Below are positions 1 to 64,000 of a DNA stretch of 64,000 bases, one piece after another (the stretch's first letter is position 1; each line of letters opens with the position of its first letter). The stretch is taken from contig WSYJ01000012.1 of assembly GCA_020186115.1 (NCBI GenBank), positions 1 to 64,000 of the forward strand, given 5' to 3'. Below the pieces are notes generated by a model. That model ran no database searches. It saw nothing but the letters and a program-made list of their open reading frames with translations, and was not told the DNA's origin. The DNA is from Histomonas meleagridis. Taxonomy: Eukaryota > Parabasalia > Tritrichomonadida > Dientamoebidae. The position numbers were made by a program, and so were the translations under genes.

Positions 1-176
1 GTTAGTTAGTTAGTTTGTCGTGTTAAAAAATAATGAAAACACAACTTTCCACATAGCATTACGACAACTCATCCGTTATCATCATCAGCTCCAGTAAACA
101 TGCAATATTCACGTCAAATCACTAAAATGGAGAAACTCATTCAGCTTTTCCGAATTTCCTTTAGCTAATAACTTTT

Positions 177-213
<37 letters not shown>
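177..213. repeat. (TTAG)n microsatellite
   Basis: About nine tandem TTAG units, followed by TTTGTC. The first 20 bases of the window carry the same TTAG run and the same TTTGTC exit, so a unit of about 180 bp seems to be repeated. It is not a recognised telomere repeat, and it lies beside transposon debris. Confidence 0.85.
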
Positions 214-215
<2 letters not shown>

Positions 216-324
216 GTCATGCCTCACACATTGTAAATATAAATGTCATCATGAATTTAAATATATTTTATTACTTTCAATCAAAAAATCAAATTACTAC
301 TTCAACACTAAGCTTAATTTATAA

Positions 325-421
325 CCTGTAACGTAACGTTACCTTGGTTTTTGCATCTCATGTTCTTTATTCTTCTTCTTTTTCCAAAATGTCAAAGTTA
401 CAGGTAACGTTACGTTACAAG
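325..421. repeat. Inverted repeat with 20-nt arms
   Basis: The arms at 325-344 and 402-421 are reverse complements except for one base. Each arm also contains the smaller palindrome TAACGTTA. The spacer is 57 nt and T-rich. No gene is seen in 1-577. The repeat could be a foldback relic or a cluster of AACGTT-type protein-binding sites. Confidence 0.7.
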
Positions 422-519
422 TAACTATTTAGGATTATATTTCACACATGCTTATCTTTAAATGTGACCGTTAATCCTAATTTTCAATCATCCTCTATCG
501 TTAATGCTTTCTTTTATGT

Positions 520-578
520 AGCGCGGCTTGAAGCGAGCGTATCACGCGAAGCTTCAATAGCGCTGTGTGTGTGTGTGT
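520..578. repeat. GC-rich hairpin plus (GT)n tract
   Basis: An imperfect hairpin (520-563) pairs AGCGC with GCGCT and TTGAAGC with GCTTCAA around a GC-rich loop. An uninterrupted GT run follows to 578. The Maverick fibre homology of copy A begins immediately after it, so this is where the copy was broken or joined to other DNA. Confidence 0.7.
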
Positions 579-1239
579 ATTATGCATATCAATATATTGA
601 CCAACTTCTACAACACTATCTTCTTTTAATGTGATAATAGATGGAACATATAATTTTGTATCCCATTTACCACCTTCTGCTGTTGACAATTGAAAACCAT
701 TCAATGAAGTAACTTGTACATTCTCATTTACTGTTAAATCATTATTTATTGTATTATGTGTATGACTTTTTGTAGAATATTTTTCATCTGATTGTGATTT
801 ATTATAATATAATTGTGGGATTGTAATCGAAGTTATAGTATTAAATTTTTCTGTTATTTGATCATTTGTAGAATAATTTTCTAAAACTTCTTCTAAATCA
901 TCTTTATCAATAATTTCAGAAGCTTCAACAACATTAGTTTTTATACCTTTCATAGCATTCTCAATAGTAAACATTGTTAAAAAATGATTTTTATTTAATA
1001 AATTAATAATAATTCTAACATAAAATATTCTGGTTCAATTTCTTTACCATTCATTTCTTTAAACCATATTTTAAAATTTGGTTTTCTACTTTTATATTCA
1101 TATTTCTTATATTTAGTTCTATTTTCATTCGTATAAATACAAAAATAATCTTCATAATGGTCACGTTCAATGAAATCAGCATGCATTGAAACATCAGATA
1201 CTAAATATTCCTTAAATTTACACTTACATTGTTGTACTA

Positions 1240-2508
1240 TAGGGTGTTCGGTTATTTCGCGCAATTTTTATGAATATGAGATTTTGATTAAAATTAGTGA
1301 TTTTTTATTAAATAGGATCCATCATGTTCGAAAACCCATTTGCAACGATTTGCCCATTCATCAAAAACTTTCACTTTCATTTCGTGTGGAATCGCTTGAA
1401 CAATTTCATTGATTGCTTCATAAAGTTCAAATCTTGTCTTAAGTCTTTGACCTCTGAGTTTTTCTTTCACGTAGCCAAAAAGGAAGAAATCAGATGGTGC
1501 AACATCAGGTGAAAACGGGGGATGAGGTGCTCTCTTGAAGCAGGTATTTTGGATTTTTTCTTTGGTCATGTTTGAGTTGTGCACACTTGCATTGTCAATA
1601 TGCAACCATATCTTTTTGCGGCCGGAATTAGGCCAAATATTGTTTTTTTGTTCATGCAATGGAATTATAATATTATTAATAAAATAATTACTATCCATTG
1701 TTGTGTTTTTTGAAGATTCATCTATTATATATATTCCCCAAACTCCCCAAACAATCGCAATCATCATTTTTTCACGACAAATGAGTCCGGACTCAAAAAG
1801 TGGATGAGTTTCACTATCTATTGTCCATGCTCCTTTTGGTGCATAATTATAAAGGAACCATGACTCATATTCAGTTATCAAATCACGATAAGAATTCTTC
1901 TTACTCTTAATGATAACTTGATAAAGCTCTTGGCATAAACGGATCTTTTTCACTTTCTGATCGTCAGATAAAATGTGCGGAACCCACCTTGTATAACGAA
2001 ATACTAAACCAAGGTAATCTGTCATATAATGATAGACAGTAGAAATTGGAGCATTCAGAGTGTGCGCAATGCTTTGGACAGAAGAAAATTGATTTTTTTG
2101 GTGTCCTGCTTGAATACGGAACAAAAGTTGTTCATCTATAGGTCTACCAGGTCTATATGGTTTCTCATCAACTCTAAAATTTAATTTGACCATTCTGATC
2201 CATTTATACATTGCTGAGTCCTTTAACGCACTCTCGCCGAACTTCTTGTTTAATTTTTTTCTTATTTTCTTTGTTGGGAGCCCATTTTTAACGAGTTCTT
2301 CAATGAAGAGAAGCTGTTCCATATGCTTAACATACAATTTTTAACGTACAAAAAAATATTGTTATGGTTAAATTTCAATTTCTTAATGGATAATTTCAAC
2401 ATTAACCATATCAGTAAAATGCTATTCAAATATACTTTTAAATTTTATATAGTGTTTAGTGATTCAATATTTATATATTTTTTTTGCACGAATTAACCGG
2501 ACACCCTA
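1240..2508 (-). mobile_element. mariner element 1 (TA target duplication)
   Basis: A 1,269-bp element bounded by TA duplications at 1,238-1,239 and 2,509-2,510. The terminal inverted repeats are about 32 bp. The left end begins TAGGGTGTTCGGTTATTTCG and the right end, reverse-complemented, begins TAGGGTGTCCGGTTAATTCG. The uninterrupted target is preserved near 28,475 in Maverick copy B (TTGCACTACTATATATC), so the boundaries are supported directly. It contains one transposase reading frame. Confidence 0.93.
1294..2322 (-). CDS. mariner transposase (first catalytic Asp lost)
   Basis: A 342-residue mariner-family transposase filling element 1. The N-terminal half is helix-turn-helix-like with a PGRPIDEQ linker. 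The C-terminal half is the DDE nuclease. The second and third catalytic aspartates are present in HIDNASVHN and SPDVAPSDFFLFG with the D34D spacing of mariner. The usual ITGDESW motif reads ITEYESW, so the first catalytic Asp has become Tyr and the preceding Gly has become Glu. The protein should therefore be catalytically dead although the frame is open. I chose the ATG at 2,322; the frame is open a few codons further upstream without an ATG. It belongs to the same group as the copy at 10,043 but is only distantly similar to it. Confidence 0.9.
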   Translation of the reverse strand: MEQLLFIEELVKNGLPTKKIRKKLNKKFGESALKDSAMYKWIRMVKLNFRVDEKPYRPGRPIDEQLLFRIQAGHQKNQFSSVQSIAHTLNAPISTVYHYMTDYLGLVFRYTRWVPHILSDDQKVKKIRLCQELYQVIIKSKKNSYRDLITEYESWFLYNYAPKGAWTIDSETHPLFESGLICREKMMIAIVWGVWGIYIIDESSKNTTMDSNYFINNIIIPLHEQKNNIWPNSGRKKIWLHIDNASVHNSNMTKEKIQNTCFKRAPHPPFSPDVAPSDFFLFGYVKEKLRGQRLKTRFELYEAINEIVQAIPHEMKVKVFDEWANRCKWVFEHDGSYLIKNH

Positions 2509-2639
2509 TACTATATATCTAGGATTTGTGAATAGACAAATTCAGGAGAAAAACGGTTTTCTATTTGTAAAGTACAAAAATACGTTTTAGTCACAGATTT
2601 AAGCATTTATGTAATATGAGATTGATTACGGTAAAAAAA

Positions 2640-3057
2640 TATTTGTTCGGCCAAATATAAAATCATAAAAAATATGACCGGCCAAACATAACCGAAAACA
2701 AATCGAGTTGGTCATGCGAGGTATTTGATAGGTTTATGTGAAAAGTGGTGCTAAAAGTGCTATCGTCCCTCTGAAAATATTTCTCTCAAAATTGAATGTG
2801 CATTCAAATTTTCAGACGAATTGTATGGCTCACAAAAATCATTTTGATCGATGTAGCGAGCGGAGCGAGCACACTCGGGGAATTGGAGGGGTCTGAGGCC
2901 CCCGGAGGCGTCCGAAGGGCACCTCCGGGGGCCTCATACCTGTTCAATTTTACCAGTGAAAACTTAAGGTCGGGACAATCACAGGGATCCTAGGATCGCG
3001 CCCGAGGCGGGGACCCTAGGATCCCTGTGATTGTCCCGACCGCATTATATACCTACC
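2640..3057. repeat. Maverick terminal repeat, copy 1
   Basis: A GC-rich block that recurs at 5,400-5,692 and 12,304-12,654, and as its outer tip at 28,565-28,626. Shared landmarks in order are CGGCCAAACATAACC, a GTGAAAAGTGG segment, GTAGCGAGCGGAGCGAGC (2,853-2,870), AAGGTCGGGACAATC, and the outer edge GCATTATATACCTACC. It follows the fibre-gene start, as in copy B, so I read it as the terminal repeat of the Maverick. The base composition stands out sharply from the AT-rich surroundings. Confidence 0.65.
2968..3041. repeat. Perfect 27-bp hairpin at Maverick end
   Basis: The arms 2,968-2,994 and 3,015-3,041 are perfect reverse complements over 27 nt and enclose a GC-rich 20-nt loop. The arm begins GGTCGGGACAATCACAGG. 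It sits just inside the shared outer edge, where a terminal hairpin or protein-priming origin would be expected in this class of element. Confidence 0.9.
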
Positions 3058-3115
3058 AAAGATCATTTACTTTATCATTTAGGAGAGATAATACAAGATA
3101 TTTATCATCAAATAT

Positions 3116-3463
3116 AGCTTGTTCGAAAATTAAATGACATCGTTTGAGAATAAAATATCAAAAAAGTGATGTTTAGATTATTAACGCTTAATTCCGAAAT
3201 TGTTCGAAAATGAAATGTCACTGAAGTGACGCATATAAAAAAGATTAACATTCATATTCTGTTTTGATTTTTTGATAAATATTCAAAAATAATTATCGTT
3301 TTTGTTTGAAATTAGTCGTAATCATTTTTTCTCACTAAAAATTGGATATTTTACATAAAAGTTCAAATTTTGCAATTTTTTTGCATTTCACGATAATTAA
3401 TCGAAAATGTCACTTTTATGTTATTTCATTTTGAGACGATGTGATATAATTTTCGAACAAGCT
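3116..3463. mobile_element. MITE-like element with ~58-bp inverted ends
   Basis: The left end starts AGCTTGTTCGAAAATTA and the right end, reverse-complemented, starts the same way. The similarity extends for about 58 bp with some mismatches. Bases TAT flank both sides and may be a 3-bp target duplication. There is no coding capacity. An internal hairpin GTCACTGAAGTGAC lies near 3,220. It separates the Maverick terminal repeat from the minus-strand peptide gene. It is non-autonomous and its superfamily is unknown; a 3-bp duplication would fit a PIF/Harbinger-type source. Confidence 0.7.
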
Positions 3464-3708
3464 TATAAACAACTTATAATAACAGGTGAGAATTTATCTG
3501 CTATTTTAATTCCTTTTGCAATAGCACCTGCATGTTCAGGTAAATTTTCAATTCCAGGTATTTTACCTACTGTATTTACAACAGGTTTGGCTACTTTATT
3601 CCAAACATTACCTATAAATCTTCCAACTGGTTTAATAATTTTATCTCTGATCCAAGCACCAGCTTTTTTAAATCCATTTTTAATTTTGTTCCAAAAACCC
3701 CTAGCCAT
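3463..3708 (-). pseudogene. Maverick small amphipathic protein, copy A (3' end lost)
   Basis: Starts at an ATG with MARGFWNKIKNGFKKAGAW and continues with a regular pattern of Lys, Trp, Phe and Gly (WIRDKIIKPVGRFIGNVWNK). This is a cationic amphipathic helix reminiscent of membrane-active minor capsid peptides such as adenovirus pVI. That comparison rests on composition only. Residues 1-75 match copy C (11,488-11,757) almost exactly. After KFSPV the sequence leaves the homology at about 3,478 and stops at 3,463, so the last ~14 residues are missing. It probably was a small virion protein of the Maverick. Confidence 0.65.
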
Positions 3709-3764
3709 AAATAATAATAAAAATATTTTTTTTTTATTTTTTTTATTTTTTTTTTGATAAAATA

Positions 3765-4023
3765 TGGGATGTATCTTATTATTTGCTTCCATACCTATAT
3801 TTTTAAACAATGGAATTATTTTATCACCGATATAAAATTTATTCATCCACAGGTAACTTTCTATATGGTTTTATTTATTTAATGTCTTTTTTATGTTGTT
3901 TAGCAAATTCATAACCTTTCACAATATGAGGACTAATTTTTGCAAGCCTTCTTTCACTTTTTTAAGTAAAGGTCCTATTTTCTTTATTCCGTTTTTAAAT
4001 TTGTTCCACAACCCCCACGCCAT
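3765..4023 (-). pseudogene. Maverick second amphipathic gene, copy A (frameshifted)
   Basis: Begins at ATG 4,023 with MAWGLWNKFKNGIKKIGPLL, a sister of the neighbouring MARGFWNKIKNGFKKAG protein, so the two genes look like a tandem duplication. A one-base loss near 3,950, relative to copy C, shifts the frame. The other frame then reads ISPHIVKGYEFAKQHKKDI, a TAA at 3,875-3,877, and decayed sequence to about 3,765. Copy C has a TAA at the same place followed by a long similar frame. Function is unknown. Confidence 0.6.
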
Positions 4024-4057
4024 TAAAAATTATGAAAAATATTTTTCATTTTTATTA

Positions 4058-4390
4058 ATGTATTATAATAATACGCAATCTAAAAATGAAAAAGATGATC
4101 AAGGTAATGTTGGTGCTTATTTTGATCGTCTTAAAGATTTAATTGCTAAAAATGATGGTACTCGTTTATTTATTTTAAGAACTGAAGATTGTCATGATCA
4201 AAATGCACCTTTTAATCAATCACAAGAAACTAGATTAAGAATCACTCATGGTGATCATATGGTTTCACAAATAACTGAAGGTTTTATTAATTTTAAACTT
4301 AGAATAACTGTACAATTATCTAAAGCTATTTCATCTGGTAATTTAAAAGATCCAGAAAATTTAGCTAAAAATTTGAAGCAAAGAATTTAA
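4058..4390 (+). pseudogene. Maverick major capsid protein, N-terminal part (copy A)
   Basis: Starts at ATG 4,058 (MYYNNTQSKNEKDDQG) and encodes about 105 residues. The last ~30 (GFINFKLRITVQLSKAIS...) are nearly identical to the first residues of the capsid fragment at 23,372. Together the two fragments indicate the start and the rest of one protein. Near 4,370 the sequence jumps into the downstream Maverick gene, so the main body of the capsid gene is deleted here. Assignment as capsid rests on the copy B part (see there). The small amphipathic genes lie head to head with it, 34 bp away. Confidence 0.6.
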
Positions 4391-4636
4391 TACTTACTGT
4401 ATCCAGTTATTATTATAGAAATATCATCATTTTAAAATTCGTAAAATTATATACAAAACAAGGAATTAGAGATAAGTAAGATGATCAGAAATACATTAGA
4501 TTAAATACAGGTGAAAATTATTATACAAGTACTGCAAAACAAATCGTTTTAAAATATTTATCAAACAAAGATAAATGTTCAGATAAATTCCGTCAACGAT
4601 TTGAACTAGATTTTACGAAAAAAAGATGTGTATAAA
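4371..4636 (+). pseudogene. Maverick unknown gene, 3' fragment (copy A)
   Basis: Nucleotide homology to 25,600-25,825 in copy B, including the frame for VKLYTKQGI and TGENYYTSAAKQIV-type residues. It has several stops, for example AAGTAA where copy B has GAGAAA. It is joined directly to the capsid fragment by a deletion that removes the equivalent of about 1.7 kb of copy B. No function is assigned. Confidence 0.6.
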
Positions 4637-4672
4637 TAAAAAAATTTTTTTTTCAAAATTATAGTTTTTTTA

Positions 4673-5193
4673 ATGATTAAAATTGGTGATTTCTCACCCT
4701 ATGTAGGGAAGAATAATACTGAACATAATAGTTCTAGTGCTAATTGTAAAGTTATTATTAATAATAACAATAGTGAAGTACAACCACATTATCCTAATCC
4801 TGAAAATATTGAAGAAACACCAAAAATAATTACAACAGAAACTAAACTTTATACTGATAATGCAAGTACTTTATATAAACATATAGCTTCAACATTTAGT
4901 GCAAAATTAAAAACAAATAATATGAAATTAATAACAAATTTAATGATAATAGTGGTAAAATTATAATTAATGCTAATGATTTAGTACAAGCTATAAGTTT
5001 AATTTTAGAAATTGATTTTAATCAAATTAGATTAAGTTATGAAAAAAGTTAAAAAGTGCCATCAAAAGAATATAGGACAATCTTATTTTCGAAGACCTTC
5101 AAAATATGTTCCAATAATGGATTAACCGGATGGAAGATGTCAATAGAAACAATGGTGAATACATTAATTAAAAACATTAATAAAATTAATTAA
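4673..5193 (+). pseudogene. Maverick unknown gene with one frameshift and one in-frame TAA
   Basis: ATG 4,673 opens a frame (MIKIGDFSPYVGKNNTEHN...) that runs to a frameshift near 4,920. The shifted frame continues as NNKFNDNSGKIIINANDLVQ and RLSYEKS up to a TAA at 5,050-5,052. The same frame then stays open for another 46 codons (KVPSKEYRTILFSKTF...) to the TAA at 5,191. No domain is recognised. Its position after the capsid-side genes suggests a Maverick structural or accessory gene. Confidence 0.5.
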
Positions 5194-5239
5194 TATTAAG
5201 ATTTGAGCATTTTTGAGGGGTGGGTACTTTTTCACCCCC

Positions 5240-5692
5240 CTGTATTTAGGATCAAAGAATATTGCAACATCAATAGCATCAAGATCTTATTTTTGATATT
5301 GTCCGCAATTTGAGCAATGGAATAAATATGACCATTCTTGAAGAAAAATGAAGTGATAATTAATAACAGTTATTTACTATTTATAATTAAGTTTGCCACC
5401 AAATATAATAAATGTCCGGCCAAACATAACCGGGGATCATTCGTGTTAATTATGTGAATTTTTTGATAGGTTTATGTGAAAAGTGGTGCTAAAAGTACTA
5501 TCGTTTCTATCAAAAAGTTTCGCGTTCATTGAATTTTGAATTGTATGGGTATAAAAAATCATTTCGAATTATGTAGCGAGCGGAGCGAGCACACTCGGGG
5601 GACTGAGAGGGTCTGAGGCCTCCGGAGGTGTCCGAAGACCTCGGAAATCCCCCGAGTGAAAACTTAAGGTCGGGACAATCACAGGGATCCTA
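5240..5692. repeat. Maverick end region, copy 2
   Basis: 5,240-5,400 matches 12,115-12,280 (shared TTTAGGATC and TTGAGCAATGGAATAAATATG). 5,400-5,692 repeats the GC-rich terminal block, with GTAGCGAGCGGAGCGAGC at 5,573-5,590 and GGTCGGGACAATCACAGG near 5,668. The outer tip GCATTATATACCTACC is absent. At 5,693 the sequence changes abruptly to unrelated DNA, which marks a breakpoint. Confidence 0.6.
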
Positions 5693-5800
5693 GGGGCCGT
5701 CACCGGAACCTGTATTGAATGTAATATTTCCTGAACAGTTATAAGTCTCATTAGAGTACTTTACAGTTTTCAATGGACGTCTACGTGACCTACTAGGCAT
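5690..5800 (-). other. Short arginine-rich frame cut by the Maverick end
   Basis: From ATG 5,800 the frame reads MPSRSRRRPLKTVKYSNET and then NCSGNITFNTGSG, and stops exactly where the Maverick terminal repeat begins. The basic N-terminus followed by beta-type sequence resembles the start of a small viral capsid protein, but this is a guess from composition. A plus-strand frame starts at ATG 5,817, only 16 bp away and divergent (MLWEIYQLRVNKMRGN, to 6,011). Base composition of 5,820-5,980 is less AT-rich than its surroundings, so this piece may have another origin. Confidence 0.3.
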
Positions 5801-5996
5801 AACAATAAAAAAATTAATGTTGTGGGAGATTTATCAATTGAGGGTGAATAAGATGAGGGGGAACATCTTTACGACGACGATCATAACGGATGGCACCTAT
5901 CGAGACGATTGGAAGTACAATAACCCAATTCTCAATCAACTGAGTAGACATGTGAAAGGGCACGAAAAATTCATTAGTATTGACTTATTGTTTCAT

Positions 5997-7637
5997 TCAC
6001 AATTCTTTTGAATAGTTACTAGCCATTTGTAAAGCTGTGCTTTGTGACAAATTAGGTATAACTTCTTCTTCTTCATCCATCTCATCTTTATCATCGATGT
6101 CATCATTGTGTGGAATAGGGTGAATCAGATCTGTTGTGTCAACTGTTACTTGATATTCATCTGCATCTGGAGGTTCATTATTGTCAATAATATTGGAAAT
6201 ATTATCTTCAATCAATTCTTCTATAATTTCATCTATTTCATCTTTCTTAACAAACTTATCAATTATAAACTGAGATAAGAAGTTATTTCCGTATGGCTTC
6301 ATATGATTTTGTAATATTCTTATTTTAAAATCCTTATGACCTGATGGTGTAAACAAGTATGCGAGGAGCCATATTCCTGCTTCTTCTGATCCTAGTGTAT
6401 ATGAGTATAATAAGTTATGAAAACAATTTGCAAAAGAATTACCTTTTTTTTCTAGCTTATGTAATGCCTCAAGTGCAGTATCCACTCGTGGATATACATG
6501 TGAAATAAATGCTTTTGAATCTTCAAACTCCAAAATCAATGTTTTAAATATTACAAATATTGGAATTAATTCGTCTGAGTAATCAAATGAAACATCATGT
6601 TTTATGTGAAAAAATGCAATGTCAGCATCGTTAATCCATCTTGTTGAAACATGTGGAGGGCATATAGCTCCAACATTAATTGCATCTCTTCTAAGATTTT
6701 CTGCTGATTGATGTAATAACATTAAAGCATTATTGATTTCCGCATTAGATCTAGAACATGCTTTAAATAAATTATGAATTCTATGGCATATACATGGAAT
6801 AACTAAAATTGGTTGAATCCATTGAAAATTTGAAGTTCTAAAGATTGAGTATTTCCACTTTGGATTTAATGCTTTAAGCTGACCTCGATGTCCATCAACT
6901 ATAATAGATCCAATATTGATTTTGTGAGAGTGAATGATTCTAAGCCCTGTATTGAAAACATTTGCATAGCTAGAAGCAAAGAGTGAGTCCATCCTGAGAG
7001 TTAGAATAGGAAAAGAATAAATTTCAGAATCTGGACATTCTGCAACGAAGTCCATGTTTTTTGTACCTCTTGTGCTTCCCTCATTAGCAGCAAGTGAGAT
7101 GTATGGAAGACTTGCCAACTTTAATACAGATTCTTCTTTGATTTCATGAGCAATTGTAATCATGCGATTACGAATATCCTTTCTATCAAAGCGTGGAATG
7201 ATTCTTTCGGCCTGTTCGAGAGGATTACTGCATCCAGATAAAGTAATTGATTTCAATGCTGCTGCATAAACAATCAAACGACGAAGTTGTTCAGATCCTC
7301 CAAATGTTGTTGACAGATTCATTAGTCCAATGCAACGTGCTACTTCTGTCAGTAATCCATCATATGATATTTCATCTTTTTTTTTCTTTTTTATCTTTTT
7401 GCGCGTACTGGTGTAGTGTTCCCTTTATGTCTTTCTTTAGTAATTCAAATTGACATTCATGTGGCTCATTTTGAAATGATCCAAATAGGATTTGAAATGA
7501 TCATATCTTTCATGGAATGAACACTGGATCACTTGACCATTAAGAATTTTTGTTGTACAACAATAAAAATAATACTTTCCATCTGATGGGTTCTTTGCCT
7601 TTTTGAATTTGTGATATGGATCACCTTCGAATTGCAT
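5997..7637 (-). pseudogene. hAT-like transposase with BED-type finger, two frameshifts
   Basis: The N-terminal frame (7,637 downward) has a Cys/His-rich BED-like finger: CC...C...FHERYDHFKSYLDHFKMSH. After about codon 60 the coding signal moves to a second frame (CQFELLKKDIKGTLHQYAQK) and then, at an A-rich tract near 7,385, to a third frame that runs 5,997-7,322. That frame carries hAT-like landmarks: SLAANEGSTRG, IIVDGHRGQLKAL and a CICHRIHNLFK motif. The C-terminus is acidic, and no clear hAT dimerisation domain is visible. No terminal repeats or 8-bp duplication could be assigned. The superfamily call is from motif memory. Confidence 0.55.
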
Positions 7638-7959
7638 TTATTTCATAACCGTAACTTTTTTTTCAAAAATTTAAAAATTAAGTTTTATAACTTTTATGAA
7701 ATGTCCGTTATATTGAAAATTTGATTTTGCATTGAAATACGAATGACCAAGCTTCACGACATATAAAATAAAGTTGAAATACTTTCGCACCATGATCATT
7801 CTCGCTTTTGGTCTGAATTTCAATCACTCATAATCAAAATATGCAACAAACATCGAGATTTCTCTAAAAACATTATATATAAATATCCAAAGAAAATCAA
7901 AGATTTTACAAACGTGATGTTTCATGTGATTTTTTGACATTAGAGCTAACGTTACTTCA
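7638..7959. other. AT-rich spacer
   Basis: Between the hAT-like finger and the next decayed frame I see no coding run longer than about 40 codons, no perfect repeat and no RNA gene. It may contain the unidentified end of the hAT-like element. Confidence 0.5.
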
Positions 7960-8600
7960 ATCAGAATACTTAGAAATCCATTAGTGTTTTAGAAATTTTC
8001 TACAAATGCTCGAATTTTGATATACGTGAACAATTAACATTTTTAATTCCTTTTTATCATGTTTGGTTTAATTTTCCATATTATTATGATCCATTTTTCG
8101 AATATATGCCAATAAGAATTGATCGTCCATTTAAAACAATGCGTAGATGCTTTGATAATTTATAGCATCGTTTAAGTTCTTTGTTTGCTAATGCATTTTA
8201 AAAAGAATTTAATTATTTAATTATTAAAAATAAACCATAGCAAATTAAACGAAAAGAATTAAATGAATGAAAAGAACAAAACGTAAAGAAAATGAATTTA
8301 ATTGTCGTATATTACAGGTGAAGATGAAATTGATTTATTTGAAAATGAATGGAGTTTAAGACGTTAAATTGAAACAATTGGAAGTAAAAAGAAAAATCTG
8401 AAATCAAATAACACCATAATCAAGTATACCTTCAAATCCAATACATATGAGTAAACATTCAAATAAAATAATTAATTATGTTATATCTAAATGAGCCGAA
8501 CCAAATGTTTATATGCGAGCAATGGGTATCTGTATTTCAAAAAAAGAAATTCTTGATCAATTACAAGATATCTTGATGGTTAAATATACGGTTCTTTACA
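7960..8600 (+). pseudogene. Decayed unknown mobile-element frame
   Basis: A coding-like stretch with in-frame stops and shifts. 7,980-8,300 reads EQLTFLIPFYHVWFNFPYYY and MPIRIDRPFKTMRRCFDNL, then three or four stops. 8,420-8,600 in another frame reads VYMRAMGICISKKEILDQLQ. It lies just upstream of the tyrosine-recombinase cassette and could be its companion gene. No domain is recognised. Confidence 0.35.
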
Positions 8601-8652
8601 CGCACACACAGCTGTTCCAATCCTTATGAAATCATTAAAATAAAAGAACTAT

Positions 8653-9803
8653 AATTCTATACCACTTTTTTTCATTAAAAATTCGATGAATAACCGCTAA
8701 TTTTAGATCGTTTATTATGCTCAAGATTTCTCGAGATAACATATTTTTTTAATAAAAATTAAAATCAATTGTTTATCTAAATCAAATTTGTGATAATTTC
8801 CCCAGCTTTTTTTCTCTTAATTGAGGTGTATAACATAAAAATTGTAGATTTCCATCTACCATGTTGTTTTATTATATTATCTTGAATTCCTGCTCTTGCA
8901 GCTTCAGTAGTTCCTCCTCTTCTAAGACTATGAGAAGAATAATTTTGAGTATCTTTAATACCAATTAAATCAATAAGAATTCTTAATTTAGAATTAAAAT
9001 TGGATATATTATATTTGAATGGATATGTTTTTGATTTAAAATTGGGAAATTGTTTAAGTCGATTTAATAAAATATAAGGAGAATAAGGTGTATTCGAATT
9101 TTGAATATAACAAATACATCCTTTTCCAAATGGATCATTTTTTGAAATTCGAATATTTAAAGTAATTCCATTTTCTTCGATTAAAATATCATTGTATTTT
9201 AGATTTGTAAGTTCAGAAATTCTTAAAAATCCATAATACATCAAACTTATAGCAGTCATAAATCGTAAATTATAGTATTTTGTCAAATCAATTTGATTGA
9301 CAATTTTGGACATTATTTCTTTGAATACCCCTTTTTTTTTATGAGGGGGATTTAAAGTTAAACTTAATTTAATTGATTTTTAAAATTCTTCAAATTTGGC
9401 ATTTTTGTTAAATCATTTTGATCATTAATACGAAAATAATGTGAAAATGAAGCAACATATAATTTAATTGTATTTAAAGTTGTTTTTTTTTTTTGAATAT
9501 CTTCAATATAACATAAGAATGCCCTCATTTTTTCATCTGTAATAGGAAATGGTTCAGGTGCTCCTTCAATTTCTTTGAATTTTTTTTCATACGTTTTAAT
9601 ATAACTATTGTATGTGTTTAAAAGATTTGGTCTAATTGAATTTCGTTCTTGAACTCTGCTTTCTTCAACAAGTTGTTCAAATAGCATTTAATAAAAATGT
9701 TCTATATGAACTTTTTTATTAATAAATTGAGGTCTTGATAACGAATTTTAAAATTAATGGTTATTTATTGGATTTTTTTCTGTAAAAAAAGTGGTATAGA
9801 ATT
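8653..9803 (-). mobile_element. Tyrosine-recombinase cassette with 20-bp inverted repeats
   Basis: The sequence AATTCTATACCACTTTTTTT at 8,653-8,672 is the exact reverse complement of 9,784-9,803. The two copies bracket a single tyrosine-recombinase gene over 1,151 bp. Crypton elements, the usual eukaryotic tyrosine-recombinase transposons, are not known for inverted ends. Polinton-like viruses can carry tyrosine integrases, so the cassette could be a piece of one. No target duplication was identified. Confidence 0.6.
8777..9687 (-). pseudogene. Tyrosine recombinase/integrase, one frameshift
   Basis: The N-terminal part (ATG 9,687 to 9,364) is a 107-residue SAM-like core-binding domain. The catalytic domain continues in a different frame from about 9,360 through ATG 9,313 to 8,777. 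Visible catalytic features are the first Arg in GFLRISELTNLKYNDI, the HxxR box in SSHSLRRGGTTEAARAG, the His/Trp box in KQHGRWKS, and the Tyr nucleophile in MLYTSIKRK. The total of about 300 residues is normal for the family. A homopolymer near 9,330 and the region 9,355-9,365 contain the frameshift; a sequencing error is possible. The catalytic set is complete, so inactivation is recent if real. Confidence 0.85.
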
Positions 9804-9822
9804 GAAAGTTTTATCGTATCGA

Positions 9823-9839
9823 CCGCCGCGAAGCGGCGG
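9823..9839. repeat. Small GC hairpin (7-bp stem, GAA loop)
   Basis: CCGCCGC-GAA-GCGGCGG in otherwise very AT-rich DNA, 20 bp outside the recombinase inverted repeat. It may be a terminator-like or element-end structure. Confidence 0.7.
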
Positions 9840-9915
9840 GAATACTATAAAACTTCTAATTTATTAATAACATTATTTTGTTTTTCATTTTGCTTTTTTA
9901 AAAACAATACTGTTA

Positions 9916-11208
9916 TAGGGGAAACTAAAATGTTTTATCTTACATATAATAGAATCGAAATAAAAGATTTTAATTATATTTTTTAGGTTTACTTATGATA
10001 GTAGTTACCTTTGTTTAATATCACCCATTGACATCTTTCAATTTATTTTTCAATAACTTTTGCTAAAGTATCCTTCGAAATTTCACACAAAATTTCAGTT
10101 ATTTTATCGTGCAATTGTTGAAAATCATCGAATTTTTCTACTTCTAGTTGATTTTTTAAAAAACCAAATAAAACGAAATCTGAAGGAGCAAGATCTGGTG
10201 AATATCGTGGCTGTGGAGCTCTTTTAAAACCATTATCAACCAAAAATTTAGTTGAAGCATTAGAGGTATAAGGAGATGCATTATCGAAATGTAAAACATA
10301 TGGGTTTTCATTGGGCTTTTTTCTTTGTGGGTATACAATTTGCTTCAATAGTTTAATTATATTATTAATAAAATACTTTGAGTTATATTTTTCACCATCT
10401 TTCATAATATCAACTATAAAGAATTGATCAATATTCCAAAAGATAGTTACCATATATTTTATCGTGTCAATTTTTGTATCGATAATTTCAGGTAAATTAT
10501 CTCTTGATTGTGACCACATATGCTTGTGATCATATGATAAGAAAAACCATGATTCATCCCCAGTTATGATTCTATGGAAACCTTTTCTCTTACTAACTTT
10601 TGAGATATCAAGAAGCTCAGTTGCTATTCGCACTCTTTCTTCTTTCATTTCACATGTCAGTTCATATGGCACCACTCTTAAATTATAATAATGGAAGCCT
10701 AATTTATTGAGGTGATCATTTACGGTGGATCGTGGTATAGATAAGGCTTCACTTAATGTATATGTCGAATGAAATGGTTCCATTTCGAGTGCAGCCAAAA
10801 TTTTTGAATCAATGAAATCAAGTACTGGTCTTCCTGGACTTTGAATGTTTGTTATTTCAGATCTCCCTAATTTAAATTGATGCACCCAATAATATTTTAT
10901 GGTATTAATATCGAGTGCATCTTGGTGATAAACATCATCTAACTCTTGTTTAATTTGGCTGAGTTTAAAGCCTTTTCTTTTCAGGGAAAATATGACTGCT
11001 CTTTGTTCGACTTCCATAAAAATGAAAAATGTTTAAAAAGAATGACAATATGAAAGTTTATTTTTGACATTATCTTGATATATAGAATATTTCTGATATC
11101 AAAAATTATATCATTATTATTACAGTCTTTTGTATTTTTATATATATAATTTTTATTAAAAAAAAATAAAAGAATCATATTTAGGATAAAACTTTTACGT
11201 CCCCCCTA
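9916..11208 (-). mobile_element. mariner element 2 (TA target duplication)
   Basis: A 1,293-bp element between TA dinucleotides at 9,914-9,915 and 11,209-11,210. The ends form imperfect inverted repeats: left TAGGGGAAACTAAAATGTTT, right (reverse-complemented) TAGGGGGGACGTAAAAGTTT, with further similarity to about 38 bp. The right flank resumes inside the small amphipathic gene of Maverick copy C, so this element also jumped into Maverick DNA. Confidence 0.85.
10043..11017 (-). CDS. mariner transposase (C-terminus cut by an in-frame TAA)
   Basis: A 324-residue transposase from ATG 11,017. The N-terminal helix-turn-helix region carries SPGRPVLDF. The catalytic triad is intact: ITGDESWFF, HFDNASPYT and SPDLAPSDFVLFG, with 34 residues between the second and third aspartates. 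The frame ends at TAA 10,043, but the same frame continues beyond it (IERCQWVILNKGNYYHK, to 9,987) and matches the usual mariner C-terminus, so the protein lacks its last ~18 residues. It is better preserved than element 1 and may have moved more recently. It is likely inactive or weak. Confidence 0.9.
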   Translation of the reverse strand: MEVEQRAVIFSLKRKGFKLSQIKQELDDVYHQDALDINTIKYYWVHQFKLGRSEITNIQSPGRPVLDFIDSKILAALEMEPFHSTYTLSEALSIPRSTVNDHLNKLGFHYYNLRVVPYELTCEMKEERVRIATELLDISKVSKRKGFHRIITGDESWFFLSYDHKHMWSQSRDNLPEIIDTKIDTIKYMVTIFWNIDQFFIVDIMKDGEKYNSKYFINNIIKLLKQIVYPQRKKPNENPYVLHFDNASPYTSNASTKFLVDNGFKRAPQPRYSPDLAPSDFVLFGFLKNQLEVEKFDDFQQLHDKITEILCEISKDTLAKVIEK

Positions 11209-11211
11209 TAT

Positions 11212-11457
11212 AAAGAAAATAGAATCTTTACTTATAAAATGAAAGAAGGCTTCGCAAAAATTAGTCCTCATATTGTGAAAGGTTATGAATTTGCTGAACA
11301 ACATAAAGAAGATATTACATAAATAGGACCTTTAAAGAAATTACTTGTAGATAAAATATTTGAAGTAGAAGATAGAATAGCTCTCATATTCAAATCAGTA
11401 GGTATGGAAGCAAATGATAAGATCCTCTCTAATTTACATCCTGATTTTTATAAATAA
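11212..11457 (+). pseudogene. Maverick amphipathic gene, copy C, 5' part cut by mariner 2
   Basis: Homologous to the minus-strand gene at 3,765-4,023. The copy begins at the mariner right end inside the segment equivalent to GIKKIGPLLKKVKEG. It reads KEGFAKISPHIVKGYEFAEQ, meets TAA after HKEDIT, and stays open to 11,457 (KLLVDKIFEVEDRIALIFKS, then GMEANDKILSNLHPDFYK). The same TAA position occurs in copy A. Confidence 0.6.
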
Positions 11458-11487
11458 AGAAATAAATATTTATTTTTATTATTATTT

Positions 11488-11757
11488 ATGGCGTGAGGTT
11501 TTTGGAACAAAATTAAAAATGGATTTAAAAAAGCTGGTGCTTGGATCAGAGATAAAATTATTAAACCAGTTGGAAGATTTATAGGTAATGTTTGGAATAA
11601 AGTAGCCAAACCTGTTGTAAATACAGTAGGTAAAATACCTGGAATTGAAAATTTACCTGAACATGCAGGTGCTATTGCAAAAGGAATTAAAATAGCAGAT
11701 AAATTCTCACCTGTTAAAGATGGTGTAGCAAATGCACTAGTTGGTCAAAAGAAATAA
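11488..11757 (+). pseudogene. Maverick small amphipathic protein, copy C (codon-3 TGA)
   Basis: ATG 11,488 is followed by GCG TGA, a stop at codon 3 where the sister genes have AGG or TGG. Beyond that the 89-codon frame is clean to TAA 11,755. It reads GFWNKIKNGFKKAGAWIRD and so on, through AKPVVNTVGKIPGIENLPE, and ends ALVGQKK. It is near-identical to copy A over 75 residues and supplies the C-terminus that copy A lacks. Gly/Lys/Trp-rich amphipathic composition suggests membrane or DNA contact in a virion. Confidence 0.7.
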
Positions 11758-11791
11758 ATATTTTTTTTTATTATTTTATTATTTGTTTCGA

Positions 11792-11885
11792 CATGAATAT
11801 AATGAAGTCTGGACCCAACACCCTGAGTGTCCTACAAACACTCGGGTCCCTCACTTCGTTGGGTCCAGACTTCATTATATTCATG
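11792..11885. repeat. Perfect 28-bp nested hairpin
   Basis: The arms 11,792-11,819 and 11,858-11,885 are exact reverse complements (CATGAATATAATGAAGTCTG...). Inside them a second, slightly imperfect stem pairs ACCCTGAGTGT with ACACTCGGGT. It follows the stop of the copy C peptide gene after a T-rich tract. It could be a foldback element, a transcription end, or an element junction. Confidence 0.9.
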
Positions 11886-11960
11886 GCTGTTAATATTTCG
11901 TGTGTCCAAATTTACATTTCAATGGAAATAAGTCTATTTCTAAATAATGAATATTTTGAT

Positions 11961-12224
11961 TTATAGGTGGTTTCTTATTTTCAGTAATTGTAATTGATAA
12001 TAGTATTGGAAATAGAAGAATTCTTCTATTTTTTTGTGAACAAAATAAAAATCGGGAGAATTACTATGTTTTATTATAATTCCAATTGGATTGATAATAA
12101 AATTGTTGTAATTTCCCATTTTATTATGTTTAGGATCGAAGAATATTGCAACATCAATAACATCCAGATCTTTATTTATGATATTGTGAGCAATTTGAGC
12201 AATGGAATAAATATGACCATTCAT
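11961..12224 (-). CDS. Maverick-associated hypothetical protein
   Basis: An 87-residue frame from ATG 12,224 (MNGHIYSIAQIAHNIINKDL, then DVAIFFDPKHNKMGNYNN). The same DNA occurs in decayed form at 5,240-5,400, which argues that it is a conserved part of the Maverick rather than chance. It lies just inside the terminal repeat, pointing away from it. No domain is recognised. It may be an N-terminal fragment of a longer protein. Confidence 0.4.
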   Translation of the reverse strand: MNGHIYSIAQIAHNIINKDLDVIDVAIFFDPKHNKMGNYNNFIINPIGIIIKHSNSPDFYFVHKKIEEFFYFQYYYQLQLLKIRNHL

Positions 12225-12303
12225 GAACAAAATGAAGTGATATAATATAACATTTATTTACTAATTAAAATTTGGCGCAAATTTATTAAGCAAATAATAT
12301 AAT

Positions 12304-12654
12304 GCGCCAAAATTATGTTTGCCACTATAATAGGATAAATGTACGGCCAAACATGACCTGGGACAATTCTCGCTGGTCATACGAGATTTTTGATGAGCTT
12401 ATGTGATGAGTGGCGTGAAAAGTACTATCGTTTCTATCAAAAAGTTTCGCGCGCATTGAATTTTGAATAGGTAACCAAATCATTAAGAGAATTGTAAAAG
12501 TATACAATTATCATTGTTAATTTTTGTAGCGAGCGGAGCGAGCTGATGGTCCCCGAAGGGCACCTCCGGAGGCCGAAGACCCCATTGACCCCACCAGAAA
12601 ATAGTAAGGTCGGGACAATCCCAGGGACCCTTGGGTCAGCATTATATATCTACC
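12304..12654. repeat. Maverick terminal repeat, copy 3
   Basis: Repeats the block at 2,640-3,057: CGGCCAAACATGACC, GTAGCGAGCGGAGCGAGC at 12,525-12,542, AAGGTCGGGACAATC, and the edge GCATTATATATCTACC ending at 12,654. Beyond it the sequence becomes ordinary AT-rich intergenic DNA (12,655-13,021, with a long T tract and no genes), so this is the outer end of copy C. Confidence 0.65.
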
Positions 12655-13021
12655 AATACTTACCAATTGTTAATGATAGAAAATGTTAAAAATTTGGTTT
12701 CCAACTTGAATTCCCCCATTTTATTTTTTTTTTTTTTTTTAACAACATGAAACTTAATGTTGAAATTATCCTCATTAAGTAAGAATCCAATTGATGTAGA
12801 AAATTAATGTGAAAAAAGCCAACAAAAAGCCAAAAACATTATTTTATTTTTCACAAATTTGGAAGAGAGATTAATCTACATATATAAATTCATTTATTTT
12901 TTGATGTATTTCCTTACACAGAGATACGGGTACCCGAAACAGTGCAATTAATATTTTACTTTCAATATTTTATTTATTATAAAAACATTAGTTAACAACA
13001 TCGTTCAATTGTCATTAAATT

Positions 13022-14431
13022 TCATTGAACTAAAAACCTTGAAGCAAAAACTTTAGTATCGATGTGATTCTCATCACTTATCCACTCAACGAAATCGGAA
13101 TTATATCCAATTTCTATTATTGTCTGTATTTTGTCTAAAATTGTTTCAACATAACTTCCAATTTCTGTGAAATTTTCCTTCAAAGCATCTAATTTCAAAA
13201 TAGACGGAACAATTAAATTTTGCACCATACTCATATCGTTTATATCCACATTATCGACCAAGTATTCGAAAATTTGAGGATTACTAAATATTCTTAAAAT
13301 TTGATTGATTGTTCCGCACTTAATCATACACCAAATGCACCATAATGCTGCAGACTTTTCATCAAAGCTCCCATTAATGAGTATTTTTTGGAAAGATAAC
13401 ATTTCCCTGTCGCCTAATAAAGAATCTATTATCATGTCATTGCTTTCTGAAACATCTGTAATGAAGTTAGAAAACAAAAATAAAATGCATTGAATATTCT
13501 GCTTGTCTTCAGAGGAAATGTTAAACCAATCAATAATCTTTTGAAATGGCATTGCGTAAAATATCTGAATTGTAGTTTCCTTTAACGAAAAATAAAGAGT
13601 TGCACCTAGCAAACGAAAAGTACTCTTGAAAGCTTCTTGTAAACGATTATCGCTTAAAATTGAAGCTATTTCATGTAACATTTCATTATTTATCTCAAAA
13701 ATATTTATTTTGTTTTCTGCAAATTTGCTGAGAATTGAAATACATTTTTCTGCATAAACATACCTCCATTCGCCCTTTAAAATCATTGAAATAAGTTCTG
13801 CTATTTTTTCACAATATTGCAAAACAAAATCATCTGATGAAGTTTTGATAATGGAATCAATAAGATTGAGTATATTCATATAATATTCTGTATCACTTAT
13901 TTTGTAATTGTAGGCAACTTCAAGAGCAAAATTAATTAAGACTTGATTTCCTTGGAATGGATATTCTTTGGTTTGAATTAGTATAAAAATATCAATTATG
14001 CATAACTGACTCTCTCTAGTTGTACATTTGTATAGTTGTATTAGGTAATCGATCGGGATAAATTCTATTATTTTTCCCTTTATTGATTGGGACTTTTTCA
14101 ACAATACGGATATGAAAGCAAGTATAGAGTGTTTTCCATATATGTCTATGTCTGAATTTAATTTGAAAAATAAATCTGGGATTATACTTGTATTAAGAAT
14201 AAAATTCTCAGGTGTGACATAATTCTTGTTATCTGCTTGAATCAAATTAACCATGTGGTTCAAGTGTTCAACGCTCTTTTCAAATTGACTTTTTTCCCAA
14301 AAAAAATTAAAAATTTCATAATCATGGATAAATTGAGTTTGAATTAAATCGTCACTATCATGTAAACCTTCTAGGAACCTAACTTTATTTTGTTTTCTAA
14401 CAGTTCCTTTATAGTTACCAGGTAAATTCAT
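13022..14431 (-). CDS. Conserved-looking helical-repeat protein, function unknown
   Basis: A 469-residue intact gene from ATG 14,431 to TGA 13,022. The sequence is a chain of amphipathic helices about 40 residues apart (for example ISILSKFAENKINIF and SAALWCIWCMIKCGTI), the pattern of ARM/HEAT solenoids. A basic N-terminus (NYKGTVRKQNKVRF) somewhat resembles an importin-alpha IBB segment, but I cannot assign it to importin-alpha. It is probably a cytoplasmic or nuclear adaptor. It shares direction with the CHD-like gene downstream of it in the map but has its own upstream region (14,432-14,722 is short and AT-rich). Confidence 0.75.
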   Translation of the reverse strand: MNLPGNYKGTVRKQNKVRFLEGLHDSDDLIQTQFIHDYEIFNFFWEKSQFEKSVEHLNHMVNLIQADNKNYVTPENFILNTSIIPDLFFKLNSDIDIYGKHSILAFISVLLKKSQSIKGKIIEFIPIDYLIQLYKCTTRESQLCIIDIFILIQTKEYPFQGNQVLINFALEVAYNYKISDTEYYMNILNLIDSIIKTSSDDFVLQYCEKIAELISMILKGEWRYVYAEKCISILSKFAENKINIFEINNEMLHEIASILSDNRLQEAFKSTFRLLGATLYFSLKETTIQIFYAMPFQKIIDWFNISSEDKQNIQCILFLFSNFITDVSESNDMIIDSLLGDREMLSFQKILINGSFDEKSAALWCIWCMIKCGTINQILRIFSNPQIFEYLVDNVDINDMSMVQNLIVPSILKLDALKENFTEIGSYVETILDKIQTIIEIGYNSDFVEWISDENHIDTKVFASRFLVQ

Positions 14432-14722
14432 GGAAAGTTATAATTTTTATTATCGAGATATAATTTTCTAGAAAATACGTTTAAGATTGAAATTTAGCCA
14501 AAAATAAATCTTTTGCTCGCTCAATGAGCTAATCAGCTGATTTACTAGCCACATATTTTTTAACTTCTCATTTTTTAAACAGAGATCTTATTAGGTGTGT
14601 CTGATATTTGAAAAATTTCATTTCAATTATGAATGTGATCACCACAAAGTCAATTTCCTGATTATTCAAATATCATTATTTATCCACAAATTCATTTATA
14701 GAACTGATATAAAATCTAACAT

Positions 14723-17700
14723 TTATTTTGCTTTTTTTGGTAGTGATCTCGGAATATATTTTGCACATTTATCAATTCCGTCCAATTTTTGTGTCAACCG
14801 TATTACAACAGGATGAGACAGCAAAAATGCATCTATTCCAGAGACTTTGAATGAAGTGTTTTTCATTTCGTTGAATTCAACAATCTTTTTTGAAGCTTCA
14901 GTCCATACTGCAGTTGGGGTCGGTCCTTCAAATACTTTCTCTGGGCAGCTTTCCATCCAAATTCTAAATTTGGGTTTTGGTCCTCCATCATCTATAATTT
15001 CCTCAATCCATGTACATTTTTTCTTCTTCTCCAACAAAGAAGGTCTTTTAACCATAACCCTATATCCGTTCGGGTAAACATACCTCTCAGTATGAAACTC
15101 TGGTTTATCATAAACAACAGTACCAAGACTTAAGATGGTTGATGATTCGTTGATTTTCATCGGGAATTTGTATTCAATTTGATCGTCCGACTCTTCGGCT
15201 TCCTTCTCGTTGGCTTCCTTCTTCGTTTTTTCCCTTTCAGAATACTGCTTGAAGGTTTTAAAGAGAACGCCGATTCGCTTTACAATGACTTGCTCTTTAT
15301 GAAGGAGTTGAAGAGATTTCTCATTAATACCATTAAAAAAATCATCTTCCAATAATTCTTCAAGTTCTCCTAATCCTCGCTCACTAAGCTGCTTGAACAA
15401 ATAAAATTCTTGTTCTCCTTTTAGTTGCTCTGGAAGTAATTTCCAATGAGGTGCAATAGAAATTACTTCTAACATTTCTGAATCATCATAAGTATGAAAC
15501 ATTGTATAAAGCTCGTGCACCAATGAACATCGAGCAAGGATGCGTGTAGCTGTATGTCGAGGAATTTCAGAATCAGGATTATCACAATCTTTGATACATT
15601 GTTCAACATATTCTTGGATTTGTTCTAATGTTTTCGTTGTAGATGATTCTGATATTTTTACGAAACATAGCCTTTTTCCATCGCTTGTTTCAGGTACCCC
15701 ATAACTCATTAGATATTTATAAACAGCTTTCTTTTCTTCTTTGTTCCACTCACCTGGTATTTCATTGTCAGCTTGTTTCTTTCTTTTGCCTCGATTTTTC
15801 TTTTTCTTTGTTGATGGAGATTCTATTTTTTCATTAATAAGTTTTTTAATTCCTCCCATTAATCTTAGTGCTCGTTCATTTAGTTTATAATAATAAACGT
15901 CATTATTATAAAATATTTCTGTTAAATTTTGTTCTTTATCTTCGAAAAATTGTTCATAATTTCCTAGGCCATATTTTAACGTTCCAATGAGAAGTAAACG
16001 GTCGAAATTAAACGTCCACCAATCGGTCAAGTGAATTTTGAATAGTTTCATATTTGAAGATTTTATTTCTTCAAATATTTCATCGTCTTCTATTTTTGGT
16101 AAGAATTCTAATTGTTCAATTCTCTTTAAAAAAACAGGAGCATTTTTCTGAAGGTAACCTTGAAATCCTTTATCTTTAATAAAAATATCTTCGATAAATT
16201 TCACATCATTTTCTTCATCGCTTTCTGATTTAGTTAAATTTTTAACATATTCTGTTGCAATTTGATTTTTTTTTGATGCCGGATCATTTATATGAAGTAA
16301 ATATCTAACAATTGCTCGTGAAGCATTTATGATATCGCTTTCGCTTTTATTTATTCCACCATCAGTAATAAACATATTCCATCTATTCCAACCAAATCTA
16401 CATAAACATCGAATAAGTTGATTTCTTTCATGTATTGACCATTTATCGTTAAATTTTATATTTGTTTCATCTTTGAAATGATTTTCTTTCATAATATCAT
16501 CCCAAAAATCATCTCCTGTAAGTTCACTTTCGATTAATAATTTAAAAACAGAATCATTTTCTTTTTTAGTTGAGTTTTGTAGAATTAAATTAACATCAAT
16601 TTCTTCTTTTTCGTCAAAAGATGATAATGCAATACATTTACATAAAAAATCAAGATTTTCAATTTCTTGTTTTGTTGAAGGCGCGAAACTAATTTCATTT
16701 AATTGAGTTTCACAACAATCACCACAATAAAGATGATAAATATGTTTAACATTATTTGTTGACGATTTCTTTAAATATCTCATAAAATATTTTGTACAAC
16801 CATCAACAAATATAACTAATTGAATACCATCAATAAGATTTGCATTTAATTCACAATAAAGTGGATTATATAATAGAATTTGATTGACGTTTTGGTTAAT
16901 TTCAGATGTCCCTTCAGTAATTCGAGTAAAATTTAAACCAGATTTAAAAATAACATCCTCAACTAAGTCAAGAAATATAGAATATTGTGAAATTATTATT
17001 ATGTTTTGATGATATATTGTTAAAATTTCTTTAATAACTTTAAGCTTTGTAGACGACTTAAGTATACCAACAGATTTGTTCTCATGTGATAATATAAATG
17101 GATGTGTACAAACACGTTTCGCCTTTTGACATAAAAAAAATTGATTTTTTACATTTTCAAAAACAATTTTTTGCATGATTTTTCGTTGGTATAAACTAAG
17201 TGGACAATTAATATATAATGTATGAATATCAGTTTGATTGTTTTCTGAAGTCTTGCGTTTGAGAAGTTTAGATTGAATTGACAACTTTATTTCTTCTGAA
17301 ATTTTACTTGGAAGGAGACCGTTTATGTTTTCTGAGTTCGTTAAAGTTGTCAAATGTTGAACATCAAGTAAATTGGTAGGTATCTTACATTGAACCATTT
17401 GTACATTACTTTTGATGCTACTGATAGCCTTGGCAAACTTGGATTGAGGATTTTTTAGACGATTAGTGTCAATAAATGTGGCATGCCAATTAATGTTCTT
17501 TATTTGTTCATTGTCGTGCAAAATGACATCAGGAACAGTAACAAGTATGTTAAACTTAAAATGTTTGCTCGTTTGAAAATCTTTTTTGGTGATTATAACT
17601 CTATTTTCCATTGTCCCAGAATAATTAAGTACAATAGAATTTGAGACATTACGTAAAGTAACATGCCATTTATTAATACATGAGGTAGGCACAATAACTA

Positions 17701-17965
17701 AAAAAGGTCCAACATCATTATAAGTATTGATAACAATATCAAAAAAAGATCCAATTGTTTTTTGGAAATCTATATTATACTCATCAGAAATTTCAGTGTT
17801 TTGGCCTTTAGTAAAATTTTTTAAAAAGAGATTTAAGATTGATAATTCTAAATCTTTTAAATCTTCACCACAAAATGTATAACTGTTGATATAAATAAAT
17901 TGGTACTCTGGTGATATTTCTGTGTTGTCATTTTTTGTTGGAAGTTTAACACTAGCTCTTGACAT
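14723..17965 (-). CDS. CHD-family chromatin remodeller with degenerate ATPase motifs
   Basis: A 1,080-residue intact gene from ATG 17,965. Residues ~60-440 align to a SNF2/CHD ATPase: DFQKT (66-70) stands where GLGKT is expected, GPFLVIVPTSCINKW matches motif Ia, and HATFIDTNRLKNPQSKF (161-177) matches the DEAH box region with DEAH changed to DTNR. The TGTP motif is absent and the arginine-finger segment (HRIGQ) is replaced by KKSSTNN. Around 500-530 and 660-690 are SANT/SLIDE-like blocks (WSIHERNQLIRCLCRFGWNR; WWTFNFDRLLLIGTLKYGLG), followed by a lysine-rich stretch and CHD6-9-like segments (GEWNKEEKKAVYKYLMSYGV). There are no chromodomains. It is presumably a nuclear, nucleosome-binding pseudo-ATPase. 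Confidence 0.85.
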   Translation of the reverse strand: MSRASVKLPTKNDNTEISPEYQFIYINSYTFCGEDLKDLELSILNLFLKNFTKGQNTEISDEYNIDFQKTIGSFFDIVINTYNDVGPFLVIVPTSCINKWHVTLRNVSNSIVLNYSGTMENRVIITKKDFQTSKHFKFNILVTVPDVILHDNEQIKNINWHATFIDTNRLKNPQSKFAKAISSIKSNVQMVQCKIPTNLLDVQHLTTLTNSENINGLLPSKISEEIKLSIQSKLLKRKTSENNQTDIHTLYINCPLSLYQRKIMQKIVFENVKNQFFLCQKAKRVCTHPFILSHENKSVGILKSSTKLKVIKEILTIYHQNIIIISQYSIFLDLVEDVIFKSGLNFTRITEGTSEINQNVNQILLYNPLYCELNANLIDGIQLVIFVDGCTKYFMRYLKKSSTNNVKHIYHLYCGDCCETQLNEISFAPSTKQEIENLDFLCKCIALSSFDEKEEIDVNLILQNSTKKENDSVFKLLIESELTGDDFWDDIMKENHFKDETNIKFNDKWSIHERNQLIRCLCRFGWNRWNMFITDGGINKSESDIINASRAIVRYLLHINDPASKKNQIATEYVKNLTKSESDEENDVKFIEDIFIKDKGFQGYLQKNAPVFLKRIEQLEFLPKIEDDEIFEEIKSSNMKLFKIHLTDWWTFNFDRLLLIGTLKYGLGNYEQFFEDKEQNLTEIFYNNDVYYYKLNERALRLMGGIKKLINEKIESPSTKKKKNRGKRKKQADNEIPGEWNKEEKKAVYKYLMSYGVPETSDGKRLCFVKISESSTTKTLEQIQEYVEQCIKDCDNPDSEIPRHTATRILARCSLVHELYTMFHTYDDSEMLEVISIAPHWKLLPEQLKGEQEFYLFKQLSERGLGELEELLEDDFFNGINEKSLQLLHKEQVIVKRIGVLFKTFKQYSEREKTKKEANEKEAEESDDQIEYKFPMKINESSTILSLGTVVYDKPEFHTERYVYPNGYRVMVKRPSLLEKKKKCTWIEEIIDDGGPKPKFRIWMESCPEKVFEGPTPTAVWTEASKKIVEFNEMKNTSFKVSGIDAFLLSHPVVIRLTQKLDGIDKCAKYIPRSLPKKAK

Positions 17966-17987
17966 TCTTCACTTTGTTTCCATAAGT

Positions 17988-17995
17988 TAACGGTC
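17988..17995 (-). promoter_or_regulatory. M3-like promoter motif of the CHD-like gene
   Basis: The coding-strand 8-mer GACCGTTA lies 23-30 nt before the ATG. It fits the M3 core-promoter pattern described for Trichomonas vaginalis as I recall it. The HEAT gene has a related motif at nearly the same distance. Confidence 0.35.
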
Positions 17996-17999
17996 GTTT

Positions 18000-18610
18000 T
18001 CTTATTGAAAAATTGCTTCAGATAAAATTGTAGATGAAATAGAAATCTCGCTAAAAATTTTCAAGACATTATTAAAAGAGAGGCAAAGAGAGATTCAACA
18101 ATGTTTTAGTAAACTGTTAATATTTTAAAGGATTCCAAAATCGTTATTATTTCTTTAGAAGTTGTTGTTAATATTCTACAAGCTTTTTTTACATAGGCAA
18201 GATTTATATTTCGCATGAATAGCCAAAAGATTCAACCTGAGTTAATCAACATTTTTGACTCTGATCTTCAAAATATATAGAAATATCAAAATTTATATAG
18301 GAACAAAAATATCTCATCATGAAATCAATATTACAATGATAATTGTATCTAGTATATTATAATATATTGGTAACTTTATCTTAAATACATTTGATGTTAC
18401 AGTTAAATTTCATCGAAATGATGTTTTCCATTATCTATATGAAAATCAAATATATACAAAACTAAAGATTTAACTTTGATGCTAAAGAATTGTATAATAT
18501 ATTATAATTATGAACTCTTTTTGTTTTTGTTTTATCAAAATTTGAAATTTTCTATTTCATACTTATATGAACATGCAAAAATAGGGAATTTATTTATTGT
18601 GAAATTTTTT
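18000..18610. other. AT-rich intergenic spacer
   Basis: Lies between the CHD-like promoter and the ankyrin relic. I see no coding run, no RNA gene and no strong repeat. Confidence 0.5.
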
Positions 18611-18614
18611 ATTG

Positions 18615-19022
18615 ATGACTTATTCTTTAGAATCAGGAAATATTGAACTTGTAGAGTATATTTTAAATCAAAAAATAATTGATATTAATATCAATTATGC
18701 TAAAACTATTCAATACTTTTATTTATTGTATATTGTAATAATTTGCAATTTTAAAATAATATTTGGAAATATTTTAAAATATTTAATACAGCACTTACTT
18801 TGGCATCTAGAAATGGTCAAATTACTTCTTGAACAAAAAGGAATTGAATTTTATACGAAAAATAATATATGCTTAAACATTTCCTTATTTTCAAATAATA
18901 TTTGGAAATTATTTAAATTATTTAATACAGCACTTATTTTTGCATCTAGAAATGGTCATATAGAAATAATTAAACTACTTCTTGAACAAAAAGGAATTGA
19001 TATTAATGCTGAAAATTTTTAA
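18615..19022 (+). pseudogene. Ankyrin-repeat (DUF3447-type) relic
   Basis: Short, broken frames carry trichomonad ankyrin units: SLESGNIELVEYILNQKIID, then two or three copies of a TALIFASRNGHIEIIKLLLEQ-type unit separated by a repeated AT-rich spacer (ATTTGGAAATTATTTAAAT type). The repeats are out of step, and part is low-complexity. A similar relic is found at 61,366-61,480. It ends just before the intact ankyrin-RhoGEF gene. Confidence 0.6.
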
Positions 19023-19140
19023 TTTGATTTATTTGATGTTTGTCAAACAGTATTTAACGGGTTCTATCGGCTTATTAACTAGACAAAGCATGTCAATTAT
19101 TAAATGCATTTTTATCGTCTTTCCGAAAAATCGACAAGCA

Positions 19141-22100
19141 ATGAGTTTTTCCTTTGGAGGCGCGAGCATATCAACACTCTTCGATATATGTATGAACTCA
19201 GACGAAAAGCATCTCCAACAACAAATTGAAAGTATTTATTCAACAGCTTATGGGCTTGATTTTTTAGTTGATGATCAAAAGCAAAATCTTCTTCATATTT
19301 TAGCAGCATCACCAAATTTTACCAAATGGAAAACTCTGTTAAATGGATTTGTTTATTTAAATGCAGTTGATTCACATTTGCAAACACCTTTATTCATTTC
19401 AACAAAAGCAAAAAATATTCAAGCAATTCATTACCTAATAGCAAATGGAGCTTCTGCTATCATAGAAAATGAAAAAAGAATTAATCCAATTAAACTTGCT
19501 TGTCAAACAAATTATTCTATTGGTTTAAGAGAACTCATCAAACCTTATTCTTCTATTCACTATATCTCCACCAACTTTGTTGAAATTGGTAAAATATGTC
19601 TTACAAATAATTCTTATGAAGCATTCAAAATCATTTTAAGAGCCACTGAAAATAACTATATCAACTCATATGACGGAGAAGGCTTTGGTCTAATACATTA
19701 CATTGTACAAGCAGATAATTTCCAAATGTTAAAAATATTTATACCTTCAAATAATAATTATAAAGTCGATATAAATCTTAAATCAAAAAATCTAAAAGTT
19801 GAAAAGACGCCAATAGAGATGGCAGTTTCCACAGAAATATGTGGGTATTTATATGGTCTTGGTGCCTCAATTCATAAAAGATCTCAAACTAGTGTTATTT
19901 CAGACATTATATCCAAATCCTCTCAATGGGGCACAACTGGTAAATCGTACACTTTATGTGAATTTCACAAAGCAGCCATTGAAGGAAATGTCTTATTTCT
20001 CAAAACTTACAACAAAAAGGTTATTGATGTCGTCGATGTTCATAGGATGACTCCTCTTTTATATGCAATCTCTTGTAAGCATATCCAATTTATCACATCC
20101 CTTCTTGAAAAAGGAGCATCACCCAACTTTTTCACTGGAAAAACCACCGCATTTCACTTTGCCGCACTCAAAGGAGACGTTAACGCCTTTTCTCAATTAT
20201 GTACTAACGGTCAACCGAATTTCGAAACTTTAGATTCCAAAGGTAGAACAATCATTGCATGTGCTGTAGCTTCCAAAAATCTTGATATGCTTAAATATGT
20301 TATGGCCCTTAATCCAAAACAAATTTGTGAAGCAACTATTATTAGTCGAAAATTACTTACATATGATAACCATCTTTCTTCTCTTATGATGGAATGTTTA
20401 CTTTCAAAATGTTTATATCCATTAGGTTTAATGATTAGAGGCCATAAGACTCTTCTTCAAGTCTCGATTGAAGAGAACAAAAGTGAATTAGCAATGGTCA
20501 TTCTTACAAAAATGAAATCCTACAAAATCGCAGAGTTCGAACCAAACCCAGAAAGGTGTCTTATTTCAGCTGTTTTAAAAGAAGAAGATGAAGTTGTAAA
20601 AAGTCTAATTGAGTATGGTGTCAATCCATCCATCCAAGAGTATGGCCGTCCTCTACTCCATCTTACAGTTTTCCACAAAAGCGATAAGTCACGAAAAGCC
20701 ATATTAGATAAATATCCAGATTTAATTAATTCAGTTGATCAATTTGGGAATAGTATTCTTCATTTTGCTGCCTTAACGAACTCGACCAATGGTATTAAAT
20801 CGTGTATTACCGACTTAAAATTTCCGATTAATTTTGTCAATAATGATGGCGAAACACCATTAATGCAACTTGTCAAACGGAAGTCTGATGACTTTTGTAC
20901 CAACTTTGAATATTTTATGCAGAACAAGGCACAACTTTTTGTGCAAAATTGCCGAAAACAAAACATCATTCATATCTGTACAGAATATAATAATGTTCAA
21001 TCATTAACAGAACTTATAAGTTCACGCGATAAAAAGCCCATTTTACCACTTGATCAAATACGTTTTTTATTATCACAGAAAGACATTGATGATCAAACAC
21101 CATTAGAATATGCTTCTAAATTAACAGACACAAAATGTTCATCAATTATCTCTGAATATCAACAATTGCCGATATTTAATTCACCGATTACCATTAAAAC
21201 ATTACAACAACATCAATCTAATGGATATTCACCTAATGTATATAATAAAGCAGGTGTATGTTTATTAGTTTGTGTAATATATCAAAAATATGATAACCCT
21301 AATAAAGTTGTAGAATTAGTCCGTAAATTAATGGAAATGGGCGCAGATCCATCATTAAAGAATTCGGATGGATTATCGATAATTCATCATGTTATAACAT
21401 CACATAACTTAGAGATAATAAAAATATTAGTTGAAAATGGTGCAAATTTCATTGTGGAACCAGTTATATCATCATTTTCACGAGAAATTGGTTCTGATGA
21501 AATATCTGAATATATAAAAGCGCCTGAGAAAAGAGCGAGTGCAATTAATGAATTATTAACTACGCAAGAAAACGCAGTACCAATTCTTGGATGCATATGT
21601 AAAATCTCCGAAAAGTTTGGCACTAATCCATATATCCGTACGTATATGGAAGAAGTCAAACAAATGTATCGATTGTTAACATTATTTATACAAAGGTTTG
21701 AGAAGATATTCCAAACATTAAAACCATCGACAGAATTAGGCTCATTTTTATTATATTTTGCAGATGCTTTTTTACCTTTCTTACATATTGCTACATCATA
21801 TGATAAATCTATTAATATCATTCGAGCAACACCATTACTATCAGAATTATTAAATTTGCCAAGTGGTTATTCGAAGTTAACATTTGATGACGCATTAATA
21901 GTTCCAACACAACAATTTACTTATTATCCTGAGTTAATAAAAGCGATAATTAAAGCGACTCCAGAAAATCATTCCGATTTAATTAACTTACGTAAAGCTC
22001 ATGCGAAGTTTGCATATATTGTACGAATAATTAATGAGAAGAAACTTATAGTCGAATCACAAAAAGAACTTCAAAGTATCAAATTCTTTACGACCATTAA

Positions 22101-22851
22101 AAATGAAATAATTCCATTTAATATCGAAGATATATTATTAACACATGGACAATTTGAACTAAAAAATTATACAAAACCTAAAAAGAATTTTAATAACATT
22201 TTGTTTGAATCTGATACATGGAGAATTAAAACGATTGAACAAAATGATGGTAATTTTACTGTTTCACATTTCGAATTCTTTGGTCGAAGTATGGATAGTT
22301 TCTTAAATAAGGTGAAAATTGAAATATTTTTATTTAAGAATAATATTATAATGGGCGTCCAAAAAACTGTTGATAAATTTAAGATGAAATTTTCATGTAA
22401 AACTTCAAATATAATTTGGGACTTCGGTAAAGAATACGCACCAGATTCAGTTATGTTATATGCACCTTTTGGTTCGTTGTTATTAAAAATTATTGTTCCA
22501 AAAGGAAGTTCAACAAACTTCGAAAGAAATAAATGGAGAAGTAACATAGAGAAGTTATTTAACGAAGGTGATTCATCAGAAGATAAAGTCGTGAATGGAT
22601 TCGAACAATGTTACGTATCTTGGGTAAGCGCTCAATGTAAATGCGTGTTCTCACATACGTTTTTGGTCAATTGTAAATCGCAAAATGAAGCAAAAGAGAA
22701 AATATTCAATTTGCTGAAGCAAAAAGATGTAGAAATATTACATAAACAAAACCCAATGGGTGAATTGGTACCGTTGATTTGCTTCGATTTCCAAACAATT
22801 AGAAGTAATGAAAGAGAAGAAAGAGATATCATAGCCGATATGATAAATTAA
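19141..22851 (+). CDS. Ankyrin-RhoGEF(DH)-PH protein 1
   Basis: A 1,236-residue intact gene. The frame is open further upstream, but the first sensible ATG is 19,141 (MSFSFGGASISTLF). Residues ~45-780 hold many ankyrin repeats (TPLLYAISCKHIQFITSLLE; GNSILHFAALTNSTNGIKSC). From ~800 the sequence becomes a Dbl-homology domain: ELLTTQENAVPILGCI fits the first conserved block, and DDALIVPTQQFTYYPELIKA followed by TPENHSDL and INEKK fits the third block. Residues ~980-1,236 are likely PH plus a C-terminal extension. The probable role is a Rho-family GTPase exchange factor at membrane or cytoskeleton. It is a paralogue in architecture of the gene at 43,139. Confidence 0.8.
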   Translation: MSFSFGGASISTLFDICMNSDEKHLQQQIESIYSTAYGLDFLVDDQKQNLLHILAASPNFTKWKTLLNGFVYLNAVDSHLQTPLFISTKAKNIQAIHYLIANGASAIIENEKRINPIKLACQTNYSIGLRELIKPYSSIHYISTNFVEIGKICLTNNSYEAFKIILRATENNYINSYDGEGFGLIHYIVQADNFQMLKIFIPSNNNYKVDINLKSKNLKVEKTPIEMAVSTEICGYLYGLGASIHKRSQTSVISDIISKSSQWGTTGKSYTLCEFHKAAIEGNVLFLKTYNKKVIDVVDVHRMTPLLYAISCKHIQFITSLLEKGASPNFFTGKTTAFHFAALKGDVNAFSQLCTNGQPNFETLDSKGRTIIACAVASKNLDMLKYVMALNPKQICEATIISRKLLTYDNHLSSLMMECLLSKCLYPLGLMIRGHKTLLQVSIEENKSELAMVILTKMKSYKIAEFEPNPERCLISAVLKEEDEVVKSLIEYGVNPSIQEYGRPLLHLTVFHKSDKSRKAILDKYPDLINSVDQFGNSILHFAALTNSTNGIKSCITDLKFPINFVNNDGETPLMQLVKRKSDDFCTNFEYFMQNKAQLFVQNCRKQNIIHICTEYNNVQSLTELISSRDKKPILPLDQIRFLLSQKDIDDQTPLEYASKLTDTKCSSIISEYQQLPIFNSPITIKTLQQHQSNGYSPNVYNKAGVCLLVCVIYQKYDNPNKVVELVRKLMEMGADPSLKNSDGLSIIHHVITSHNLEIIKILVENGANFIVEPVISSFSREIGSDEISEYIKAPEKRASAINELLTTQENAVPILGCICKISEKFGTNPYIRTYMEEVKQMYRLLTLFIQRFEKIFQTLKPSTELGSFLLYFADAFLPFLHIATSYDKSINIIRATPLLSELLNLPSGYSKLTFDDALIVPTQQFTYYPELIKAIIKATPENHSDLINLRKAHAKFAYIVRIINEKKLIVESQKELQSIKFFTTIKNEIIPFNIEDILLTHGQFELKNYTKPKKNFNNILFESDTWRIKTIEQNDGNFTVSHFEFFGRSMDSFLNKVKIEIFLFKNNIIMGVQKTVDKFKMKFSCKTSNIIWDFGKEYAPDSVMLYAPFGSLLLKIIVPKGSSTNFERNKWRSNIEKLFNEGDSSEDKVVNGFEQCYVSWVSAQCKCVFSHTFLVNCKSQNEAKEKIFNLLKQKDVEILHKQNPMGELVPLICFDFQTIRSNEREERDIIADMIN

Positions 22852-23082
22852 GTTGTATTTGTTAGACACATTAATAATAAAAGCGGAATTCCACTTTCGT
22901 ATTTTTATGTTTTTTTGCACCTTTAAAAATGCCGACGGAATCTTTATTCGAAAGATTTGCAAAAATTGTTTGCATTGAATGGTTGAATAAAATATATTAT
23001 ATATGTAAAAATTTATTGATTTTATTTATGTAATGCGCTTTTCTTTAATAAATTAAAACAAAACATGACTCAATCTAATCAA

Positions 23083-23243
23083 GCCGAAAAAAATGCTCAT
23101 TAAATTGAAATTTTTAATTAAAAATTCGACTGCTATTTATGTGAGTAAATTACCAACATAATATTATCGGGTGTAGTATTTTACACATGAATAGCTTTCT
23201 TTGTTTGAATTAAAATTTTAATTTAATGAGTATTTTTTTCGGC
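23083..23243. mobile_element. 161-bp foldback MITE-like element
   Basis: The left arm GCCGAAAAAAATGCTCATTA... (23,083 on) pairs with the right arm ending at 23,243, with only a few mismatches over ~37 bp. The pairing resumes further in (GCTATTTATGTG against CACATGAATAGC), so the whole unit is one long imperfect palindrome. CAA on each side may be a 3-bp duplication. There is no coding capacity. 22,860-23,082 and 23,244-23,371 hold nothing else clear. Confidence 0.65.
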
Positions 23244-23371
23244 CAATAGGGGTATCTTTCGGCTTGTTTGACTATTGTTTTTTAAGGGTGTAGTTCTTAA
23301 TTATTATCAAAAATAAAAATTCATTTTCCAAGTATAAAATGACATCATTATAAAACTTCGCTACATTTAAA

Positions 23372-24376
23372 GGTTTTATTAATTTTAAACTTAGAATAAC
23401 TGTACAATTATCAAAAGCTATTTCATCTGGTAATTTGACAGATCCAGAAAATTTAGTTAAAATATTTATAGGTTTTAAGAGTTCTAATCAATTATTAGAT
23501 CAATTACAAATTATGTCTAATAATATTTCTACTGGTTATCAACAAAATGAATGTTGTCGTGAAGGTTATTGTTATTCTACAATTAAACCTTATGCTGAAA
23601 AGAAAACTAGAAAATATACACATTTTTTATATGAAAATGTTTCAGAATATTCACAATCTGTATGTGGTACTTATGTTGATTTAAATACAATTGCAGATGG
23701 AAATAAACATGATATCGAATTTGAAATGAATCTTCCATTTGAAGATATATTAGCTTTACAAGCATTTGATTTATATCCAAATAGATTAGTTGGTGATATT
23801 GAATTAAAGTTTTATGTTAAACAAAATGGTTTAGTTTGGTGTCAAGTAGATCCACGTAAAATTAAAGAAGTTAAAGAATTTTTAGAAGATTCTACTATTA
23901 ATGCTACATTTAATAATTTACCTTTATTTACTCATGGTTTTACTCAAATTGGTAATTCTGCTAATATAACTACTACATTTAAATGTGATACTGAAACTAA
24001 TCATACTATTGATACTGCAACTGAGAATGTTTCTTTATATTGTACAGGTTTAACTGTACTTTCATGTAAATCTAATATGTATGGTTTTGGAGTTAAAGAA
24101 GAAACTTTAAATCAAATAGCTCAAATACTTCAACAACCTGGAGGTTTAATAATTCCTTCACAACAATTAGATTATAATGCATTTGCTTTAGCTGCTACTG
24201 AATCTGGTATACAATCTACTATTAATATGCCTTTATTTAATGTTACAACTATTACAGTTGTATTTCCAAAACATGCTAATGATTATACATGTTTCGATAA
24301 TCCTATTTATAATAATGTACAATTAACTATTGCAGGTCAAAATTATCCTGATGAACCTATTTCTACTTTGATTTGA
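23372..24376 (+). pseudogene. Maverick major capsid protein, central/C-terminal part (copy B)
   Basis: An open frame of 335 codons without a proper start. The first ~30 codons overlap the N-terminal fragment at 4,058-4,390, so the 5' end is truncated at 23,371. Landmarks are DLYPNRLVGDIELKFYVKQN in the middle and a C-terminal segment with TVVFPKHANDYTCFDNP and [19 protein letters not shown]. These resemble the double jelly-roll capsid proteins predicted for Polintons; this is family memory, not a search result. The extreme C-terminus is replaced at ~24,370 by an IS630/Tc1 remnant. In the element the protein would form the virion shell. Confidence 0.65.
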
Positions 24377-24810
24377 CTAAAACATCTTTCAATTGGATTA
24401 AGATATGGGGAATATGGTGGTAGAAATAAAAGTATAAACTGAGCTTCTTGGCATAATTATAGTAGTTCATATTGTCGATGAATTGAATAATTATTCAAAA
24501 TTAAGACAAATTTTTGATTTGGATATTTCGTCTTCAAATCATTAATTAAATTTTTAAAATATTTTTCGAATCGAATTGCATCAACATTATTTGTTTCAGT
24601 TTCATGTATCCAACTATAATTTGGATTAACAGCTGCTAAAATTTTGATTTTTCTACATCCATCGATTGATGATGATTGAACTGCTCTTTTCCCAAATTTA
24701 GATCTTCCCATATTTCTTCTTGTCAAAATCGTAAAATTTGATTCATCAATGTAAATTTGTTGAATACTCTCTGATAAATTTGTCAATTGATTTAAATAAT
24801 TTACTCGCTG
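24377..24810 (-). mobile_element. IS630/Tc1-type transposase fragment inside Maverick copy B
   Basis: Minus-strand remnant of the catalytic half of a Tc1/IS630 transposase: RVNYLNQL, then IYIDESNFTILTRRNMGRSK, KFVLILNNYSIHR, one stop, and [17 protein letters not shown]. The first Asp (IDES) and the final Glu (LNPIE) are present. The second catalytic Asp has become Asn (LILNN). No inverted ends were found. It splits the capsid gene from the next Maverick gene. Confidence 0.75.
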
Positions 24811-25830
24811 TTAAATCCTAGAAATTTACCACCTTATGTAGGTCCTACTCAATATGAAATACATACACCTGGTGAAGAAATGTATCATTTTGAAGAAGAT
24901 TTATCAAAATACAAAAAAATTGGTGGAAATAGGGTTTTATTAGATGAAAATATGGAAACTTTAGCACATCTTATACTTGATTTGAAGAAAGATGTTAAAA
25001 AAATTAGAGAAGCACAAACTCTGAAAGGTGCAGATGATTTGGTTGAAAAACGTAATAAGGGTAAAAAGAAAAAATACCATTGGGCAGCCATAGAAAAAGA
25101 TATTAATAACGATGGAATTCCAGATATTAAAGTTAAAGATCAACATGGTAGAGCAAAACTTGTGAATAGATGGACAGTTAAAACACAAGATTATTATGAA
25201 AGAGAATATATCAAATTTTTACAAAATCAATATGGAAATCCGTATACAAGAAGAATTAGAAGAGCAAATGGTGAAAAATTACTCGATTTTGAAGATTGGA
25301 TGAATGAATATGTAAGATCGGTTGAATATGATTAAGACAAACCATTTGATGATCCTGAGGTAAATCCATTGAATACAGATTTTATTAATAAGGTCGATGC
25401 ATTCAATGATAAATATTATAGAGCAACTGGTGTTCCAAATATTTATCAAACACATAAACCAAGAAGGCGAACAGCAAATCAAGTATTTACTAGTTTTGTT
25501 ATTAAGAAACTTTATTCTGATTATATTGAAAAATTGGACAAAAAATTGGTACAAAAATATCCTAATCCTACAGATCGTGAAAATATAATTAAACAATTCA
25601 AAGCAAGGAATCCAATACTTACTATATCTGGGTATTTTTATAGAAATTTTATTATTCCAAAAGTCGTAAAATTATATACAAAACAAGGAATTAAAGATGA
25701 GAAAGATGCAAAGAATTACATTAGACCAGATACAGGTGAAAATTATTATACAAGTGCTGCAAAACAAATTGTTTCAGAATATTTATCAAACAAAGATGGA
25801 TGTTTAGATAAATTCCGTCAACAATTTTGT
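24811..25830 (+). pseudogene. Maverick unknown gene, full-length copy with one in-frame TAA
   Basis: One reading frame runs from 24,811 (LNPRNLPPYVGPTQYEIH) through ATG 24,880 to about 25,830, interrupted only by TAA at 25,333. Features are an acidic N-terminus, a DINNDGIPDIKV loop that looks like a calcium-binding EF/dockerin loop, a basic WTVKTQDYYEREYIKFLQ region, and a C-terminal helical part (KLYTKQGIKDEKDAKNYI). The last part matches the fragment at 4,371-4,636. The true start is lost in the insertion. Gene order (capsid, this gene) suggests a structural or DNA-binding virion protein. Confidence 0.6.
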
Positions 25831-26455
25831 CACGGAGAAATTTATCATAATATTGTAACAAATAATTGCTATATGCATAATCGAATGTAAATACGTTCCC
25901 AATTTTATTATCAATTATTTCAATACCATATAAATATTTTTGTAATTCTTCACAATATTCATTGAATTTGATAGGCTTTTTTTTAGCTTCAAAAACTTCG
26001 TGTGCAAACATCTCATTCAATTTTTTGATGATCCTTTTAATATAATATTCATAATGCTCTGGGATTGTTTTTCCTCCAATTTTTCCATTAATAGGTGTAA
26101 TTTTTTCATGATCGATAAAATTTTTGATAAAATTATATTCATATTCTTCATAATTGTTAAAATGTTTATTTTAATATTGATCATCTGTTGTTTTTTCTAA
26201 ACTCACATCTATATAATAATCAACTAAATTGTTGTATGTTTCGACTAATGGCTTTGTACCAGTATTAAATTCAGGTGTAAATCTAATCTTCCTATTATAT
26301 TTTTCATTCAGAAAATTAATAAAATTTTGTAGACTCGAATTACCTTTTAATTGTGAATTTTGATTTTTTAATTCATTTCTAACTAGTGTTTCGAATAAAT
26401 ATCGTATTTCTCTCTTTTTTTTATAAATTGGATTTTTATCAAAAATAAAAATGAA
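25815..26455 (-). pseudogene. Maverick unknown gene, minus strand, one in-frame TAA
   Basis: From 26,440 downward one frame reads DKNPIYKKKREIRYLFETLV, NFINFLNEKYNRKIRFTPEF, TAA near 26,176, NNYEEYEYNFIKNFIDHEKI, and then KPIKFNEYCEELQKYLYGIE and IGNVFTFDYA down to the junction near 25,815. It is convergent with the plus-strand gene, and the join looks like a deletion. No domain is recognised and no ATG is seen at the start. Confidence 0.5.
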
Positions 26456-26470
26456 ATAAAATATTTTTTC

Positions 26471-28614
26471 TTATTCTTTAAATATACTTAATAAATGTTC
26501 ATCTATTTTACCTGTTACTTTACCAACTATCGAATTTAAAATTTTAGTAGTAATTACTTAATCATCTGATAATTTATTACCATCAAATAATACTACATCA
26601 CCAATTTCATAATCTGCAGTATTATTTACTCTAAAATAACAATCTCCATGTGTAGCAAAATCAATAGTATCTTGTAAAATTTCGATTTCTCTTTTAATAA
26701 CATCACCTATTGAAGCTTTATAACCATTTTCATGTTTAGCTACACATATCCCTAAATATTCTTTATATGTACCTGATGTTTTAACTGATGGTATACAATC
26801 TGTTGTAGATGTATTTGAAGTATATATGTCATTTTCTTATAATGAAAAAACATTACCTGTACAAAATACAGGTGAACCAATTTGAAATTGTGTTAAATCT
26901 TATGTAACAGGAGCATTATGTATAATAGTTGTACTTATTTGTGCAAGATCACCAGTTTCTTCAAATGTATTAAATGTAGTTGCGATATGATATATTGCAC
27001 TATATGTATCAAGATAAGAACCATCATTTTGTTTCTTTTGTGTTACAGATTCAAAATATAATCTTCCATATTTTTTATCTGCAGTAGGTGTACATCCATA
27101 AATTCTCCATAATAATTGATATGTATTACCTGATTCTTCAATTATACTGTGAAATAAAGTTAATTTAGTAGATTCTAAACTAGTGAATTGTCCAGTATCG
27201 GATTTTATATTTCCTGTATTAACAATGCCATTAGTTTTTACAGAGCACATAATTTCACTACAAACTATTTTATTGCAACCTATTGCTTCAAAAGATGATG
27301 AATAAAAAAATCCATCTCTTTGTTTTAATTTGAACTCAAGATAATCATCTAATGCTATTATTCTTCTACTATAATCATTTTCATACCCATTACTAGCATG
27401 CATATCTATGTAAGGGCCTGTTTCTGAAACACCATCGTTTTTAATAACTGCAATTGAAAGAACACTAATATTTAAATTTGAATCTGAAGGTCCCGAATTT
27501 AAAGCAAAACCATTAATTGTTGAACAATGGATATCTTCTGTATTTGAACCTGTAGGAATATCTGTTAGGTCATTATAACTATGTGTATGATTTGTTGTAG
27601 CATATTTTGTATGCTCATGATCTTTTTTAGCATAAATCTCATCATGATTATGATCAATTCGAGATATTTCTGTTGTATCTACATTATTCATAGTTGAACA
27701 TTGAATATTACCATTACTACCAAAACTTAATAATGAACCAGTTTTTGATTTAAAATCTAATGAATTAGTATTAGCAGTAATTCGCCATGTATTATCTTTA
27801 TCATAATCTGTATTATTATGCATATCAATATATTGACCAACTTCTACAACACCATCTTCTTTTATGTAATAATAGATGGTACATATAATTTTGTATCTCA
27901 TTTACCACCTTCTGCTGTTGACAATTGAAAACCATTCAATGAAGTAACTTGTACATTCTCATTTACTGTTAAATCATTATTTATTGTATTATGTGTATGA
28001 CTTTTTGTAGAATATTTTTCATCTGATTGTGATTTGTTATAATATAATTGTGGGATTGTAATCGAAGTTATAGTATTATTAAGTTTTTCTGTTATTTGAT
28101 CATTTGTAGAATAATTTTCTAAAACTTCTTGTAAATCATCTTTATCAATTATTTCAGGAGCAGCAACAACATTGGTTTTTATTCCTTTCGTAGCATTCTC
28201 AATACTAAACATTGATAAAAAATGATTTTTTATATAATAAATTAATAATAATTCTAACATAAAATATTCTGGTTCAATTTCTTTACCATTCATTTCTTTA
28301 AACCATATTTTAAAATTTGGTTTTCTACTTTTAATTTCATATTTCTTATATTTATTTCTATTTTCATTCGTATAAATACAAAAATAATCTTCATAATGGT
28401 CACGTTCAATGAAATCAGCGTGCATTGAAACATCAGATACTAAATAATCCTTAAATTTACACTTACATTGTTGCACTACTATATATCTAGGATTTTGAGA
28501 ATCGACAAATTCAGGAGGAATACTATTTTCTTTTTGTGAAGTACAAAAATACGTTTTAGTCACAGGCCGGGGGCCGGGTCTTTTTTGGATTATCGGGATC
28601 CGTCCCGACCGCAT
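26471..28614 (-). pseudogene. Maverick fibre-like protein, copy B (four stops and a frameshift)
   Basis: A gene of about 715 codons beginning at ATG 28,614 inside the terminal repeat (MRSGRIPIIQKRPGPRP). Order: a globular N-terminus; a module with YNKSQSDEKYSTKSHTH; a VEVGQYIDMH module; a His-rich shaft (DHNHDEIYAKKDHEHTKY, TTNHTHSYNDLTDIPTG); a second SETGPYIDMH module; a knob (YQLLWRIYGCTPTADKKYGR); and a C-terminal domain with DFATHGDCYFRVNNTADYE and SIVGKVTG. The His-x-His shaft repeats are like phage tail fibres. Breaks are TGA at ~27,900 (TGG in copy A), a frameshift at ~27,870, and TAA at ~26,898, ~26,838 and ~26,560. It is presumably an attachment fibre. Confidence 0.75.
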
Positions 28615-28626
28615 TATATACCTACC
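28565..28626. repeat. Maverick terminal repeat, copy 4 (outer tip)
   Basis: Contains CACAGGCCGGGGGCCGGG, CGGGATCCGTCCCGACC and the shared edge GCATTATATACCTACC ending at 28,626. The fibre start codon is within this edge (reverse strand TATAATGCGGTCGGGA). 28,627-28,832 is AT-rich with no visible gene. Confidence 0.65.
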
Positions 28627-28832
28627 TTACTGATATTTGTCAATAAAAGAATTTCTATAATTCATTAATATATATCAACAATTATTATTTACAATATTTA
28701 ATAAAATTTATCGCAATTTATAATTTGGGTATTTTTTTCTTTCCGGGACTATATAAAATTATGCTATTTAACTTCGATTTTAATGAATTTAACGATATGT
28801 TTAAATATACATTTAATTCGATATTAGAAAAA

Positions 28833-30335
28833 TCAAATATATTTATTTCTCAGTTCGTTAATGTACGTTGGTGAATTACGCCATGAATCAAACGAGCTTG
28901 AAAACGAAAGCCAATCAGATATTTCAACATTCTTTGCGTTAATATCGTCTGTCAATTTTTCGAGTTCATTTTCAACTTCTTCCCTTTGGTCAACAATCAT
29001 ATGCTGTACTCTTTGAAGATCAGAACGTAACTGTTTGCACTGTTCTGCTGCACTTTCTTGTTGCTTTTTCCTTTTCAGCAAATTTGATACAATCTTCGTC
29101 AGATCTTTCTGTTCTTGAGCAAGTTCCTTTGGAACCCCATCGTCGCCGTTAACTTGCCCATCTTGTAACACAGCTAACTGAGCTTCAAGTTGGGAAATTC
29201 TGCTTGCAAGTTCGGTGACGGTTTCGGTTGTGTCGGTTTCTTCGGTTATTTCAATGTTAGCGGTTATTGTTCCATATTTTTCAGCAAGAAGAATTGAAGT
29301 CGTTATCTCGTCCTTGTAGAATGTTATTTGGTCAGATAGTTTGTTGATTTCTTCTTTGATTGAATCGAGTTGTGATTGGAGAGAAGAATGTTGGGAATTA
29401 AAAGATGTATACTCACGAAGGGATTCATCAAGAAGTTTTATGGAAGAAAGATATTGGTTTTTCTTTTGTGATTCACTGTTATCTTGTGATGAATGGGTTT
29501 CAAGATAATTTATTGTTTGTTTTAATCTTTGATATTCTTTTTCAAGAGTTTCTTTCTCAGACTTAGATTGTTCAATTTCTTTCACCTTCTTTTCATTGTA
29601 GAGGATTGCTTCTGATAAAATTTGTTCGGTTTGAGAAATGATATCTGATTGAGCTTGATCAACTTTAGTAGAATTTTGTTTGGCTTGACCTTGAAATTCA
29701 GCTAACTTAGATTCATAATCTTGAATTTGTTTCTTATATTGTGATATTTCGATTTCTAGTTTTTTGATCCTGATTTCTGGGTTGTCAATTTTTTCGGTTA
29801 TTTGGGTGGGTCCGTTTGACGGTTTTTCCGGTTTGGGAGGTTGAGCGCTTTGTTGTGGAGCAGTCGTTTGGGAACTTGTGGCAACAGGTGCTTTCTTCTT
29901 TGCGGTATAATTTTGGATGATTTCCTTTATTATCTTTTGATTTTGTGAAGAAAGTGTTTTGATTCTCGCAACAATTTCTTTCTTTAATGGGGAAGCAATA
30001 GCAACAATAACCAGTGGGCATACATATTTTATAAGTTCATTTTCATTCGATTGAAATGAAATTGATGTAAATTCGACTCTTTCTCGGATTCCTCTCTCTG
30101 TTAATACAGGTGCTATAACTTGATCAATTGCCCTTAAATTTTTCATTATAGTTATTGAATCTTTTTGATTTGATGGTTTTTTTAATAAAGAAATATCAAT
30201 CTTTTGTGTTGATATTAAATTCCATAGTGTTGCAATTCCAAAACCATCACGAAAATCTATGAACGAAGTAGCGCCAAGTGCGTTTACCTCAGGAAATGAA
30301 TTCATAAAGGCAAGAAGCCCCTCTCCAAAGTTCAT
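28833..30335 (-). CDS. HOOK-like (CH-type) coiled-coil protein
   Basis: About 500 residues from ATG 30,335 (MNFGEGLLAFMNSFPEVNAL); an ATG at 30,362 is an alternative start, and the frame is open further upstream without an ATG. The first ~140 residues resemble the HOOK/calponin-homology fold that binds dynein light intermediate chain (LLAFMNSF; DFRDGFGIATLWNLIS). A Pro/Gln/Thr-rich linker (SSQTTAPQQSAQPPKPEKPS) follows, then about 280 residues of heptad coiled coil. The likely role is an adaptor of microtubule transport, or an intraflagellar-type partner. The HOOK call is a fold-pattern inference. Confidence 0.6.
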   Translation of the reverse strand: MNFGEGLLAFMNSFPEVNALGATSFIDFRDGFGIATLWNLISTQKIDISLLKKPSNQKDSITIMKNLRAIDQVIAPVLTERGIRERVEFTSISFQSNENELIKYVCPLVIVAIASPLKKEIVARIKTLSSQNQKIIKEIIQNYTAKKKAPVATSSQTTAPQQSAQPPKPEKPSNGPTQITEKIDNPEIRIKKLEIEISQYKKQIQDYESKLAEFQGQAKQNSTKVDQAQSDIISQTEQILSEAILYNEKKVKEIEQSKSEKETLEKEYQRLKQTINYLETHSSQDNSESQKKNQYLSSIKLLDESLREYTSFNSQHSSLQSQLDSIKEEINKLSDQITFYKDEITTSILLAEKYGTITANIEITEETDTTETVTELASRISQLEAQLAVLQDGQVNGDDGVPKELAQEQKDLTKIVSNLLKRKKQQESAAEQCKQLRSDLQRVQHMIVDQREEVENELEKLTDDINAKNVEISDWLSFSSSFDSWRNSPTYINELRNKYI

Positions 30336-30599
30336 TTTCTTGATTTTCACATAACATGTCATATACTCAAAAAATGGTTTCTGATCGTCAACACCCAAAA
30401 TCAAATATATTATAATATGTAATGCCCAGTTTGAAAAGTATTTTTATTAGTACAGAACAAAAAAACACATTTTTATTGATTTACACATGCAAAAATTTCA
30501 CTGTAGTATTCATCCATTATCTTTGGATTTTCGAACTGTATTGTGTGTATCTCATCCATTGTTTTAATATACAAATGTTTTGGAACGACTGTTGTGTTA

Positions 30600-30945
30600 G
30601 AAGAGATCTGGCGATCAAGAACAAATTAATTTCTGTAAAAAATGTAAGAATTACATAGTATTCACAAGAAGATCTTCTTATTTATTCAATTGAGGAGAGA
30701 AAACAAAGATATCTATAGATCTACAGAAATCTTTGAGCCAATATTTTGAGGGTGTCGTGGTAATTTCATCTAAACGTGATATTAATTTTGAACAACCAAA
30801 GTATAAAAGCATTATTTTCGCCTTATTAATCCTATTTTTTTTAATAGATATCGCAATTGAAACAGCTACAGGAGTTGAAATGCAGTTATTGATAACCCAC
30901 ATATTCATCATAACCACCACGTGTACGCTCACATTGAATATTTAA
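30600..30945 (+). pseudogene. Possible relic of a small zinc-ribbon membrane protein
   Basis: One plus frame reads EQINFCKKCKNYIVFTRRSS, a TGA, then SLSQYFEGVVVISSKRDINF and a hydrophobic run (IIFALLILFFLIDIAIETAT) to a stop at 30,945. The CxxC motif followed by a membrane segment is suggestive, but there is no start codon and there is an internal stop. The rest of 30,420-31,168 shows no gene. Confidence 0.25.
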
Positions 30946-31168
30946 CATATATGATGTATTGTTTCAAACAAATTTTTATGAAGTAAGAGTAAATTAAAAT
31001 ATTTTGATAACTTTATTTAATTATTTGAATAGTTTATGCGATTTTTTTGACATGTTATATCCGTCTGAAGTTCACTTTAATTTGTTTAATAACTTAGAAA
31101 AATTACAAAAATATGTATTAACTTTACAACAGTTTATTTGGACAGTTTTAATGCAAATTAAAATTATT

Positions 31169-34100
31169 TTATATAATTTCTACTTCAACCGTTTGCCATT
31201 CATCTTCTGTAGTTTTTCTTGCCCGAGCTGCGTTAGAAAATTCGGAAAGTTTTGCACTTTTCTTTCGTATTTCTGATTTTTGGATCTGTGCGCCAAGTAT
31301 ATTAATAAGATTAACTTTTTCGTTTTCGGAAATTGAATTAAATATTAACTCGAATTCATCGTTACCCAAAGTTTTAGTTGTTTCATGAAGAATATGAATA
31401 CAAAGAGAAACTATTTGAAATCCTCTTTGCGCATCCTTACCAAAGTTCAATATAACTCTTATCACAAGTTGGATGAGACATTTTGCAAAACTTTTTGCCA
31501 AATCTCTATCGTTACCAGCCGCCACGTCAAAACAATGATGAATGAAACGAAGAAATGTTTTCGAGTTATTTAAATCGTTTGAACAAAGTAAAAACGCTGC
31601 TTTAGCGTTACCATTTTTAAGAAGCGCCAATCCGATGTTCGGATTTTTAACTAAAACATACCCAATTAAATTCATTCCGCCTTTTTTGAACATTTCGACA
31701 CAAAATCTTGAAATAATTTTTAATGGAATCGAACCTTTCGCTATTGGTAAACCTATTTTTAATAAATTAATTTTAAAATTCGAATAATTTTGAGGAAGAG
31801 AAATAATTTTTTCGACTGTCTCTCCTACAATTTCTGGTGAATGATAAAAAAGAAGTGCGAAAATAGCAAAAGCTTTTTCATCATTAATTTTGTTATTCAT
31901 AAATTGTTTAATAATTTGTAAAGAAATGAAATATGAATACTTACGAAGAGATTTTGACTTATCACTATATAAAATATAACAAATTACTTTAGAATCGAAG
32001 TTTAAATTCATTGAAATATATAAAATTTCTTCTCTAATTCGATCATAATCATTTGTTTCCTTTAAAGCTTTACTACAACTTAATATTATGTCGTTAAAGA
32101 ATTCACCTTTCATTTCAACCGCTAACCGCAAAATCAATTCAATTAAATCGGTTGAAATTTTATCACCAAAATATTCTAAAACAATTGGAATCGATTTATA
32201 AGCAGCATTAATAATCCAAGATTCATTACCATACTTAGCCTCTATGATTAAAAATGAGACTAAAGTATCAATTGGAAAAGGTAAATTACAAATAGAACCT
32301 ATCCATATAAAAGAAGGTAACATTTCTTCGAAGAAATCACTTGAAAGATTCCTAAATTTTGATAATTTCTTCCAATTATTTTGATTCTTATATAATTTTA
32401 TAGCTTTATATATAATGTCTGAAAATATTGGCATTAATTTTATTAAAAATTCCGAGAGCATATTCGCCAATTTTAAATCTTTTCTCGATACAGTACAAAG
32501 ATGTGTAGCAAGTTTATAATAATCGATATTTCGTTGATTACATTTAGTTAATCCGTTGAGATAAACCTTTAAAATTTCTGTTTTATTTTCATCATCATTA
32601 ATAACATTTGAAGAATCGATTTTAAAACTCAGATAAGAGAGTAAAAATCCACAACATATTTCTAAGTCATCAATTATGAAACCTATTTTCACTGCTTGTA
32701 AAAATTGGGAATCATAAAGATCTAAAATTCGTCCACCATCTTCATTAAGTTTCTTATTAAATAATTCGATAACATTTTGTAGAATTAAATATCCTTTAGA
32801 TTGTATATTAATTCGATCACTTTCTATAGACTTAGAAGCTGCTAATATTATATCATCAAGAAATTCTGTTTGTATTTTTATTTGCCTTGAAATGATTGGT
32901 AATAACTTAAGAGATATTGTTAATACACATTCTTTAACATTTGAATTCGGTTCGATTTCAATGTTTTGGAATAATGAATTAGTTAATATTATATTCCGAA
33001 GTATCGTTATCCAAAACAACAAATTCTTTTCAGTTGTTAAGTTTGATAATGAAATTAACATATCAAAAGCTCTTTTATCATTAGTTTTTTGCAACAAAAA
33101 TATGATTTGATTTACGATTTTATTTAAATCGAGATTAACTTGTTCGAAATTTAAATATTTTATAAAAGTTTCACATGCACTTAATTGTAATACAGTAGAA
33201 ACTCCGAAAAATGTTGGGAATTTAATAGGTATTTCTTTATAAAATTGATGAGCGAATTCAATAATTGAATTTGAACATTTAAAATAAGCTTCTTTACTAT
33301 ATGAAATAGGAGTAAATTCGACACTTCTTAATATTAATGAAATAATATCTTGAAACAAATTTTTATTAGAAATTAAATCAATAGAAATTGTCTCTATAAG
33401 TAATGAAAAACATTCACTACATAAATATAATATAACTGGTTGTAATGATATTACTGAATTTAATATATCGAATAATATATTAAATTGATTTATTAATATA
33501 TTAATTTCGATTTGATATGAATGCCTTATTAATAATGATGAAATAGAATGAATCACAAATGGTAATAATTGGTTATCTTTTATTAATGAATTTAAGAATA
33601 TTATTGACTTAGAAATATCAGAATTAGAGATATTTATATGTGTATATAATGATGATAATAAGATACATGATGAAATATTCTTTTTTTTAAAGATATATTT
33701 AAAGATAATTGGAATTAACTTTGTGTTATATTTAGATATATAACTTAAACATTCAGAAATGATTTGTAATTGTGTAATATTATTTGATTTTAATAACTGA
33801 AACATTAAACTTATTTGTTTGGAATTAAAATTATATTCACTTTTACTTAATTGCAAAATAATAAAATGAGCTGTATTATTAATATTATTAATGTTTAATA
33901 ATTGTTCAATGATATTATCTTTTTCTTTTTGTTTGATTTGACTTAATAAATTTGGAATATTATTAATAATTTCAATCAAAAAGTTTTGTTCTTTAATTTT
34001 TTCATTATTTAATTCATTGTTAATCTTTAATAAATCAAAACCTGTTGGCAATAATCTTGAAACAAATGTTTTTAACATTTCAGATGTTGGCGATAATTTT

Positions 34101-35818
34101 AATGTATGACTTAAAATGATTCGTAATATAATTAATAAATTCGATTCAGATAAACCAGAAATAGGTGAAAGCTTCGATAAAATTATTAATAATTTATTCG
34201 AAAAATTTTCGATTTTTTGACTTAAGATTATCATTATTAAACTATTCGATTGTGTAGAATCATTAAACTTAAGTCGATAATTTAGAACATTTTTAATTAA
34301 AGTTAAATAGTGTTTCGGATTCTTTTGGAAATTGGTTGAATTATTTAAGTAATTTATAGTCGCTGAAATTGAATTAGTGACAAATTCTTCTTTGGAAAAC
34401 TCAATAGGTAAAACAGTTAATAATGAAATTGCATATGGAACAATGTTAGATTCCATATTAGGTTTATTTAATGAATTATATAGAAATTGACGAATTAACG
34501 GTTTGTTAGCTTCAATTACTTCATTCACTTTTGGTAAATTATTTAATATTGTAATTGCCAATTTTGTATAACCTTTACAATCATTTTCTATCGTACTATT
34601 CAAAATTGGAGGGTTTGATAAACTTATAATGATTGAATGAAAAAAATGTATTGAAATTTTGGGGTGGGTTTTTGTAAACTTCTCAAAAAACGATATAGAC
34701 GAATTTCTTGATTTTTTGTTTTTAGAAATCGACAATATTAATGCAATTCCTGCTCCTTCATATATCGAATTATTATCTGGGCATAATATATTTAATGTTT
34801 CTAATACTTTTGATGACGGATTATTTGATGATGTTTCTTTAAATAACGAATATCGTGTATCGACAGTTAACATCGACACAATTTTTTCAAGTTCTGTTGG
34901 ACATTTAGTTAAAGAAAACTGATATAAAGCCATTTGATATTGCACAAAAAGTGACGGAGTAAACAAGTCAATAAAATGGTGAAATGACATTTTCAGAAGA
35001 GAAGGAAATAATTGAAGGACCTGAAGCGGTTTTTGGAGGTTTTTTGATGTTCCTTTCTGGTGCTGACTTAATGACCATTCTGATTCTTTCTTTACTTTTT
35101 GATCTATTTCGGGATATAAAGAAGAAAACGCACAACGTGCAATTAAAGATGAAATTTCATTTTTAACAAATGGTAATTGATCTTCTTTCATCAGTAATTT
35201 GATACATTCTATTACATGATGTTCTTGCTCTTGCGAAAACGAGATTATTGATTTAAGTAATTTAATACATGAAACAATAGCTATTTGTTTTCCATGTGAA
35301 ATCGTTTTCTTTGCAAAATTGATTGTTGGAATAATATATGGAGTTAAAATTTGACAGGAAAGTTTAAAAATACATCGCAAACAGTATGAAACAGGAAATT
35401 CAAGTGATGAATTTTGGGCTAATAAATGTTCAATAAATCTTGGAAGTTGAGCTTTAAATTTATTGCCTTCATGACGACATATATACCCAATGGCCATTAG
35501 ATTTGATTCTTTTGTGTCGGAAATAACGAAATTAAATATATCCCATACTTGAGGATTTTTTTGTAGACTCAAAACCTTCACTAGTTTTGACCCTATTATT
35601 AAAGAACTTTGAATGCTAATATCTCCTCCATTAGATTTGAGTAATGAAGTTAATGCAGTTTGAATTGATAATAAAGTTTCCTCAGAAATGCCATGGACAA
35701 TGAATTTATCAATATCCATTACAACAGGTAATACCACTTGTTCAGCGATAATCAAATGCTTTGATTGGCTTATTTGTGAAATTCTTGATAAAACCTCGTC
35801 CATAGGGATGTTCCACAT
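31169..35818 (-). CDS. Giant HEAT-repeat protein (HEATR5/Laa1-like candidate)
   Basis: A 1,549-residue intact gene; ATG at 35,818, with ATG 35,803 (MDEVLSRISQISQSK) a good alternative. It is entirely alpha-helical repeats (LPRFIEHLLAQNSSLEFPVS; YCLRCIFKLSCQILTPYIIP) without a catalytic motif. It ends in a charged tail (KTTEDEWQTVEVEII). Size, N-terminal pattern and the lack of other domains are compatible with HEATR5/Laa1, which works with the AP-1 clathrin adaptor. A divergent proteasome- or importin-type HEAT protein cannot be excluded. Two-thirds of the gene is extremely AT-rich, with long Ile/Asn/Leu runs, which is a composition effect. Confidence 0.65.
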   Translation of the reverse strand: MWNIPMDEVLSRISQISQSKHLIIAEQVVLPVVMDIDKFIVHGISEETLLSIQTALTSLLKSNGGDISIQSSLIIGSKLVKVLSLQKNPQVWDIFNFVISDTKESNLMAIGYICRHEGNKFKAQLPRFIEHLLAQNSSLEFPVSYCLRCIFKLSCQILTPYIIPTINFAKKTISHGKQIAIVSCIKLLKSIISFSQEQEHHVIECIKLLMKEDQLPFVKNEISSLIARCAFSSLYPEIDQKVKKESEWSLSQHQKGTSKNLQKPLQVLQLFPSLLKMSFHHFIDLFTPSLFVQYQMALYQFSLTKCPTELEKIVSMLTVDTRYSLFKETSSNNPSSKVLETLNILCPDNNSIYEGAGIALILSISKNKKSRNSSISFFEKFTKTHPKISIHFFHSIIISLSNPPILNSTIENDCKGYTKLAITILNNLPKVNEVIEANKPLIRQFLYNSLNKPNMESNIVPYAISLLTVLPIEFSKEEFVTNSISATINYLNNSTNFQKNPKHYLTLIKNVLNYRLKFNDSTQSNSLIMIILSQKIENFSNKLLIILSKLSPISGLSESNLLIILRIILSHTLKLSPTSEMLKTFVSRLLPTGFDLLKINNELNNEKIKEQNFLIEIINNIPNLLSQIKQKEKDNIIEQLLNINNINNTAHFIILQLSKSEYNFNSKQISLMFQLLKSNNITQLQIISECLSYISKYNTKLIPIIFKYIFKKKNISSCILLSSLYTHINISNSDISKSIIFLNSLIKDNQLLPFVIHSISSLLIRHSYQIEINILINQFNILFDILNSVISLQPVILYLCSECFSLLIETISIDLISNKNLFQDIISLILRSVEFTPISYSKEAYFKCSNSIIEFAHQFYKEIPIKFPTFFGVSTVLQLSACETFIKYLNFEQVNLDLNKIVNQIIFLLQKTNDKRAFDMLISLSNLTTEKNLLFWITILRNIILTNSLFQNIEIEPNSNVKECVLTISLKLLPIISRQIKIQTEFLDDIILAASKSIESDRINIQSKGYLILQNVIELFNKKLNEDGGRILDLYDSQFLQAVKIGFIIDDLEICCGFLLSYLSFKIDSSNVINDDENKTEILKVYLNGLTKCNQRNIDYYKLATHLCTVSRKDLKLANMLSEFLIKLMPIFSDIIYKAIKLYKNQNNWKKLSKFRNLSSDFFEEMLPSFIWIGSICNLPFPIDTLVSFLIIEAKYGNESWIINAAYKSIPIVLEYFGDKISTDLIELILRLAVEMKGEFFNDIILSCSKALKETNDYDRIREEILYISMNLNFDSKVICYILYSDKSKSLRKYSYFISLQIIKQFMNNKINDEKAFAIFALLFYHSPEIVGETVEKIISLPQNYSNFKINLLKIGLPIAKGSIPLKIISRFCVEMFKKGGMNLIGYVLVKNPNIGLALLKNGNAKAAFLLCSNDLNNSKTFLRFIHHCFDVAAGNDRDLAKSFAKCLIQLVIRVILNFGKDAQRGFQIVSLCIHILHETTKTLGNDEFELIFNSISENEKVNLINILGAQIQKSEIRKKSAKLSEFSNAARARKTTEDEWQTVEVEII

Positions 35819-35837
35819 CACATTTCACAACGATTAG

Positions 35838-35845
35838 AAACCGTT
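35838..35845 (-). promoter_or_regulatory. M3-like promoter motif of the HEAT gene
   Basis: Coding-strand AACGGTTT, 20-27 nt before the ATG. It is a good match to the trichomonad M3 motif as I recall it, at nearly the same spacing as in the CHD-like gene. Confidence 0.4.
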
Positions 35846-36136
35846 AAATTATTTTGCAATTGGAGAAAAAAGTAAGTTACGTCAATTATTTTTCATTCAA
35901 TTAATAATACTACTCTTATTTTATATAATAATAATAAAGAAATTATTTTATTTAAATCAAATAGACTGCGGTGAAAAACCTGTCGACCAGAATGTAAAAT
36001 ATCTGTTTACAAATTCGTCTGTGATCGTGCAAAATTTGAAAGAAATTCGTCATTTTAATTGAAGTGGTCAAGAAGCCACTTTTAAAGCTGGAAAGCCTTG
36101 ATCTTTCAGTAAATTAGATCTAATTAGAAGAATTAA

Positions 36137-37640
36137 ATGATATATTTAATTTTTATTTCTAATATACAGGAATGTACCATTAGGTCTTTTTCGATAAGAG
36201 AACAGATATATAAAATCAGCAACTTGGTCATAAATGGCAAATCCCTTTCTTTACAGGCGATCGCCAATATCTTCCACAAAAAGAAGGGAACCATCGCTAG
36301 TCACATCGAAAGAGCTAAACGTGAAATTTCACAAGGCGGACTAAATCCTATTGGAAGACAACCGATTCTAGATTCCTACTTTATATCATCACTGAGGCGT
36401 GTGAGGATCATGAAAACAACATTTTTTGTACTTACTCATTCATAGCGAATAGCTATATGAGACATACAACATTACCATATCCTCTAACACACTTGGAACA
36501 ATTATACGCAAAGACCAAATGGTGGAACCAATATGGGGGGAACCAATTTAAATTGAAAGATTAGACGCGTCACCAAAAAAATATCGACAATTATTCTATA
36601 GAATTGACATTGATGATTGTAGATCTTCGGACAAATCTTGTTGCAAACCTTGATGAAATGGGATATTCCGAATATAGTGATTTAAATTCAATGAAGATTG
36701 TTATCCCTGAAGAATTGACATCAAAAAAACAAGTAAATTGTGAAAAAGAAAGAGGATAATTTCGATCCCAATTGCAGATTATCTTAAAGAATTTGTTTGA
36801 ATTGATACGAAATATTTCGACATTAACCTTAAATTTCATTCGATTAAATGTTGTTGAAAAGGAGTTTAAATTCTGTATAATTTCATTGAATTGCATTTGA
36901 GATTGGAGAACAGTGTAACACTGTTTGAAGTATACATTTCACATATCGTTCAACAAATTTTTTGTATCCCTTGTAATACTTTATTTTCTCACTTCATGTC
37001 AAATTTGAGATGTGATTATCCAGCACACAGGACCTTCAAGAACATGTCTATTTTATGGATATTGAGCAGGAGAAACTAGTCTCTATCAATCTCTGAAAAA
37101 ATTTTGGATAGCTCAGAGCAAGATCAATCAACACCAATTCATTGTGGAGCAAAATCTTTGTGTTTTGAGATGTTGGAGTTTCGATCCTGGTCGATCGGGC
37201 GAAAATGTTTAAAAATTATTGAAAAAAACACCACAGACCTTAAAACAGTATTCAATTTCTTCTCAAAACTGTCCATGCCTTGCCCGTGAGACCGTTAGGC
37301 ATTGAGGTGATAACCGTTTTGTAAATCATTCATTGGTGTTTCAAAATATTCTGCGTTAATTCAAAGAATTTATACTGCATTGCAAATTGCAAGTAATGAA
37401 CAAACAATATTGTGAAGTTGGAAACATGCAGGTTTTCTCCTATTATTCAAAATGGAGAATTGATAAGAATAACATTGGTACCAGAGAAGGTATTAAGTGA
37501 ACACATAAATCAGCAACAAGAACTAGCAGGAGAGCCTCGGAGAATCCAATATTTGGGTTATTAAATGAAGGTCAAATAAAAGCATTGGAAGAACAACAGT
37601 GGCAATTTGGCAATCAAAATCTACCAAAGAATTCAGTATA
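36137..37640 (+). pseudogene. pogo/Tigger-like DDE transposase relic
   Basis: The first frame (36,137-36,445) holds a helix-turn-helix: SLSLQAIANIFHKKKGTIAS followed by IERAKREISQGG and IGRQPILD. Further on, after several shifts, 36,630-36,760 reads VANLDEMGYSEYSDLNSMKI then VIPEELTSKK. This matches the NLDE...G segment of pogo-type DDE transposases. 37,020-37,090 and 37,550-37,640 (EGQIKALEEQQWQFGNQN) give further decayed pieces. Many stops are present. Ends and target duplication were not identified. Confidence 0.55.
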
Positions 37641-38087
37641 AGCCTGAATTTTTTTAATGCTTTTATTATATTTTGAAATATAATGATATTAGAAATTGAT
37701 CAATTTAATAAAATTTTTATGCTCAAAAATAATGTTTTAAATAAATCAGTCACTATACCAAATAATACATTCGATGCAATAACAAATATTATATTTTGAA
37801 CATAAAATTAAAGAAAAATATTGTATCTTATTATTATGAAATTCGCTTTAAAAATTCATATTATATAAAAAAAAATAGTATTTATGTGAAGTTAATTTTT
37901 TTCATAGTTAATACACATTAAAAGTTAATATGAATCCAAGTGAAATCTTTTCATAGCTATGCCTCTCCCTGATCATTCTAATTCAACAACGCCGATAACG
38001 CCATTCATATTTTTCTCATTCAGTATGCGAATGAATGCAATGAAAGTTTGGAAAAATCATTTTCGAAACATATTATCCGCTTTTTAC
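37641..38087. other. Intergenic spacer
   Basis: AT-rich DNA between the pogo-like relic and the end of the TRAPPC8-like gene. No coding run, repeat or RNA gene is visible. Confidence 0.5.
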
Positions 38088-41000
38088 TCAATTAATTGCG
38101 TGTATATAATGCGATGCGTTTACCATTGTCTGCGATGCATTTTTCCTCTGCGTAGTCACCATTAAGTTTCCCACGTTAAACACTCCTGGCGACAGTATGC
38201 ACAAGCACATTTTGAACCTTTCGCTGTTTCCCTTTTTCAACTTATTACACGTGTGCGACAACTTCGCTATCCACTTAAACTTTGCCGACTTTTGCATCAC
38301 TGCTACTTTGACTTGCGGCGACTCTTCTATTCCAATGTTATGCACTATTATATATACGTCGATTACTTTTTCCTTATTGTTCAACTTCACGATCGAAGGC
38401 GCATCGATTGTGAAGACCAATGAATAATTGTTATGAATTTTGCCTTCGATGTTAAACTGGTATAAACCATTTTTATTGTTTGCTAATATGTAACCTTTTT
38501 CATAATTCTTATTAATCATTTCTTCACTAAATTCATTTGTATCATTTTCATTCATTTCTTTCATAAATGTAAATGAAGTATTCGGTTGGATTTCTATTTT
38601 ATCATTGTTCGTAACTTTATAACCTTTAACATTTACTTCGTTAATATTTAATGAATTGTTTTGTGTTATTACGTCACAATATAATATCGATTGATTATAG
38701 TTAATCGGATGTTGAATGAATTTATGTGAAATCGATTCTTTCTTCTCGATGTATATAATTCTTTCTTCTGGGAAATGTCGCCAATTAAATGGTTTCTCAT
38801 CAGAGAATGAAAATAACATTCGAATTGTTTTGTACCCGATTTTAGTTCCACGGATTTTACATTCTAAATTTATTGTTTCATTAGGTTTTAATGGTTCTTT
38901 AAGTAGGGAACATGACATTATATTATTCCTTTCAATGATATTATATGAATCTTTAATAGAAATCCAATATGGAATGTTATGAATTAATATTAAATTGGTT
39001 AAATCTGATGTACCAAAGTTTTCGATTTGTAATGTAAATGGTGAATATTGTGACTCCATTAAATGTTTTGGAAAATTAATTAAATTAATACGTAATGATG
39101 GCCGATTATTTAAGGCTATAAATGAAAAGTTTCGTAATGGTAAACTATCTTTTACGATATACCAATACATAAAATTAATTCGATTAATGACAAACTCAGT
39201 CGGCGTGGAGGCAGTGAACTTCACTTTTAAAATTTGACGGGTGTTTGGTCGCAATGAAACCGATTCTTCGCTGAAATGTGAAATTATATTGTTCTCAGGT
39301 GATTGGAGTCGTATTTGATCAAGATTAATGGACGCCCTTTTACGGAAATTAATAAATGGTATTAATAGTGAAGATTCTTCGCCACAAACGATTGAAATTC
39401 GTTTGTGATCTTTAGATTTGGGAGTATTCCATAAAGAAAAATTATTGGAAACATTTCGATACTGTAAGTTATGATGTTGAATGAGTTCTTGAAAGTCTTT
39501 TTCATTATAATCTTTTGATGCAAAATCACCATATGATGAATGTTTAATATTTTCATGATCAATGGTAATAAACGGGATATCAGTAACAGTTAAAGTCTCT
39601 CCAATACCACATTTATGAAAATATGCATGAAAAAGTGAAAATATTTTTTCATCTGGGACAAGATTATTTGATGGAGAAGCCATTAAAACTAAAATAATAT
39701 CCAACCAAGTCTTAAATCCTTTAATTTTAATTGATGATTGTGCTAATTTCCAAAGTGCAAAATTTGATAAATTTTGCCAATATGGAGATGTAGGAACAAA
39801 TTTTGAATCATCAATTTTCCCACATATGTAGCAAGGTTCAGGACCTTGTTTGTTATTGTTTAAAATTAAAGATTGAGTATTTGCAAAACATCTTATATCA
39901 TGACCCTTAATTCCAGACTTGTGATATGAAATAGCGGCCGTTAAGAAGTGTAATGCCACTTTTCTTCTACAACCGAATTTTATACAAGTTAAAGCCATTT
40001 CTTCATACCATAAACCTTTAAGTAATAAAGAAAATTGCCAAAACTTTGTTAGTTTTGAGCACTTGTCAATTTGATAGAAAAGTTTCGAAAGTGAATTTGG
40101 ATTAAATGTATATAATTCAAGTGCGCTAAAAAATGTAAGAATTCTTGAAACTCTTTTCACAATAGATACCTTCCTGATGAATTGTTTTGTTACAAGTTTT
40201 GCTAAATTGGCTTTGAATTCTTTTAATGTTGCATCATCTTTATGAAGCATCATAAAACAAATTCCTTGGATGAACGATGTGTACTCAATTACTTCTTTAG
40301 CTGAACTCTTTTGGGTTAAGAATTCAACTGCTTCACTTGCTTTTTCATAGTTTCCAAGTGAATATTCCAATGTCAAATATGTTAATAAATCATTAAATGT
40401 AAAACGATCACGAAATAGACCCTTCTTTTGAGAATATTTATTGAATTTATATGATAATGTGCGGTAATTTGCAACAAAATGAGATTCAATAAGTTTTTGA
40501 ATTATTTCAATTAGTTTTTCTTCATTATCATTTGGACCAAATAAACTAATAACTTGGAAAGAATCTTTGATCTTTTGAGTGATATGAGGTGGATCTTTCT
40601 CATAATAAAGAATTAATGATGATTTTATGTTGGAATAAAATCTTCGATTTTCTGCAGGATCTTGATAGTTTCGAATGTCAGGAAGATCTTGGCCGAAAAA
40701 CTCTTGCTTAATTTGATTAACTTTGGAGACATTTGAAGAATCACATATAAATAAAAACATAAACGGTGTATCTTGATATTCGCCTCTAGAAAACCTAAGC
40801 TCATTGAAAACATATTGTCGGAGCCAGAGAAACCATGGAGTATGTGTCATGTATGAAGAAAGAGGAAATGTACTATTAAGATGGAAATCAGGATATTTTT
40901 CATTAAAACCTTCTGGAATAGTTATAGAAAAGTTTTTGTAAAAATCTTGATTGCAAAATAAAGAACCAAAATCTGTAAATGCTTGAATAATTTTATCATG

Positions 41001-41240
41001 TGTTCCAACAGGATCTTTTTTTTGTAAAAATTCTTCCGAAAGATATGCTCTGTAGTAAAATTTTTTTCCGTCAATGAGATATGGATTGGTATCATTGTTT
41101 CTATAATCAAGAATCATTTGAAAAAAAGATTTTCCTGTGGAAACAATCGATTTTTTGAGATTTGGATCAATAACTACAACCATACATGGTGCCGTATTAT
41201 TCTTGATTAATTCTTCAAAGTCTGAGGCATGTGAGAACAT
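38088..41240 (-). CDS. TRAPPC8/Trs85-like trafficking subunit
   Basis: A 1,050-residue intact gene from ATG 41,240. The N-terminal half has the TRAPPC8 layout: MVVVIDPNLKKSI, a long alpha/beta region, HTPWFLWLRQYVFNELRFSR, and then helical TPR-like repeats (DLLTYLTLEYSLGNYEKASE; ALHFLTAAISYHKSGIKGHD with CFANTQSL). The C-terminal ~350 residues are beta-rich immunoglobulin-like folds (LQIENFGTSDLTNLILIHNI). In yeast and animals this subunit marks TRAPPIII, a Rab1/Ypt1 exchange complex in ER-Golgi traffic and autophagy. The Rab-exchange role here is inferred from homology. Confidence 0.75.
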   Translation of the reverse strand: MFSHASDFEELIKNNTAPCMVVVIDPNLKKSIVSTGKSFFQMILDYRNNDTNPYLIDGKKFYYRAYLSEEFLQKKDPVGTHDKIIQAFTDFGSLFCNQDFYKNFSITIPEGFNEKYPDFHLNSTFPLSSYMTHTPWFLWLRQYVFNELRFSRGEYQDTPFMFLFICDSSNVSKVNQIKQEFFGQDLPDIRNYQDPAENRRFYSNIKSSLILYYEKDPPHITQKIKDSFQVISLFGPNDNEEKLIEIIQKLIESHFVANYRTLSYKFNKYSQKKGLFRDRFTFNDLLTYLTLEYSLGNYEKASEAVEFLTQKSSAKEVIEYTSFIQGICFMMLHKDDATLKEFKANLAKLVTKQFIRKVSIVKRVSRILTFFSALELYTFNPNSLSKLFYQIDKCSKLTKFWQFSLLLKGLWYEEMALTCIKFGCRRKVALHFLTAAISYHKSGIKGHDIRCFANTQSLILNNNKQGPEPCYICGKIDDSKFVPTSPYWQNLSNFALWKLAQSSIKIKGFKTWLDIILVLMASPSNNLVPDEKIFSLFHAYFHKCGIGETLTVTDIPFITIDHENIKHSSYGDFASKDYNEKDFQELIQHHNLQYRNVSNNFSLWNTPKSKDHKRISIVCGEESSLLIPFINFRKRASINLDQIRLQSPENNIISHFSEESVSLRPNTRQILKVKFTASTPTEFVINRINFMYWYIVKDSLPLRNFSFIALNNRPSLRINLINFPKHLMESQYSPFTLQIENFGTSDLTNLILIHNIPYWISIKDSYNIIERNNIMSCSLLKEPLKPNETINLECKIRGTKIGYKTIRMLFSFSDEKPFNWRHFPEERIIYIEKKESISHKFIQHPINYNQSILYCDVITQNNSLNINEVNVKGYKVTNNDKIEIQPNTSFTFMKEMNENDTNEFSEEMINKNYEKGYILANNKNGLYQFNIEGKIHNNYSLVFTIDAPSIVKLNNKEKVIDVYIIVHNIGIEESPQVKVAVMQKSAKFKWIAKLSHTCNKLKKGNSERFKMCLCILSPGVFNVGNLMVTTQRKNASQTMVNASHYIHAIN

Positions 41241-41683
41241 TCTTTCTTAATTTCAATCCCAAGACGAAAACTGTAGATTATATTGAATTATAGATAATCC
41301 GTTACCCTCAGAAATAAAATTTACCGCAGCCAAATAAGCTCAGAATATTTTGGCTGATGAACGTTTAAAGGAAAGTCAAAACATGTAACATATATAATTT
41401 AATATCGATTTTATCATCCAATGTATTTATATCAATTTTTGTAATATCAAAAATATTTATTATTATTTGTAGAATCCAATATAAATTGATCAAATTAATT
41501 TTGCTAATTCTGTTTTATCCTTTGTAAATAATAATATGAGTATTGTTTTAAATATATAAAATAATTGTTAAATAATTAGGCTCTGATGCAAAAGGCCCGT
41601 CATTTTGCGGTTTTTGAACGATAGGAAATTTGAGGAAAAATAGAAATGCCACATCAGGGCACCCCATCCATCATCCTGACGGC

Positions 41684-41742
41684 CGGTTTCGATCGTTATC
41701 CATTGAAAAACTTCGTATTTCAATGGATAACGATCGAAACCG
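41684..41742. repeat. Perfect 25-bp hairpin inside Merlin
   Basis: The arms 41,684-41,708 and 41,718-41,742 (CGGTTTCGATCGTTATCCAT...) are exact reverse complements around a 9-nt loop. A small GCACC-TTC-GGTGC hairpin follows at 41,746-41,758. Both lie between the left end and the transposase start, so they may be a nested foldback or a regulatory structure. Confidence 0.9.
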
Positions 41743-41929
41743 CTCGCACCTTCGGTGCTCGCATTTGATACATATTAATACATATATTTTGACAGACAAA
41801 ATATTTGACATAACGATAATATTTAAGTTATTAAATAAAATATATAAGATTTAGAATAACGGTTATCGATAAAAATTTATTCATATTTATTGTTTGTAAA
41901 GTAGTCAAAAAGTCGATCATTTTATATTG

Positions 41930-42754
41930 ATGCAATTGCAATTCGAAACCATTAAGAAAGTGTTAAAATTAAATGACAAAAGCTTTATCAAATGGGCCTC
42001 TGAGCAGGGAATCATTCCTGATATCCACCAAATTCAAATATGTCCGAAATGTCAATCGTTAATGAAAGTTTATTTCTCACCAAGTTACCCTGATGGTGCT
42101 GTATATAGATGCTGCTCAGGTAAATGCAGAAATTCAAAATCAATCAGATTAGATTCATGGGTATCACAATCAAAATTTTCATTAAGGGGATTTGTTCACA
42201 TTTTAGCATGTTGGGTAGAAGGTTTTGATATAAGAACTACATCTAAAATTACAGGTGTATGTGAACGATCAGTAATAACATGGTTTCAAACTTTTCGATC
42301 TATTGCAGAAAAAGAATATCGAAAAGATATAGCTCAGAATTTACTTGGTGATGGAATAGTCGAAATTGATGAAAGTCATTTTTTCGGTGCTAAATACAAC
42401 AAAGGAAGTGCATTGGAAAAAGAAGAAATTTGGGTTTTTGGCGAAATAGACAGTAAAACAATGAGAGTTGTTGCTGAGATTTGCGAAAATAGATCGAAAG
42501 AAGTTCTCATTCCAATTATTTGTTCAACGATTAGACCTAATTCAGAAATTTGGTCTGATGAATGGAAGCCATATAATACTCTTAGTGATTTAGGTTATGT
42601 ACACAAAACAGTAAATCACTCAGAAAATTTTGTAGATTTAATTACTGAGGCAAATACTCTAAAAATAGAAGGTACATGGAATCTAATAAAAGGATACCTC
42701 ATAAAAAATGGATTTAGAGATAGAAATTATTTCGAATCATATATCCATAAATGA
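41930..42754 (+). CDS. Merlin transposase (late in-frame TGA at a Trp position)
   Basis: A 274-residue frame from ATG 41,930. An N-terminal zinc ribbon (CPKCQSLMKVYF...CCSGKC) precedes a helix-turn-helix (TTSKITGVCERSVITWFQTF) and the DDE core of the IS1595/IS1016 type: GIVEIDESHFFGAKYNKGS, IWSDEWKPYNTL and VNHSENFVD. The frame stops at TGA 42,752 after YIHK. The same frame then reads CFRRNIGNTFEKCWKAIIGD and ends at TAA 42,854. This matches the family's C-terminal W-R-rich tail, where the TGA replaces the expected Trp. It is otherwise an excellent copy, so inactivation is recent. Confidence 0.93.
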   Translation: MQLQFETIKKVLKLNDKSFIKWASEQGIIPDIHQIQICPKCQSLMKVYFSPSYPDGAVYRCCSGKCRNSKSIRLDSWVSQSKFSLRGFVHILACWVEGFDIRTTSKITGVCERSVITWFQTFRSIAEKEYRKDIAQNLLGDGIVEIDESHFFGAKYNKGSALEKEEIWVFGEIDSKTMRVVAEICENRSKEVLIPIICSTIRPNSEIWSDEWKPYNTLSDLGYVHKTVNHSENFVDLITEANTLKIEGTWNLIKGYLIKNGFRDRNYFESYIHK

Positions 42755-43123
42755 TGCTTTCGAAGAAATATAGGAAATACATTTGAAAAATGCTGGAAAG
42801 CAATAATTGGTGATATTTCTTATAAAACTAATCATAATTTGAAATATTTTTATTAAAAAAATGATTTCGAAGTGTATCAGACCCCCCAATAAGATATTTT
42901 GCCATTATTCACTTTTTGATATGACTTTGATCTCCTTATCAAAAGTCGAATATTTTTATTGCCATTTTTTTTTCTTTCAAATTTTCTATCGTTCAAAAAC
43001 CGCAAAATGGAGGGCGTTTTGCATCCTAACCAATAATTATTTTGAAATATCTCTTTGTGCAACAGCAAAAGTGAGGGTGTCCCAAAATACGATCATTTTC
43101 AATTCAATACCAAAAAATATACT

Positions 43124-43129
43124 TCATTA
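43124..43129 (+). promoter_or_regulatory. Inr-like element of ankyrin-RhoGEF-like gene 2
   Basis: TCATTA, a match to the trichomonad initiator (TCA+1YW). Its A is 13 nt before the ATG at 43,139, giving the very short 5' leader typical of these organisms. Confidence 0.55.
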
Positions 43130-43138
43130 AAATTACAA

Positions 43139-46100
43139 ATGAGTAAACCGAATCAAGAAAAAAAATCACCACGTAATTATAATATTTTGAACGCAATTAC
43201 CATTCCTGAAACGGGTGCTCTTGTACTTCATAGTTGGGCTTCAACAGATAATAAAGAAGCAATTAAAGAAGTTTTAAAAGATACTGAAAACGAATGCTTA
43301 ACACTTGATGATTATACTGGCAATACTATTCTTCATTATGCAGCAAACAATGGCTCTTTAAAGGTTAGTAATTATATTGTTAAACATTTTCCAAAAAATC
43401 ATTTTTATAATAATAAAAGTATTACCCCAGGTCATATTGCTGCGATTAAAGGTAATGTTGAACTCCTCAATATCTTTCAACGATCTTCTACATTATTATA
43501 TGATAAATCAACAATGGGATGGCTTCCAATACATTTTGCAATATTTTATGGGCAAATTGAAGCAGTTCGTTTTTTACTTGAAAAGAATATTAATCCAGTT
43601 GATTCCTTAATTATTGGTGCAGAATCTTCATCATCATATTTAGGTCATCGCCGCCTAAAATTCATGTCACCATATGATTTAGCGTTAATTATTGAGCAAA
43701 CAGAAATAGCTGAACTTATTAAAAGTTATAATGGTTTACCTTCATTACATTCAGCAGTTTCATCACAAAAACTTTTAGCGGTAACATATCTTGTTGAGTC
43801 ACCATTTTCTACAGTTTCTGACAAGTTAGATTTAGCTGCAGGTAAACAAGAATATACAGCATTACATGTAGCAGCCTCACTTGGATATTACTCCATTGCA
43901 CATTACTTAATTAAAGCAGGTGCGTCCACCAATGTTGTTGATGCTAATGGGTTATCACCATTAGAAATAGCAGTCACATCAAAATCTGTTAAAACGATTT
44001 CGGTTATACGATTATTTTCCTCTGAATCCCAAATTACTAAAGCAGCATTTTTAGCAGCAGATTTAGCCAATAGTCAAATTGTAATGGAATTAATTCAGAC
44101 AAATATATCACCGTCAATTGTAGATGAGGATGGTGATTCATTTTTAATTCGATTAATTAAAAGAAATTTACTTGATGCAGCACTTACATTAATAGAAAAT
44201 AAGCAATGTGACATTAATCATAAAGATGCGCGTGGTGCCACAATACTTCATTATGCAGCTGCATGTTCAAATATTAATTTACTTAAGAAAATCATCAGTT
44301 TATATAAATCATCGAAATTAAAACTTAATGAAAAAGATAAATTTGGAATGACTCCATTAATGTATGCAGTACTTTCAGGTAACAAAGAATCAGTTGATGA
44401 ATTAAGTAACACTAAAATTGATGCTGAATGTAAATGTGGATTAACACCATTTTGTATTGATGTTGCATTTGGTGTAACAAATCAATTTCAATTAACATCT
44501 GAAAACATTAAGAAAAAATATAAAATTAATTTTAAGGAAATCCAAACATTTATTTCTAATTTCTCACTTTTAGAAAAGAATATTAATTTACCAAATAATA
44601 AAGTTTCTTGTCCAGTCTTAAAATTAATAAATCCTAAACTTGAGAAACATCTAAAAGCATTTAAATCATTTTCTGATAAAAAAGTTACAAATGTATCAAT
44701 TTTACATTTGACATCATTAGGTAATCCATCAAATTTATTAAATATAATATCATTAAAAAGGGAATTATTAGATGAAAAGGATTCTAAAGGTCGAATTCCA
44801 TTATTTTATGCATTTATATCTAAGAACATTAAAGCATCGAAAGTTTTAATCAAAGAAATGAAAACTTTTGAGCAAAGAGATAATAAAGGTAATACATTAT
44901 TCCATGTCATTAATGATGATTCATTTTTATCAATTGTTAAAAAGATATCAAAAATTACTACTTTGTCATTATTAGAAGTTAATAAATATGATCAAAACAT
45001 ATTTCATTTATTTTGTATGAAAGGTATATATCAAATATTAAAAGATTTATTATCGAATATTACGCCAGAAATAAAACGATCATTAAATTCACATGATAAA
45101 TATGATAAAACTCCATTAGATTATGCATTTGAAAATCAACATCAAGAATGTATAGCATTATTACATTCGAATGATGTCGAAAACAAATTAAATGGTTTTG
45201 TTAAACAAGGCGATTTACAAAATATCCAAAAATTAATCGAAGCAGGTTATCCTATTAATTCATGTGATAAAAATGGAATGACTCCATTACATTTTGCTGT
45301 CATTTCAGGTAATGTTAATGTCATTCAATATTTGATTAGTAAAAATGGAAATGTTAATGCACAAAATGCACAAGGAATGCATCCATTACATTATGCAGCT
45401 ATAGCTAATAATTATGAAATAATAAAAATATTATTAAATAAGAATTATCGATTAATGAGAATTAATGGACGTGATCAGCCGTATTTATTATGTACTGATC
45501 CAAAATGTAAATCATTTTTGTTCCATTCATGGAAAAGACAATTAATATTAGAAAAGATATATAACTTAGCGAAAATTCGTAATGAATCATTATTATTACT
45601 TCAAGGATTTTGTCAATCACAAAACAAAAGTAATTATTCATGGAATGAAGTATTAGATATAACAAATCGAATATTATTTGTTCATGAAAGTTTGTTTAAT
45701 CGTTTCCAAGATGAAACATTTGATTTCTCGATTTCATTACATCATTTCTTACAATTGTTTGGTATAATTGATATAACGAATTATATTAATAAAATTACAA
45801 ATGATTTAACTGGAATTATCGATCATACGATTGGTAAAGATTGTCAACCTTATATTAAGCCTACAAATACTAATAATAAAAACATAGCGTTAGCAATGAA
45901 TTTATTAATGATATTTTATCCAATTCATTGGGTATTAAATGTCTCATATTTACTTAAAGAGATTTGTCGACATATAATTGATGAAATTGATGATGTATCA
46001 ATCATTAATTCATTTATATCGAAATTTAATGAACAAGAGAATAAAGCAGAAGATGCATTTAAATCATTACAATATATTGCGACACGAAATATAATTCAAA

Positions 46101-46759
46101 TGTTTGATATCCCTTTAATACCACAAATATCTGCGCAAGGTAACAATGGAATTTTATATTTCACATCTGCGAAGATTATTAATATTCGATCACAAATTCG
46201 TCATATATTTCAATCACAATTTAACACAATCTTTCGTAAATTTTATGGTAATATGTTTAATATGCCACGTTTAATATCTTTTAGTAAGAACCAAATAATT
46301 AAAATCATATTTTGTAATGACTTTCTAATATTAACATCGGATAAAGATAATTATTTATGTTTCCCTTATCCTTGCGTTTATTGGTCCGAGAAAAACGTGA
46401 AAAAAGATAACTTCGCTAAGGTGATAACGCCAGCGGGTTATTTCGAGCTGAAGTTCGAAAAAGAAGATAAGTTATTAAAACATTTAATCGAAACAAGAAC
46501 AACTGAAATTGCAAACCCATACGTTGGCGAAAGTAATTTCGGTAAAAATAAAGATAAAATATTCCAATGTTTGGTAAATTACGTACAAACTCAGGACTAT
46601 TTATCAACTATGATGTTAATAGTTAGAGTCGGAAGTAAAGAAGAATGCGCTGATATATGTTATAACCACATTTTGGAGGCTGTAAGTTCCCCAATTAGTT
46701 TTTATACTGTGCAAACTAGAGAAATTACCAACTCTGAAGATGATTTAATTGTGATTTGA
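43139..46759 (+). CDS. Ankyrin-RhoGEF-like-PH protein 2
   Basis: A 1,206-residue intact gene; ATG 43,139 (MSKPNQEKKSPRNYNIL) is supported by the Inr. Residues ~30-780 contain ankyrin repeats (TGNTILHYAANNGSLKVSNY; GMTPLHFAVISGNVNVIQYL). The C-terminal third has the length and helical pattern of a DH domain (~830-1,000) but its conserved blocks are poor. A PH-like segment follows (MPRLISFSKNQIIKIIFCND, then FLILTSDKDNYL), and a KVITPAGYFELKFEK strand. Same architecture as the gene at 19,141, but low identity in the GEF half. It is probably a diverged exchange factor or scaffold. Confidence 0.75.
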   Translation: MSKPNQEKKSPRNYNILNAITIPETGALVLHSWASTDNKEAIKEVLKDTENECLTLDDYTGNTILHYAANNGSLKVSNYIVKHFPKNHFYNNKSITPGHIAAIKGNVELLNIFQRSSTLLYDKSTMGWLPIHFAIFYGQIEAVRFLLEKNINPVDSLIIGAESSSSYLGHRRLKFMSPYDLALIIEQTEIAELIKSYNGLPSLHSAVSSQKLLAVTYLVESPFSTVSDKLDLAAGKQEYTALHVAASLGYYSIAHYLIKAGASTNVVDANGLSPLEIAVTSKSVKTISVIRLFSSESQITKAAFLAADLANSQIVMELIQTNISPSIVDEDGDSFLIRLIKRNLLDAALTLIENKQCDINHKDARGATILHYAAACSNINLLKKIISLYKSSKLKLNEKDKFGMTPLMYAVLSGNKESVDELSNTKIDAECKCGLTPFCIDVAFGVTNQFQLTSENIKKKYKINFKEIQTFISNFSLLEKNINLPNNKVSCPVLKLINPKLEKHLKAFKSFSDKKVTNVSILHLTSLGNPSNLLNIISLKRELLDEKDSKGRIPLFYAFISKNIKASKVLIKEMKTFEQRDNKGNTLFHVINDDSFLSIVKKISKITTLSLLEVNKYDQNIFHLFCMKGIYQILKDLLSNITPEIKRSLNSHDKYDKTPLDYAFENQHQECIALLHSNDVENKLNGFVKQGDLQNIQKLIEAGYPINSCDKNGMTPLHFAVISGNVNVIQYLISKNGNVNAQNAQGMHPLHYAAIANNYEIIKILLNKNYRLMRINGRDQPYLLCTDPKCKSFLFHSWKRQLILEKIYNLAKIRNESLLLLQGFCQSQNKSNYSWNEVLDITNRILFVHESLFNRFQDETFDFSISLHHFLQLFGIIDITNYINKITNDLTGIIDHTIGKDCQPYIKPTNTNNKNIALAMNLLMIFYPIHWVLNVSYLLKEICRHIIDEIDDVSIINSFISKFNEQENKAEDAFKSLQYIATRNIIQMFDIPLIPQISAQGNNGILYFTSAKIINIRSQIRHIFQSQFNTIFRKFYGNMFNMPRLISFSKNQIIKIIFCNDFLILTSDKDNYLCFPYPCVYWSEKNVKKDNFAKVITPAGYFELKFEKEDKLLKHLIETRTTEIANPYVGESNFGKNKDKIFQCLVNYVQTQDYLSTMMLIVRVGSKEECADICYNHILEAVSSPISFYTVQTREITNSEDDLIVI

Positions 46760-47039
46760 GTTAGATTTGGTTCTTAAAATAAATCATTCAATAATTTTAT
46801 TTGTTTTGCTTTGATAATTATGTTTTAATATGTGAAAAGGAAAATGATTTTTTAAACTGGAAATCAACAATATTCGCTTCGCGTGGTTTGCACAACACAA
46901 ATTATATAAAAATAATGTTAAAGTAAAAAAATACTATTTAATAACTTACAAATAAATATTCTTAAAATTGTATAAATTTGATAATTAAAAAATTTAAAGA
47001 ATCACAAAATAACTTTTGATTAAAATTAAACAAAATACC
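46760..47039. other. Intergenic spacer
   Basis: AT-rich, no gene. It begins the 3-kb gene-poor stretch between the ankyrin gene and importin-beta. Confidence 0.4.
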
Positions 47040-47495
47040 AAAAGAAATTATCATTTTTTACATATTCAAAGATATTTTCACCATTTTGTGCTTCTTCAAA
47101 TTGAATTTGTGGATTCATGTGAAACAAATTTCTATTTTCCGGCCATTTTTCAAGCCAAAAAGCAATATGTTGTTTAATGATTTAACTTGTGAAAGCGCAA
47201 CATAAAATGAACCATGTGCAAATGATTTTTCTCCAATATTTATGGCAACCCGATACAATGTCTATCCCTGACTTTTATGAGCAGTAATTGTTCATCATAA
47301 TTTAAATGGAAATTTGTACATATAAATTATTCTTCTATTTGATAAAGTATAGTGGAAACAAATTTTCATTGGAATTCGTATAGGATTTTCATTGATTGAG
47401 TCAAATAAATCATTTAAATAATCCACCGTATCTATTTTCATCATTGTGATATTTCTAACTATATCATTGATTCCATATCTTGGACTATCCAACAT
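47040..47495 (-). pseudogene. PIF1-type helicase relic (C-terminal motifs)
   Basis: Minus-strand reading gives DSPRYGINDIVRNITMMKID, a KFPFKL segment, a stop, TITAHKSQG, VAINIGEKSFAHGSFYVALS with QVKSL, and NILLFGLKN. AHKSQG and FYVALSQV are the closing motifs of PIF1 helicases, often carried by Helitrons. At least three stops are present. Related debris may extend to 47,650. No Helitron ends were seen, so it could also be a broken host gene. Confidence 0.6.
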
Positions 47496-47879
47496 ATAAT
47501 GTATTAAAAGTTGATTATTTTTTGATATAAAGTTTCATTCGTAATACTTGATCATATAAAGAAAAGACAGTTAGAATTCCCATTCTATCTAACTCTTTTA
47601 TATTAAAAAATATTTAACTATTTGTGTATTCTGAAGTTATTCATTATATTTATAGACTGCTTAATTTTTTTTAAATACGGTAAAAACGATATTCATAAAA
47701 AGCACAAAAACCATCGTTTCAAACTCAATTCGCTTCTGAGTTTTGATTTTCAGTTTATTCCTTTGTGTATAGAAAAGAAAATTAATGGTTAATCTCACAT
47801 ACTCATTGAATTCGCCTTTATAATTCGTTTTTAAGTAATTGTTTTTCACGTAAAACAAACCAAGTCAATATTGGGTTTT

Positions 47880-48430
47880 TCAATTTTAGGCATGTGATCA
47901 CTTTTTAAATTACAAAAAATAACATATCAAAAATGTGATTAATTGCATTCCAAAAAATATACGTTTGATGATTCGAAAAAGGATTTTTATTAAAACATAT
48001 GAAGAGTTTAATTATGTTATTAAAATAAATTCAAATATATTCAAATATATTCCAGAAATCAGAGTCTCCGAAGGTTCCGAACCGTTAGTTGAACCGTACG
48101 TTCAAAATTTCCATGCGGTTCGAACCATGTTCATGTCATTTTTAGTTGAACCGAGAAAAGTGACAAACCGCCAAGGTTCGTCTTAAGTTGAATCTGGGGA
48201 AAAAACGATAGAAAGCAGTTGAACAGCAGGTTCGAACCGCATTCAATTTTTATGGAAGGGGGGTGGGGATGGTGGGGTGAAAAGGGTGATTGTGTCACCA
48301 TTTTTTTTTTTTAAAAGTTCCGGTTCCAAAATCGAATGGTTCAACCAAACCGCCAGGTTCGTCTTTGTTGAATAAAATTAAACGGTTCGGAACCGTAAAA
48401 TCGGAACCCCTGTGAGAAATATTATGAACA
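47880..48430. repeat. Field of GGTTCGAACC-type palindromic repeats
   Basis: A dense set of short palindromic words (GGTTCGAACCATG, GGTTCGAACCGC, GGTTCCGAACCG, CGGTTCGGAACCG) in DNA richer in GC than its surroundings. The block ACCGCCAAGGTTCGTC...GTTGAAT occurs twice (48,168 and 48,349), about 180 bp apart. It may be a tandem or foldback repeat. The word resembles the tRNA TPsiC box, but no tRNA fold is present. Confidence 0.6.
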
Positions 48431-48499
48431 TTAAAATTAGTGAGATGTATGTTCAAGAAATTTTCAATGAAACTGCGTCAGAACAACCATTAACTAGTG

Positions 48500-48840
48500 A
48501 TATCACTTGATTCCTTTATTCACGCCTTATATAAGTGCAGCGAAGAATAATGAAAGACTGCTTGCAGATTGGGCATATGATCATTACGAACAATCAAATA
48601 CAGTGCATCCTAATAAAGTTTTGCATTATGCTTATATGCATAAATACTCTTAGATGGAAATTGCAATCGAACTTTTGAATTCGCATCCTGTAATTGCAAA
48701 TAATATTCGAGAAGAAATGCTTACTCTCAAAACACCTACAAGATCATTAAGATGCAAAATGAATGGATACATTATCTCTGATATTCTTACTTTTCAATTT
48801 TTTCGATATTACACAAAAAGTCATGAGCAATTGTGAGACT
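48500..48840 (+). pseudogene. Decayed frame of unknown origin
   Basis: One frame reads YISAAKNNERLLADWAYDHY, HPNKVLHYAYMHKYS, a TAG, then MEIAIELLNSHPVIANNIRE and MLTLKTPTRSLRCKMNG, ending at 48,836. The conserved-looking stretch and single stop suggest a former mobile-element or ankyrin-type gene. No domain is recognised. Confidence 0.35.
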
Positions 48841-49218
48841 TCCCACTTTTTGTATATCAAAAGCTTGTAAAAAGTAGAATAGCACAGAGCCATCTTTTTG
48901 AATAATGTTAGAGACAGTCGCTCGGAAAAATGAAACAGTGTCGAACCTTTTTATTGTACTAGGAACCATACAATCGTACGCCCTTCATTGCAACTGTCTC
49001 TAATTTGGTGGCCTAACACAGCATCATTTCGTATTGCATTAAAATGTTGTTGTAACTAACAGTAAACCAGCCAATTTGATGTGGTTCAACATTGAATAGT
49101 TTATCAAAAATTGTAAATCTCTTCAACATACAACTTAATAACGTCAAACGAAGGAAGGCAAATTTAATCTCAAGATTTTTGTGCCTCACAAATGAACCAA
49201 AGGATGTAATTATTAAAA

Positions 49219-49400
49219 AAGAAACTACGCTTCATGGACAAGAGAAGAGGACAGGATTTTTAATGATTTGATACAAAAACTTGGTCATCAATGGAGAATA
49301 AAATTTTTTTCCAAGGAGGTACCCATATTAATGCAAGAATAAATGGTACATTGGTCTTAGATATCAACAGCCAAGATTCTCGATGAAAAATTAGAAATTC
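49219..49400 (+). pseudogene. Myb-like DNA-binding relic
   Basis: The frame reads YASWTREEDRIFNDLIQKLG then HQWRIKFF, the W...EED...G..W pattern of one Myb repeat. A shift of frame gives FQGGTHINARINGTL, like the end of a trichomonad Myb repeat. It has no start and many stops around it. Trichomonads have large Myb families. 48,841-49,218 and 49,401-49,824 otherwise show nothing clear. Confidence 0.45.
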
Positions 49401-49824
49401 TTCTGAAAAAAATTGAATAAAAAAGAGATATTTTAGAATAAAATGGAAATGATCTAGTTGTCGAATTCGACATGTTTACATTTTTCTCATCGAATTTTCT
49501 ATCTATCGTATTGTCGTTTTATTTGAACCAGTTTAATTGGAAATAGAAGTCTACAGCGTTATCTTCCAGGGATATCGATTAGTTCTCCACACAACTTCTT
49601 GAGGAGAAAATTATTCAAAAAGTTTAACCAATAAGAAACTGCCACTGTTCATCGGCATGAAATTTCTTTGTTGTCAATTCATAAAATTACTTTTGTCCCG
49701 CACACAAATTTATACAAAAATTTTGTAAACACAGCGCAATAAATTTGATTCAATAAGCACGCATAAAAATATAATTTTAAAGTTCCTATTATTTTTATTA
49801 TGAAGTTAATAACAATTTATATAT

Positions 49825-52398
49825 TTAATTTTCATGATATTTTCTCATTATTTTTTCTTTTTCTTTGGGTAATAAATTATTATTGAAAGCAATTTTAGCT
49901 TCTCTCATATAATAATTAAATCCAGGATTATGCATCTTTGCGCCCATTCTATTAAATCCTCCAAACATATTAATTAAAGCGTCGACATAATCCAAGAAAA
50001 ATTCAATTATTAATATTCTATTAAACTTATATTTATAACCAATTTTCGGTAATTCGACAAATTTTTCTTGAAATTGCGCAATGAATTGAGAAGGAACAAC
50101 TTCATTATTTACGATATTCTTTTCATATAAATAAATATTACAAAAATTAGCCAAAGTTTTCATTAAATAAGCAAAAATTACTGCTGTAGTTTCATGATCT
50201 TTTTGTTCAAAGATTGGAATTAAATCCATTAAATTAAATAAAATTTCGAAGTAACGCTGTCGATTTTGAATAATTGTTGGTCCAATATCTTCATTTGTTA
50301 ATACATCAGCCATTGCATAAAGTGTATTAGAAATAATTTCATTTCTTGTTGTATTAATTATAGTTACAAATAATATATCAAGAATTGGGTCAAAATAAAT
50401 ATTATTAATATTATTATCTTTAAATAAATATGAAACAAACAAACTTGCAGATTCTATAATGTTTTGATCTTGTGTTTCATATGAATATTTAATAACAGGA
50501 AATAATGTTTCAATATAATTATTAGTTATTTCTCTAAAGAAATATGTTAAAGGTGTAAGTGCATTAAGAATTGAATCAATATATTTAACATCGAAATTAA
50601 GTGATTTAATTAATAAGTCAATAAGTTTTTGGGCATAATTAATTGCATTTTCACGTAAGACATTAACTGAACTTTTAATTATTTTAGATAAACAAAATCT
50701 TAAGATAGAACCTCTTTCACCATTTTGTAATGAATTTTCATATTGATTAATTACCATTTCTAAGAAATTTTGGACAAATTGTAAATTATCTTTAGGTTGG
50801 ACATCAATAAATTTAGAAATTGATTGATATAATACACTAACTATATGTTCATCAGACGTAACATCATTTCTTTGTGAAACTTCATTAAACATATTCATAA
50901 TTTTTTCATAAAATTGTCCGATTATTGAGGTTTGATTTTCTGAACTATATATTGAACATAATGCATTAAATAACAATAATGAACGCTTAAACAATGCTAA
51001 GTTTGTAGATTTAAGTCCATTTTCTACACAGGCAATAATTTGCGTAACAATTTGTTCAGTGTTACATAACTCCTTATTATATTTTACAATTGTAATTAAT
51101 AAAGCATAAGCAGCTGCTTGAATACCACTATTCGGTGCTGTTGTAAGGATTAATATTATTTGGAATATACTTCCAATAAAATTAATTGTTTCATTACATC
51201 TAATTTTAACTATAATTTGTGCTGCACATATAGACGCAAATTTATCTTGTACTGATACTTGTGGAGCATTTTGTACCGCGGCATAAAATTTAGTCGCATG
51301 TTCAAATATTATTTCTGGTACAACATGTGAAAATGTTTCAAGACATTCAAACGCTGAACGTGAAATATACCATTGTGATTGATCATCAAATGATTCGATA
51401 TCTGTAGATCCTAATTTAGATAATAAATATCCATCATGTGTATTGGCAATATAAGATGTAATGTTTCGGAAATTTTCTGAATGTTTTATTCGTTGTTCAT
51501 AACGAGCAATTTTTCGCCACATATCAATGACATGAATACATCGATTTTCATTATTGGATTGTAAATCATTATTGGTTTGACCTAAGATTGCATCAATAAT
51601 TTCTTTTGTGAGTTTGAAATATATTGTTTTTAATAATTTGGATAATGCTCTGATAAGTTGTTGATGAAGTTCATCATTATCAAATGGAATATTAATAAGT
51701 AAAATTTGGATAAGTTGACCATAAATTGCAGGTGACTGAAGAAGTGATGCAAAAGTTTTAATAGCTGGGGATAAACATCTCGCGGATTCAATTTTATATA
51801 AAAATGGTGATTCAGATGTTGACAAAAAATTCATACACGACGTAAGAACAATTTGACCTGCTGATTCAAACTTTGTTGAAAATGGTCGAAGTGTAGTTTT
51901 GGAAATTATGGGTTTTGGAGATTCATTTGAAATTTCTAATAAATAACGCATAGAAGTAATTGCACCTAATGGAGCAAATTGTCCATGTTGAGTGGATTGA
52001 ACAAGACTAAAGAGAAAATCAAAAATGTCATTCCATTGATGGTTTGGAACTTCAAGTGCAGCTATACGACTTATGCAATATGCACCGCCATAACGAATTC
52101 CTTCATCTTCATACATCAAAGCTTTAGTAGAAGCTTGCTTGAGTTGATTCTTTTCATTAATTTCTAAGGAATGATAGGCTTGTGAAATTGAACTTGATGA
52201 TTTCATAAGAGATGGCCTTAAAATTGTTCCAATGATAGTAATCGTATTTTTAACTAGTCTTCCGTCATCGTTTTGTAATATAATTACACTTGCGAATTTT
52301 AAAAATGAGATTGGATCTGATTGAATAGCTAAATTCACCGCTTCAGATGCTTGAGGATTTGACCCCATATTCGACAAAGCACCCACCAAATTTTCCAT
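49825..52398 (-). CDS. Importin subunit beta (karyopherin beta 1)
   Basis: An 857-residue intact gene from ATG 52,398, close to the length of importin-beta (about 860-880). It is all HEAT-type helices. An early segment matches the family: ALMYEDEGIRYGGAYCISRI followed by AALEVPNHQWNDIFDFL, and the acidic loop region follows. It carries proteins with an importin-alpha or direct nuclear signal through the pore and is released by Ran-GTP. It is divergent from VPS13 across 350 bp. The gene is continuous and without intron. Another beta-karyopherin is possible, but length and N-terminal pattern favour KPNB1/Kap95. Confidence 0.75.
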   Translation of the reverse strand: MENLVGALSNMGSNPQASEAVNLAIQSDPISFLKFASVIILQNDDGRLVKNTITIIGTILRPSLMKSSSSISQAYHSLEINEKNQLKQASTKALMYEDEGIRYGGAYCISRIAALEVPNHQWNDIFDFLFSLVQSTQHGQFAPLGAITSMRYLLEISNESPKPIISKTTLRPFSTKFESAGQIVLTSCMNFLSTSESPFLYKIESARCLSPAIKTFASLLQSPAIYGQLIQILLINIPFDNDELHQQLIRALSKLLKTIYFKLTKEIIDAILGQTNNDLQSNNENRCIHVIDMWRKIARYEQRIKHSENFRNITSYIANTHDGYLLSKLGSTDIESFDDQSQWYISRSAFECLETFSHVVPEIIFEHATKFYAAVQNAPQVSVQDKFASICAAQIIVKIRCNETINFIGSIFQIILILTTAPNSGIQAAAYALLITIVKYNKELCNTEQIVTQIIACVENGLKSTNLALFKRSLLLFNALCSIYSSENQTSIIGQFYEKIMNMFNEVSQRNDVTSDEHIVSVLYQSISKFIDVQPKDNLQFVQNFLEMVINQYENSLQNGERGSILRFCLSKIIKSSVNVLRENAINYAQKLIDLLIKSLNFDVKYIDSILNALTPLTYFFREITNNYIETLFPVIKYSYETQDQNIIESASLFVSYLFKDNNINNIYFDPILDILFVTIINTTRNEIISNTLYAMADVLTNEDIGPTIIQNRQRYFEILFNLMDLIPIFEQKDHETTAVIFAYLMKTLANFCNIYLYEKNIVNNEVVPSQFIAQFQEKFVELPKIGYKYKFNRILIIEFFLDYVDALINMFGGFNRMGAKMHNPGFNYYMREAKIAFNNNLLPKEKEKIMRKYHEN

Positions 52399-52748
52399 TA
52401 CAAAATTTCTGTCACTTTTCGGTTTTCCCGACCATGATATTGGTATGTTTTAAATCAAAAGAATTAGAAGAGAAAGAAAATTTAACAATGACAAAGTTAA
52501 TTTATTGATATAGAGCTTTATGAAATCTAAAAAAAATTATTTAAAAAATTCGAAAAATTTTAAAAATTATAAATTTAAATTAGACCATGTTTTTTCTAAA
52601 TAATTCATATAAAATTATTTGATACATATTTTTAATTAAAAATGGGAAATGGATAAAAATATTTTTGGAATTCATAAAACTTTTTTTGTAATTTTAGATA
52701 AAAAATTGTATATATGATCATGTCGGGGCGCCCCAAAAAATCCTTATA
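52399..52748. promoter_or_regulatory. Divergent promoter region of importin-beta and VPS13
   Basis: 350 bp of about 80% A+T serves both genes head to head. The only GC-rich word is the palindrome GGGGCGCCCC at 52,725-52,734, 15-24 nt before the VPS13 ATG, followed by CCTTATA. It overlaps the place where an M5/Inr start element would sit. Confidence 0.5.
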
Positions 52749-55700
52749 ATGCTTGAATCAGTTGTATCAAAATTTATTACAAAATATCTAAAAGAATATA
52801 TAGAAACGCTCAACAAGTCTCAAATGGAAATGGAGTTATGGAAAGGTAAGGCAGTTTTTGAAAATTTATTATTAAAATCATCAGCATTATCTTCACATGG
52901 TTTACCATTTAAAGTAAAAATGGGAACAATCAAAAATGTAAACCTTAATATTCCATGGCAAAAATTAAGTTCTCAAGCATGTATTGTAGAAGTTAGTGAT
53001 ATATTTATTCTTTTAACACTTGATCTTGATGTACTTATTAAAAACGATCTTCAAGCTAATCAAAGTGCGATTCATACATCTGAAGTTTTAACTAAAGAGG
53101 AAGAAAAAGGCACTTGGCAATCTCTCATTAGCACTGTCATTGATAATGCCAGAATTAATGTTAAAAACATTCACATTAAACTTGAAGTTCCTCATGACTG
53201 CGGGTATTATACTCTTGGTGTAATTATTCCAGAGCTTACACTTTTTACAGTTGATGATAATAATAATCCCTTACTTAAAGTAGTGAAAAAAGCGAACAAA
53301 CTTCGTAAGCGTCTTAATCTTAATGGCCTTTCTATGTATCTTGATACCATGAACATCGAAGAAACCAAATTAACCAATTTTGAAGAAACGATGAAAAAAG
53401 AAATTGATTCGAATGAACATCAATTTTTATTAAATCCATTTTATGTTGAATGTATATTATTACATACGCGTAATATACCTGATATGTTAAAGAATATCAT
53501 TGAGATTACATCACCGACATTAAAATTTTCTCTTGATTTACTTCAATGTCGTGCAATCTATGACTTTTTAGGGAAATGGAATTTCTTTAATAAAAGAAGG
53601 AAATATTCGAATTGTGCTCGACCTAAAGAATTCGAAGAAATACAATATTGGCTTTATATGACACGATGTGCAATACAAAAACGACGACCGAATTCATTCC
53701 GTCCATCCATAGCATTAAAAATATTAAAAAATCGCAAAAGTTATTTAAAATTAATCCGAAAAAAGAAACAAAATAAAATTCCGCATCCAATCCTTAAAAA
53801 CAAAATTAAAACAATAGAAAAAAAGATTGGAGAAACAGCAACATTATTTTTAAGAGAATATGCGGAAGCTATTGTCCAAAAAGAAATGTCTACAAAGGAT
53901 TCTGGATTTACAGCATTTGATTTAAGTGAATTAAAGAAATTAATACAAACAACTGATGTATTTTTCGATAGTTCATCTTTTTCAGTTTCTTTAAATATTC
54001 CATTATTCCAAATTGATTTAGTTTATTCGGTTCAATCGCCTCTTTGTAAATTTACTATTGTACAAATTGAATCTAAACTAAGAAGTGTAAAAGGAGGAGC
54101 TGACTTTCATTTAACTATTGAAGATTTATCAGTAGATTCTTTAATTAATGATTCATTAAGATCAATTGTTTGTGTTGATCGGAAAAATAATGAATCATTT
54201 TTATCAATCGATTCTAAAATTCCGTCAACTACTGATCCATTCTTAATGGAAATTTTAGTTTCTCATATAACTACAACTTTTGATACTGAAACAATTCATA
54301 ATGTTTTTGAGTTTTTTGATTTTGGTAAAAACAAAAATATTAATAATATAAAATATAATATGAATAACATTAATAAAAATAATAAAAATGATAATGAAGT
54401 TATTATTCAAAAAATTAATAGAATTGATGTAGCTGAACAATTAAAACGTTTATTATACTTCAAAAATCATATTTTAAATTTAAAAATTAATGGTTTTTCT
54501 TATGTTTATCCATTCGAATACAATGAAAAACAATCCGAAATTAAGTTTTCTATATGTAATATATCAATTACTAAAAACGCAAATAGTTTATTAGCAATAA
54601 ATGCGCCCAAAATTAAAATGGATTTTAATGTGCAATTTATAATTGATGATTTGTTATTCGATCAAATTTCTTTATTAAAACGATTTAAGTTTGATTTTGT
54701 TTTATCATTTACTTTTTTTAATCATTTAGAAAAAGTTATTTTGGATTCTTTTTTTGGTTTATCTAATATATCAATTGATATTGGATCGAATGTATTAAAA
54801 GTTTTACGTTCTGCATTAATATATTCTAAATTTTCTGAATTAAAACATCAAGAAAATACATTAATGCCTCAAGATGATACTGATAAAACAAAAACTTTAC
54901 TTTCATTTAATAATCTTCAAACTAATATAGAAATGGAACTTAATGAAATGAAAATCAATTTAAATGATGTTAATTCATATTTAATTGTTAAAGATATTAA
55001 AGCTCAATATAATATTTATAATGGAAAAACTTCGGCTTTATTTTCACTTGGATTTCTTTCATTTATAGAAGGAGAAGTTTCAATGATTTCATTACCTAAA
55101 AATTCGGCACATTTAACAATTACACAAGAAAATGATATTTCACCATTTGTTATATCATTAAATATAAAAGATTTTAGCATGATAGTTAACTTACGTAATT
55201 ATAAAGATATTTATACACAATTAATAAATATAATAAATTCTTTTATATCTGATGCAACAGAAATACTTCAATTAAAGAATGAAGAAGAAAAAGAAGAAAA
55301 TATTAAAACTAAAAAAGAAATTAAAGATGATGAAAAAAATATTATATTTGTTTTAGTTTTTACTAATCCTAAATTTGAAATTCCTGATATTGAAGAAAAA
55401 TTTTTTTTAAACATAGAAAAAGTTATAATAAAAGATCAAATAGAAATTTATGATTTAACATTAAATAGAAATAAACATGATTTAATTAGGAAAAGTACAC
55501 TTAAACTTGATTTAAATGAATTTCACTTTCCTTTAATCGAAATGGAAATCGAACCTAATGATATAAATGCAATTCTTCGAATATTAAATGAAGTTTCTTC
55601 TTTTTTGAACAGTAATGAAACAAAAGAAGAAACAAAAGATAATAATTTTCATTTAATGTTTGATGGATTTAATATACTTTGTTATGATGAAGAAAATACA

Positions 55701-58700
55701 ATTGGTTATGTTAATATAAATAATATGGAAATTTGTGTAAATATTTCTAATGATGAATTTGAAACTAAAATTATTTTTAATAAAATTATTGGGTATCAAA
55801 TATTAAATGAAAAAATTTATGAACTTTTGGAATTAAATGATAAGTTTTCGATATTATATCATGATAATAAAGATAAAACTGAAATTGCGTTAACTCTTTC
55901 AAATGGTTATTTGAATTTGACAAAAGAAATTTTTCGATATTTCCTTAAATTTACTTCACTTGAAACAAATTCCAAAGAAAGTAATAGTAAAAAGAAAAAT
56001 ATTTATAAGATATTATTAAATAATATTCAACTTATTCCAATAAATTATAAATTTGAACAAATTTCAAAAATAGATTTAAATCTTGAATTGGCGTATATAG
56101 AAAATCAAAACCAAAACATTTTTGAAATTAATTCGTCTTTTATAAAAGGAAATACAATGATTAATAATGAAATTGAATTTTTAAGGTTAAAAGAAGGATT
56201 TTATTTAAAACTTGAAAATAATTTACTAACTTTTAATATGAATTCTGTTTATTTATCTTTTAATTTACCTTTTATATTCTGTTTTATTAATACTATTTCT
56301 AAAATATTAATAAATGATAATTCCGATGATTCAAAAATTTCAATTCCATTTAATATCAATTTTAAGATTAATGAAATTGATATTAATTATTTTCCTGATG
56401 ATGAAATGAAATCAAATTTTGAATTAATATTAACAAATTTAAAATTTATTTTACATAATTCTAAAAGTTTGGCTTCTTTTTCATTTGAATCATTAAAAGC
56501 ATTTGTTAAAAATATTTTTCATACTAAAATTATTGAAATCTCAAATGTTATTTCAATATTTTCAGTTAATAATGAAGAAATACTTAAAGAAATAACATTT
56601 AATGAAATAAATCAAATGGAATTTGATGAAACAAATAATTCATTAGAAATTAATAAAATTTTTATGAAATGGAACATAAAAGAAATTAAAATATTTTATA
56701 GTCATGAATTTGCTCGAGCTATAATTCATTATATTTTTATTGGCGAAATTCCTGAATTTCATTCTAATAAATTATTAATTAATGAAGAATTAAATGAACA
56801 ACTTAAAGATCGAATTAAATCTAAAATTATAATAATTGAAAAAATCGATAAAAAAGAAGATAATAATGAATTAGAAATCATTAAAGTAATAGTAAATATT
56901 AATAAATTAGAAATTTCTTTATTGTTATTAGAAGAACTTGCAAAGATTTCTCTTTCAAATATTATAGCTTCACTTGAAGATAAGAAATGGGAAGCAGAAA
57001 TTCATTCATTTCAAATCTTTAGTTCAGATGATCATGAAAATTCTTTAACATATTCATCACCAGATTCTCAACTACTGAAGTTTTCACATTTTAATAATGA
57101 ATTTAATATAATTTTTAGTGAATTAATTTTAAATATTAATTATCAATTTTATTTGACAATTGTAAATTATATAATTCGTTCGCCATTTTTTCATATTCCA
57201 ACAATTTTACAACAAATTTCAGTAAATAAAAATGATATATCAACAAAATTATCATTTATATTAAATATAAAAGCATCAAAATTAAAAGTTACAATTCCAA
57301 CATCAATTGAACAAACTAAAGTTCCATTATTTAATTTATGTTTTAATTTCTTATTAAAATTAACAGAAACTGATTTAGAATTAAATATAAATGATTTTTC
57401 AGCATATTTTTCAGATCCAAAATATAACATCAATTATTTACCTATATTTAAATCAGTAAATATTCAATTTAAACGAATAGTTTCTAATGATTCAACAACA
57501 TCAATTGAATTCATTATAACAAAAATCTTTTTAACATTATCAGCAATTGATTTTGTTTTATTTAATAATATGAGAGAAAATATCCAAAAATCTGCCAAAA
57601 TTATTACATTTCCAGAAGATAATTCACATGATAAAAACACAACAAATGAAATATTTAAAAATATTAAAATAATTGCTGAAGAAAATCAATTAATTATATG
57701 TAAAGATAATCGAAGAACTTCACGATTTATACCAATGTTTAAAGTTGTATTACCACCAATTAATTTAGAGTTAAATAATAATGATTCAGTACAATCAATA
57801 ATGATAAATTTGTTTCCTTATATTTCATATTTTAATGAAACTACAGGTTTATGGGATTTAATAGTTGAGCCATTTAATTTAAAGTTATTTTCTATTTTAA
57901 CTTTTGATCAATTAGAAATTACTGCAAAATTAAATGAATCTTTAAATATTAATTTACCAACTATAGCATTAAAACAATATTTAACATTAGCAGAAGATAT
58001 TAAAAAGAATTTATCGATGAAAGATTTCGAATTTTCTGAATATCCACATTTTTGGATAATTAATTCTTTAGGTTCTGATGTAATATTTCATACTGATGAT
58101 GAAAATTCACAAACTTTTATTTTATCACATGATCAAACTGTTCCGATATTTACAATTGATATTTCTACAAATATTATAATAGAATTTAATCAAAAAGAAT
58201 ATCAAATTACACCAAATCAAATTATATTTCCGACTTTATTAAGTGATGAATTATGTGTTTCTAAAAAGCCTTATAAAGGAGGAATTATATTACAATTTAA
58301 ATCCCCTTTTGAAATAAAAAATTCATTAGGAATTAAAATTGATATTTATTCTAGAGTAAAAAATCAATTTTTATTTTATGCAAATGTTAAACCTAATTCA
58401 ACATATCCAATATTTTTTAAAGATCCATTAAAAAATGAATTTATTTTTACTGAAGGGAAACTTAATAATAAAGTTAAATATAATGTAATAAATTTAAATT
58501 CAAAAATGATAAAATGTGATTCATTTAATATATTTATTGATAATATTCCTTTTCCAATAAATGTTTTAATTTATGTTGATACAACTACTTCAACAAAAAT
58601 ATTTGAGTTAATTACTCCTTATATATTATCATCTTATTTACCAATACCTTTAAATATTAAAGTTGAAGGTAATTCTAATATAATTATGTTAAAACCTGAA

Positions 58701-61235
58701 GAAGAAAAACCTTTTATACAGAAGAATAAATTTAAAATTAGTTTATCACTTGATGGTATTACATTTTTATCATATGAAACATTAAAAAATAATTCTAAGA
58801 CAAAATTACTTCAATGTTATAATCATTTATCTAATGTTAATTCATTTATAGTTGTATCATTTGATATTTTAGAAGAAACTCAACAAACAATTATCAAATT
58901 CTTTGTACCTTGTATAATATTTAATTTAACAAAATTAAATATTATAGTTTATGATAATTTAAATGAAAAAATTATAACTGAACCAGAAATTATATCAATT
59001 TGGTGTCCTAAAAATTATTTAAATGATAAAGAACATTTAAATATAAATTTATTATTAAATGATAATAATTTGACAAAACCAATTTTAAATTTTGATTGTT
59101 TAACAACACGTAATGAAATTATAGATTTTCAATCCAAAGATTTAATAAATCTTAAATCTAAATTAAGAATTGATGTTTCATATAAAGATAATGTTGCTAT
59201 AATAACAATTTCACATTTATTAGTAATACATAATAATTTAGATTTATTCTTTATACTTCAACCAATAGGTGTTAATGATACAGATTTTATATGTGATCCT
59301 TATATAATAGAAGCACATTCTACTTTTGAAATAATTACAATGTCTACTAAAGGAATGTTTATGATATCTATTTCAGAATTTACTTCTACTCCAACTTTAT
59401 ATTTAATATCTGAATATAAAACTGTCTTTAAAGTTACTTCAAATAATTCTTATATGTTAATATTATTAGAAATTATAGATGAAGGTACACATTTCGATGC
59501 ATATTTTAAGCCAGTTGATTTCCCTTCTCCTTATGTTATATCGAATTGTTTAGATATTAAAATGATTGCATATCAAAAAAATAAAGAATTTGCATTTGAA
59601 ATTGAACCTAATTCTACTTCGTTATATGCATTTGATGAACCTTTTTCTTATCCTTCTGTTAAGATTGAATTTGAAGAACAAATTTTAAATTTATCTTTGA
59701 TATCAGAAACAGATTATATTAAAACTGAACTATTATTTGAAAACAAACCAATTTATACAGCAATTCTTAAAGAAGATAATTATCAAATTATTATAATTAC
59801 TACAGAAATACCTAAAAAAGAAATTATATTCTCAACAATATTTAATATTAATTTCGAACATATTTTCATTAGTTTAATTGATTTAAGAATGAAAGAATTT
59901 GCTTTATTAAGTTTAAACAAATTTTTCGCAACATTAGAAATTAATTCATATCAAAAAATATTACAAATGAGTATTAATACTATTCAACTTGATGATCAAA
60001 GTGTACAAACACCAAAACCAAACATATTAATTGGAAGAAATAATGGGAAAGTTCCATTTTTTAAGTTAAGTACTATTTTATCATCTGATTTATCAACATT
60101 ATTATATACTTCGATAATATTCCAAAGAATTGATATCGAAATTGATTCGACGTTAATTTCTGATTTATATTATTTTTTGATTGAATTAATCAAACCAATT
60201 AAAACAAAAATTACTCCATTACAAACAAAACAATTTGATGAAACATCGAAAATAATTTCATGTAATTGGCTTGAAATGTCTTCTTTATATATTCTATTTA
60301 AATATAATCGAAAATCTGGAAGAAACACAACAATTCATCAGTTGTTTAAATACTTAAAATATATTCCTGGAATTAAAGAAGATAAAATTTTATTGCCTGG
60401 AATTATAATATCAAATTTACAAGATTCATTTAAAGAAATTTCAAAAAACGTTTTGACGGAATATAAAACTGCGGCGTTTAATCAAATACTTAATATGCTC
60501 GGGACAAAAGGTAAAATTTTGTCAACGTTCGGAGTGACTTCAATGATCGCGGAAATGTTCGGAATAAAAATGAAATCTGATTTATCAAATGATATCTCCA
60601 AGTTAATGGAAAGCCAAGAAGAAGCTTTCGATAATAGAAAAGAAACAAATGGTATATTCTCACAACAATCATTAAATGCTTTGTTGGAACTAATTCGAAA
60701 CGCGTCGCTAAAGCCTTCTTCAATAATTTTGGGAATTCTACAAAAAATAGATTTTGGTTTACGAAGTAAAGTTTTGAATGGCGCCGGTTTCGGTAAAGGT
60801 GTTTTGTCACTTTTTGCGGAGGTGACCGTTAACACGATGAAGGATGTCGGACTTATGCAAGGAATAGAAAGAATGAGATGTACAAGAGCTTTCCCGAATA
60901 ATGAAATTGGTGTTTTCGATGAGTCAATTAGTAAGTTTCAATCTTTTCTTCAAAAAAGATTACAAAATGAAACTATTAAATTAGCAATTAAAGGAGATGA
61001 ACAAAATGTATTTATCACTGATACAACAATTTATTTGATAAGAAGTGATAATCAAATTCGTTACATGAAAATTATAGATTTGATTCTGTTAAAAGTTGAG
61101 GATAAATTTGTCGTAATTAAAGGTGTCAATTCTAAAGAAGAAGTAAAACTGGAAACCAAAAGTGAAGAAGAAGCAAATGTGATTGCAACCGTACTGAATT
61201 CAATGAGAAATATTTTGCGGTTATTCGGATCTTAA
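52749..61235 (+). CDS. VPS13-like bridge lipid-transfer protein
   Basis: A 2,828-residue intact gene, 8.5 kb without intron. The chorein N-terminus is clear: MLESVVSKFITKYLKEYIET, KSQMEMELWKGKAVFENLLL, and GTIKNVNLNIPW. The long middle is repeating beta strands (RBG-type groove), extremely rich in Asn, Ile, Glu and Lys because of AT bias. A VAB-type region lies around 1,900-2,300 (PYILSSYLPIPLNIKVEG). The C-terminal part has the helical VPS13_C/ATG2_C-like block (RSKVLNGAGFGKGVLSLFAE) and a final PH-like domain (MKIIDLILLKVEDKFVVIKG). VPS13 moves phospholipids between membranes at contact sites. This role is inferred. Confidence 0.9.
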   Translation: MLESVVSKFITKYLKEYIETLNKSQMEMELWKGKAVFENLLLKSSALSSHGLPFKVKMGTIKNVNLNIPWQKLSSQACIVEVSDIFILLTLDLDVLIKNDLQANQSAIHTSEVLTKEEEKGTWQSLISTVIDNARINVKNIHIKLEVPHDCGYYTLGVIIPELTLFTVDDNNNPLLKVVKKANKLRKRLNLNGLSMYLDTMNIEETKLTNFEETMKKEIDSNEHQFLLNPFYVECILLHTRNIPDMLKNIIEITSPTLKFSLDLLQCRAIYDFLGKWNFFNKRRKYSNCARPKEFEEIQYWLYMTRCAIQKRRPNSFRPSIALKILKNRKSYLKLIRKKKQNKIPHPILKNKIKTIEKKIGETATLFLREYAEAIVQKEMSTKDSGFTAFDLSELKKLIQTTDVFFDSSSFSVSLNIPLFQIDLVYSVQSPLCKFTIVQIESKLRSVKGGADFHLTIEDLSVDSLINDSLRSIVCVDRKNNESFLSIDSKIPSTTDPFLMEILVSHITTTFDTETIHNVFEFFDFGKNKNINNIKYNMNNINKNNKNDNEVIIQKINRIDVAEQLKRLLYFKNHILNLKINGFSYVYPFEYNEKQSEIKFSICNISITKNANSLLAINAPKIKMDFNVQFIIDDLLFDQISLLKRFKFDFVLSFTFFNHLEKVILDSFFGLSNISIDIGSNVLKVLRSALIYSKFSELKHQENTLMPQDDTDKTKTLLSFNNLQTNIEMELNEMKINLNDVNSYLIVKDIKAQYNIYNGKTSALFSLGFLSFIEGEVSMISLPKNSAHLTITQENDISPFVISLNIKDFSMIVNLRNYKDIYTQLINIINSFISDATEILQLKNEEEKEENIKTKKEIKDDEKNIIFVLVFTNPKFEIPDIEEKFFLNIEKVIIKDQIEIYDLTLNRNKHDLIRKSTLKLDLNEFHFPLIEMEIEPNDINAILRILNEVSSFLNSNETKEETKDNNFHLMFDGFNILCYDEENTIGYVNINNMEICVNISNDEFETKIIFNKIIGYQILNEKIYELLELNDKFSILYHDNKDKTEIALTLSNGYLNLTKEIFRYFLKFTSLETNSKESNSKKKNIYKILLNNIQLIPINYKFEQISKIDLNLELAYIENQNQNIFEINSSFIKGNTMINNEIEFLRLKEGFYLKLENNLLTFNMNSVYLSFNLPFIFCFINTISKILINDNSDDSKISIPFNINFKINEIDINYFPDDEMKSNFELILTNLKFILHNSKSLASFSFESLKAFVKNIFHTKIIEISNVISIFSVNNEEILKEITFNEINQMEFDETNNSLEINKIFMKWNIKEIKIFYSHEFARAIIHYIFIGEIPEFHSNKLLINEELNEQLKDRIKSKIIIIEKIDKKEDNNELEIIKVIVNINKLEISLLLLEELAKISLSNIIASLEDKKWEAEIHSFQIFSSDDHENSLTYSSPDSQLLKFSHFNNEFNIIFSELILNINYQFYLTIVNYIIRSPFFHIPTILQQISVNKNDISTKLSFILNIKASKLKVTIPTSIEQTKVPLFNLCFNFLLKLTETDLELNINDFSAYFSDPKYNINYLPIFKSVNIQFKRIVSNDSTTSIEFIITKIFLTLSAIDFVLFNNMRENIQKSAKIITFPEDNSHDKNTTNEIFKNIKIIAEENQLIICKDNRRTSRFIPMFKVVLPPINLELNNNDSVQSIMINLFPYISYFNETTGLWDLIVEPFNLKLFSILTFDQLEITAKLNESLNINLPTIALKQYLTLAEDIKKNLSMKDFEFSEYPHFWIINSLGSDVIFHTDDENSQTFILSHDQTVPIFTIDISTNIIIEFNQKEYQITPNQIIFPTLLSDELCVSKKPYKGGIILQFKSPFEIKNSLGIKIDIYSRVKNQFLFYANVKPNSTYPIFFKDPLKNEFIFTEGKLNNKVKYNVINLNSKMIKCDSFNIFIDNIPFPINVLIYVDTTTSTKIFELITPYILSSYLPIPLNIKVEGNSNIIMLKPEEEKPFIQKNKFKISLSLDGITFLSYETLKNNSKTKLLQCYNHLSNVNSFIVVSFDILEETQQTIIKFFVPCIIFNLTKLNIIVYDNLNEKIITEPEIISIWCPKNYLNDKEHLNINLLLNDNNLTKPILNFDCLTTRNEIIDFQSKDLINLKSKLRIDVSYKDNVAIITISHLLVIHNNLDLFFILQPIGVNDTDFICDPYIIEAHSTFEIITMSTKGMFMISISEFTSTPTLYLISEYKTVFKVTSNNSYMLILLEIIDEGTHFDAYFKPVDFPSPYVISNCLDIKMIAYQKNKEFAFEIEPNSTSLYAFDEPFSYPSVKIEFEEQILNLSLISETDYIKTELLFENKPIYTAILKEDNYQIIIITTEIPKKEIIFSTIFNINFEHIFISLIDLRMKEFALLSLNKFFATLEINSYQKILQMSINTIQLDDQSVQTPKPNILIGRNNGKVPFFKLSTILSSDLSTLLYTSIIFQRIDIEIDSTLISDLYYFLIELIKPIKTKITPLQTKQFDETSKIISCNWLEMSSLYILFKYNRKSGRNTTIHQLFKYLKYIPGIKEDKILLPGIIISNLQDSFKEISKNVLTEYKTAAFNQILNMLGTKGKILSTFGVTSMIAEMFGIKMKSDLSNDISKLMESQEEAFDNRKETNGIFSQQSLNALLELIRNASLKPSSIILGILQKIDFGLRSKVLNGAGFGKGVLSLFAEVTVNTMKDVGLMQGIERMRCTRAFPNNEIGVFDESISKFQSFLQKRLQNETIKLAIKGDEQNVFITDTTIYLIRSDNQIRYMKIIDLILLKVEDKFVVIKGVNSKEEVKLETKSEEEANVIATVLNSMRNILRLFGS

Positions 61236-61365
61236 TGTACGTTAATAAATTGTATTGTTTATTTTTATATTCAATTTTTTCATCACAAAAAAGTGACTTT
61301 TTGACATCAATGCAAAACTATTTTTTTATTATATTTAAAATTTATTTTAAAATTTTATATTTCAA

Positions 61366-61480
61366 AATAACATTTGGAAATTGTTTATAATATTTTATAC
61401 AGCACTTATTTTAGCATCTTCATAAATAGTTAAATTACTATCTGAACAAGAGGGAATTGATATTAATGTAACTTCCAAAT
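61366..61480 (+). pseudogene. Ankyrin-repeat relic
   Basis: Reads TALILAS, a stop, IVKLLSEQEGIDINV, preceded by the same ATTTGGAAATT-type spacer as the relic at 18,615-19,022. One or two decayed units only. 61,480-61,765 shows no gene. Confidence 0.55.
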
Positions 61481-61765
61481 ATAAAGAATTATTCCCAAAA
61501 TAAGAGCACTTCACAATTTTTTTAACATATCCTATAAAGGTAGTGAAACATTCGAACATGTTTTTATTACCAAATCATGAGCATACTAAAACATATATTC
61601 ACACAGTTAATAATTATGAATTCAAATTTATGTATTCTTCATAATAACTTTTATCTTCACAACAATTCATCAACAGAAATTGAAAATAAAAAATATTCTT
61701 CACATCAATTATTATATCATTATTATATTTTTCAAATTATTTTACTTAAATCTGGAGAGAAACAT

Positions 61766-63427
61766 TTAAAACACATTATCGTCAGGGTCATCATCTCCAT
61801 CGTCCTCATTATGTCTAAATGGATCAGAGCTAAACCCGTGATCGTTGGTTGGCAACATTGACGACTGTGTCGCGAATGGGTTATCCGTTGTGAATGTTGT
61901 CAATGGGTTTACGTCGGTCTGAATCTTAGTTTCGACAGTCATACTATCGATTACGCCTTTATCACTTGAAGAAGATTCGCGCTTCTTATTCTTATTCTTT
62001 TTCGGCTTTTTAGACTTATCCTTAAAGACAACGAGAACGAGAACTAAGACGACAACAACTATTACCACTACAACAACAACTACAACAACAATGATAATAA
62101 TTGTTGTGTTGTCATTGTTATCATCTGGTTCATTTTGATCAGGGACTATAAGGTCAACTTCGGGATCAGAAATTACATCTGTTGGAACTACTATGGGCTT
62201 TGAGAATGAAACAGTTGGAATGTATGTGCTGATGGTTGTTATATGATTATTTTTATCTTCTCGGCTTATTCTTTCGAACACTGAATTCGAGTTACAATAT
62301 AAGTTTTGGACAGTTAAACTTGGGAATGATTCTGCTTCTCTAAAGAGTGTGCTAATTTCGAGGCAAAAATAGAAATAAGCTTTGGATGTCGCAAATATTG
62401 GATTGATAATGGATATGTCAGAGAGTGAAAGTTCTTCTGTGATTTCAAGTTTGTTATCAAATAATAAAATGTAAGATGGTGAATCTTGTGTATATTCCCA
62501 GAGCATATCGCCTCCATCAACAAGTTCGCAATTAATAATGTTAATGTTTTGAATATTCATTTTACAGATTTCTGATTGTTCATAAATAAGATTCATTAGA
62601 TATCGTCCTTTTTGATCGTAAAAATTGAAATAGTTAAAGGCGAAGTTTTTGCTGGCATAGTTCACACGGAGGGCTTCAGATATGTCATTTACTCCTTGCT
62701 TACTAAAATTCAAATTTGAAAAATCTGGAAGATTAGTAAAGATATTAACAGATGGTGAAGAAAGGACTCCATTATTAACTCCTGGCTTTTCAAATGTGTT
62801 ATAATCCATAGAAATAACTCCTGAAGTTTTAAGAAGTAAATTTTGTGCACTAGATTTATCGAAGAAATCATAAACCGAACCAGTTTGCAAAACTTCTCGA
62901 AGTGAGAGCAAGGTTGACTGTGTGTAACACCCTCTGAAATCATTATTATGAATAGTAAAGTTAATCGAGGTCCAACCAGTATTGTGTCCAACGCTCACAG
63001 CTCCTGCACCTTGTGACCTGCAGCAGAAGAAAGTACAACCTATAATCTCAATGGTAAAACTTGAACCTGTAGAAGATGTATCAACACTTATAGCACCAGC
63101 AAGATTTGAGCCACCATCACACTGGTAAAAAAGGCATTGGCTAAATGTGTACGAGGATTCAGTGAAGGAATTTTGAGTTGTTGTGAGAGTTTTAGATTGT
63201 ATAGTTGAGGTTTCTACTTTTACTGGAGTACTAAGAAAGTTCATGAATTTGTTGCCTTTGACATTAAGTGATAAAGAAGGGTTTGAAATGTATAAAGCTG
63301 AATTTAAAAAGTATGAAAGATGAGAATTCAAAAAATTGAAACTTCCACGCGCATTTAATGGTGACGCAGTCATAGTGTTTCCTGTTAAGCATGATGATAA
63401 AAGAAGATTTGCAATTGTTATATTCAT
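61766..63427 (-). CDS. Pmp-like surface protein with one membrane segment
   Basis: A 553-residue gene from ATG 63,427. The ectodomain (1-~430) has GAISV-type and Cys-rich beta-helix motifs (SQCLFYQCDGGSNLAGAISV; GCTFFCCRSQGAGAVSV) like trichomonad Pmp-like adhesins. A Thr/Pro/Asp-rich stalk leads to a pure Ile/Val/Leu membrane segment, encoded by an ACA-type trinucleotide tract at about 62,040-62,100. Then comes a basic stop-transfer (KDKSKKPKKNKNKKR) and a tail with NPFATQSSM (an NPF endocytic motif) and acidic DDGDDDPDDNVF. No clear signal peptide is visible. The frame stays open ~22 codons upstream with NSSNLTIIS but without ATG, so the N-terminus may be lost. Confidence 0.7.
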   Translation of the reverse strand: MNITIANLLLSSCLTGNTMTASPLNARGSFNFLNSHLSYFLNSALYISNPSLSLNVKGNKFMNFLSTPVKVETSTIQSKTLTTTQNSFTESSYTFSQCLFYQCDGGSNLAGAISVDTSSTGSSFTIEIIGCTFFCCRSQGAGAVSVGHNTGWTSINFTIHNNDFRGCYTQSTLLSLREVLQTGSVYDFFDKSSAQNLLLKTSGVISMDYNTFEKPGVNNGVLSSPSVNIFTNLPDFSNLNFSKQGVNDISEALRVNYASKNFAFNYFNFYDQKGRYLMNLIYEQSEICKMNIQNINIINCELVDGGDMLWEYTQDSPSYILLFDNKLEITEELSLSDISIINPIFATSKAYFYFCLEISTLFREAESFPSLTVQNLYCNSNSVFERISREDKNNHITTISTYIPTVSFSKPIVVPTDVISDPEVDLIVPDQNEPDDNNDNTTIIIIVVVVVVVVVIVVVVLVLVLVVFKDKSKKPKKNKNKKRESSSSDKGVIDSMTVETKIQTDVNPLTTFTTDNPFATQSSMLPTNDHGFSSDPFRHNEDDGDDDPDDNVF

Positions 63428-63505
63428 TGAAATAATGGTGAGGTTGGAGGAGTTTACAAAAACCTGATTGTAAAGAACTTTAAATCAATTTCGCGGTTAA
63501 ATCAC

Positions 63506-63513
63506 TATCGTTA
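63506..63513 (-). promoter_or_regulatory. Myb recognition-like element upstream of the Pmp-like gene
   Basis: Coding-strand TAACGATA, about 80 nt before the ATG. It is the exact word known as a Myb recognition element in T. vaginalis adhesin promoters. 63,428-64,000 otherwise holds no gene that I can support. Confidence 0.4.
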
Positions 63514-64000
63514 ATCTTGCTCTCACAAATTCATTGAAATATTTCTATTGTATTGTCACAAATTGTGTTGCGGCAGTTGCCATAATTTTCTCGATTAACT
63601 CAAATTTGAGCGTGATACATCGGGTATTGAATTAAAAGTGGCATTATTCGTGGAGGCTTTCAATGCCGTTATTGAACTGTCAAAAATTATAAACGGATTT
63701 CCGATGCGCCCGATCATAGTTCTAACCATCGAAAAAAAGCCTTGTGTTATGAGGATGATTAATGCGATATATACATGACACAGGATATGAAAACGTAGGT
63801 TAGTGTAATTGAAATTTTGTTAATTTTTTTTAATCGAAGAATATTTATGCTGGCCAATTTCAACTTTTTTTTTTAATTTTAGGTTAAAAAGTATTCAATA
63901 TTTGGAATTATAATAATTGTTTGATATAATGTGTTAACGCATTTTTATAATTCTAAAGTTTTTTTATCCTCAACATGTTGTTTTTTGATGTTCATTTAAA

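Follow-up and report, generated by a model that had tools for sequence, protein, structure and literature searches.

Within the window analysed here, i.e., the stretch of 64,000 nucleotides from position 1 to 64,000 of contig WSYJ01000012.1 of Histomonas meleagridis (GenBank assembly GCA_020186115.1), one gene raises the question of what a chromatin remodeller could be kept for once its motor has been lost. Pseudoenzymes are well known among kinases and rare among chromatin remodellers. Judging from its sequence features, the gene probably encodes a non-catalytic chromatin adaptor, whose ancestor would be a CHD1-type remodeller with a fused FYR module. The coordinates of its parts are given in Table 1.

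Table 1. Features of the motor-dead CHD-FYR gene and protein; positions are those of the window.
Feature	Position	Strand	Basis
Whole gene, motor-dead CHD-FYR protein, 1080 aa	14723..17965	-	Open frame; CHD1 match; frame intact despite drift expectation
Degenerate ATPase lobe 1, residues 33-209	17339..17869	-	Alignment bounds, residue count, predicted fold
Linker between lobes, residues 210-299; VCTHPF stretch retained	17069..17338	-	Alignment
Degenerate ATPase lobe 2, residues 302-424; motif V/VI segment replaced	16694..17062	-	Alignment
SANT/SLIDE-like helical region, residues 508-709	15839..16444	-	Bounds from alignment
Second helical region, residues 737-905, between SANT/SLIDE and FYR	15251..15757	-	Alignment to relatives
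FYRN, residues 933-992	14990..15169	-	Pfam PF05964, E 5.8e-16
FYRC, residues 997-1071	14753..14977	-	Pfam, E 1.6e-17

The gene (14723-17965, minus strand) consists of one frame of 1080 codons from ATG to stop, as stated in an earlier note on this DNA, and stops flank it on both sides (open frame of 1081 codons). The other frames of the same stretch contain 63 and 132 stops in the sense and 83, 49 and 91 stops in the antisense direction, and the GC contents at codon positions 1, 2 and 3 are 0.40, 0.28 and 0.20; both the composition by codon position and the stops outside the reading frame are as expected for a coding gene. When drift of the coding sequence free of selection was simulated by a script, 0.1 substitutions per site produced at least 12 stops in 50 of 50 runs; thus, an open frame of 1080 codons is not due to chance. 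Upstream, a frame of four codons from ATG to TGA is located at 17969-17983 (minus strand), in the same frame as the gene, and ends 3 bases before its ATG. The surroundings contain an open frame at 8777-9313 (minus strand) with a Phage_integrase (tyrosine recombinase) match of 32.4 bits (cut-off 27.1), an open frame at 10043-11017 (minus strand) with weak matches to mariner/Tc-type transposases, all below the cut-offs, and at 18982-22851 (plus strand) a neighbouring gene whose product has, besides numerous ankyrin repeats, a RhoGEF domain (46.5 bits; cut-off, 27.6).

Affiliation of the window protein with the CHD/SNF2 type was corroborated by a sequence search of solved structures, in which the best match was yeast Chd1 (6ftx, E 6e-21), and by a match of Pfam SNF2-rel_dom to residues 75-191 (E 3e-8). 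Pfam Helicase_C gave no match up to E 1, and nothing matched in NCBIfam. Both FYR domains scored above their curated cut-offs (FYRN 58.3 bits, cut-off 24; FYRC 63.9 bits, cut-off 21), and the predicted FYR part has a fold match to 2wzo. The SANT/SLIDE-like region, which the earlier note had taken for the C-terminus, is followed by the FYRN-FYRC module, which forms the actual C-terminus. Within this region HTH_CHD1_Hrp3 was matched at residues 649-687 with 25.2 bits, slightly below the 27-bit cut-off, and the structures of the Chd1 DNA-binding domain (2xb0/3ted) matched the protein with E 3.6e-4; the second helical region showed a weak Myb-like match, below the cut-off, at residues 738-786. The two-lobe ATPase fold of SNF2 proteins is present in the predicted models. 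A first model (pLDDT 68, pTM 0.45) was replaced by one built from 26 rows (pLDDT 78, pTM 0.50); the relative placing of the domains is unsure in both, and the retained lobes partly reflect active CHD proteins, which are included in the underlying alignments.

All catalytic signatures of the motor have been lost. Alignment with intact copies of the same genome showed DEYNIDFQ at the place of the P-loop (residues 61-68; 17762..17785, minus strand) versus DEMGLGKT, both glycines, the lysine and the threonine all being replaced. The place of DExH (residues 165-172; 17450..17473, minus strand) reads IDTN-RLKN versus VDEAHRLKN, motif III reads VQCKIP-T versus LLTGTPLQN, and the QARCHRIGQ segment (motif V/VI, arginine finger) is replaced as well. 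Relaxed patterns for P-loop, DExH/D, TGTP and arginine finger found none of these anywhere in the window protein. The losses of DEAH (given as DTNR), TGTP and the arginine-finger segment had thus been recognised correctly in the earlier note, and so had that of the P-loop, although the wording DFQKT for GLGKT refers to the same stretch shifted by two residues. The glutamine of the YQ pair preceding lobe 1, which we take to be the SNF2 Q-motif, is replaced by E40. Invariant in five active relatives are 68 residues of lobe 1, 38 of the linker and 76 of lobe 2; the window protein has kept 21, 10 and 19 of these, respectively. It could be argued that ATPase activity persists via an unconventional site, since residues 69-70 are a K-T pair, at a distance of two residues from the positions of the P-loop lysine and threonine, and the predicted fold is kept. 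We consider this very improbable, because the loop is without glycine, neither DExH nor arginine finger is present, and the K-T pair is not common to the other five members of the clade described below, which have DNFSFDVK, DYLDFPCL, DAMNFQSV, DTLNYSPV and DEFTDGTK at the place of the P-loop.

Chromodomains are missing, too, as had been noted before: Pfam Chromo did not match the window protein up to E 1, and a comparison of the upstream region (17900-19000) with five chromodomain-bearing N-termini yielded a sole match of 10 residues with E 4.3. Chromodomain sequence was kept in 5/6 members of the dead clade; four of the other five members exceeded the Pfam cut-off, and C112_1027k remained below it (20.3 versus 25.1 bits). 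Since chromodomains are present in the other members and absent from the window protein and its upstream region, their loss is particular to the window copy. About 5% of H. meleagridis genes have an intron, according to an excerpt of PMC8529796, and upstream exons bearing the chromodomains and the real motor motifs might therefore have been missed in the gene model. Such an artefact is extremely improbable, as the lost motifs are situated at aligned positions within a continuous frame, and the region 17900-19000 is without a chromodomain remnant.

The gene is not alone in its genome. A motif-by-motif comparison of 19 CHD/SNF2 genes, scored strictly for P-loop, DExH, TGTP and arginine finger, showed that nine keep all four motifs and ten, the window gene among them, keep none. 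When the genome was searched, 15 matches to the window protein and 20 to Pfam SNF2 were obtained, one of the latter below the cut-off. Outside the 19 were C62_167k, C99_1069k, C116_513k and C108_73k, which have a P-loop on rough inspection, C120_448k, which has no P-loop in its three frames of at least 200 aa and was left unclassified, and a short match at C110:13848-13973. FYRC was found in 7/10 dead copies (window gene, C57_678k, C112_1027k, C80, C57_232k, C99_335k and C62_110k); the remaining two FYRC matches of the same genome search belong to the active genes C78 and C91. The nine dead copies other than the window gene, some of them with FYR, are the loci L010, L011, L012, L017, L018, L021, L022, L023 and L024. 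FYR-like C-termini were also detected in the active CHD proteins L014, L015 (by alignment only) and L020; FYRN exceeded the cut-off in L014 and L020, and FYRC did so in L020 and was slightly below in L014. Two dead copies are nearest to intact ones, C112_1066k to C74_332k (43.9% over 1297 aligned columns) and C63_192k to C62_126k (29.8% over 1185 aligned columns), which suggests separate motor losses outside the FYR clade.

An orthologue of the window gene was not found: a search with the whole protein gave a single match, the bromodomain SNF2 protein P0001 (20% identity over 45%), the FYR part of L011 matched P0074, P0075 and P0076 only, and a collection of bacterial and archaeal contigs gave 26 pattern matches and no relative. 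Since such searches depend on exact words in common, this absence is weak evidence. The metagenome proteins P0075 and P0076 match best the paralogue C112_1027k (41.0% and 35.6%), have the same architecture and are without any ATPase motif. P0002 matches the active C78 (locus L009) with 64% and keeps all motifs.

For the main tree, 551 columns from SANT to FYR were used with a mixture model and a midpoint root; an ATPase-free tree was preferred, since fast-evolving rows may attract each other on ATPase columns. The window protein, C57_678k, C80, C112_1027k, P0075 and P0076 were grouped with 92/95, which falls short of what the tool counts as firm support, and these six dead rows were sister to the active pair C78 and P0002 (97/95); placing the window protein with that pair was rejected (p-AU 0.017), and intact relatives occurred only outside its clade. 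Without ATPase columns, LG+G4+F supported the six rows with 50 and the five without C80 with 99; the FYR-only tree under a simpler model gave 43 for the six, and the low support for all six under the simpler model is mostly due to C80. On ATPase columns the six were together at 100. The window protein has the FYR ending and the dead ATPase and falls, apart from the active C78 pair, into one group with C57_678k, C112_1027k, P0075 and P0076. Frames are intact in 6/6 members. Columns specific to the dead group, i.e., absent from five active relatives, include E40 and P255 (6/6 each) as well as V310, Y366, N367, P368, G389 and C417 (5/6 each). In the window protein as well as in C112_1027k and P0075, lobe 2 reads LYNP ... 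VIF(D)G ... C.DCCE where the helicase motifs would be. A motor-dead CHD-FYR clade of parabasalids is proposed, which with C80 included (92/95) is not firm. Loss of the motor in this clade looks old, because the six dead proteins, which comprise three paralogues and two metagenome proteins besides that of the window, are grouped on columns outside the ATPase, and a single old loss is likely. The divergence of P0075 and P0076 suggests that they are from other species; if so, the window lineage would have split from theirs before those species diverged. The earlier note had recognised neither the FYRN-FYRC module nor the ten dead copies, nor that the clade had probably lost its motor once and long ago.

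Could the gene be a young pseudogene which has yet to meet a stop? The end branch of the window row is long (1.2 changes per column), the chromodomains have been lost and the ATPase region evolves fast. Decay is nevertheless very improbable in view of zero stops in 1080 codons, where neutral drift by 0.1 substitutions per site would have produced a dozen or more, of the low dN/dS of FYR given below, and of the five relatives with intact frames and the same dead state. The whole-gene dN/dS (Nei-Gojobori), proposed earlier as a check, was 0.52 against C57_678k and 0.48 against C112_1027k, which is not near 1 and speaks against decay, although values from paralogues are rough, since saturation is nearly reached (difference at fourfold sites 0.55, with 0.66 expected). 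In four pairs the regional dN/dS values, noisy due to near-saturated dS, were as follows: FYR, 0.21-0.44; SANT plus helical region, 0.25-0.65; lobes, 0.41-0.89; linker, 0.73-1.57. This fits relaxed constraint on the dead motor.

Identities pointed in the same direction. In the active pair C78/P0002 the ATPase (73-79%) is among the best conserved parts, with FYR at 74%. Among C112_1027k, P0075 and P0076, conservation across eight regions is lowest in lobe 1 (C112_1027k/P0075 27%, C112_1027k/P0076 25%, P0075/P0076 28%) and highest in FYR (58-69%); the linker has 26-43%, and lobe 2 and SANT/SLIDE have 34-43% each. A milder version was seen between the intact C74_332k and the dead C112_1066k (lobe 1 42%, lobe 2 50%, flanks 58% and 53%); the two intact copies C74_332k and C62_126k had 50-60% in the lobes and 24-30% in the flanks, and the intact C62_126k and the dead C63_192k had 31-37% throughout, without a contrast between lobes and flanks. 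By these identities and the dN/dS values, the window gene is constrained as a whole, the FYR module most and the dead motor least.

The low conservation of lobe 1, together with the dN/dS peaks in linker and lobes, would also be expected if FYR, and perhaps the SANT/SLIDE helices, did the work and the ATPase region were a tolerated remnant, i.e., a passive spacer which could be deleted; MOM1 of plants still silences without its SNF2 motifs, according to an excerpt of PMC2507757. This explanation, the closest rival of the adaptor, is less probable, since lobe 2 of the dead copies is conserved like SANT/SLIDE, the length of the ATPase region has been maintained and clade-specific residues have been fixed there. 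Because loss of the motifs within a maintained frame is common to three paralogues and to two related proteins from other sources, selection has kept a protein which, by its sequence, is unable to use the canonical ATPase mechanism. The earlier claim of a selected non-catalytic scaffold holds in this respect; nucleosome binding, scaffolding and partnership with an active CHD paralogue, as suggested there, are putative, and the term scaffold has to be tempered for the ATPase part, which is less constrained than FYR.

As a non-catalytic adaptor, the window protein would bind nucleosomal or linker DNA via its SANT/SLIDE-like helices; charge lends no support to DNA binding, since the net charge of this region is -1 (active relatives +3 and -1). 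The two dead lobes could be an ATP-free structural platform or a placeholder on the nucleosome, and the FYR module could serve for docking; its partner may be a complex with which the active CHD-FYR protein C78 associates as well. Clade neighbours could additionally read histone tails through their chromodomains; the window copy, whose chromodomains are lost, would have to rely on contacts with DNA or partners. A wider scheme is offered tentatively: parabasalids might possess a motor-dead CHD set beside the active one, due to one old loss in the CHD-FYR lineage before the species diverged and to separate losses in other CHD lineages. Its members might be ATP-free nucleosome clamps with FYR docking shared partners, and chromatin might be marked or shielded by their competing or pairing with active remodellers.

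It was a fair remark of the earlier note that pseudo-ATPase remodellers are not well described; MOM1 of plants, however, provides a clear precedent. In the excerpts of PMC2507757 and PMC3276543, MOM1 is a CHD3-derived silencing protein with motor motifs lost or replaced, and, for Arabidopsis, the SNF2 part is given as dispensable for silencing (PMC2507757). MOM1 works through its CMM2 motif. The likeness consists in CHD descent, loss of motor motifs and retention as a chromatin regulator (excerpts of PMC2507757, PMC3276543), and in replacements common to several species, comparable to the shared dead-clade columns reported here (PMC2507757, in part). MOM1 from Hibiscus (P0036) matched none of the strict ATPase motif patterns; it has, like the window protein, a CHD-derived SNF2 region without working motifs. 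The MOM1 domain PF25029 (CMM2), however, is present in P0036 and absent from the window protein, the origin is CHD3 there and a CHD1-like CHD-FYR protein here, and the FYR ending and several dead copies within one genome are found here. In the literature covered, i.e., open-licence papers, with most subscription journals outside, nothing was found on motor-dead CHD proteins of parabasalids or on CHD-FYR fusions. Thus, the general idea is already known from MOM1; the features that look new are the fusion with FYR, the multiplicity of dead copies and the lineage.

CHD1 remodellers such as yeast Chd1 are the best sequence and fold match and agree in the succession of lobes and SANT/SLIDE-like region, whereas the window protein is without catalytic motifs or chromodomains and has the FYR module added. 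The active C78 and P0002, its sisters in the tree, share the arrangement in which ATPase region, SANT/SLIDE, helical region and FYR follow one another, but possess chromodomains and an intact motor, in which none of the four motifs is lost. Deinococcus PriA is said to be a pseudohelicase which keeps a helicase fold without a working motor. A similar case is the pseudohelicase Utp25 (PMC9539457, in excerpt). Both differ by belonging to the DEAD-box (Utp25) and PriA families, with roles in ribosome assembly and replication restart, respectively, and not in chromatin.

An expansion of chromatin-reader genes in Trichomonas vaginalis is reported in an excerpt of PMC8638923. The ten of 19 compared CHD/SNF2 genes without any of the four motor motifs, some of them conserved elsewhere, would constitute a natural series on what the body of a remodeller does without its motor, and the motor-dead copies bear on gene regulation in parabasalids.
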